DNA of 35,843 nucleotides from an uncultured SAR116 cluster alpha proteobacterium. GTDB lineage: Bacteria; Pseudomonadota; Alphaproteobacteria; Puniceispirillales; Marisalimonadaceae. A program made the position numbers and the translations under genes. This document shows positions 1-35,843 of this stretch, piece by piece; position 1 is the first letter of the stretch; the number at the start of each line of letters is the position of its first letter. The stretch is from positions 1-35,843 of the forward strand of contig CACNGC010000017.1 in NCBI GenBank assembly GCA_902619805.1. The letters run 5' to 3'. The notes beneath the pieces are model-generated. The model made no database searches. It had not been told where the DNA came from and saw nothing but the letters and a program-made list of their open reading frames with translations.

Positions 1-711
1 TTTAGCATTGATTTTTTAGATGATATTTTAGACAATCTTAAAATTGCCTCTAAAGATAAAGAAGTAAGAGCTATTATTTTAGAAAGTGTCGTTAACGGAA
101 TATTTTCTGCAGGTCTAGATTTAAATCTTTTAATAAATAAGTCAGGATTAGAAATTAGAGAGTTTTTAAAACGCCTCTATATAGATCTTTGGGATATTCA
201 GTATAACATGGGAAAGCCTACAATAGCATCAATCAATGGAGCTGCAAGAGGTGGAGGCATGACATTAGCTATATCATGTGATATGATTATTGCTTCAGAA
301 AAAGCTTCATTTGGATATCCAGAAATAAACTTAGGATTGTTACCTGCAATCCATTTTACACATCTTCCAAGAATTATCGGAAGATATAAAGCATTTGACT
401 TACTTTTTAGCGGTAGAACATTTTACTCTGATGAGGCACTTATGCTAGGGTTAATTAGTCGAAAAGTTTTATCAAGTGAAATTAGAGAAAAAGCTAATGA
501 AATAGCAATAAACTTATCAAAAAAATCACCTACATCAATGAATTTAGGAAGAGCAGCCTTTTTAAGAACTAATGATCTCGATTATAGAAGAGGTGTTGCT
601 AATGCAGTTGAAGATTTTTGTAATGCTGCAACAACCCCAGATGCTCAGGAAGGTTTGAAAGCCTTTTTGGAAAAAAGAGAACCCAAATGGAAAACAAAAC
701 ATCTATACTAA
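1..711 (+). CDS. Enoyl-CoA hydratase/isomerase (crotonase) family protein, 5'-truncated by window edge
   Basis: The reading frame is open from base 1, so the start lies outside the window; the ATG at 208 is internal. Crotonase-fold hallmarks are visible: an oxyanion-hole motif FSAGLDL (about residues 35-41 of the visible part), then KPTIASINGAARGGG and the ISCD segment, then FGYPEINLGLLP. Crotonases act on acyl-CoA thioesters in the cytoplasm (hydration, isomerisation or related chemistry). The position of the first catalytic Glu of classical enoyl-CoA hydratase (GGxxELA) holds Thr here (GGGMTLA), while the second Glu (PEINLG) is kept. This pattern fits an isomerase or another crotonase activity better than a standard hydratase. 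Codon use is AT-rich, like the core genes. Family call is firm; substrate unknown. Confidence 0.9.
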   Translation, partial: FSIDFLDDILDNLKIASKDKEVRAIILESVVNGIFSAGLDLNLLINKSGLEIREFLKRLYIDLWDIQYNMGKPTIASINGAARGGGMTLAISCDMIIASEKASFGYPEINLGLLPAIHFTHLPRIIGRYKAFDLLFSGRTFYSDEALMLGLISRKVLSSEIREKANEIAINLSKKSPTSMNLGRAAFLRTNDLDYRRGVANAVEDFCNAATTPDAQEGLKAFLEKREPKWKTKHLY

Positions 712-781
712 TTTTTAGTTACTAATTGATTTATAGTGATAAAATTTAAAATCATTTATTTAAAATTTATAGGACTAAAAG

Positions 782-809
782 TTTACATTTGTATATTCAT
801 AAATAATAT
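782..809 (+). promoter_or_regulatory. Candidate sigma70-type promoter upstream of DUF1538 cassette
   Basis: TTTACA at 782-787 and TAATAT at 804-809 are spaced by 16 bases and lie about 60 bases before the ATG at 871. The 159-base gap between the crotonase gene and the cassette holds nothing else that I recognise and no clear terminator. In such AT-rich DNA a match of this quality can occur by chance. Confidence 0.3.
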
Positions 810-870
810 TTATTGATTTAGTAGTTTATTACAGTTATTTATACATATTAATTTATTGTAAGGATCAATT

Positions 871-2661
871 ATGGCACGACGCAAAACCATAAGATTTGGT
901 GATTACATACAAGCAATGTCGATCGACAGTCAAAAAGTTCCATATCAAGAATTAATGCCAGAACCATTGTTTGATCGTCATGGTAATGAACATCCACAAC
1001 CTGTTCCAAAAATGAAATTGGGCGGTGGTGATATATTTAAAATTCTGCAACCATATTTGTCCACACGATTTATTGATCAGGCACGTGCAGTTGTTCCACT
1101 TGCAATTTATTTGGGACTATTCCAATATTTAGTTCTTCAAACACCTGTGATGGACGCAAGTATCATTGCAGGCGGATTATTTGCTGTTATGATCGGTTTA
1201 ATGATGTTTATGGAAGGCTTGAAGCTTGGTCTTATGCCTTTTGGTGAGATAATTGGTAATACTTTGCCTCGTAAACTACCATTGGCTGGAGTACTATTTA
1301 TCGCATTCTTATTAGGGATAGGTGTGACATTTGCCGAGCCAGCAATTGGTGCATTACAGGTAGCTGGATCAATTGTTAATCCAGATCAAGCACCTTATTT
1401 ATTTACACTACTCAATGATCGATCTGGTGCGACTGTTTTACTAGTTGGACTTGGCGTTGGTTTGGCAGCCGTTTTGGGTACAGTAAGGTTCTTACGTGGC
1501 TGGAGTTTAAAGCCAATGATTTTTATGAGTGTTACCCCTACTTTGATTTTGAGTATAATTGCTTTCATGGACCCTGAACTAACTAAAATTGTTGGTTTAG
1601 CCTGGGATTGTGGGGCAGTTACAACTGGTCCAGTAACAGTGCCATTAGTCCTTGCACTTGGTATTGGTGTCGCTGCAGCAGCCGGTAAAGGTGCGGATTC
1701 TTCATTATCTGGATTTGGTATTGTGACGTTGGCATCAGTGTTCCCAATTCTGGGCGTATTGATACTAAGCTTTTACACTGCTTATACAGTCCCTGCAGAA
1801 GTCATTATCGAAAAGGCAGCTGAAATAAAATTGGCCGCTCAGACTGCAACCTCTCAACCACAATGGTATGAAGTCACCCCTTGGACTGAAGTAATTTTAG
1901 GTGTGCGAGCCATTGTACCATTGGTGATTTTCTTAGCAGTGGTGCTTTTAGTGATTTTAAGAGAAAAATTGAAAAATGCCTTCATCACCTACTATGGAAT
2001 TATACTAGCAGTCGTTGGAATGTGTATTTTTAACATCGGTTTAACCTACGGTTTAGCAAAACTCGGAGATCAATCGGGTGGATTGATCGCAGGTGCTTTT
2101 ACATCAATTGATGCAATCACAGCAAGTCCGCTTTATAGCATGAGTGTCGGTGTTGGGATTGCAGGTTTGTTTGCTTGGGTTCTTGGTCTTTCAGCTACTC
2201 TTGCAGAACCCGCTCTAAATGCCCTTGGGATGACAGTCCAGAATTTAACAAACGGTGCATTTAAAAAATCCATGTTAATGATAGCTGTAGCATTTGGTGT
2301 GGGTACTGGCATTATGCTAGGTGTTTTGAAGCTTATATATGGATTTCATATAATGTACATTTTAATACCTGGATACACCCTTGGATTGATATTAACCCTT
2401 TTATCGACTGAAGAATTCGTTAATGTTGGTTGGGACTCTGCAGGTGTGACTACTGGGCCTGTAACTGTTCCATTAGTGCTTGCGATGGGTCTAGGATTTG
2501 GAAATGCGCTTGGCTCAACAGACGGATTTGGAATTTTGGCTGCAGCATCAATTTGCCCTATTGTCGCAGTTTTGACACTTGGTATTTATGTACAATTTAA
2601 AGTAAAACGTGAGGAGCGCCGCGTTGCTCGTGAGCTTGCTCTTGAAGGAGAAAAAAAATGA
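871..2661 (+). CDS. DUF1538-family polytopic membrane protein, two tandem repeats
   Basis: 596 residues: a hydrophilic N-terminus (about 1-60), then two homologous hydrophobic halves. Each half carries the same motif pair: TFAEPA (153-158) and WDCGAVTTGPVTVP (245-258) in the first, TLAEPA (443-448) and WDSAGVTTGPVTVP (521-534) in the second. A charged loop (about 305-340) separates them and the C-terminus is basic. This tandem architecture and the AEPA and TTGPVTVP motifs fit DUF1538 (PF07556), a family without an established function as far as I know. The duplicated halves suggest a pseudo-symmetric transporter or channel. A good Shine-Dalgarno (TAAGGA, 859-864) fixes the start. Its stop overlaps the start of a PII-like gene by four bases, implying translational coupling and PII-type control of transport. 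Substrate cannot be read from the sequence. Confidence 0.85.
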   Translation: MARRKTIRFGDYIQAMSIDSQKVPYQELMPEPLFDRHGNEHPQPVPKMKLGGGDIFKILQPYLSTRFIDQARAVVPLAIYLGLFQYLVLQTPVMDASIIAGGLFAVMIGLMMFMEGLKLGLMPFGEIIGNTLPRKLPLAGVLFIAFLLGIGVTFAEPAIGALQVAGSIVNPDQAPYLFTLLNDRSGATVLLVGLGVGLAAVLGTVRFLRGWSLKPMIFMSVTPTLILSIIAFMDPELTKIVGLAWDCGAVTTGPVTVPLVLALGIGVAAAAGKGADSSLSGFGIVTLASVFPILGVLILSFYTAYTVPAEVIIEKAAEIKLAAQTATSQPQWYEVTPWTEVILGVRAIVPLVIFLAVVLLVILREKLKNAFITYYGIILAVVGMCIFNIGLTYGLAKLGDQSGGLIAGAFTSIDAITASPLYSMSVGVGIAGLFAWVLGLSATLAEPALNALGMTVQNLTNGAFKKSMLMIAVAFGVGTGIMLGVLKLIYGFHIMYILIPGYTLGLILTLLSTEEFVNVGWDSAGVTTGPVTVPLVLAMGLGFGNALGSTDGFGILAAASICPIVAVLTLGIYVQFKVKREERRVARELALEGEKK

Positions 2662-3017
2662 AACGTTCATTTACCACATTAACTGAAGCAACACTAATTA
2701 CTGCAGTTGTTCAACATGGTTATGGGGAGATCATTACTGACGCTTTACTAGAGGTAGGAATTCAAGGATCAACCGTGCATGGGGCAATGGGTGTAGGAAT
2801 ACGTGAAAGATTAGGAGCTTTGGGTGTTGCTGTAGATGCCGAAAGAGATGTTGTCAATGTGATGGTTTCAAGTGATGAAGTAGATAGAGTTTTTGAACGA
2901 ATGTTTTTAGCTGGAAAGTTGGATACGCCTGGTATGGGTTTCATGTACGCCACTCCTCTAATGCAGGCTGCCACCTACGTTCCACCTTCCATTTTATCTA
3001 AATATGTAGGTTCATGA
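2658..3017 (+). CDS. PII-like signalling protein, first copy
   Basis: 119 residues. The pattern ITAVVQHGYGEIITDALLEVGI (residues 14-35), a variable loop, then VVNVMVSSDEVDRVFERMF and GKLDTPGMGFMY (86-97) matches the beta-alpha-beta / T-loop / beta-alpha-beta ferredoxin-like fold of GlnB/GlnK, the last segment standing where PII has GKIGDGKIFV. PII trimers bind ATP/ADP and 2-oxoglutarate or other effectors and gate transporters such as AmtB. Here the T-loop-equivalent stretch (about 41-61) has no Tyr, so classical uridylylation is unlikely. A strong Shine-Dalgarno AAGGAG (2645-2650) lies inside the end of the DUF1538 gene. Coupling to that gene makes its product the obvious partner. PII-like superfamily assignment is fairly confident; ligand unknown. 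Confidence 0.75.
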   Translation: MKRSFTTLTEATLITAVVQHGYGEIITDALLEVGIQGSTVHGAMGVGIRERLGALGVAVDAERDVVNVMVSSDEVDRVFERMFLAGKLDTPGMGFMYATPLMQAATYVPPSILSKYVGS

Positions 3018-3018
3018 C

Positions 3019-3405
3019 ATGATTTTTCCTGAAATAAAAACAGACCCTAGGGTACACTATCTTGATTACACTTGGTTAATTTCAGGTATATTGTATGAAG
3101 GTGGTACAGACAAGTTAATTCCTGAAATAATGAAACGTAATATCAATGAAGTTTACTTTTACAACGTGGCTGGAACGATGATCGGACAGAAAACTGTTGC
3201 AGGTGTTTCAGGTTCTTTTGATGTAGAACAATTTCATGTTGTAGTAACAGCTGACCAAGCTGAGAATATATTCGATTTTATTTATCGCTTTTGCGACTTA
3301 TCAGAGCCAAATAAAGGAATAATCTATATGAACAAACTGAAGAAATCCACTAAACATGAACTTCAGGATGATGATCACACAGAGTTAGAGGAAATTACAG
3401 TATAA
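3019..3405 (+). CDS. PII-like signalling protein, second divergent copy
   Basis: 128 residues, one base after the previous gene's stop. WLISGILYEGGTDKLIPEIM (19-38) resembles the first beta-alpha unit of PII; a loop follows (about 50-68), then FHVVVTADQAENIFDFIYRF (72-91) resembles the second unit, and NKGIIYMNKL (98-107) the segment after it. The C-terminal tail (110-128) is strongly acidic. It is too diverged from the upstream copy to be a recent duplicate, so the two may form a hetero-trimer or read different ligands. Known: PII proteins control membrane transporters by inserting the T-loop. Inferred: this copy also acts on the DUF1538 protein. It could instead be another ferredoxin-like-fold protein. 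Confidence 0.6.
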   Translation: MIFPEIKTDPRVHYLDYTWLISGILYEGGTDKLIPEIMKRNINEVYFYNVAGTMIGQKTVAGVSGSFDVEQFHVVVTADQAENIFDFIYRFCDLSEPNKGIIYMNKLKKSTKHELQDDDHTELEEITV

Positions 3406-3416
3406 CAGGTGAAACC

Positions 3417-4169
3417 ATGGCAAAAAAAACTGATTTAATATCTGAAAATAAAACAAATATTCGTAAGAACAGACGTAGGATTTTTGAGCTGGATGCAGAA
3501 GTGTCCACGACATACGCTGAACTCATGCTATTACTAGCTGATATTGAAGAAAATCGTTCGTTACTACAAAGAAATTTTACCTCTGCCTTTATGGGCAACC
3601 GATCAATAGCTATTGACAATGTCAATGATCTGTATGGTTGTCGAATGGCAATGCTTGAAGCACTGGAGCCATCATCTGATGTTCAAACTAATTTCAAGGT
3701 ACGGATGTTAAATCAAGTAAGGATTGAACAACTTGAAAACCGTACTGATCTCAACGATACTTTACGTGACATCGCTACAAAAATGATTGAAGTGAATCAA
3801 ATGTTGCAATCAGTTAACAGTTTGATCACTGAAGCTAATGAGTCAGTAGTTGAACAAGGTGACACCATGATTTCTGAGAATGCTGATTGGGCTGATGGTT
3901 CGATTGCTAAACAAATGAGAAAGGCAACTTCAAATGCAAATGCGCAATTTGTAAAATCTAATACCGAACGATTAGAAAAACTATTAGAAAGAACAAATAC
4001 TGCAGAAAATGAAGCTTCTAATTTGGTAAATCGTGTTGAGGATGATACAAAAGGCATCTTAGAACTCGGTGATGATATTGCTAAACGACGTGAACGCATA
4101 CAAGCTGATCGCGAACGTGTTGTAGCAAACCAGAGACGTACTGCAGATCTACTAATTAAATTAAGATAA
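3417..4169 (+). CDS. Coiled-coil protein of unknown function, last gene of DUF1538/PII cassette
   Basis: 250 residues, starting at the ATG after AGGTGAAACC, 11 bases past the second PII-like gene. It has no signal peptide and no membrane segment. Long heptad-like helices rich in Glu, Arg, Asn and Leu cover about residues 15-60, 95-135 and 170-245, the last ending in a basic stretch (DIAKRRERIQADRERVVANQ). An NRSIAIDNVNDLYG segment (about 61-74) interrupts the helices. I do not recognise the family. Spacing, strand and shared composition place it in the same transcription unit, so a structural or adaptor role for the transporter and PII proteins is plausible but only inferred. Confidence 0.75.
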   Translation: MAKKTDLISENKTNIRKNRRRIFELDAEVSTTYAELMLLLADIEENRSLLQRNFTSAFMGNRSIAIDNVNDLYGCRMAMLEALEPSSDVQTNFKVRMLNQVRIEQLENRTDLNDTLRDIATKMIEVNQMLQSVNSLITEANESVVEQGDTMISENADWADGSIAKQMRKATSNANAQFVKSNTERLEKLLERTNTAENEASNLVNRVEDDTKGILELGDDIAKRRERIQADRERVVANQRRTADLLIKLR

Positions 4170-4192
4170 GAAAATTTTGAAATATCGTAAAG

Positions 4193-4440
4193 ATGTCTTA
4201 TTTAATCGTTAAAAAATACATAAAAATGTAAATTTTTCAATTGGTGTCATTGATGTCTCAAATTTAGTTAATGATTCTTTTCAAGAAATTAAAAACTTAT
4301 GGCTAGATAATTAAGTTACTGTATTTACTAATCAAAATCTCTCTAATAAAGATCATATCAAATTTGGTAATAGGTTTAGTGACTTAGAGATTTATACTTC
4401 TTTTTTAAATAGTTCAACTAAAGATCCTTTGCAAGTGTAA
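4193..4440 (+). pseudogene. Remnant of an unidentified island gene (frameshift plus in-frame stop)
   Basis: An ATG at 4193 opens MSYLIVKKYIKM and stops at once. Shifting frame near 4220 gives NVNFSIGVIDVSNLVNDSF and so on until a TAA at about 4312, after which the same frame stays open through FGNRFSDLEIYTSFLNSS to a TAA at 4438-4440. The amino-acid composition looks protein-like across both breaks, so I read this as one decayed gene of about 80 codons, probably truncated. I do not recognise the family. The rest of 4170-4458 shows nothing else. Confidence 0.35.
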
Positions 4441-4458
4441 GGATTATAAGTATATTTA

Positions 4459-5116
4459 GTGCTGCTTAAGCACTACGGAGGTAAGCTAAAAGTGTCCAGA
4501 ATAACCTTAAGTTTTATTGAAAGAGTATTAGCTGTGTTGCTTAACACATTATGCTCTGGATGGGTACACAAAAATTATGGAAGAATTTATATGGTTGATC
4601 CGCTTCTCATTGATAGTTGGTGTGAGTTGCCAACATATAATTTACTACAGTGGAAATTTTTACGCAGGAGAGTGGGATATATTATGCAAAGATTTGACGG
4701 ATATAAAAAATTTTCAATATACGTATAGTCGATATGTAGATGGGATAGATTGGAGCGATACCGGATCATTTGAGCATATGAAGCAATTTATAGAAAGAAA
4801 TGGGTCTTTTGATGGCTGGCAAAGCGACACTAAGTCAATCGTTGAAAGACACCGACAATTGGATAATTTATATGATTCTGTGAAAAGAGAAGGTCGGCTC
4901 AAATTCCCCTTTGAGGTTAAGCCTCTTGATTATCGTGTTGACGAGGCAATATGCGGTTTGATGACTCGTTCAGGCAAGTTGGTGTTCGGTGGTGCTGGGC
5001 AGCACCGACTTGCTATTGCACGGATATTGAAAATTAAGTTAATACCAATATATCTTGCGGCAGTACATGTAGAAAGAAAAAGTGATTGGCAAGAATATCT
5101 AGAACGGTATCTTTAG
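4459..5116 (+). pseudogene. ParB/sulfiredoxin-fold-like protein gene, frameshifted
   Basis: Two overlapping frames seem to encode one protein. The first (GTG 4459 to 4728) contains GRIYMVDPLLIDSW; the second (ATG 4577 to stop 5116) contains GNFYAGEWDI, RHRQLDNLYDSVKREG and a ParB-like motif GGAGQHRLAIARIL followed by KIKLIPIYLAAVHVERK. Island-type ParB-fold proteins usually have a 'VDP..I' segment shortly before the 'G.FxGEWD' segment, so a single-base shift at about 4640-4665 would restore a protein of about 215 residues. The C-terminal frame alone is 179 residues and could still be translated. Function is unknown; the GxHRxxxA motif is the only strong clue. Its 3' end overlaps the truncated end of the integrase remnant on the other strand. 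Confidence 0.5.
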
Positions 5117-5751
5117 CACACTATCCTCGCCGTTCTTAGTATCTTTAACCTTAAGCAGACGAATATCAAAGTCGACATATTTGCACATAAACTTAACCAT
5201 CTCTCCTTGATGCAATCCTGTTTCAATGGCAATGAATATCAATAGCCTGAGTTTACTTTTGTCTCTGTAAATCCATGCAAAATGACATTGAGTTCGTCCT
5301 TTCCTGGCTTGTATCTCGAGGTTTATTAAGCCTTGGCTTGGATAACAGATCAACAGGATTGGTAGGCGGGTAATACCCCCACTCTATTCGTGCTAACTCA
5401 ATACAGTGCCTTATAAACGTAAAGTCATATATGATGGTTCTTGTACCATCAACTAGCCTAACTTTTTTATAACTCGATATGATTGTTGAAGTTAAATTAC
5501 TTAAGCTAACAACTGATATAGCCCACCTAAGTAGGGTCTTAATCATCCATGTCTCTTGATAATGGCTCTTTTTTAGAAGAATAACTCCTATAAGTAACGT
5601 TTAAGTAATCTTCCAAGGTTACAGACTTATCATCAAAACCAAAAAGACCTGGATCTAATTCTTTCAACTTCATAACGGCCCATCTCAGGGAGTCTTGTTT
5701 AACTGATAATATTTTAGATTGTGATGGATGACTGCGCTTATACCCTAACAA
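5099..5751 (-). pseudogene. Tyrosine recombinase/integrase, degenerate and truncated
   Basis: Three minus-strand frames read as consecutive parts of a phage-type integrase. 5751-5539 gives an N-terminal region with SVKQDSLRWAVMKLKELDPG. 5546-5253 gives the core-binding region FTFIRHCIELARIEWG then NPVDLLSKPRLNKPR. 5353-5099 gives the start of the catalytic domain, LLIFIAIETGLHQGEMVKF and VKDTKNGEDSVLKIPF. Frameshifts fall near 5540 and 5285. The catalytic Arg of the TGxRxxE box is His here (TGLHQGE), and the HxxR and Tyr motifs are missing because the frame ends after the first catalytic block. Its N-terminus faces the 3' end of tRNA-Pro, the usual place for an island integrase. It is certainly non-functional as written. 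Confidence 0.8.
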
Positions 5752-5871
5752 ATCATCTATAATCTCTTATTATTATAAACGCCTTTATGCAACTCTTTGG
5801 ATCAAGTGATTACATTTGAAATAAAGTAGAGAAAAAAAATTAAAGTTACATTTAATATCAAAAAATTATGT

Positions 5872-5948
<77 letters not shown>

Positions 5949-6009
5949 AACAATTCGATTTATACTTTAGAAATCGTCAAAATCAAGCTTTACTTTAAAG
6001 AAATTCAAT

Positions 6010-6477
6010 TTATTTCAATAATTCTTTAAATGGACAGTTAAATTTATCTCCTATTAGGAATGGATAATCTCCAGATTTTAATTCGACCACGAATTTTACT
6101 TTATTTTGACTTTTAATGTAAGTTTCATCAAATGCTTTAGCATTTTTATAAATCTCAATTATTTCACCTTGGTTATTCAAAAAAAATAAATCTAAATTAA
6201 AATATGTATTTTTCATCCAGAAATTTCGAATTTGTCTATTTTTCCAAATAAACAACATTCCTGAATCAGATTTCATGTCTTTTCTATTCATTAATCCATA
6301 AGATCTTTTTTGTTCATTGTCAGCAATTTCTAATGATAACTCTTGAGCATTTTTATTACCAACATTAACACTACAAACAATTTTTTTAAATATTGGACTA
6401 TTAATTTCAGAAAATAAAGAACTTGGAAAAGATATTAGGAAGATTCCTAACATGGTAATTTTGATTTGGTTTAGCAT
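6010..6477 (-). CDS. DUF192 family secreted or periplasmic protein
   Basis: 155 residues with an N-terminal signal-like segment (about 1-24, hydrophobic core MLGIFLISFPSSLFS). The DUF192 pattern follows: SYGLMNRKDMKSDSGMLFIW, then RNFWMKNTYFNLDLFFLN, IIEIYKNAKAF and VVELKSGDY. The family is small, often exported, and has no well-established biochemical role. The start codon overlaps the last seven bases of the histone-deacetylase-like gene upstream (6471-6477), so the two are probably co-transcribed and translationally coupled. It ends 61 bases before the tRNA-Pro gene. Confidence 0.88.
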   Translation of the reverse strand: MLNQIKITMLGIFLISFPSSLFSEINSPIFKKIVCSVNVGNKNAQELSLEIADNEQKRSYGLMNRKDMKSDSGMLFIWKNRQIRNFWMKNTYFNLDLFFLNNQGEIIEIYKNAKAFDETYIKSQNKVKFVVELKSGDYPFLIGDKFNCPFKELLK

Positions 6478-7598
6478 ATTTTTTTAATTTTTAACATTTT
6501 ATCTACAAGAAATAAAATTTCATCCCCTACTGCAGCATTTTTATATTCATCTCTCCAAACACTAATCCATTTATTGGGGATCCCGTTTTTAACTCGTCTA
6601 TTATGCCAAGTAAGAGATTTAAGAAAATCATAACATTGCGGCTTCATCTCTTGGTCTAAATACTCTTCTTTATCGTTTATTAAAACCCAGTTACCAGCCC
6701 AAGCCTTTGCAGTTAAATATGGATTATAGCCACCACCACCCAAGATTATAACATTTTCATTAAGAGACTGAACATCTCTGACTGCCTTCCAATACGCATT
6801 GTTGCTCAAACTAATTCTTGATTGAGGGTCACCATCTAGCATATCAGCCCCAGCTTGAATTATTAAAAGATCAGCTTTCTTGATTTTTAAAAAAGGAGTA
6901 ATAACGTTAGATACTATATAGTCCATTTCATTATCATTAAAATCCTCATTAACAGGAAAGTTTATTACATTGAAAAGTTTGTTATCCTCAAATTTACCAG
7001 TTTTGGGCCATCTGTTTTTTTCATGGATCGATATAATTGACACATTCTCATTTTCAGAAAAAACATCTTGTACTCCGTCACAATGGTGGGCATCAAAATC
7101 TACATAAACGATATTTTTTAAATTAAATTCTAAGGCTTTTAGAATTGCTAAAACACAGTCATTTAGAAAACAAAAGCCGAAAGCTTGTGACTTTCTTCCG
7201 TGATGAGTTCCGCCAGATATATTTAATATTTTTTTTGCCTTTTTATTCACTATCATTTCAACAGCTTTTATAGAGGCTCTAGCAGCAGTTGCCGGTCTTG
7301 AAAAAACCTCTCTAAATATTGGATTACTTCCAATACCAATATTAAATTTCTTCTTAAGATTATCTGGAAGATTTTGATCTTCTTCAGCCTTTTTTAATGC
7401 TTTTACATAATCTAAATCATGAAATTTAATTAACTCACTAATATCAGCAGGTGAATTTTTGATAATTTGATCTTCTTTTACCCATCCCATAAGTTTTATA
7501 AGCTCTACACTTGGCCAAACTCTATCCATGTCGAGAGGATGACCTTTTTCATATCTAGAGCCTCTAAAAATATCACTTGTAAATAAAAAATTCTGCAT
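6471..7598 (-). CDS. Histone deacetylase-family (AcuC/acetylpolyamine amidohydrolase-like) hydrolase
   Basis: 375 residues, full family length. Characteristic blocks appear in order: GHPLDMDR near the N-terminus, the catalytic GGTHHG pair, the zinc-ligand block YVDFDAHHCDG, a GADMLDGDP block supplying the third zinc ligand, and the active-site glycine loop GGGGYN. In bacteria this Zn-dependent family deacetylates acetylpolyamines, acetyl-CoA synthetase lysines or other amides; the substrate cannot be told here. It is divergently arranged with the ABC permease gene (53-base gap) and its 3' end overlaps the DUF192 gene. All catalytic residues I can identify are present. Confidence 0.9.
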   Translation of the reverse strand: MQNFLFTSDIFRGSRYEKGHPLDMDRVWPSVELIKLMGWVKEDQIIKNSPADISELIKFHDLDYVKALKKAEEDQNLPDNLKKKFNIGIGSNPIFREVFSRPATAARASIKAVEMIVNKKAKKILNISGGTHHGRKSQAFGFCFLNDCVLAILKALEFNLKNIVYVDFDAHHCDGVQDVFSENENVSIISIHEKNRWPKTGKFEDNKLFNVINFPVNEDFNDNEMDYIVSNVITPFLKIKKADLLIIQAGADMLDGDPQSRISLSNNAYWKAVRDVQSLNENVIILGGGGYNPYLTAKAWAGNWVLINDKEEYLDQEMKPQCYDFLKSLTWHNRRVKNGIPNKWISVWRDEYKNAAVGDEILFLVDKMLKIKKIC

Positions 7599-7651
7599 TC
7601 TTTTCTATTTAATATATATAATTGACATAAAAATTATTTACTAAGGTTATA

Positions 7652-8377
7652 ATGATAAGAGGAATATTAATAGCATCAACTATTTTTGTGATATGGGAAA
7701 TAAGCTGTTTATTTTTTCAGCTACCTGTTTTTATGCTCCCTCCTCCATCAAAAATATTTGTATCAATTTACGTTAATTGGGATGAACTCATAATTCACGC
7801 ATCCTACACACTTATTGAAATTTTGGCATCTATAGCAATTGGCTCTCTAATTGGAATATCAACAGCTTTGATAATTTCTTCTTCGGTCACATTAAAAAGA
7901 TGGATAATGCCAATATTACTTGCCAGCCAATCAATTCCAGTTTTTGCTTTAGCTCCATTGTTAATTTTGTGGCTTGGATACGGAATGATTAGTAAAATAG
8001 TAATAGGTGTTTTGATAGTTTTTTTCCCAATCACATCTAATTTTACAGATGCCTTAAATAAAGTTCCTCAAGAACTAATTGACGCCGGGAAAACATTAAA
8101 CCTCTCCAAAATTCAATTGTTTTGGAAGATCAAAATTCCCTCTTCTTTACCTGGATTATGTTCTGGGCTTAGAGTTGCTGCTTGCTTTGCTCCAATTGGA
8201 GCAGTTGTTGGAGAATGGATTGGGGGGAGCACAGGGCTTGGGTCTTTTATGATATACAGTAATGCAAGATTGCAAACTGATAATATGTTTGCTGCTCTAT
8301 TAATTCTTATTTTTATGACCATTACCATTTATAAAATTACAGATTACGTTCTAAGTAGATACGTATGGTGGAAATAA
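7652..8377 (+). CDS. ABC transporter permease, ThiX/SsuC-like
   Basis: 241 residues with about six membrane segments. The binding-protein-dependent permease EAA loop is visible as ELIDAGKTLNLSKIQLFWKI followed by PSSLPGLCSGLR (about 146-175), the contact site for an ABC ATPase. MLPPPSKIF near residue 30 is typical of the nitrate/sulfonate/thiamine-precursor (SsuC/TauC/ThiX) permease group. Because a TPP riboswitch and a ThiY-like binding protein follow on the same strand, the likely substrate is a thiamine pyrimidine precursor such as formylaminopyrimidine. The riboswitch is downstream of this gene, so it does not directly control it. No ATPase gene is present nearby; one must be supplied from elsewhere. 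Confidence 0.85.
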   Translation: MIRGILIASTIFVIWEISCLFFQLPVFMLPPPSKIFVSIYVNWDELIIHASYTLIEILASIAIGSLIGISTALIISSSVTLKRWIMPILLASQSIPVFALAPLLILWLGYGMISKIVIGVLIVFFPITSNFTDALNKVPQELIDAGKTLNLSKIQLFWKIKIPSSLPGLCSGLRVAACFAPIGAVVGEWIGGSTGLGSFMIYSNARLQTDNMFAALLILIFMTITIYKITDYVLSRYVWWK

Positions 8378-8417
8378 ATTATTATTGATTTTTTCTATAT
8401 TATTTGTAATAGAAGTA

Positions 8418-8500
8418 AACTGCCAGGGGTGCGTGACATTTGTCTTGCTGAGAAATTAACCCTTATAACCTGATCTGGTTAAAACCAGCGGAGGGAGACG
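8418..8500 (+). promoter_or_regulatory. TPP riboswitch (THI element)
   Basis: The conserved aptamer core is present: AGGGGTGC (8425-8432), TGCTGAGAAAT (8447-8457), AACCC (8458-8462), ACCTGATCTGG (8468-8478) and ACCAGCGGAGGGA (8484-8496). P2 (GGGT/ACCC) and P4 (CTGG/CCAG) are evident and P3 is short (GAC/GTC). The aptamer's last conserved segment GGAGGG (8490-8495) also serves as the Shine-Dalgarno, eight bases before the ATG at 8504. There is no separate expression platform or terminator, so TPP binding probably blocks ribosome access directly. Confidence 0.95.
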
Positions 8501-8503
8501 CAA

Positions 8504-9442
8504 ATGAAAATAATTTTAAAAATACTTTTAAGTATCTTGGCATTAACTTTCACAAGTAATGTTAATGCTTCATCTGGAAAATTAACCATAGGACTTGATT
8601 GGTTTATAAATCCTGATCATGCTCCCATAATAATAGCTAAAAAAAGAAATTTTTTTAAAGACCTTAACCTTGAAGTTGAGATGATTGAACCTGCTGACCC
8701 AAATGATCCTCCAAAATTAGTTGCAGCTGGTAAATTAGACCTTGCAATCTCATATCAACCACAACTACACATTCAAGTTGATCAAGGATTGCCAGTTGTA
8801 AGAGTAGGAACATTAGTAAGTGTTCCTTTAAATTCCCTAGTTGTATTAAAAGATGGGCCTATTAAAACAATTTCAGATCTGAAAGGAAAAAAAGTTGGCT
8901 TTTCAGTTGGTGGATTTGAAGAGGCTCTACTATCTGGAATGCTTCAAAAAAATAACCTTAATATGTCTGATGTAAATTTAGTGAACATTAACTTTTCATT
9001 ATCACCCTCATTAATTGCAAAGAAAGTTGATGCAGTAATTGGAGCTTTTAGGAATTTTGAGCTCAATCAAATGGACATTGTTAATCATCCAGGTAGAGCC
9101 TTCTATCCTGAAGAGCATGGCGTACCTACTTATGAAGAACTAATATACATTGCAAATAAAAAAAATAAGAACAACCCACTTTTCGATAAATTTTTTAGCG
9201 CAATCCAGAAAGCCACTTTAACAATTATAAATGACCCAGTTTCTACATGGAAAGACTTTTCTTCTTTCAGAAAAGGTTTAAATGATGAATTAAATAAAAG
9301 AGCTTACAAAGACACTATATCTAGGTTTGCTTTAAGACCACAAGCATATGATTTAAAAACTTATTCAAATTTTAGTAATTTTCTTAAAAGAAAAGGAATA
9401 ATAAAAAAGATTACAAAAGTAGAAACTTTTGCAAAACCATAA
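8504..9442 (+). CDS. thiY: ThiY/NMT1-like periplasmic thiamine-precursor binding protein
   Basis: 312 residues with a clear signal peptide (MKIILKILLSILALTF, cleavage near ANASS-type VNASSG). The mature N-terminus GLDWFINPDHAPIIIAKKRNFF is typical of NMT1/THI5-like ABC substrate-binding proteins. DLAISYQPQLHIQ, SDLKGKKVGFSVGG and VDAVIGAFRNFE are further family features. ThiY proteins bind N-formyl-4-amino-5-aminomethyl-2-methylpyrimidine, a thiamine breakdown product; the TPP riboswitch directly in front strongly supports a thiamine-related ligand. The permease gene is upstream of the riboswitch and no ThiZ ATPase is nearby. Another pyrimidine precursor (HMP) is possible. Confidence 0.88.
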   Translation: MKIILKILLSILALTFTSNVNASSGKLTIGLDWFINPDHAPIIIAKKRNFFKDLNLEVEMIEPADPNDPPKLVAAGKLDLAISYQPQLHIQVDQGLPVVRVGTLVSVPLNSLVVLKDGPIKTISDLKGKKVGFSVGGFEEALLSGMLQKNNLNMSDVNLVNINFSLSPSLIAKKVDAVIGAFRNFELNQMDIVNHPGRAFYPEEHGVPTYEELIYIANKKNKNNPLFDKFFSAIQKATLTIINDPVSTWKDFSSFRKGLNDELNKRAYKDTISRFALRPQAYDLKTYSNFSNFLKRKGIIKKITKVETFAKP

Positions 9443-9459
9443 AACCATCAAAACTGTTA

Positions 9460-9490
9460 TTGAAATAAAACCTAACATTAGTTAAAAATT
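9460..9490 (+). promoter_or_regulatory. Candidate promoter for Mrp operon
   Basis: TTGAAA (9460-9465) followed after about 16 bases by TTAAAAAT lies in the 76-base gap between thiY and mrpE. No terminator is visible after thiY, so read-through from the riboswitch-controlled gene is also possible. The match is only moderate in AT-rich DNA. Confidence 0.25.
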
Positions 9491-9518
9491 AATAATAGTT
9501 TAGTGAAGGTTTAAATTA

Positions 9519-9986
9519 ATGAAATCATTAATCCTTTTTTTCATACTACTAACTTTATGGTTATTGATGTCAGGACACTATAGTAGACTCATAATAAGCC
9601 TAGGTATATTTTCATGTGCATTTTGTGTTTATGTTGCTAAACGTGGCAAGCTCATTGATGATGAAGGTCTGCCAATATTTTTCATACCAAGACTTTTGAA
9701 TTATATAATATGGTTATTAAAGGAGATATTGAAATCAAATTTAAGCACTGCAAAAGTAATTATAAACGGAAAAGTTGAGCCCGAAACTTTTACCGTCAAA
9801 GCTTCTCAAGTCACCGATGTTGCAAAAGTTACATATGCCAACTCGATAACACTCACACCAGGAACAGTTACAACAAAAATGGAGAAGGATGTTTTTGAGG
9901 TACATGCATTAAATTCTGATTTTGGAAATGATGTTCGAACAAATGAAATGGACAACAAAGTAACTTGGTTAGAGGGTAAGAAATAA
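9519..9986 (+). CDS. mrpE: Mrp-type Na+/H+ antiporter subunit E
   Basis: 155 residues with two N-terminal hydrophobic segments (about 1-42), then the MNHE-domain pattern: PRLLNYIIWLLKEILKSNL followed by a soluble part with TYANSITLTPGTVTTKM and HAL. MrpE is a small membrane subunit of the multi-gene cation/proton antiporter in the inner membrane. A GAAGG motif precedes the start. Its stop shares bases with the next start (TAATG). It is the first gene of a tightly packed antiporter operon with the order E-F-G-A'-B-C-D and so on. Confidence 0.92.
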   Translation: MKSLILFFILLTLWLLMSGHYSRLIISLGIFSCAFCVYVAKRGKLIDDEGLPIFFIPRLLNYIIWLLKEILKSNLSTAKVIINGKVEPETFTVKASQVTDVAKVTYANSITLTPGTVTTKMEKDVFEVHALNSDFGNDVRTNEMDNKVTWLEGKK

Positions 9987-10249
9987 TGTTTTTAGCTGGT
10001 TTAATTGCCTGTGCAACTACAGGAATTCTCATTTTAGTGAGAATTATTTTAGGCAAAACTACATTTGATAGAATTTTAGCAGTTAATAGTCTTGGCACTG
10101 TTATAGTTATAGGGATTTCTCTTCATGGTTTCTATTCAAGTAGACCAGAATTTTTAGATATTGCAATTGTTTATGCATTGATTAATTTCATAGGAACAGT
10201 TGCTGTTTTAAAACTTTTTAGCACTGGCTCCTTGGGAGGAGATAAGTAA
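9986..10249 (+). CDS. mrpF: Mrp-type antiporter subunit F
   Basis: 87 residues with three predicted membrane helices. The FDRILAVNSLGTVIVIGI segment is the MrpF/PhaF/MnhF signature, and DIAIVYALINFIGTVAVLK closes the protein as in the family. It sits between subunits E and G with a one-base overlap upstream and a two-base gap downstream. It is a structural subunit of the antiporter complex. Confidence 0.93.
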   Translation: MFLAGLIACATTGILILVRIILGKTTFDRILAVNSLGTVIVIGISLHGFYSSRPEFLDIAIVYALINFIGTVAVLKLFSTGSLGGDK

Positions 10250-10251
10250 AA

Positions 10252-10572
10252 GTGGAATTGATATTAGATATTTTCACAGGCATTTGTTTTTTTATTGGTT
10301 CTCTGTCTATTATAATTGGTGCTTGTGGACTTATTAAGCTACCAGATGTATTTTCAAGAATTCATGCCGCTGGTATGATTGATACTGGCGGTACAGCGTT
10401 TTTTATTTTAGGGATGATATTTCAAACTGGTTGGTCATTGATAACCGTTAAGTTGATATTAATTGGTGTGTTCATTTTTTTTACTAGTCCTGTAACAAGT
10501 CATGTAACAGCAAATTTAGCAAGGCAAAAAAATATACTTCCACTAGGGAAAAAGATTGGAAAAATTTTATGA
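10252..10572 (+). CDS. mrpG: Mrp-type antiporter subunit G
   Basis: 106 residues with three membrane helices. It begins with GTG (10252) two bases after mrpF, preceded by the GGAG near 10235-10245. The PhaG/MnhG pattern is clear: GLIKLPDVFSRIHAAGMIDT, then LILIGVFIFFTSPVTSHV. The subunit is part of the membrane arm of the antiporter. Its end overlaps the next start by four bases (ATGA). Confidence 0.93.
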   Translation: MELILDIFTGICFFIGSLSIIIGACGLIKLPDVFSRIHAAGMIDTGGTAFFILGMIFQTGWSLITVKLILIGVFIFFTSPVTSHVTANLARQKNILPLGKKIGKIL

Positions 10573-11147
10573 TTTCTGAACTATTAATAAATGCTTTTTT
10601 AGTGACAATTATGCTCAGTATCGCAATAGCTTTAATTAAAACTAGAACTGTTATATTTACCGTAATTTTGACAAGTGCTTATTCTCTAGTAGCGGCATTA
10701 ATGTTTATAACATTAGATGCAGTAGATGTTGCATTTACAGAAGCATCAGTTGGCGCAGGAATCTCTACTATCCTATTTTTAGCAGCTATGGCTTATTTGC
10801 CCAAAAAAGAGGAAGAGAGCATTAGTAGTGAAGTTATTCCGGCACTTTCTTGTATAATTCTTGGAGGAATATTAATCTGGTGTAGTTTTGATTTACCAGA
10901 AATTGGTCAGTTAACAGCTCCAATTCACCAACATATTGCACCTGAATATATTAGAGGATCTAAGGAAGATATTGGTATTCCAAACATAGTTACTTCAGTA
11001 TTGGCAAGTTACAGAGGTTACGATACTTTTGGTGAAACAATAGTTGTTTTTACTGCAGGAGTAGCTGTACTTGCCCTTCTAGAGAAGAAAAATACTACTA
11101 AAAAGAATAAATCTCAACCCAAACAAGAGATTAGAAAAAATGCATAA
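10569..11147 (+). CDS. MrpA C-terminal-like / MbhD-MbhE-like subunit (DUF4040)
   Basis: 192 residues. The first part (TVILTSAYSLVAALMFITLD then AVDVAFTEASVGAGISTI) is the DUF4040/MbhD domain. The second (VTSVLASYRGYDTFGETIVV then TAGVAVLALL) matches the MbhE/MrpA extreme C-terminus. In classical Mrp operons these domains are fused to the C-terminus of the large MrpA; here they stand alone as in Mbh-type complexes and split-MrpA operons. It overlaps mrpG by four bases and mrpB by eight. The protein is membrane-embedded and presumably joins the D-type subunits to the B/C/E/F/G module. Confidence 0.85.
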   Translation: MISELLINAFLVTIMLSIAIALIKTRTVIFTVILTSAYSLVAALMFITLDAVDVAFTEASVGAGISTILFLAAMAYLPKKEEESISSEVIPALSCIILGGILIWCSFDLPEIGQLTAPIHQHIAPEYIRGSKEDIGIPNIVTSVLASYRGYDTFGETIVVFTAGVAVLALLEKKNTTKKNKSQPKQEIRKNA

Positions 11148-11568
11148 TAATCCGATTTTGAGAATTTCTACTAAAATACTTTTTGCACCTATCATACTTT
11201 TTGGACTTTATGTACAATTTCATGGAGATTTTGGTCCTGGAGGAGGCTTTCAAGCTGGAGTAATTGTTGCTAGTGCATTTATCCTATATTCTCTTGTATT
11301 TGGTATTGAGGCAGGCAAAAAACTGTTTCCACCAAACGTTAATTTGATATTACTGGCTTTAGGCGGAATCGTCTATGGTGGTGTTGGCATTGTTTCAATG
11401 ATATTAGGAGATGAGTTTTTAGCGTACAATATACTTGGTTCTTCTCCACAATCCGGTCAGCACATTGGTATACTGTTAGTTGAATTTGGTGTTGGCTTAA
11501 CAGTTTCAAACGTAATGATTGCACTTTTTAACGCTTTCGCTAGTTATGACAAAGTAAAAGAGAAATAA
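11140..11568 (+). CDS. mrpB: Mrp-type antiporter subunit B
   Basis: 142 residues with four hydrophobic helices. The MnhB signature is obvious: LFGLYVQFHGDFGPGGGFQA (about 21-40), then GVGIVSMILG and GVGLTVSNVMIALFNAF. The N-terminal 'NPILRISTKIL' also matches the family start. It overlaps the DUF4040 gene by eight bases and is followed by mrpC after one base. It is a membrane subunit of the antiporter. Confidence 0.94.
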   Translation: MHNNPILRISTKILFAPIILFGLYVQFHGDFGPGGGFQAGVIVASAFILYSLVFGIEAGKKLFPPNVNLILLALGGIVYGGVGIVSMILGDEFLAYNILGSSPQSGQHIGILLVEFGVGLTVSNVMIALFNAFASYDKVKEK

Positions 11569-11569
11569 A

Positions 11570-11983
11570 ATGATTTCTTCAACAATTGGCATTTGGAATT
11601 ACTGGATAGTTTTTTGTCTAATGATGATTGGTTTATTTCTGGTAATAGGGAGAAAAAATTTTTTAAAAAAAATTGTTGGACTAGCTATCTTTCAAACATC
11701 TGTATTTCTACTCTATATAACTTTTGGAAAAATCAAAGGAGGCACACCTCCGATTTTAAATGAATCTATTGACACTATTTATTCAAATCCTCTTCCTCAT
11801 GTATTGATACTAACAGCTATTGTTGTTGGTGTAGCAACAACAGCTTTGGGATTATCTTTAGTGTTAAGAATTAACTCAGAATACGGCAGTATTGAAGAAG
11901 ATGATGTATCTTCACAAGATCTTTTAGATTATCACGATGACATTGAAACTGGCAAAAATTTGGGTTTGAAGTTTAAGAAATGA
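11570..11983 (+). CDS. mrpC: Mrp-type antiporter subunit C (NuoK-like)
   Basis: 137 residues. Three membrane helices fit the NuoK/MnhC fold: WIVFCLMMIGLFLVIGRKNF, VGLAIFQTSVFLLYITFG, then DPLPHVLILTAIVVGVATTA-type sequence (NPLPHVLILTAIVVGVATTA). A hydrophilic tail (about 105-137) follows, as in many MrpC proteins. NuoK-type subunits take part in proton translocation. It ends overlapping the mrpD start by four bases. Confidence 0.93.
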   Translation: MISSTIGIWNYWIVFCLMMIGLFLVIGRKNFLKKIVGLAIFQTSVFLLYITFGKIKGGTPPILNESIDTIYSNPLPHVLILTAIVVGVATTALGLSLVLRINSEYGSIEEDDVSSQDLLDYHDDIETGKNLGLKFKK

Positions 11984-13467
11984 TAGACATTTTAATGAAA
12001 AATCTTCCAATTATTGTCGTTTTATGTCCATTAATGATGTCTTTATTAGTTGTGCTTATTCCTAATATATTTTTTTCATGGGCTTTAACAACTTTAAGTA
12101 CTTTTTTAACATTTTTATTTTCGATTTTATTATATCAAGAAATTCAAATTCATTCTCATATTTCTTATGCTTTAGGCAAATGGATGCCACCAATAGGAAT
12201 AGAATATATTATTGATAAGGTAGCAATAATTCCAATTATAATAATCTCAGGTATAAGTTTTTTAGCAACCATATTTGCTTATAAGATAATGCCTGAGGAA
12301 ATAGAAAAGAAATCAATTTCTAAAGTTTATAGTTTATGGCTTTTAGCTATAGCAGGCTTACTGGGTCTTGTAACTACAGGCGATGCATTCAACCTCTTTG
12401 TTTTTTTAGAAATTTCATCTCTAGCCTCTGTTGCTCTTGTAGCAATGGGCGCTCATAAAGATAAACAGGCTTTGGTTGCCGCTTATAATTACCTTATCAT
12501 AGGCGCAGTAGGGGCAACATTATATGTAATAGGTGTGGGATTATTATACGGCGTAACTGGCACTTTAAATATGGAAGACCTAACAAATAGAATTACTGAT
12601 CTCAAAAGCAACAGAGCATTAATCGCAGGTTTTGGTTTTATGATAGTTGGGATTATGGTTAAAGCAGCTGTTTTCCCATTACATATTTGGTTACCACGAG
12701 CATATGCTTATGCTCCATCTGCAGTATCTGTATTACTCGCTGCAACAGCAACAAAAGCTTCTTTGTATATACTAGCTCGCATATTATTTTCTATTTTTGA
12801 AAATTCAGAAAATTTAATAAATAACACTTTATTGTTTGTTATACTTCCACTTTCACTATTAGCTATGTTTGCTGGCACAATTATGGCCATTTATGAGAAG
12901 GATATTAAAAGGTTACTAGCTCATTCTTCAGTTGCTCAAATAGGATATATAACTCTAGCTTTTGCTATTGGAACAAAAGCGAGTATAGCAGCTGGTTTTA
13001 TACATATGTTTAATCATGCGATTATTAAAGGTGGTTTGTTCATAGCTATAACTACAATTAGTTTCTACATTAAAAGAAGAGTTACTATTAATAATTTATC
13101 TGGCCTTGGTAGAGAAATGCCTATCACTTTTTTTTGTTTTGTCCTTTGTTCATTAAGCCTAGCAGGCCTACCACTTACAGCTGGATTTATTTCAAAATTA
13201 TATTTAATCAAAGCATCTATCAGCTCAGATGGTATATGGTTAGCAATACTCATTTTAATTAGTTCAGCATTATCAGTTGTTTATTTGTGGAAAATAATAG
13301 AAGTCATGTGGATGCGTGAGGGAAAAAAAATTGTAAAAAAAGAAAACCCAACAATTTATATATCACTTATTATTATAACTTTTCTAAATATTTATTTTGG
13401 TCTAGATGCCTCATTAGTTGTAAACGGAAGTTTTGAAGCCGCTGATAAATTAATTGGGGATCTATAA
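11980..13467 (+). CDS. mrpD: Mrp-type antiporter subunit D
   Basis: 495 residues and about 14 membrane helices, full length for MrpD/NuoM-like subunits. The key Glu in helix 5 is present (FNLFVFLEISSLASVALVAMG). The central Lys motif is present as MVKAAVFPLHIWLPRAYAYA with SAVSVLLAATATKASLY, and a second loop IYEKDIKRLLAHSSVAQIGY is canonical. Such subunits carry out proton or cation movement in the antiporter. It begins in an ATGA overlap with mrpC and its stop shares bases with the next start. Confidence 0.93.
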   Translation: MIDILMKNLPIIVVLCPLMMSLLVVLIPNIFFSWALTTLSTFLTFLFSILLYQEIQIHSHISYALGKWMPPIGIEYIIDKVAIIPIIIISGISFLATIFAYKIMPEEIEKKSISKVYSLWLLAIAGLLGLVTTGDAFNLFVFLEISSLASVALVAMGAHKDKQALVAAYNYLIIGAVGATLYVIGVGLLYGVTGTLNMEDLTNRITDLKSNRALIAGFGFMIVGIMVKAAVFPLHIWLPRAYAYAPSAVSVLLAATATKASLYILARILFSIFENSENLINNTLLFVILPLSLLAMFAGTIMAIYEKDIKRLLAHSSVAQIGYITLAFAIGTKASIAAGFIHMFNHAIIKGGLFIAITTISFYIKRRVTINNLSGLGREMPITFFCFVLCSLSLAGLPLTAGFISKLYLIKASISSDGIWLAILILISSALSVVYLWKIIEVMWMREGKKIVKKENPTIYISLIIITFLNIYFGLDASLVVNGSFEAADKLIGDL

Positions 13468-14924
13468 TGATAACAATTGAAAATTTTATATTAATTACAA
13501 TTTTATCACCTCTAATCGTTTGTGTTTTAACTCCATTCACTTCAAAAAATACAATTTTGAGAGATTTCTTGGGACCAATTGGCGGTATTATTAGTTGTTG
13601 GGGCGCATTAAATATTATGAGCTCAGTACTCAACAATCAAAATACCACTTTAGAAATTGTTAAAATAGCTGAAGGAATATCAATTGGTTTTGAAATCACA
13701 CCCTTAGGTGCTATTTTTGGACTGGTTGCATCATTTTTGTGGATTTTTGCAGCTATCTATTCAATAGGCTACATGAGGGGAAATAAAGAAAAAAATCAAA
13801 CAAGATTTTATGCATTTTATGCAATGGCTGTTCATGCCGCTTTATGTATTGCTTATGCTAGTGATTTATTAACATTATTTATCTTTTATGAAGTTCTTAC
13901 ATTTTCAACATATCCTCTAGTTACTCATAATCAAAATGAAATGGCTCAAAAAGCTGGTCGATTATATATGTCCATATTAGTTGGATCTTCTGTTATATTA
14001 CTTCTCCCAGCAATTATTTGGGTTTGGGTTGCTACAGGTTCTTTAGAAATGTCCCAAAATGGTGTTTTAGACGGAAAATTAGATGTAGCCTATGCACCAC
14101 TATTATTAGCAATGTTTGTTTTTGGAATTGGAAAGGCAGCACTAATGCCAATTCATAAGTGGTTGCCTGCTGCTATGGTTGCTCCAACACCTGTATCCGC
14201 CCTTTTACATGCTGTAGCAGTTGTAAAAGCGGGTGTATTTACAATGTTAATAGTGCTGACAAATGTTTTTGGAATAGATTTTTTAGCCAAAACAGGTGCA
14301 TCAGAATGGCTAATCTGGTTAGCATCTTTTACTCTTCTAGCAACAAGTATAATAGCCATTTATAAAGATGATTTAAAAGCAAGGCTGGCATATTCAACTA
14401 TTAGTCAACTTTCTTATATTACATTAGGAGGAGCATTGGCTACTTCAATGGCAACACAAGGCGCGGCTTTACACATAATTACACACGCTGCTGGTAAAAT
14501 TACTTTATTTTTTGTAGCAGGAGCTTTGTATGTTGGAGCAAAAATTACAAAAATTTCAGATTTGAATGGTCATGGCATAAGTGCGCCACTAATTTTTCTT
14601 GCTTTTTTTGTTGGTTCACTCTCAATAATTGGTGTTCCTCCAATGGTAGGTTCTTGGAGTAAATTCTTCTTAATGTTAGGTGCAGCAGACAGTGGTTATG
14701 TAGTTGTTATGGGTGTTTTTTGCATATCTACTATACTTAATGCATTTTATTTGATGGAAATCCCTGCTAGAGCATTCTTTTTTAAAAAAGAAAGAGAAAT
14801 CAATATAAAAATACCAAAACTTATTTTAATCCCAACTCTAATAACTTCTTTTTTAACTATTTTATTATTCTTTTTTATAGAACCATTTCAAAATCTAACT
14901 TCTATCATTGTGAGTAGGATATGA
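13467..14924 (+). CDS. Second D-type (NuoL/MrpA-N/MrpD-like) antiporter subunit
   Basis: 485 residues, polytopic, of the proton-conducting quinone-oxidoreductase membrane family. The helix 5 Glu is present (LLTLFIFYEVLTFSTYPLVT) and the central Lys/His block is KAALMPIHKWLPAAMVAPTP followed by VSALLHAVAVVKAG. IYKDDLKARLAYSTISQLSY is the usual cytoplasmic loop. Databases often name this type 'monovalent cation/H+ antiporter subunit D family'. Because no full-length MrpA exists in the operon, this protein probably fills the MrpA N-terminal position, together with the separate DUF4040 subunit. It is coupled on both sides by start/stop overlaps. Confidence 0.88.
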   Translation: MITIENFILITILSPLIVCVLTPFTSKNTILRDFLGPIGGIISCWGALNIMSSVLNNQNTTLEIVKIAEGISIGFEITPLGAIFGLVASFLWIFAAIYSIGYMRGNKEKNQTRFYAFYAMAVHAALCIAYASDLLTLFIFYEVLTFSTYPLVTHNQNEMAQKAGRLYMSILVGSSVILLLPAIIWVWVATGSLEMSQNGVLDGKLDVAYAPLLLAMFVFGIGKAALMPIHKWLPAAMVAPTPVSALLHAVAVVKAGVFTMLIVLTNVFGIDFLAKTGASEWLIWLASFTLLATSIIAIYKDDLKARLAYSTISQLSYITLGGALATSMATQGAALHIITHAAGKITLFFVAGALYVGAKITKISDLNGHGISAPLIFLAFFVGSLSIIGVPPMVGSWSKFFLMLGAADSGYVVVMGVFCISTILNAFYLMEIPARAFFFKKEREINIKIPKLILIPTLITSFLTILLFFFIEPFQNLTSIIVSRI

Positions 14925-15148
14925 AGTACTTAATTGAAAAATTTGGTAAAATAAATACCTCAGTGCTTTTTCTCTGTATAATTTTTCTAATTTTAGAATT
15001 AATTGGACATAGGCATGGAGAAACATCAATAGAAGATATTTTATTTTTTCCAGCTTTTTTTGGATATGTGTCATGCATAGTTATTTTTAAAATTGGTGTT
15101 AGTTTACGATCATTCCTTATGAAAGACGAAGATTATTATGATAAGTAG
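14921..15148 (+). CDS. Small membrane protein of the Mrp operon, unknown function
   Basis: 75 residues with two hydrophobic segments (about 13-30 and 42-66) separated by a short HRHGETSIEDI loop. The C-terminus is charged (MKDEDYYDK). The DEDYYD ending and the His-rich loop recall a small protein that I believe is commonly encoded between two D-type genes in proteobacterial Mrp-like operons, but I cannot name it. It overlaps the preceding gene by four bases and the next by eleven, so it is almost surely translated with them and a structural or assembly subunit. Confidence 0.75.
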   Translation: MKYLIEKFGKINTSVLFLCIIFLILELIGHRHGETSIEDILFFPAFFGYVSCIVIFKIGVSLRSFLMKDEDYYDK

Positions 15149-16835
15149 CTTTCCTCCAGGTTTAATAATGATGATTGGGGCATTGTTAATCCCCTTCTTA
15201 CCTCATATTATTAGACAAATATATATGATGGCTTTAATCCTACTATCAGCTTACGCATTAACATTAGGTTTTGGTATACACTCTAAAATTGATGTAATGG
15301 ATTTTGAATTCATAATATTTCAATCAGATTCCTTAACCTTACCCTTTGCAATAATATTTCACATCGCAGCAATATTAAATGTCATTTATGGCGCTCATGA
15401 AAAATACTGGAATCAGCATGTAGCAATTATGAGTTACAGTGGAGCTGCGATTGCAGCAGTTCATGCTGGAGACTTATTCACATTATTTATTTGGTGGGAA
15501 GCTACAGCATTTACTTCAGTTTTTCTGATTTTAGCAAGTAAAACCCAAAGATCTTATAAATCAGCATTTAGATACATTTTAATTCAAGTTGGTTCTGGCA
15601 TGTTTTTATTAGCAGGAGCAATTTTATTAATGTCTGAAACTGGTAGTGCTGAATTTAAAAATTTTGATATTAATTCCCTTTATGGACAATTAATTTTCAT
15701 AGCTTTTGGAATAAAAGCAGCTTTTCCATTGTTAAATGGCTGGTTACAGGATTCTTATCCAGAAGCCTCAGAGATAGGTACAGTTGCTCTTTCAACATTT
15801 ACAACTAAATTAGCTATTTTTTGTTTTGCCAAATCTTTTGCGGGTACTGAAATACTTATCATAATTGGTGCAATTATGACCTTTTATCCTATCTTCTTTG
15901 CAGTTATTGAAAATGATCTACGAAGAGTTTTAACATACAGCCTTAATAACCAACTTGGCTTTATGATAGTTGCAATTGGAATTGGTACTGAATTAGCTAT
16001 TAATGGAGCTGTAGCTCATGCCTTTGCTCATATTCTTTATAAAGGTTTACTATTCATGGGAATGGGAGCAGTTCTGTATAGAATAGGAACATGTAAAGCA
16101 TCTGAATTAGGAGGGCTATTTAAATTTATGCCAATTACTGCGATATGCACTATAATTGGTGCTATATCCATATCAGCTTTTCCTTTATTTAGTGGATTTG
16201 TTGCAAAATCACTCATAATGTCAGCACTAGGCAAAGAAGGACTAGTTTTTGTCTACTTTATGCTTTTATTTGCATCTGCTGGTGTACTTCATCATTCTGG
16301 AATTAAAATTCCATTTTTTGCTTTTTTTGCTCATGAAAGTGGTATTAAAACAAAAGAAGCTCCATTAAATATGATAATTGCAATGATTATAGCATCTACT
16401 CTTTGTATATTAATTGGAGTTTTTCCTTCTTATTTCTATGAAATTTTACCCTATCAAATTCAATATCAGCCATATGACTTTAGCCACGTTGTTGGACAGT
16501 TGCAACTTTTAACATTTGCTGCATTTGCATTTATATGTTTATGGCATTTCAAAATCTATCCTCCAGAGCTAAACTCAACTGTTTTAAATAGCGACTGGAT
16601 TTATAGAAAAATGATACCAGGGGTTTTATTACCTCTTTTAATTCTTATTCATAATATCAATAAAAAAATTGAACAATTAATTGGATTTATGTTTATGCAT
16701 ATTAGAAAGTTTTTTGCTAATACAATGATAAAAAACAAAGTTTTTGATAGAGAAGTTGGTCAAGATACTTTAATAGTTGTACAACTTTTTATAATTTTAT
16801 TAATTTTCATCTTTGTATGGAAAATTTATTTATAA
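15138..16835 (+). CDS. Third D-type antiporter subunit, divergent
   Basis: 565 residues, longer than the other two, with a C-terminal extension carrying a final helix (about 540-563). It belongs to the NuoL/M/N-MrpA/D family: DLFTLFIWWEATAFTSVFLI keeps the helix 5 Glu, and VIENDLRRVLTYSLNNQLGF is the conserved loop. In the central motif the usual 'PLHxWLPxAY' is 'PLLNGWLQDSYPEAS', so the His is lost while the preceding Lys (GIKAAF) is kept. It may therefore have a specialised or structural role. It is translationally coupled to the 75-residue gene upstream and is the last D-type subunit. Confidence 0.87.
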   Translation: MISSFPPGLIMMIGALLIPFLPHIIRQIYMMALILLSAYALTLGFGIHSKIDVMDFEFIIFQSDSLTLPFAIIFHIAAILNVIYGAHEKYWNQHVAIMSYSGAAIAAVHAGDLFTLFIWWEATAFTSVFLILASKTQRSYKSAFRYILIQVGSGMFLLAGAILLMSETGSAEFKNFDINSLYGQLIFIAFGIKAAFPLLNGWLQDSYPEASEIGTVALSTFTTKLAIFCFAKSFAGTEILIIIGAIMTFYPIFFAVIENDLRRVLTYSLNNQLGFMIVAIGIGTELAINGAVAHAFAHILYKGLLFMGMGAVLYRIGTCKASELGGLFKFMPITAICTIIGAISISAFPLFSGFVAKSLIMSALGKEGLVFVYFMLLFASAGVLHHSGIKIPFFAFFAHESGIKTKEAPLNMIIAMIIASTLCILIGVFPSYFYEILPYQIQYQPYDFSHVVGQLQLLTFAAFAFICLWHFKIYPPELNSTVLNSDWIYRKMIPGVLLPLLILIHNINKKIEQLIGFMFMHIRKFFANTMIKNKVFDREVGQDTLIVVQLFIILLIFIFVWKIYL

Positions 16836-16886
16836 ATTGTAAAGTAGTTATATTAAAAAAGTCTTCTTTAGAATATTGAGGAAAAA

Positions 16887-17018
16887 ATGAAGAAAAATAA
16901 AAAAGATTTACCCGATGGAGTTCCTGAAGAGAATGTGTACGAGAAAACTCATATTTTATTGTATGTATTTTATGCAATAGCCGTAGCAAGTGTAGTTTTA
17001 TTAATGGTTAATCAATAA
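16887..17018 (+). CDS. 43-residue single-span membrane peptide
   Basis: A short frame from ATG 16887 to TAA 17016-17018, preceded by a good Shine-Dalgarno (TGAGGAAAAAATG). The product has a charged N-terminus (MKKNKKDLPDGVPEENVYEK) and one hydrophobic helix (about 24-41). It is in the same frame as, and directly followed by, the SufU-like gene (TAA then TTG), which implies coupled translation. Family not recognised. It lies 51 bases after the last antiporter gene, so it may be a small antiporter accessory subunit or belong with the scaffold gene. Confidence 0.6.
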   Translation: MKKNKKDLPDGVPEENVYEKTHILLYVFYAIAVASVVLLMVNQ

Positions 17019-17489
17019 TTGAATAATCTATCAATTTATCAAGAAAAAATATTAAGCCTTGCTGCGGAAAATAAAAAAGTTATTGCTTTAAAAGACTTTA
17101 ACAGATCTTTTGAAATGCGTAATCCTATGTGTGGAGATGAAGTAAAAGTTCGACTAAAATTAGTTGAAACTAAAATAATTGATATTTCAGCAGTTGTAAG
17201 AGGATGTGCACTATGTGAGGCTTCTGCTGGATTAGTTGTTGAATTATTTAAAAATAAAGATGTTCCAGATAAAAAATTTTTAGATGAGTTTTTGAGTTGG
17301 CTTGAAAATACTGAAAAAAGTTTCTCAAATCAATTGCCAATTGAAATGGAGGTTTTTGAACCTATTAGAGAAATTAAAAATAGACACAAGTGTATAACAA
17401 TGCCCTTTGAAGCAACCTGTAGGTCTGTTGATATAAAATATAATCAAACTATCAATCAGGAGATACAGAATTTTTCCCAAACCAAATAA
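17019..17489 (+). CDS. SufU/IscU-like iron-sulfur cluster scaffold protein
   Basis: 156 residues starting at TTG 17019, immediately after the preceding stop; no better start lies before the conserved region. The three cluster-ligand Cys motifs of the U-type scaffold are present: RNPMCGDEVKV, VRGCALCEASAGL and RHKCITMPFEA. These proteins hold a nascent Fe-S cluster or act as zinc-dependent sulfur acceptors from SufS. No suf or isc gene adjoins it. It may have been placed here for Fe-S supply, for example to the ETF-QO gene that follows, but that is speculation. Confidence 0.82.
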   Translation: MNNLSIYQEKILSLAAENKKVIALKDFNRSFEMRNPMCGDEVKVRLKLVETKIIDISAVVRGCALCEASAGLVVELFKNKDVPDKKFLDEFLSWLENTEKSFSNQLPIEMEVFEPIREIKNRHKCITMPFEATCRSVDIKYNQTINQEIQNFSQTK

Positions 17490-17550
17490 TCGCACCAACG
17501 AGTACGATAGGATAAAGAATTAATAATATAATGCCAATATCAGGATTCAT
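17452..17550 (-). CDS. Possible 32-residue membrane peptide on the opposite strand
   Basis: A minus-strand ATG (17548-17550) opens a frame ending at TGA (17452-17454). The product MNPDIGIILLILYPIVLVGA then IIWFGKN is one clean hydrophobic helix with short polar ends. AAAGG lies about eight bases before the ATG. It overlaps the last 38 bases of the SufU-like gene and occupies the 169-base gap before the ETF-QO gene. I do not recognise it, and a frame of this size can be chance. Confidence 0.35.
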   Translation of the reverse strand: MNPDIGIILLILYPIVLVGAIIWFGKNSVSPD

Positions 17551-17658
17551 TTTTAAACCTTTTAATTTATATAATAATCATTAAATACGTAATATAAAAT
17601 AAATTGTAAAAATTACCAGTAACAATATAATTTTTCAAACAATATTTAAGGCAAATAA

Positions 17659-19284
17659 ATGACTAATAGAGAGATAATGGAATATGACGTTGTTGTAGTA
17701 GGAGCGGGGCCTTCTGGACTAAGTGCTGCTATTAAATTAAAACAACTAACTAAAGAATCTAATAAGGAGCTATCAGTTTGTGTGATTGAAAAAGGATCAG
17801 AGGTTGGAGCACACATTGTATCTGGTGCAGTTATTGAAACTAAAGCGTTAGACGAACTTATACCAGACTGGAAAACAAAAAATAGCCCATTAAAAACTGA
17901 AGCAAAAAATGATAAATTTTTATATCTTACTGAGACTAAATCATATCAACTACCTACCCCTCCGCAAATGCATAATAAAGGTAACTACATAATTAGTTTA
18001 AGCGATTTTACTAAATGGTTAGCTCAACAGGCTGAAGAACTTGAAGTAGAAATTTATCCAGGTTTTGCTGCATCAGAAGTGCTTTTTGATGAAAATAATA
18101 AAGTTTTAGGTGTAGCAACTTGCGACATGGGAAGATTAAAAGATGGTTCTGAAGGGCCTAACTTTGAAAAAGGTATAGAATTACGAGCTAAACAAACAAT
18201 ATTTTCTGAGGGTTGCAGAGGTCATCTAGGAAAAATTTTAATGGAAAAATTTAATCTTAATTCAGACAACTCTCCACAAACTTACGGTATTGGAATAAAA
18301 GAATTATGGGAAGTGACACCTGAAAACAGTAAACCAGGGAGTATAATGCACACCACAGGATGGCCTCTAGATAATGATACATACGGTGGATCTTTTTTAT
18401 ATCATTTGGATAATAATAAAGTATCAATAGGTTTCGTAATAGGTTTAGATTATAAAAATCCTTATTTATCTCCGTATCTTGAATTTCAACGCTTCAAACA
18501 TCATCCAGCAATAAAGAAACTACTTGAGGGTGGAAGAAGGATTAATTACGGTGCAAGAGCATTAAATGAAGGTGGGGTTCAATCTTTACCAAAATTGACT
18601 TTTCCTGGTGGAATTTTATCAGGCTGTGAAGCTGGTTTTCTTAACGTACCAAAAATTAAAGGAACCCATCTTGCAATGAAATCAGGCATTATTGCAGCAG
18701 AATCAATTTTTGAAAACATAGATAAAAATGATGAAATATTAGAGTACGAAAGCTCTATTAAGAAAAGTTGGTTATGGAAAGAATTATACAAAGTAAGAAA
18801 TATTAGACCTTCTTTTAAATGGGGTTTCTGGAAAGCAATATTTTATAGTGCTATTGATACTTATATTTTTCGTGGAAATGCACCTTGGACAATCGATCAC
18901 CATGGAACTGATCACGAAAGTCTTGGTAACAAACATGATTACAAAGAAATAAACTATCCAAAACCTGATAATGTAATAAGCTTTGACAGACTTACAAATG
19001 TTTCTTTTTCAGGGACAAATCATGAAGAAAATCAACCTTGTCATTTGCAGTTAAAAGACGAGAAAGTACCAATAAATACTAATTTTGAATTATATGACAA
19101 TCCAGAGACAAGATATTGCCCAGCTGGCGTATATGAAATAGTTTTAAATGATAATAAACCAAAACTACAAATCAACGCACAAAATTGTGTTCACTGTAAA
19201 ACATGTGATATCAAAGACCCAACTCAAAATATTAATTGGGTAACACCTCAAGGTGGAGGTGGTCCCAATTACCAAGGAATGTAA
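17659..19284 (+). CDS. Electron transfer flavoprotein-ubiquinone oxidoreductase
   Basis: 541 residues, normal length for ETF-QO (ETFDH). The N-terminal FAD site VVGAGPSGLSAAIKL (13-27) is canonical, EKGSEVGAHIVSGAVIE follows, and the central GGSFLYH and SGCEAGFLNVPKIKGTHLAM blocks are typical. The C-terminal 4Fe-4S domain is intact: RYCPAGVYE, then NCVHCKTCDIKDPTQNINW, ending in GGGGPNYQGM. The enzyme passes electrons from acyl-CoA and amine dehydrogenases via ETF to ubiquinone at the inner membrane. ATG 17659 follows TTTAAGGC; an ATG at 17677 (residue 7, MEYDVVVVG) is also possible. No ETF genes are in the window. Confidence 0.97.
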   Translation: MTNREIMEYDVVVVGAGPSGLSAAIKLKQLTKESNKELSVCVIEKGSEVGAHIVSGAVIETKALDELIPDWKTKNSPLKTEAKNDKFLYLTETKSYQLPTPPQMHNKGNYIISLSDFTKWLAQQAEELEVEIYPGFAASEVLFDENNKVLGVATCDMGRLKDGSEGPNFEKGIELRAKQTIFSEGCRGHLGKILMEKFNLNSDNSPQTYGIGIKELWEVTPENSKPGSIMHTTGWPLDNDTYGGSFLYHLDNNKVSIGFVIGLDYKNPYLSPYLEFQRFKHHPAIKKLLEGGRRINYGARALNEGGVQSLPKLTFPGGILSGCEAGFLNVPKIKGTHLAMKSGIIAAESIFENIDKNDEILEYESSIKKSWLWKELYKVRNIRPSFKWGFWKAIFYSAIDTYIFRGNAPWTIDHHGTDHESLGNKHDYKEINYPKPDNVISFDRLTNVSFSGTNHEENQPCHLQLKDEKVPINTNFELYDNPETRYCPAGVYEIVLNDNKPKLQINAQNCVHCKTCDIKDPTQNINWVTPQGGGGPNYQGM

Positions 19285-19327
19285 TTTTAAAACAATTAGT
19301 TAGACTTAACTTAATTATTTAATTAAC

Positions 19328-20242
19328 ATGATAAATAAAATAAGGGATTTTGATTTGAATCAATCTTTACTCGGTATTTTGTGGATGATAATTACTACAA
19401 TTTTTTTTGTAGGTGTTACAGCTACAGTAAGATATTTAGAAGGAGAGGTACCTGCACCGCAGGCTGCTTTTTTAAGATATGCAATAGGGACAATCCTATT
19501 AATTCCTTCATTGATCTCACTCATGAAATTCAGACCTCATAAACCTTTGATGAAAAAATTTATTTTAAGAGGATTTGTTCACTCTATTGGTGTTACTTTA
19601 TGGTTCTATGCTATGTCTGTTATGCCCGTCGCAGAGGTGACAGCAATTGGTTTTTTAACATATATTTTTGTATCGTTTGGAGCATGTTTTATTTTAAAGG
19701 AAACCCTACATAAACACAGGCTATTAGCAATAATAATATCTTTTATTGGCGCTCTTATAATTTTAAGACCAGGTTTTAAGGTAATTGAAAGTGGTCAAAT
19801 AAGCATGTTATTAGCAACTGTAGTTTTCACTATGTCTTATCTAATTGCTAAAATAGTATCGAAAGAAAGAACCTCTTCTGAAATTGTTGCAATGCTTTCT
19901 ATTTTTACAACAATATTTTTAATTCCGTCCGCAATTTATAGTTGGGAACCTCTTTCAATTGAAGCTTTATTAATACTTACTGTCACTGCTATAATAGCGA
20001 CTATTGGACATATAACTATGACAAAAGCCATAAAAGTAGCGCCGATGGTAGTTACTCAGCCTATATTATTTTTACAACTTGTATGGGCATCTATGGTAGG
20101 TTTATTTATCTTTGATGAAAAATTTGATCCTTTTGTAATTTTAGGAGGCACAATAATAATGATGTGTGTCTGCTATGTTTCTTTCAAAGAACACAAATTA
20201 GATAAAATTAATTCAAATGAAAATTTACAAAAAGTAATTTGA
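19328..20242 (+). CDS. EamA/DMT-superfamily transporter
   Basis: 304 residues with about ten membrane helices in two EamA repeats. First-repeat features include TATVRYLEGEVPAPQAAFLR near the N-terminus and VMPVAEVTAIGFLTYIFVSF; the second repeat has IATIGHITMTKAIKVAPMVV and a C-terminal ILGGTIIMMCVCY helix. These proteins usually export metabolites or amino acids across the inner membrane; the substrate cannot be predicted. Its 3' end overlaps the 3' end of the convergent permease gene by 35 bases (20208-20242). Confidence 0.9.
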   Translation: MINKIRDFDLNQSLLGILWMIITTIFFVGVTATVRYLEGEVPAPQAAFLRYAIGTILLIPSLISLMKFRPHKPLMKKFILRGFVHSIGVTLWFYAMSVMPVAEVTAIGFLTYIFVSFGACFILKETLHKHRLLAIIISFIGALIILRPGFKVIESGQISMLLATVVFTMSYLIAKIVSKERTSSEIVAMLSIFTTIFLIPSAIYSWEPLSIEALLILTVTAIIATIGHITMTKAIKVAPMVVTQPILFLQLVWASMVGLFIFDEKFDPFVILGGTIIMMCVCYVSFKEHKLDKINSNENLQKVI

Positions 20243-21533
20243 TATAATTAAGATAAATGCTCCAAAAAAAAACAAGTCCAATGGTAGCAAAAAAGTTGGG
20301 TCCAAATACTAATTTTGAGATTGAGATTTTAAAATTTTCAGCACTTGTTAAAACAGATAGAGATGTAAAACTTATTGCTGTACCGGCACACCAACCAATA
20401 AGATGTGCTTGCATTAAAAAGGCTGCTTCCCAAACAGATAATAAAGGACCAAATATAGATAAAATTGGAGCTGACGTAATTATTGGATGTACACCAATTA
20501 AACTAAAACACCAAACTATAAACGGTAAAAAAATAATCATCATCCAAAATGGGAAATAATCACCTATATTACTGTTTATAAAATTTTGAATCTCAACGGA
20601 ATTAGTTAATATTGATCCTAAAAACATAGATACTGAAATTAGTAACATTTCATCTCCAGAGTTTTGTATCAAATTTTTTAAATTTTTGAAAATGAAATTT
20701 GATGTTCCTGGTCGTCTCCACATTTGAATAAACACTAAAATTGGAACTACAATTATTATTGCATTCAAAGCAGTTTTGTTAAAAGTTTGACCAACAAATA
20801 ATACAAATATTGCTAAAATAAGTAATCTTGAAAATATTGGTTTAATACATGACAAAGAATCCAAAAGATAATTTATTGTTAATTTTCCAATAATTAATTT
20901 TATTGTTATAAGATTAAAAAGTGTTGCTATAATAATTCCAAATCCAATCCCCATCCATACTGACATTTCAGGAAGATAAATTTGTCCAACAGCAAAACTA
21001 ACAAAAAAAGGTGACCATAAAACCGCAGTATTCATTCCACGAATTGATGCTTCACCAGCAGACTGTCTTAAACTAATTTTTGAATTTTTAGGTAGTACAG
21101 ACGATAACAACGGAAAAGAACCAATATTAATTACACTTCCAAGAAAATGCGATGTAACTTGAAGCCCTGAAAGTATTTTTTTTGCATTTAATTTTGATAG
21201 AAGTGATTGAGTGCTTTGAACTGATGGCATTGTGATAACTGTAGCCCTTAAAAGCCATAAACTTGGAAGAAAAGCAGAAAAAATAATGAAAAAGTTTCCA
21301 GCTTTTAGAATAATTTCTTTTGACGGAAAATTATCTAAAATTAAAAAAGTAAATAGAAACAAAAGAGAAATAATTATCTTAGTAGTGTTTTTTGAGAAAA
21401 CAAACATCCAAAATAATAATAAAAAATATATGAATATTAGAAAAAATATATAAGTTTCACCAAAATTTAGTCCGTAAATTATGGGTAAAACAGCAATCCA
21501 ACAAAAACATGTTAAGATTAATTTTATGATCAT
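20208..21533 (-). CDS. Polytopic permease, unidentified (ion-transporter-like)
   Basis: 441 residues, about 11-12 membrane helices. Two long hydrophobic halves are separated near residue 270-290 by a polar loop (MWRRPGTSNFIFKNLKNLIQ). Features include LPKNSKISLRQSAGEASIRG (about 149-168), DEMLLISVSMFLGSILTNSV, and a Gly/His/Pro re-entrant-like block LIGVHPIITSAPILSIFGPL. This layout recalls ion-transporter-superfamily anion or dicarboxylate permeases, but I cannot place it in a named family. It is the last gene of a long minus-strand series, six bases after the thioesterase gene. Confidence 0.7.
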   Translation of the reverse strand: MIIKLILTCFCWIAVLPIIYGLNFGETYIFFLIFIYFLLLFWMFVFSKNTTKIIISLLFLFTFLILDNFPSKEIILKAGNFFIIFSAFLPSLWLLRATVITMPSVQSTQSLLSKLNAKKILSGLQVTSHFLGSVINIGSFPLLSSVLPKNSKISLRQSAGEASIRGMNTAVLWSPFFVSFAVGQIYLPEMSVWMGIGFGIIIATLFNLITIKLIIGKLTINYLLDSLSCIKPIFSRLLILAIFVLFVGQTFNKTALNAIIIVVPILVFIQMWRRPGTSNFIFKNLKNLIQNSGDEMLLISVSMFLGSILTNSVEIQNFINSNIGDYFPFWMMIIFLPFIVWCFSLIGVHPIITSAPILSIFGPLLSVWEAAFLMQAHLIGWCAGTAISFTSLSVLTSAENFKISISKLVFGPNFFATIGLVFFWSIYLNYIKLLFVNFHLN

Positions 21534-21538
21534 TTTTT

Positions 21539-22042
21539 CTACTTCTTTAATCCAATGGATTTTCCAAAAACAGAAGGTAATGAAGCATTTTTATGAGCAT
21601 TTTTTAATTCGAGAAGTCTTTCAAAAGCCCATAGTGGATATGGTTCAGATTTACGTAATTTTAAATTTACATTAATTAAAACTTGTTCAACAACCGATAT
21701 TACTTTTTTTTGCAAAAGTGAATATATTTCCAGACATAAATGCATCTTATTTTTATCACAATCAATCACAAATAATCTGACGTTAAATTTTTCATTTAAT
21801 CTCATTTCATTCAAATAATGATAATGAGCTTGAACAACAAAAGGACCCTGATTATTCTCATACGCATGAGATTCTCCAATTCCTAGTAAATCTTCTAAAA
21901 AGATATCTAATGATTTATCAAATGCAAATGTATAATATGCGACATTCATGTGACCATTGTAATCCAACCATTCTTTTAAAACTTCTTGTTCAGGAAGAAT
22001 TATTGGAGTTGAATATTGTCCGCCAATTTTGTTTTCTTTCAT
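21539..22042 (-). CDS. Hotdog-fold acyl-CoA thioesterase family protein
   Basis: 167 residues. The 4HBT-like signature DYNGHMNVAYYTFAFDKSLD (about 28-47) carries the catalytic Asp/His region, and VVQAHYHYLNEMRLNEKFNV is the central helix-strand part. Length and motif resemble thioesterases found with carnitine/betaine-CoA catabolism genes, but none of those genes is nearby. The protein is cytoplasmic. It lies between the CoxE-like gene and the unidentified permease with short gaps (21 and 5 bases), probably in one operon. Confidence 0.82.
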   Translation of the reverse strand: MKENKIGGQYSTPIILPEQEVLKEWLDYNGHMNVAYYTFAFDKSLDIFLEDLLGIGESHAYENNQGPFVVQAHYHYLNEMRLNEKFNVRLFVIDCDKNKMHLCLEIYSLLQKKVISVVEQVLINVNLKLRKSEPYPLWAFERLLELKNAHKNASLPSVFGKSIGLKK

Positions 22043-22063
22043 TTATTAAATGACCTATTTATT

Positions 22064-23254
22064 TTAATTAGTTTTGGATAAAATTATAGTTGCTTCTTCT
22101 ATTCCTTTTATGCTTAGGGGTACCATTCTATTTGAAAATATTTCTTTTATAATATGAGTAGACTGAGAATAATTCCAATGCTCCTGTTTTGTTGGATTAA
22201 TCCAAACATTTGACGGCCACTGGGCAATGGCTCTTTCCAACCAAACTTGTCCTGTTTCTTGATTAAAATGTTCATTACCACCACCCTCTACTAAAATTTC
22301 ATATGGACTCATTGAAGCATCACCAACGAAGATACATTTGTATTCTTTTCCATATGTCCTGAAAATTTCTGTTGTAGAAAATTGTTCTTTCCATCGTCTT
22401 ACGTTACTTTTCCAAACACCTTCATACAAACAGTTATGAAAGTAAAAAAAGTTAAGATTTTTGAAAACATTTTTTGCAGCTGAAAATAAATTTTCTACTT
22501 GTTTGATGTAGTCATCCATAGAACCACCTACATCAAGAAAAAGTAATATTTTAATTGCATTTTCTCTTTCTTTTCTGGTTTTTATGTCTAAATAACCATT
22601 TTTTGCAGTATGTGATATTGTATTATCTATATCTAACTCTTCATCAATACCAGTTCTCGCCCATTGCCTTAATCTTTTTAATGCAACTTGCATTCCTCGT
22701 GTATCTAATTCTCTTGTATCATCAAAATCTCTAAATACTCTTTTGTCCCATACTTTTACAGCTTTTCCCTGCCCTCTTGCATGTTGTCCAATTCTAATTC
22801 CTTCTGGATTGTATCCATAAGCTCCAAAGGGTGATTTACCTGCTGTACCTATCCATTTATTACCACCTTGATGACGTTTTTTTTGTTCTTTTAGTCTTTG
22901 TTCAAGTATTTTCATTAGTTCATCAAAACCACCTAAAGATTTTATCTCCTCAATTTCTTCTTTAGTAAAATGCTTGTCCAACATTTTTTGAAGCCATTCT
23001 TTTGGGACCTTTAAATGTTCAAGTACATCTTCTAATTTTAAGGTTTCAATGCCCTTAAAATATTCACCAAATACAACATCAAATCGATCTATTAATCTTT
23101 CGTCTTTGACTAGACTTGCTCTAGCCATATAATAAAAATTTTCAGTGTTAAATTGAATAAAGTCTAATTTAATTGATTGTAAAAAAGTAAAAAATTCATT
23201 TAATGTAACTGGAATTCTGGCATCTTTTAATTTGAAAAAGAAATTTAGAAACAT
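22064..23254 (-). CDS. VWA-domain protein, CoxE-like
   Basis: 396 residues. The N-terminal half is helical and charged; the C-terminal half carries a von Willebrand A domain with a MIDAS motif DVGGS (241-245) after NAIKILLFL, followed by FFYFHNCLYEGVW and KCIFVGDASMSPYEI. The DxGxS form replaces the more common DxSxS, so the first MIDAS Ser is Gly. Proteins of this type pair with MoxR AAA+ ATPases in metalloenzyme or complex maturation (CoxD/CoxE, CbbQ/CbbO, NorQ/NorD). The MoxR partner gene ends four bases upstream. No obvious client enzyme sits next to them; formate dehydrogenase further upstream is a speculative client. Confidence 0.88.
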   Translation of the reverse strand: MFLNFFFKLKDARIPVTLNEFFTFLQSIKLDFIQFNTENFYYMARASLVKDERLIDRFDVVFGEYFKGIETLKLEDVLEHLKVPKEWLQKMLDKHFTKEEIEEIKSLGGFDELMKILEQRLKEQKKRHQGGNKWIGTAGKSPFGAYGYNPEGIRIGQHARGQGKAVKVWDKRVFRDFDDTRELDTRGMQVALKRLRQWARTGIDEELDIDNTISHTAKNGYLDIKTRKERENAIKILLFLDVGGSMDDYIKQVENLFSAAKNVFKNLNFFYFHNCLYEGVWKSNVRRWKEQFSTTEIFRTYGKEYKCIFVGDASMSPYEILVEGGGNEHFNQETGQVWLERAIAQWPSNVWINPTKQEHWNYSQSTHIIKEIFSNRMVPLSIKGIEEATIILSKTN

Positions 23255-23258
23255 TCTC

Positions 23259-24098
23259 TTATCTGTTTCCTCTTGCCATAAAAGCTAACCTCTCAAACAA
23301 ATGAATATCTTGTTCATTTTTAATGAGAGCGCCATGTAACTTGGGCAACAAATCCTTTCCATCACTTTTTAAATCTATTGGATTAATATCTTCAAGTAAT
23401 AAAAGTTTAATCCAATCTAAGGCCTCTGAAGTTGATGGTTTTTTCTTTAATCCAGGAATTTCTCTAACTTCAAAAAATCTATTTAGTGCTGCTTCTAGTA
23501 ATGATTTTTTAATTTCAGGAAAGTGTACTTGAACAATCTTTTTTAAGGTATCAATTTCAGGAAATTGAATGTAATGAAAAAAACATCGTCTTAGGAATGC
23601 CTCTGGAAGTTCTTTTTCATTATTAGATGTTATTATGACTATGGGTCTTTTTTTTGCTTTAACAATTTCATTAGTTTCATAAACAAAAAATTCCATTTTA
23701 TCTAACTCTTGAAGTAGGTCATTTGGAAATTCTATGTCTGCTTTATCAATCTCATCAATTAATAGTACTGATCTTTCTTTGGACTCAAAAGCATTCCAAA
23801 TCTTTCCTTTCTTTATGTAATTTCTAATATTTTCTATCTTCTTATCCCCTAATTGGCTATCTCTGAGACGACTAACAGCATCATATTCATATAATCCTTG
23901 CTGAGCTTTTGTTGTTGATTTTATATTCCATTCAATAATACTTAATCTTAGGCTGTCCGATACTTGTCTAGCCAATTCTGTTTTTCCAGTGCCTGGCTCT
24001 CCTTTAATTAATAATGGTTTTTCAAGTGAAATTGCTGCATTTACTGCAACGTTCAAACCTTCAGTTGAAATATAATTCTGAGTTCCATTAAATTTCAT
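23259..24098 (-). CDS. MoxR-family AAA+ ATPase
   Basis: 279 residues. Walker A GEPGTGKT (33-40), Walker B VLLIDEID (111-118), sensor region PIVIITSNNEKELPEAFLRR with the arginine finger, and a C-terminal lid domain. MoxR ATPases act as chaperones that remodel metalloenzymes with a VWA partner, here encoded directly downstream (CoxE-like, 4-base gap). The sequence is closest in style to CoxD/NorQ-type ATPases. All ATPase motifs are intact. Confidence 0.93.
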   Translation of the reverse strand: MKFNGTQNYISTEGLNVAVNAAISLEKPLLIKGEPGTGKTELARQVSDSLRLSIIEWNIKSTTKAQQGLYEYDAVSRLRDSQLGDKKIENIRNYIKKGKIWNAFESKERSVLLIDEIDKADIEFPNDLLQELDKMEFFVYETNEIVKAKKRPIVIITSNNEKELPEAFLRRCFFHYIQFPEIDTLKKIVQVHFPEIKKSLLEAALNRFFEVREIPGLKKKPSTSEALDWIKLLLLEDINPIDLKSDGKDLLPKLHGALIKNEQDIHLFERLAFMARGNR

Positions 24099-24123
24099 TC
24101 TTTATTAACTCCAATAACTTGAT

Positions 24124-25011
24124 CTATTTATTAAAAATTTCGTTTTTTAGTGCTTCTATATATTTGGGACCTACCTCACAACATCCTCCAATTATAGAAG
24201 CATTATTTTTAATGTAACTCAATATTTCACCTGTAAATTTATTAATGTTTAAATCAGATCTTTTTTTAAGAATTGATACATCATTGTGAATGTCTAGGTC
24301 ATTTACTGTTACAAAAGCATTAGGTAAAGCACCATATGGCTTGGAAAAATTTTTCATAATATTAATTGAAGAATGAATAGCTTCAGGTGGAGCACAATTT
24401 ATTAAAAAGGAATCGATTTTTGAATGATTAAATTCTCTTAAAGCATCTTCTAAACGCTCTCCAGATCGTAATAAGGTTCCGTCTTCTTCCTTAACACAGA
24501 AACTCAACCAAACTTTTTTATCAGTAGTTAAAGCAGTTTCAGTTGCTATATAAGCTTCTTCAATTGAACAAACTGTCTCACAACAAAATATTTCTACATG
24601 TGGTTCTTGAATTTCTATTATTTTCTTATAAGTTTCTTCTGCTTCAACCTTATCCACGCCTATAGTTGTTTTATAACTCATAACTAGTGGAGGTAAACAG
24701 CCAATAATTTTTATGTCAGTTTCAACTGACGATGACTTTTTGGCCTCAATAGCCGCTTTAATTGCACTTTTTTGAAGAGGTATGAATAATTCTTCCAGAT
24801 TATATCTTTTTAACTTTTGTGGTGTGACACTATAAGAATTTAACGTTATTGCCTCGGCACCAGCTTTTATAAAATCTTTGTGCAAATCAACAACTAAGTC
24901 AAAATTATCCATCATTACTCTTGCTGACCAGAGACCATCAGGATTAACTTTTGATCTATGTACTAATTCTTGACCCATACCGCCATCAATTAGAATTATG
25001 TTATTACTCAT
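24124..25011 (-). CDS. Homocysteine S-methyltransferase family protein
   Basis: 295 residues. The family opens with ILIDGGMGQEL (5-15). Zinc-binding Cys residues are present in SFLINCAPPEAIH and the late GGCCEVGPKYIEAL motif, and NSYSVTPQKL is the usual substrate-loop region. Members transfer a methyl group from S-methylmethionine, SAM or betaine-like donors to homocysteine; related proteins demethylate other methyl donors. It starts 22 bases downstream of the EmrB-like gene's end and precedes the MoxR gene. Donor specificity cannot be told. Confidence 0.9.
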   Translation of the reverse strand: MSNNIILIDGGMGQELVHRSKVNPDGLWSARVMMDNFDLVVDLHKDFIKAGAEAITLNSYSVTPQKLKRYNLEELFIPLQKSAIKAAIEAKKSSSVETDIKIIGCLPPLVMSYKTTIGVDKVEAEETYKKIIEIQEPHVEIFCCETVCSIEEAYIATETALTTDKKVWLSFCVKEEDGTLLRSGERLEDALREFNHSKIDSFLINCAPPEAIHSSINIMKNFSKPYGALPNAFVTVNDLDIHNDVSILKKRSDLNINKFTGEILSYIKNNASIIGGCCEVGPKYIEALKNEIFNK

Positions 25012-25032
25012 ATATTTCCTTATAAATTAGAA

Positions 25033-26568
25033 TTAATTATTTTGTGTCTTTGTTATTTTTATCAAAAATATCAACGGAATAGATAAAAAACCTATCCATG
25101 AATATAATTTAAATGCATCTATATAACCAATCATTAAACTTTGTCTATTTAATTCATTTGTTAATTTAGAAATATTTAAATCATTTAATGAATTAATGAC
25201 ACCTGAAAAGTTAATTCCTTGGTTCCATATAGATACTGTAGAACCAATTTCCTCAAAGTTTACTTGTCCCATATGAAGAACAACTGCAACACTTACTGAA
25301 ATAAAAAAACTTGACCCAATATTTCTTATTAAATGAAACATTGCAGTAGCTTCTCCATGAAATTTATTTGACAAAGTTGCAAAGCAAATGACGCTTACTG
25401 GTGGCCATGTTAAACCAACTCCAAGACCCTGAACTAAACTAGCCCAAACTATGTTTGAAAAGGTCATATTTATATCAAAAGTAGACATATAAAACCCTGA
25501 GACTGCTTGAATACCAAAACCAAAAAATATTATAATTCTAGGATCAACACGCCCCGTAAAAGCAATAATTGCAAAACCAATAAATGTTCCTATACCCCTT
25601 ACTCCTAGTATTAGACCAATTACTGATTGAGGATATCCTCTGAGTTCCTGCAAAAGAGGTGGGAAAATAACCATAGGTACAAAATTTAGCATTCCAAAAA
25701 AAAATATTAGAATGAGTCCTACTGTATAATTTCTATCTTTAAAAATACTCAGATTTATGAATGGTTTATTAGTAGTTAGGCTGTGAGCTATAAATATATA
25801 AAAACCAATGATTGCAATTCCACATTCAATAATTGTTTCTGTACTTTCAAACCAACTATTTCTTTCTCCCCTATCAAACATTATCTGCAGTGCAGCAACA
25901 CTAGACGCCAAAGCAAGGAAGCCAATCCAATCTAGTTTCAGCCCACCATCTATAGGTCTTTTGGGAACAGTAGCCATGACAGCTAACAAAGCACACAAAC
26001 CAAAAGGGACTAAGGTATAAAAAATCCATCTCCAATTAAGTAATTCTCCGAGGTATCCTCCAATCGTAGGTGCAATAACGGGGCCTAATATTGTGCCCAT
26101 TCCCCAAATAGCCATAGCTACAGAAATTTGTTTTTTGGGAAACACAGCTAAAACAAGCGTTTGCGAAAGTGGTGGAAGTGGGGCTCCAAAAACTCCTTGT
26201 GCCACTCTCGCTATTACTATTTCTTCTAGCGAATCGGACATTCCACAAAATATTGAGGATACAATGAAACCTAACACACTAAATAAAAGTATAGTCCGAA
26301 TTTGTACTCTTGAAGACAACCACCCTGCAAAAGGAGTAAAAATTGCAGTAGCAACAATGTTTCCAGTTACAACCCAAGAAATTTGATCTTGTGTTGCACC
26401 CATAGCTCCTCTCATATCTGATAAAGCTATTGAAGCTATTGTAACATTCATAGCATAAAGCATTGTTACAAAGGTTGCTGTTGCTAGAATAAACCATTTA
26501 AATGATTGATTGGTCTCAGAAATTAAGGGTGACAATTTAGTCTCAAAATAATTTAAAAATATTAGCAA
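25033..26568 (-). CDS. DHA2-family MFS multidrug exporter (EmrB/QacA type)
   Basis: 511 residues, about 14 membrane helices, the length of EmrB. The N-terminal motif MNVTIASIALSDMRGAMGAT with DQISWVVTGNIVATAIFTPF and GWLSSRVQIRTILL is the DHA2 signature, and the helix 5 motif C region is GMGTILGPVIAPTIGGYLGE. It pumps small hydrophobic molecules out, together with the HlyD-type adaptor upstream (26-base overlap) and an outer membrane channel not seen here. The MarR gene ahead of both suggests ligand-induced derepression. Confidence 0.93.
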   Translation of the reverse strand: MLIFLNYFETKLSPLISETNQSFKWFILATATFVTMLYAMNVTIASIALSDMRGAMGATQDQISWVVTGNIVATAIFTPFAGWLSSRVQIRTILLFSVLGFIVSSIFCGMSDSLEEIVIARVAQGVFGAPLPPLSQTLVLAVFPKKQISVAMAIWGMGTILGPVIAPTIGGYLGELLNWRWIFYTLVPFGLCALLAVMATVPKRPIDGGLKLDWIGFLALASSVAALQIMFDRGERNSWFESTETIIECGIAIIGFYIFIAHSLTTNKPFINLSIFKDRNYTVGLILIFFFGMLNFVPMVIFPPLLQELRGYPQSVIGLILGVRGIGTFIGFAIIAFTGRVDPRIIIFFGFGIQAVSGFYMSTFDINMTFSNIVWASLVQGLGVGLTWPPVSVICFATLSNKFHGEATAMFHLIRNIGSSFFISVSVAVVLHMGQVNFEEIGSTVSIWNQGINFSGVINSLNDLNISKLTNELNRQSLMIGYIDAFKLYSWIGFLSIPLIFLIKITKTQNN

Positions 26569-27796
26569 AAGGTTTTATTATTATTGGAACATCATTTTCA
26601 TAAGTAGTATCAATTGTTACTGAAACAGACATACCAACACGAAGATCTTTTTTATTTTCTTTCTCATCGTAATTATCAATCAAATTACCTATTGATAATT
26701 TCACAGGAATTCTTTGAACAACTTTTACCCAATTTCCTGAAGAGTTTTGGGGTGGTAAAATAGAAAACTCCGCACCAGTAGCAGGACTAATACTCTGCAC
26801 ACTGGCATTCCAAGTACTATCTGGAAAGGCATCTGGAACAAAAAAAGCTGATTGACCCTCTTTTATGTTAGTTAAATCAGTTTCTTTTAAATTAGCTTCT
26901 AACCAAGAGTTTTTTTCGTCTACAATAGCAAAAAGTATTTTCCCAATATCTATATATTCTCCTACTTCTAAGTTTAACTTAGCAATAATTCCATCTTGTT
27001 TAGCAAAAACATTTGCTTGTTCGATATCAAATTTAATTTGATTTAATTTGCTCATATGCTTTAGATACAGAGGATGCTCAGAAGGTTTAACATTTTGATT
27101 ACCATTTAATGTTGTTAAGATAGTTTTAAGTTTATCTTGGCTAATTTTTAATTTTTGTTTTGAAGATAGATATGAATGTTTGATTTTTTCTAGTTCATTA
27201 TTTAAATCAACATATTTTAAATTGTTAAGAGCAGAGTTAAATAAATACTTTGCTTCATCTAGTTTACTTTTAAGGCCAACTCCTTTTTCAACTAGATTTT
27301 TAATCCTGTTGAGTTCTAATTTTTGATATTCAACCTTTTCTTTTGCTAATTTTATTTCAATATCTACGATGCTCTTAACTCTTTTTATTTCAGAAGAATA
27401 AAATCTAATTTCTTCTCTAGCTAATTTTACTTCTTCTTTCGCTTCGTTGTATTTTGATTTCCTGTTTTCAATTTCTTTAATTATATTAATCAGGTTTTGT
27501 TTTTGTTCAATTAAGTTTAATTCAAGTTTTTTTGTATCAATTTTAAAAAGTCTTTCTCCTTTAGATACTCTTTGGTTGTCTTTGACAAAAACTTTTTCAA
27601 CCCTACCAGAGACCTGAGATTGAACTGATATAATTGGAGCTTTTATATAAGCATTTTCTGTAGTTATATAACGTCCTAAAGAATAAAAATAACCAAGAGT
27701 AATTAAAACAATAAAAGTTGGTAATAAAATCAACAAGATAAATCTTGTCAATTTATTATTTTCTAAGATTTTCTGGTAATTAAATTCTTCAGGCAT
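26543..27796 (-). CDS. EmrA/HlyD-type membrane fusion protein
   Basis: 417 residues with one N-terminal membrane helix (about 18-38). Then ITTENAYIKAPIISVQSQVS and VSGRVEKVFVKDNQRV form the lipoyl domain, followed by a long coiled-coil hairpin (about 80-225, rich in Lys/Glu/Leu). The second lipoyl half and beta-barrel follow (QDGIIAKLNLEVGEYIDIGK; FFVPDAFPDSTW). It links the DHA2 pump to an outer membrane channel across the periplasm. The pump gene begins within its last 26 bases; the MarR gene ends 14 bases upstream. Confidence 0.94.
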   Translation of the reverse strand: MPEEFNYQKILENNKLTRFILLILLPTFIVLITLGYFYSLGRYITTENAYIKAPIISVQSQVSGRVEKVFVKDNQRVSKGERLFKIDTKKLELNLIEQKQNLINIIKEIENRKSKYNEAKEEVKLAREEIRFYSSEIKRVKSIVDIEIKLAKEKVEYQKLELNRIKNLVEKGVGLKSKLDEAKYLFNSALNNLKYVDLNNELEKIKHSYLSSKQKLKISQDKLKTILTTLNGNQNVKPSEHPLYLKHMSKLNQIKFDIEQANVFAKQDGIIAKLNLEVGEYIDIGKILFAIVDEKNSWLEANLKETDLTNIKEGQSAFFVPDAFPDSTWNASVQSISPATGAEFSILPPQNSSGNWVKVVQRIPVKLSIGNLIDNYDEKENKKDLRVGMSVSVTIDTTYENDVPIIIKPFANIFKLF

Positions 27797-27810
27797 TTAA
27801 AATTTCCTTA

Positions 27811-28245
27811 TTATATTTTAGAAGTTAAGTCTTTTTTAAGTATCTGAAGTAAGTCTCTTAACTTATTAAGATCGTCACTTTCTAATATTGACAATGAGTC
27901 TTTTCTATAAGCAGCGGCTTTGTCTCTCATAGAAGATATAAGAGGTTTTATTTTCTGCGATAAATATATATTTTTTATCCTACGATCTTTACTTTCAATT
28001 TTTCTTTCAACCCATCCCTTCAATTCCATCCTATCCAAAAGTCTACTTAATGGAGCTTTTTCCATATCCATCAGAGTTGCAAGTTCTGACTGATTTATAC
28101 CATCTTTAAAATAGAGATAAGTTAAGAGCCACCATTGAGATCTAGTTAGACCTATAGAGGCCATTTGACGATCATATAAAACACGAAGTAGTCGTGCTAC
28201 ATCATGAATTAATAAACCAATATTATCTTCAAATGTTTCCTTCAA
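27811..28245 (-). CDS. MarR-family transcriptional regulator
   Basis: 144 residues. The winged-helix core is visible: LTRSQWWLLTYLYFKDGINQ, SELATLMDMEKAPLSRLLDR (recognition helix) and MELKGWVERKIESKDRRIKN (wing, with the DxRxR motif as SKDRRIK). MarR dimers repress neighbouring efflux genes until a small ligand binds. It is the first gene of the marR-emrA-emrB unit. A perfect 12-bp inverted repeat lies 13 bases before its ATG and is a natural autoregulatory operator. Confidence 0.94.
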   Translation of the reverse strand: MKETFEDNIGLLIHDVARLLRVLYDRQMASIGLTRSQWWLLTYLYFKDGINQSELATLMDMEKAPLSRLLDRMELKGWVERKIESKDRRIKNIYLSQKIKPLISSMRDKAAAYRKDSLSILESDDLNKLRDLLQILKKDLTSKI

Positions 28246-28257
28246 ATAAAAACCTTT

Positions 28258-28287
28258 ACTAAATAGTTTCCTAGTAAACTATTTAGT
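28258..28287. promoter_or_regulatory. Likely MarR operator (12-bp perfect inverted repeat)
   Basis: ACTAAATAGTTT (28258-28269) and AAACTATTTAGT (28276-28287) are exact inverted repeats separated by six bases. The site sits directly in front of the marR start and behind the TPP-enzyme gene's stop (28322). Additional half-site-like words (TTTAGTTAAC, AATTTAGTAAA) follow up to about 28310. There is no T-run, and the position at a gene start argues against a terminator. Confidence 0.7.
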
Positions 28288-28321
28288 TAACATATTTAAT
28301 AATTTAGTAAAAGATAAATTA

Positions 28322-28894
28322 TCAATTAATTAAATTTTTTCTAAATTTTGATTTTTTTTCAGAAGCATTCCAATTTCTAGAATATTTAGGAGGATTTGAT
28401 TTACTAACTTTTAATAGTATGAAAGCTGGACCACTAAAATTATCAAGAATTTTTTTTCCTTCTAATAATTCTTGCTCTGTTACTACAGTTTTAGTAATAG
28501 GAAAGCCACACCCCTTTGCAATCATATCTAAATTAACACCTAAACCTGTATGAGATGTTTGCCCACCTGTTTCCAAATATAATCCATTATCTACACAAAT
28601 AATAATAAGGTTCTTGGGTTTAATAGTTGCTATTGTAGCTAGACAACCCACAGACATTAAAATATCACCATCACCTGAAACACATAAAACTCTATCATTA
28701 GGTCTTGATAAAGCAAGACCAAGAGAGGTTGGCAATGCACCTCCCATAGCACCTCCAAATAAAAAAGTATTTGGACTTTCTTTAGTTAAAAAACCAATAT
28801 CCTTTGCTGGCCCTGCTAAACCCGATATTATAAGAAATCTATTGCTATCGCCAATCAAAGTTGGAATTGCTTTTTTTCTATCTAATAAATCCAT
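28322..28894 (-). CDS. Sulfopyruvate decarboxylase-like TPP enzyme, beta (TPP-binding) subunit
   Basis: 190 residues. The TPP-binding motif is GDGDILMSVGCLATIATIKP followed by CVDNGLY (GDG...N pattern), and FGGAMGGALPTSLGLAL precedes it. This is the C-terminal (ComE-like) half of a two-subunit 2-oxo acid decarboxylase; relatives decarboxylate sulfopyruvate or phosphonopyruvate. The N-terminal half is encoded 14 bases upstream. It follows formate dehydrogenase genes on the same strand. The actual substrate is not determined by sequence, and another 3-substituted pyruvate is possible. Confidence 0.8.
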   Translation of the reverse strand: MDLLDRKKAIPTLIGDSNRFLIISGLAGPAKDIGFLTKESPNTFLFGGAMGGALPTSLGLALSRPNDRVLCVSGDGDILMSVGCLATIATIKPKNLIIICVDNGLYLETGGQTSHTGLGVNLDMIAKGCGFPITKTVVTEQELLEGKKILDNFSGPAFILLKVSKSNPPKYSRNWNASEKKSKFRKNLIN

Positions 28895-28908
28895 CTTTTT
28901 AATTAATA

Positions 28909-29412
28909 CTAAAAAACTTTAGCTCCAATTAATTTTTGAGAAAGCAAAACAGCCACAGATCTCTCTGACTTAAATACCATTGTCAAAGCTGCTTTGATTG
29001 TATTTTCAACATCTTCTTTTTTTTCAATTTTAATACAATTTACTCCCATTGAATTTAATGTTGGTATTACTGCTTCACCCATTGCAAATTGCCAAGGATT
29101 TCCTTCACCAAATTCACCTCTCATTGTTATAATAGTAAAAAAAGGAAATTGACCATGTTTAATTAATGATAATTGATTAATACAATTTCCAACACCACTA
29201 CTCTGCATTAACAAAACAGCTCTAGATCCTCCTAGGTACGAACCAGCAGCGATGCCTACACCCTCTTCTTCTGAAGTTAAAGGAATAGCTGTAACTGAAC
29301 TATCTTTTGTTGCATTATCTATTAATATCTTATGTCCTGCATCAGGGACATAACTAAATAGTTTAATTCCATTATTTTTTAATATTTTATAAAGTCTATC
29401 TTGCCAGCTCAT
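28909..29412 (-). CDS. Sulfopyruvate decarboxylase-like TPP enzyme, alpha (PP-domain) subunit
   Basis: About 167 residues from ATG 29412 (MSWQDRLYKILKNNGIKLFS). An in-frame upstream ATG at 29478 would add 22 residues (including KLIYLFYDLILNK) that do not look like the family and overlap the fdsA stop region, so I prefer 29412. The catalytic Glu region is SEEEGVGIAAGSYLGG, followed by LLMQSSGVGNCINQLSLI and MRGEFGEGNPWQ, typical of ComD/phosphonopyruvate decarboxylase N-terminal domains. It must pair with the downstream beta subunit, since TPP is bound between them. It lies 40 bases behind fdsA. Confidence 0.8.
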   Translation of the reverse strand: MSWQDRLYKILKNNGIKLFSYVPDAGHKILIDNATKDSSVTAIPLTSEEEGVGIAAGSYLGGSRAVLLMQSSGVGNCINQLSLIKHGQFPFFTIITMRGEFGEGNPWQFAMGEAVIPTLNSMGVNCIKIEKKEDVENTIKAALTMVFKSERSVAVLLSQKLIGAKVF

Positions 29413-29452
29413 TTTTTTATTTAATATTAAATCATAAAATAAGTATATTAAT

Positions 29453-32209
29453 TTAATCTTGGTAAATCCTGGCCGCATTGTATTTTAACTCAGGAATTTT
29501 CCCAATTGGATCCAGTTCTGAATTAGTTAACACATTGGCTGCAGCTTCTTTAAAACAAAAAGGTAAAAACAACATTCCAGGAAGAAGATCGTTATCATAT
29601 CTAATTTTTATTTGTATTTTTCCTCGTCTTGTTTCAATTGTAACTTCTCTAGTTAAATCTATATTATAAAATTTGCTGTCTTTTTCATTTATAAAAACTA
29701 TTGGGTCTGGCTCAAGATCATTCAAAATTATAGCTTTTCTTGTCATAGTACCGGTATGCCAGTGTTCTAACAATCTACCCGTGGAGAGTATCAATGGAAA
29801 ATCACTATTTATTTCATCATTTGGATTAATCAGATCAACGGGTACAATTTTAGCCAAATTGTTTGATGTAGGAAAACCATTATAAAATATGATATCTTCA
29901 CCAGGAACATTTTTACTTCTTACAGGGTAAGTCACATAATTTTCTTTTTCTAACCTTTCCCAAGAAATATTATTTAGAGAAGGCATTATTAATTTCATTT
30001 CATTGAAAATTTCTTTTGGTGAGTTATAATTCCAATCTAGTCCAATTCTTTTTGCAATTTCCTGAATGATCCACCAATCTTGTTTAACACCTTTTGGAGG
30101 ATCCACCACATTCCGTCCTATTTGTACTTGTCTGTTTGTATTAGTGTAAGTACCTAATTTTTCAGCATGAGCAGATGCTGGTAAAACCACATCTGCGAAC
30201 CAAGCTGTTTCAGTCATAAAGATATCTTGAACAACTAAATGATCTAACTTTGCTAAACCTTTTCTAGTATGTATTAAATCTGGATCTGACATAGCAGGAT
30301 TTTCACCTTGAACATACAATCCTTTGATTTCACCTGCATTTATACCCTTAATAATTTCTACAACTGTTTTACCTTCGATGAGATCTAAATTTGAATTCCA
30401 AAATTTCTGCATTTTTTCATTATTTGTTTTTATTTTAACAGAATTATAATCTGGATATGACATAGGTATTAGCCCTGCATCAGAAGCTCCTTGTACATTA
30501 TTTTGTCCTCTTAAAGGGTGCAAACCTGTGCCTGGTCTTCCTAAATGTCCTGTGATCAACGCTAAATTTATTAATGAAAAAGCATTTTGAGTTCCATGCA
30601 CATGTTGTGAAATACCCATTCCCCAAAAGATTATTGATGTTTTTGCCTTTGCATATATTCTTGCAACTTCTCTAATTATTTCTTTTGGTATTCCAGATAA
30701 TTTTTCCATTAAAAAAGGATTAAATTTTTTTATCTCTTTTTCTAATTGTTCGAAACCTTCAGTGTAATTTTCTATATATTCTTTGTTTGTTAAATTCTCA
30801 TTTATTATTGTAAAAATCATAGCATTTAACAAAGCTAAATCCTGTCCTGGATTAAATTGCAAATGATGTGTTGCGTATCTTGATAGGCTTTGCTTTCTTG
30901 GATCTAAAATAATTAATTTGGTCCCATTTTTGACTGCTTGTTTAAAATATGAAGCTGCAACAGGATGATTTTGTTCAGGTCTTGCTCCTATTAAAATTAT
31001 ACACTCGCTATCTTTCACAGCTGTAAATGGTGCTGACACAGCTGCTGACCCAACTGATTGTAATAATGCAGCTACCGATGATGCATGACATAGTCTTGTA
31101 CAATGATCTACATTGTTGGTCTTGAAGCCAGTCCTTATCAATTTTTGGAAAATATATGCTTCTTCATTTGAACCTTTTGCTGATCCAAAACCTGCTAAAG
31201 AGTTTTTTTTATTGCTTTTTAAAATTTCAGTAAATTTTTTAGATGCACGATCTAATGCTTCTTCCCAAGAAGCTTTTCTAAAGTATTTATAAATATCTTT
31301 ATCATCAATTGATATATCCCAAGATTTCGATTTTTTGCTAATTCTAATTAAAGGGTCGGTTAATCTAAGTGGACTATTTATGTAATCAAAACCAAAACGT
31401 CCTTTTACACATAATCTGTTTTCGTTAGCAGGACCATTTTGGCCATCAACCGCTATTATTTTATTATCCTTCACACTTACTAATGTCTGACAACCAACAC
31501 CACAAAAAGGACATAAACTTTCTATTTTTTTTTCAGGAAAAATTGTCTGATCGTTATTTTTGTCTAATAGAGAAGTTTCAATAAGAGCGCCAGTTGGACA
31601 AGCTTGGACGCATTCACCACAACCAACACAACTACTCTCACCCATTGGATTATTCATGTCGAAAACAGGATAGCTGTCAGCTCCCCTTCCAGACATTCCT
31701 AGCACATCATTTACCTGCACATCTCTACACGCTCTAATGCATAACCCACATTGTATGCATGCATCAAACGACACAGTCATTGCAGGGTGACTTTGATCTA
31801 TGATTGGAACATAGTCTTTATTTTTTTGTAAAAATCTGGATTTATTAATCTTTTTCTTGTTGAGTGTATTCCAAAAATGATTTTCCTGAAAATTTTTATG
31901 TTTATTTTTTGGTTGATCTGATAGAAGCAATTCTAAGATTAAGTTTTGAGAATTTTCAACTTTAGGAGTGTTAGTAAAGACTTTCATTCCCTGTGTTGGT
32001 TGTCTTATACATGAAGCTGTTAATGACTTTTCTCCTTGTATTTCTACAACACAAGCTCTGCAATTGCCGTCGGGTTTATAACCATTTTTATCACTATGAC
32101 AAAGATGAGGAATTTCTATTCCTTCTCTTCTAGAAATATCCCAAATTGTTTCATTATTATTAGCTTCAACTTTTCTAGTATTAAGGAAAAATGAAATTTT
32201 ATTATTCAT
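29453..32209 (-). CDS. fdsA: NAD-dependent formate dehydrogenase alpha subunit (molybdenum/tungsten)
   Basis: 918 residues, FdsA length. An N-terminal 2Fe-2S domain (Cys 37, 50, 53, 67) is followed by a histidine/cysteine-type region, two 4Fe-4S ferredoxin motifs (CIQCGLCIRAC at 151-161; CVGCGECVQACP at 194-205), a further cluster motif CPFCGVGCQ (233-241), and the bis-MGD domain. The active-site residue is Cys374 followed by His375 (CTRLCHASS), so no selenocysteine is needed. It oxidises formate to CO2 in the cytoplasm and passes electrons to the diaphorase subunit. Its start overlaps the fdsB stop by eight bases. Full conservation of ligands suggests a working enzyme. Confidence 0.95.
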   Translation of the reverse strand: MNNKISFFLNTRKVEANNNETIWDISRREGIEIPHLCHSDKNGYKPDGNCRACVVEIQGEKSLTASCIRQPTQGMKVFTNTPKVENSQNLILELLLSDQPKNKHKNFQENHFWNTLNKKKINKSRFLQKNKDYVPIIDQSHPAMTVSFDACIQCGLCIRACRDVQVNDVLGMSGRGADSYPVFDMNNPMGESSCVGCGECVQACPTGALIETSLLDKNNDQTIFPEKKIESLCPFCGVGCQTLVSVKDNKIIAVDGQNGPANENRLCVKGRFGFDYINSPLRLTDPLIRISKKSKSWDISIDDKDIYKYFRKASWEEALDRASKKFTEILKSNKKNSLAGFGSAKGSNEEAYIFQKLIRTGFKTNNVDHCTRLCHASSVAALLQSVGSAAVSAPFTAVKDSECIILIGARPEQNHPVAASYFKQAVKNGTKLIILDPRKQSLSRYATHHLQFNPGQDLALLNAMIFTIINENLTNKEYIENYTEGFEQLEKEIKKFNPFLMEKLSGIPKEIIREVARIYAKAKTSIIFWGMGISQHVHGTQNAFSLINLALITGHLGRPGTGLHPLRGQNNVQGASDAGLIPMSYPDYNSVKIKTNNEKMQKFWNSNLDLIEGKTVVEIIKGINAGEIKGLYVQGENPAMSDPDLIHTRKGLAKLDHLVVQDIFMTETAWFADVVLPASAHAEKLGTYTNTNRQVQIGRNVVDPPKGVKQDWWIIQEIAKRIGLDWNYNSPKEIFNEMKLIMPSLNNISWERLEKENYVTYPVRSKNVPGEDIIFYNGFPTSNNLAKIVPVDLINPNDEINSDFPLILSTGRLLEHWHTGTMTRKAIILNDLEPDPIVFINEKDSKFYNIDLTREVTIETRRGKIQIKIRYDNDLLPGMLFLPFCFKEAAANVLTNSELDPIGKIPELKYNAARIYQD

Positions 32210-33854
32210 TTTTTAACTCTTCACTAAAGAAAGAAATACTTGATTTTATAGGATTCGTTGCTGCCTGACCTAACCCACAAATTGATGAACTCTCCATTAC
32301 TTCGCACAAATCCTCAAGAAGAGAGATATCCCAATCTTTTTGTTTCATTATATTAACGGCTTTTTCACATCCTACCCTGCAAGGAGTACATTGACCACAG
32401 CTTTCAGATTTAAAAAATTCAATCATATTTAGTGCTACATCTTTTATTTTATCTTTATCAGATAGAACAACAACAGCCGCAGAACCAATGAATGTATTAT
32501 ATTTATCAAGAGTATCAAAATCTAGTGGGACATCATTTATATTTGCAGGTAAAAGACCAGAGGATGCCCCTCCAGGTTGGTACGCTTTAAATTGATGACC
32601 TTGAATCATACCTCCAGAAGCTTCAATTATATCTAAAATAGTAGAACCTGAAGGAAGTAAATATAAACCTGGATTTTTTACTCTCCCTGAAACTGAGTAA
32701 CTTCTGAGCCCCATGCAATTATTTTTATTAAAGTCTGTAAAAATTTCGGGGCCCTCTCTCATTATTTTTGTTACCCAGTAAAGAGTTTCAACGTTATGAA
32801 CTAATGTTGGTTTCCCAAAAATACCAGATTGACCAACGTATGGTGGCCTGTGTCTAGGCAAACCCCTTTTACCCTCAATACTCTCAATCATAGCACTTTC
32901 CTCGCCACATATGTATGCTCCAGCACCTCTTCTAAGATCAATATAATTTAAAGGAATAATCTTTTCATTTTCTAGTTTTATAATTTCATCTTTTAAAATT
33001 TTTAAGACTGCAGGATATTCATCTCTTATATAAATAAAACATTTTTCAGCATTAATAGAAGTTGCTGCCATCAACATTCCTTCTAAAAACATGTGAGGTT
33101 CTTTTTCAAGATAATATTTATCTTTAAATGTTCCAGGTTCTCCTTCATCACCATTAACTGCTAAATATCTAGGTCCCTTTTCATTAGAAACTAGTTTCCA
33201 TTTTTTTGCTGTTCTAAAACCTGCACCTCCAAGGCCTCTTAAATCAGCCTTAATAATATTATCATACCAAATATCTTTCCTATCTTTGACTTCTTTAAGT
33301 TTCTGATATCCACCTTTATTAATATAATCATAAAAAGATTGATAATTTGGTATTATTGGACTTGTCCATTTCTTTTCAATTGCTTCAATAACTTTTTCCA
33401 AGTTTGCATTTTCAACATGAAAATGACCTATCTCTAATGCTGGAGCAAAGGCACAACGTCCCATGCAAGGAGCATCTAGAACTCTAATATCTTGATCTTG
33501 AAATCTTTTAATTATTTTGTTTTTTAATGTTGTAGAACCATTTATTTGACAAGATAAAGAGTTACATACTCTTATGGTTATTTTAGGAGGAGGAACATCT
33601 CTTTCTTTAACTATGTCAAAATGGGAATAAAAAGATGCTACTTCATATACCTCAACTTTGCTTAATTTTAAAATTTTAGCTAAAAGAGCTAAATTTTTTT
33701 CTGATAAAAAACCATAATAGTCTTGGATTTTATGTAAATGTTCAATTAATAAATCACGTCTTAATTCTAATGGTGATAAAATTTTTTCAAGTAAAATTTG
33801 ATCTTCCGCTAGAGTATCACTTTTAAAATCATTATTGAATTTATCTTCTGACAT
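32202..33854 (-). CDS. fdsB: Formate dehydrogenase diaphorase subunit, NuoE-NuoF fusion
   Basis: 550 residues. Residues about 20-160 form a NuoE/24-kDa-like domain (helical YGFLSEKNLALLAKILKLSK; 2Fe-2S Cys in VCNSLSC and DAPCMGRC). The remainder is NuoF-like: RGLGGAGFRTAKKW, NGDEGEPGTFKD (FMN/NADH site), GAGAYICGEESAMIESIEG, and a 4Fe-4S motif SCGQCTPCRVGC with a later Cys (SICGLGQ). Together they accept electrons from FdsA and reduce NAD+. Standard three-subunit Fds enzymes also have a separate NuoE-like gamma; none is present here, and fdsC/fdsD are not in the window. KDPGal aldolase lies 13 bases upstream. Confidence 0.93.
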   Translation of the reverse strand: MSEDKFNNDFKSDTLAEDQILLEKILSPLELRRDLLIEHLHKIQDYYGFLSEKNLALLAKILKLSKVEVYEVASFYSHFDIVKERDVPPPKITIRVCNSLSCQINGSTTLKNKIIKRFQDQDIRVLDAPCMGRCAFAPALEIGHFHVENANLEKVIEAIEKKWTSPIIPNYQSFYDYINKGGYQKLKEVKDRKDIWYDNIIKADLRGLGGAGFRTAKKWKLVSNEKGPRYLAVNGDEGEPGTFKDKYYLEKEPHMFLEGMLMAATSINAEKCFIYIRDEYPAVLKILKDEIIKLENEKIIPLNYIDLRRGAGAYICGEESAMIESIEGKRGLPRHRPPYVGQSGIFGKPTLVHNVETLYWVTKIMREGPEIFTDFNKNNCMGLRSYSVSGRVKNPGLYLLPSGSTILDIIEASGGMIQGHQFKAYQPGGASSGLLPANINDVPLDFDTLDKYNTFIGSAAVVVLSDKDKIKDVALNMIEFFKSESCGQCTPCRVGCEKAVNIMKQKDWDISLLEDLCEVMESSSICGLGQAATNPIKSSISFFSEELKNE

Positions 33855-33867
33855 TACAAAACTTTAT

Positions 33868-34500
33868 TTAACTTTGGATACAGTTATCATAACATTTTAC
33901 GATATTTTCTGCTTTTAATTTTATTTCTTCAACCAACATACCAGGTTTATATAGGTTTGATCCTAAGCCAAAACCATTGATATTTACTTTCAACCAACTT
34001 GGAAATGTATTTTCACTAATGCCACCCACGGCAATTGAAATAGTATTTTCTGGCAAAACTGCATTTAATGCTTTGAAATTTTCTTCCCTTAATAAAGAAG
34101 CTGGAAAAAATTTAAGCGCATCAGCTCCACTGTCCAAAGCATCAAAGCACTCTGTTGCAGTAAAAACTCCTGGTATACTATACATATTTAATTCTTTTGT
34201 TTTTTTAATAACAAGTGTATTCAAATTTGGTGAAACTATTATTTTTCCTCCAACTTCTTGCACTCTATAAACATCATACTCTCTTAAAACGGTTCCAGCC
34301 CCAAAAATACCTTTGTTACCGTGAAATTTTACCATTCTTTCTATTGTTTCAAAAGGCTGAGGTGAATTAAGGGGCACCTCTATTATACTAATACCTGCCT
34401 CAATTAGAACATCTGAAACACTTTCAGCTTCCAAAGGTGTTATACCTCTTAATATAGCAATCAAAGGTCTTCTAGATTCAAATATGTTGTTTTTATTCAT
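33868..34500 (-). CDS. dgoA: 2-dehydro-3-deoxy-6-phosphogalactonate (KDPGal/KDPG-type) aldolase
   Basis: 210 residues. The class I KDPG/KDPGal aldolase fold shows RRPLIAILRGITPLEAESV at the start, the general-base Glu in IIEVPLNSPQPFETI, GAGTVL, PGVFTATECFDALDSGADA, the Schiff-base Lys in ALKFFPAS and AVGGI near the end. It cleaves a 2-keto-3-deoxy-6-phospho sugar acid to pyruvate and glyceraldehyde 3-phosphate. The start overlaps the kinase gene's stop by four bases, so kinase and aldolase form the lower De Ley-Doudoroff-type galactonate pathway. Assignment to KDPGal over KDPG rests on that neighbour. Confidence 0.92.
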   Translation of the reverse strand: MNKNNIFESRRPLIAILRGITPLEAESVSDVLIEAGISIIEVPLNSPQPFETIERMVKFHGNKGIFGAGTVLREYDVYRVQEVGGKIIVSPNLNTLVIKKTKELNMYSIPGVFTATECFDALDSGADALKFFPASLLREENFKALNAVLPENTISIAVGGISENTFPSWLKVNINGFGLGSNLYKPGMLVEEIKLKAENIVKCYDNCIQS

Positions 34501-35396
34501 TTTTTAAACTTATTGAAATTTTTTTTAAAATTTTTCAGCCCCTTTAATACCATATCACTTGATAAGAATTTTTTGATAGATTTTACCTTTTTATTTAATA
34601 CGAATTGATACATTTCTGTCAAATCTGGATTACCTATCAAAACTATGTCTTTGTTTTTCCAAAACTCTAAACTACCTAGCAATTCAATAGCTAACAAATA
34701 TCCAGATAATCTGGATTTATAAATTGTAGGGCCTTTGGAGTTAATTAGGTCATCCGCTCTTAGCTGAAATAAAGCATTACTAAATAATTCTGGTTTTTGA
34801 AGAATTTTATCAACTGACTTGAGCAGTTCCATCTTATCAATTTTTTCTGCTTCAACACTGTGTATTAATACAGAATTTTTAGAAATTATTTCAAACAATT
34901 CACCTGTCATAAAAGTTTTAAATTTTATAATATTGTTATTTCTTATTTCCACCCATTTACTATGTGTTCCTGGTAAACAAATAGAACCATTGAAATTTGG
35001 GGTTTCATTCAAAAATCCAGCAATTTGAGTTTCTTCACCACGCATAATATCTGGCTGATGGGTTTGAGATATACCTGAAAAAATTTTAAGTGAGATTCTA
35101 TTATCTTTTAAGGTTGGTGTTATATGGTTTAATTTTTTGAGATTACATGGGATTTGTTGATATGGAGCTTCTTCCCAACCTTGTTTCGACCCTACCATAC
35201 CACTAGCTAAAATTTCTGTGATTTCATCATCATCTAACCATCGATCAATCAAACTTAGTAAAGTTTGTTCAAAAAGATGACTTTTAACAAATTTCATCCC
35301 ATCCTTAGTTTCTATAGTGTCAGAAACTTTATTATTTTGGACTAAATAAGCACGAAAAGTACTTGTTCCCCAGTCAACAGCAATCCATTTTTCCAA
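34497..35396 (-). CDS. dgoK: 2-dehydro-3-deoxygalactonokinase
   Basis: 299 residues, full DgoK length. Family blocks: WIAVDWGTSTFRAYLV (4-19; ATP/phosphate site), ASGMVGSKQGWEEAPY, DIMRGEETQIAGFL and ICLPGTHSKWVEI. It phosphorylates 2-dehydro-3-deoxygalactonate with ATP. No galactonate dehydratase, sugar-acid transporter or regulator is seen downstream; those would be expected beyond the right edge or elsewhere. A 13-bp perfect inverted repeat lies just before the start. The following genes (aldolase, formate dehydrogenase) run on with almost no gaps, which suggests one transcript. Confidence 0.94.
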   Translation of the reverse strand: MEKWIAVDWGTSTFRAYLVQNNKVSDTIETKDGMKFVKSHLFEQTLLSLIDRWLDDDEITEILASGMVGSKQGWEEAPYQQIPCNLKKLNHITPTLKDNRISLKIFSGISQTHQPDIMRGEETQIAGFLNETPNFNGSICLPGTHSKWVEIRNNNIIKFKTFMTGELFEIISKNSVLIHSVEAEKIDKMELLKSVDKILQKPELFSNALFQLRADDLINSKGPTIYKSRLSGYLLAIELLGSLEFWKNKDIVLIGNPDLTEMYQFVLNKKVKSIKKFLSSDMVLKGLKNFKKNFNKFKK

Positions 35397-35406
35397 AATA
35401 TTAACC

Positions 35407-35436
35407 TTTATAATTTAAAATACTTTAAATTATAAA
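35407..35436. promoter_or_regulatory. AT-only 13-bp perfect inverted repeat before dgoK, possible operator
   Basis: TTTATAATTTAAA (35407-35419) and TTTAAATTATAAA (35424-35436) are exact inverted repeats with spacer ATAC, 10 bases before the dgoK ATG. The remaining gap to 35567 is plain AT-rich DNA in which I see nothing else. An all-A/T palindrome is less significant than one with mixed bases, but the position before a long operon suits a repressor site or overlapping promoter. Confidence 0.4.
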
Positions 35437-35567
35437 TTTCTACGTATAAACAAATTTTATTAGAATAAATTTCTTATTAATTAATCTATCTAAAATAATA
35501 ATCAAACTAAATATTTAACTACAAAGTTGTTAGGAGTAATTTTTAATATAAAAATGATTTTAGAAAA

Positions 35568-35843
35568 CTAAGCTGCTGGATTTGTAATTTTTATTTCTGA
35601 AGATGTTGCTTCAGCTTCATAATTGTATACAAAAACGCCAGCAAATTGATTTTCTTTGAAAACAAAAGTTTGCTTTAATTCTTTTACAAATGCATCAGAT
35701 TCTGCTTCATATTTTTTTAATCTGTCAATTGTATCAAATTTAATAAATATTGATAAATTTCCTTCTTTTCCAATCATTACATTTAAAGATTGGAATTTAT
35801 ATTTACTAATTTTTTTACCTAAATTATCTGCACAGAAGGAAGC
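35568..35843 (-). CDS. Partial hypothetical protein, 5' end outside window
   Basis: The minus-strand frame is open from the right edge to the stop at 35568-35570, giving at least 91 residues; the ATG at 35777 is internal to an open frame that continues to the edge. The visible part includes GKKISKYKFQSLN, MIGKEGNLSIFIKFDTIDRL, then KELKQTFVFKENQFAGVFVY and ends ITNPAA. It looks like a small soluble alpha/beta protein; I do not recognise a family. A 171-base gap separates it from dgoK. Confidence 0.6.
   Translation of the reverse strand, partial: ASFCADNLGKKISKYKFQSLNVMIGKEGNLSIFIKFDTIDRLKKYEAESDAFVKELKQTFVFKENQFAGVFVYNYEAEATSSEIKITNPAA

What the first reader, a model, noticed from the sequence alone, without database searches (positions are those of the whole stretch)
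871..4169. DUF1538 membrane protein with two PII-like proteins and a coiled-coil protein: possible undescribed PII-gated transport system
Seen: four tightly linked genes (overlap -4, gaps 1 and 11 bases) of shared composition. The first encodes a duplicated membrane protein in which both halves repeat an AEPA and a TTGPVTVPLVLA motif. The second and third have the PII/GlnB-like beta-alpha-beta layout but are strongly diverged from each other and lack the T-loop Tyr used for uridylylation. Known: PII proteins gate transporters (AmtB/GlnK, SbtA/SbtB). Inferred: the two PII-like proteins form the sensor of the DUF1538 transporter and the coiled-coil protein is an adaptor or scaffold. Substrate and ligand are open.
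Basis: partly seen in the sequence, partly recalled or inferred. Interest (0 to 1): 0.78.

Follow-up and report, generated by a model that had tools for sequence, protein, structure and literature searches.

The report
Antiporter with its own PII sensors
A membrane transporter of marine and many other bacteria, probably a sodium/proton exchanger, nearly always sits beside genes for small sensor proteins of the PII family, which suggests that the cell's energy state switches this exchanger on and off.

Summary
The four genes are real and as described. Both small proteins belong to the PII superfamily, although the second has no Pfam match of its own. The DUF1538-PII link held almost wherever I looked: 80 of 80 named loci (no other PII match in their 1.12 Mb), 44 of 45 examined genomes of the window's phylum, 9 of 9 Bacteroidota genomes, 4 of 4 opened plasmid records, two of them Clostridia. 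A second module usually follows: another PII, a CBS protein, or further PII domains in the same chain; in some lineages three PII domains lie in one chain, the number of subunits in a PII trimer. The coiled-coil gene is optional. Best reading: a dedicated, often heteromeric PII sensor that gates a DUF1538 antiporter in response to adenine nucleotides. Linkage and PII homology are shown; gating, ligand and substrate here are inferred. None of the papers I searched describes the link.

The parts
871..2661 (+). Fused DUF1538 (UmpA-UmpB-like) membrane protein, 596 aa, seven long helical spans per half in the model; AEP and TTGPV motifs at helix breaks in both halves
   Evidence: Pfam PF07556 329.6 bits; NCBIfam UmpA on residues 66-300 and UmpB on 345-582, both under the equivalog cut-off; model pLDDT 85.1, pTM 0.84
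2658..3017 (+). PIIa, PII-like protein, 119 aa, shortened T-loop without the modification Tyr
   Evidence: Pfam P-II 27.3 bits, cut-off 25; family profile hits PII 6yc6 at 4.2e-8; residue tables
3019..3405 (+). PIIb, second, strongly diverged PII-like protein, 128 aa
   Evidence: No Pfam match of its own; family hhalign to the PIIa family 99.65%, E 4.7e-25; family profile hits PII 9p1x_H at 1.9e-6; 6 of 37 family members match Pfam P-II
3417..4169 (+). Coiled-coil-like protein, 250 aa, optional accessory gene
   Evidence: Eleven intact copies and one split copy in 80 named loci, right after PIIb; no Pfam match over its cut-off and no convincing PDB match

Best explanation
The cassette encodes a DUF1538 secondary cation/proton antiporter (a fused UmpAB-like pair) and its own cytosolic PII sensor made of two unlike subunits, PIIa and PIIb, probably a mixed trimer. 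The sensor reads an adenine-nucleotide signal and docks on the antiporter to switch it, as GlnK does on AmtB; the coiled-coil protein is an accessory of some lineages. Shown: the genes, PII homology, very widespread linkage, a recurrent second regulatory-type module, lack of the uridylylation Tyr, and separate canonical PII genes in the same genome. Inferred: a cation as substrate here, an adenylate as ligand, direct docking, inhibition as the direction, the mixed trimer.
For: A PII-profile ORF lies downstream of DUF1538 in 80 of 80 named loci, and no other occurs in their 1.12 Mb on either strand (in L107 the gene is cut by a run of N). All 20 of the 101 near genomes that have DUF1538 (own included) also have PIIa and PIIb beside it. 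Window's phylum: 30 of 30 best-scoring loci, 3 of 3 more, 11 of 12 further genomes, ten of them lower scorers. Bacteroidota: 9 of 9 genomes over the cut-off. Plasmids: 4 of 4 records opened out of 9 hits, annotated P-II family nitrogen regulator. Second module: PIIb ORF (E 0.01) in 69 of 72 named loci with a single-domain first PII; CBS-domain protein in 13 of 17 loci; chains with two or three PII domains; cNMP-binding genes beside some. The triple-PII model has pTM 0.78, and single domains of it match PII chains. UmpAB alone gives Na+/H+ antiport in E. coli (PMC5484666, passages and one section read), so PII is not needed for transport itself, which fits a regulator. The own genome has two further, canonical PII genes. 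DUF1538 stands in a table of key pH-adaptation families in PMC13255231 (one passage seen).
Against: No interaction, ligand or transport data for any PII-DUF1538 pair. The window protein is under both NCBIfam equivalog cut-offs (216.8 of 490 and 165.9 of 500 bits). The phosphate-contacting residues of canonical PII (K90, R101, R103; roles recalled) are absent in 40 of 40 PIIa and 37 of 37 PIIb rows, so ATP binding of the usual kind is doubtful. One DUF1538 pair (G345, on a 3.6 kb contig) has no PII or CBS match in the 3.4 kb held. No second module was recognised in 4 of 17 loci, in L122 or beside the single PII of two plasmid records. In the fold search the top-ranked chain for the triple-PII model was not a PII protein (5f9p, low TM-score), and the PII matches have E near 0.001. 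Linkage alone would also fit a subunit or assembly role.
Confidence: 0.65

Rival explanations
1. The PII-like proteins are constitutive structural or stability subunits of the DUF1538 transporter, not ligand-driven switches.
For: Very widespread linkage; loss of canonical phosphate-binding side chains.
Against: UmpAB works in E. coli without them (PMC5484666, passages); conserved glycines of the nucleotide pocket remain in PIIa (G35, G37, G89 in 40 of 40, G87 in 39 of 40); the second module is often a CBS protein or another PII domain, both nucleotide-binding types (established knowledge).
Confidence: 0.15
2. DUF1538 in this clade moves another substrate (another cation, or a solute coupled to H+ or Na+), with the PII pair sensing that substrate's metabolic state. 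This can hold together with PII gating.
For: Equivalog cut-offs not met; among the five held papers with DUF1538 only UmpAB is assayed in the passages seen; the predicted fold has no PDB match that would hint at a substrate.
Against: Helix-break motifs and the acidic residues E156, D246, E446, D522 are invariant in 40 of 40 fused proteins, and E446 and D522 in 13 of 13 rows that include 7 split UmpB-type proteins.
Confidence: 0.25
3. The PII proteins act on another target (enzyme or transcription factor) and are merely co-expressed with the transporter.
For: No direct binding data.
Against: The constant partner across phyla is DUF1538 itself; the other neighbours differ between loci.
Confidence: 0.08

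Closest known systems
UmpAB Na+(Li+,K+)/H+ antiporter (Halomonas zhaodongensis, DUF1538)
   Same: Same Pfam family; two homologous halves, seven transmembrane segments predicted for each in the paper
   Different: Fused here; split UmpB-type proteins of other genomes are about 27 to 31% identical to the window protein; under the equivalog cut-offs. A text search of the paper finds PII and P-II 0 times, and its 4.2-kb insert holds ORF1 to ORF4 only, with umpAB as ORF3-4
AmtB-GlnK (GlnK-AmtB seen in an abstract listing) and SbtA-SbtB (recalled)
   Same: A PII protein encoded beside the transporter it gates
   Different: Unrelated transporter family; here two unlike PII subunits, a PII plus CBS protein, or several PII domains in one chain; no T-loop Tyr
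NifI1/NifI2 (PMC8809328, passages)
   Same: Two diverged PII homologues of one operon acting on one target; the best PDB hit of the PIIb profile, 9p1x, holds two kinds of PII chain (that these are NifI proteins is recalled)
   Different: The target is nitrogenase, not a transporter
PII-NG with CzcABC-type metal antiporters (PMC7726332, passages)
   Same: PII protein linked to a cation/proton antiporter
   Different: RND efflux pump, not DUF1538; one PII gene in the operon described

Membership tests
DUF1538 (PF07556) | Profile match over the gathering score | tested here: met
   329.6 bits against 22.6, two stretches
UmpA/UmpB (NCBIfam NF041627, NF041628) | Equivalog cut-offs 490 and 500 bits | tested here: not met
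   216.8 and 165.9 bits; 0 of 398 genomes of the phylum sample reach the UmpA cut-off
UmpA/UmpB (NCBIfam NF041627, NF041628) | Na+(Li+,K+)/H+ antiport activity | not testable with these tools
   Needs a transport assay
PII superfamily, PIIa | P-II profile over the gathering score | tested here: met
   27.3 against 25 bits; 38 of 40 family members match at E 0.01
PII superfamily, PIIb | Pfam P-II match of the window protein itself | tested here: not met
   No match
PII superfamily, PIIb | Profile homology of its family to PII | tested here: met
   hhalign E 4.7e-25 to the PIIa family; PDB PII 1.9e-6; 6 of 37 members match Pfam P-II
Canonical GlnB/GlnK | Uridylylation Tyr51 in the T-loop | tested here: not met
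   0 of 40 PIIa, 0 of 37 PIIb
Canonical GlnB/GlnK | K90, R101, R103 of the ATP site (roles recalled) | tested here: not met
   0 of 40 PIIa, 0 of 37 PIIb
PII superfamily | Trimeric assembly | tested here: inconclusive
   Three PII domains in one chain in other lineages, pTM 0.78; coordinates were not at hand to measure symmetry; the window proteins were not folded
AmtB-GlnK | Partner is an Amt-family channel | tested here: not met
   Pfam finds DUF1538 only
PII-NG | Partner is an RND metal pump | tested here: not met
   Partner is DUF1538
NifI1/NifI2 | Acts on nitrogenase | not tested
   No search for nif genes was made

The most novel reading that the evidence does not exclude
DUF1538 transporters are a whole, phylum-spanning class of PII-gated antiporters with a fold not yet in the PDB, each with a dedicated, often asymmetric PII sensor (PII+PII, PII+CBS, or two or three PII domains in one chain, the last a covalent PII trimer), reading adenylates to couple membrane ion exchange to energy charge.
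Probability: 0.5. Interest if true: 0.82.

Novelty: new variant of a known kind. Interest (0 to 1): 0.7.

Why it matters
PII proteins are the classic gatekeepers of ammonium and bicarbonate transport. A near-obligate tie to a cation/proton antiporter family in Pseudomonadota, Bacteroidota and Clostridia would extend PII control from nutrient uptake to ion and pH balance, explain what many proteins annotated as nitrogen regulators may really do, and give a handle on a transporter family for which I found no solved relative. Split UmpAB already works in laboratory E. coli, so the test is simple.

Tried and rejected
Viral contigs: no DUF1538 relative. PDB by sequence for DUF1538 and the coiled-coil family: nothing convincing. 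Fold search of the DUF1538 model: 0 matches at E 0.001 or better, best E 0.045 with probability 0.28. Coiled-coil protein as core of the system: rejected, since 13 of the 20 near genomes with DUF1538 carry it in the cassette and 12 of 80 named loci, while 9 of the 25 order genomes with a homologue have it in fetched stretches without DUF1538 or PII. Chance neighbourhood: rejected. A first count of 23 of 30 phylum loci came from a filter that dropped ORFs lying under longer overlapping ones; without it the count is 30 of 30. Nitrogen regulation by a canonical PII: held unlikely, for lack of Tyr51, K90, R101, R103 and because the genome has two canonical PII genes. Borrelia BB0017, a PII-like membrane protein (PMC6516651, passages), is DUF2179 there, another family. 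The characterised Halomonas locus itself was not found: 0 of 398 genomes reach the UmpA cut-off, so whether it too has a PII gene is untested. Of the two structure jobs one went to the triple-PII chain and one to DUF1538; PIIa and PIIb of the window were not folded.
Full report
Observation. The four genes are at the stated places on the + strand with overlap 4 and gaps 1 and 11, and the repeated AEPA and TTGPVTVPLVLA motifs are present in both halves. The nearest named relatives are SAR116-cluster alphaproteobacteria (98% identity), so I take the window's phylum to be Pseudomonadota. The four genes are under purifying selection against six near relatives (dN/dS 0 to 0.12); four more distant comparisons were saturated at synonymous sites, apart from one value of 0.17 at dS 2.8.

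The transporter. The 596-aa protein is two DUF1538 domains. NCBIfam places the first half with UmpA and the second with UmpB, but under both equivalog cut-offs. UmpAB of Halomonas zhaodongensis is a two-component Na+(Li+,K+)/H+ antiporter that works in E. coli when the two genes alone are co-expressed (PMC5484666; abstract and passages; one section). The window model (pLDDT 85.1, pTM 0.84, 40 sequences) has seven long helical spans per half in my reading, the number that the paper predicts for each subunit; an odd number implies an inverted repeat (inference). In each half the helices break at the A-E of AEP (155-156; 445-446) and at TTGPV (251-255; 527-531). E156, D246, E446 and D522 are invariant in 40 of 40 fused proteins, so they are candidate ion-coupling residues (inference). 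No PDB chain matches the model at E 0.001 or better. One passage of PMC13255231 lists DUF1538 in a table of key pH-adaptation families.

The PII proteins. PIIa matches Pfam P-II just above its cut-off, and 38 of 40 aligned family members match at E 0.01. PIIb has no Pfam match, but 6 of 37 members of its family do; its family profile aligns to the PIIa profile with probability 99.65 and E 4.7e-25 and hits solved PII proteins, best 9p1x_H at 1.9e-6. Aligned with the genome's own canonical PII proteins, PIIa has a shorter T-loop, no Tyr51 (0 of 40), no K90, R101 or R103 (0 of 40), but keeps G35, G37, G89 (40 of 40), G87 (39 of 40) and T29 (33 of 40). PIIb also lacks Tyr51, K90, R101 and R103 (0 of 37) and keeps G89 (37 of 37) but G35 in 25 and G37 in 14. 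The roles of these positions are recalled. So in PIIa the frame of the nucleotide pocket is kept and the triphosphate contacts are lost: the ligand probably differs from that of GlnB.

Linkage. Near genomes: 20 of 101 (own included) have DUF1538, and 20 of these 20 have PIIa and PIIb next to it, in different flanking contexts. Window's phylum: 126 of 398 genomes match DUF1538, own included. I examined an assessable locus in 45 others, and 44 have PII beside it: 30 of 30 best scorers, 3 of 3, and 11 of 12 chosen from the rest, ten of them lower scorers and two high. The exception is G345, on a 3.6 kb contig; G256 and G318 gave fragments at contig ends. Phylum of L144 (titled a Flavisolibacter MAG, hence Bacteroidota): 10 of 247 match, 9 over the cut-off, and 9 of these 9 have PII; the sub-threshold one (G719) and a contig-end fragment in G498 do not. 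Plasmid records: 9 hits, 4 opened, 4 of 4 with an annotated P-II family nitrogen regulator next door, two of them Clostridia.

The second module. Of the 80 named loci, 72 have a single-domain first PII and 69 of these a second PII ORF at E 0.01; the other three are L091 (contig ends), L107 (run of N) and L122 (none found). Eight have one long chain. In 17 sampled loci of the window's phylum, 15 with split DUF1538 genes, a CBS-domain protein follows PII in 13 and none was recognised in 4 (Pfam check on four). Among the 11 PII-positive loci, nine have a second PII ORF and two a CBS ORF. All 9 Bacteroidota loci carry at least two PII domains: four as two genes, three as one chain with two, two as one chain with three. 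The Peptoclostridium chain has two; the Vescimonas chain is as long but only one domain was recognised; the two other plasmid records show a single PII. Chains of about 370 aa have three PII domains: L144, L151 and L195 show all three to a PII profile, and six more align with L144 over their length at 22 to 27% identity. The L144 chain folds with pTM 0.78 from only 8 sequences. Foldseek matches stretches of about one domain to PII chains with probability 1.00, though E is near 0.001 and the top-ranked chain is not a PII protein and has a low TM-score. I could not measure whether the three domains sit as in a PII trimer. cNMP-binding genes lie beside DUF1538 cassettes in a few marine loci. PII, CBS and cNMP domains are all known nucleotide-binding types (established knowledge), which is the main argument for an adenylate signal.

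The coiled-coil gene. It follows PIIb in 12 of 80 named loci (records titled SAR116, Planktomarina, IMCC14465, Oxalobacteraceae, Burkholderiales; one copy split). In the window's order 25 of 136 genomes have a homologue: 16 in the cassette and 9 in fetched stretches without DUF1538 or PII. It is an accessory of unknown role, possibly a scaffold.

Mechanism. Transport needs only the DUF1538 pair (paper). A dedicated PII therefore most likely regulates it after synthesis, by docking on the cytosolic side, as GlnK does with AmtB. Unlike subunits fit a transporter whose two halves differ. I expect inhibition when the adenylate signal says that running down the proton gradient is costly; the direction is a guess.

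Literature. DUF1538 occurs in 5 held papers. Text searches for PII and P-II in these five found nothing on the link; the single match in one of them is inside a sequence motif. UmpAB occurs in 7 held papers; in the two on cable bacteria the same search found nothing, and in one of the seven, PMC6440370, I made no such search. No held paper holds both DUF1538 and the phrase P-II family nitrogen regulator. The listings of searches showed no such link. The held library lacks most subscription journals, so this does not prove that it is unpublished. For precedents I saw passages of PMC7726332 (PII-NG beside CzcABC) and PMC8809328 (nifI1 and nifI2).

Verdict.

Noticed in passing
window 4577-5948: Orphan ORF (179 aa) and ORFs that look like fragments of a broken tyrosine integrase (one weak Pfam match, 0.0059) next to tRNA-Pro, downstream of the cassette; with the raised GC and patchy occurrence (20 of 101 near genomes) this suggests horizontal arrival.
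   Followed up: partly
window 10569-16835: Mrp-type multi-subunit Na+/H+ antiporter-like cluster (MnhB, Proton_antipo_M and related domains) on the same contig as the DUF1538 cassette.
   Followed up: partly
window 17659-20242; L035, L036: In the window an ETF-QO and an EamA gene are neighbours; in two relatives a DUF1538-PIIa-PIIb cassette sits between genes that look like the same pair (the relatives' genes judged by eye).
   Followed up: partly
L141, L144, L147, L150-L154, L195: Single chains with three PII domains beside DUF1538; possible covalent PII trimers.
   Followed up: partly
L213, L214, L216, L218: Diverged homologues of the coiled-coil protein away from the cassette, within a few kb of ORFs that look like cNMP-binding proteins (by eye).
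   Followed up: no
L230, L244, L257 (G238): On one strand: fused DUF1538, PII, CBS, a second PII, then a split DUF1538 pair.
   Followed up: no
L155: A DUF1538-DUF1538-PII set on a plasmid typed as conjugative (Chelativorans).
   Followed up: no
G499, contig C48: A 231-aa frame with two PII matches in the Treponemataceae genome of L141, apart from its triple-PII chain; neighbours not looked at.
   Followed up: no
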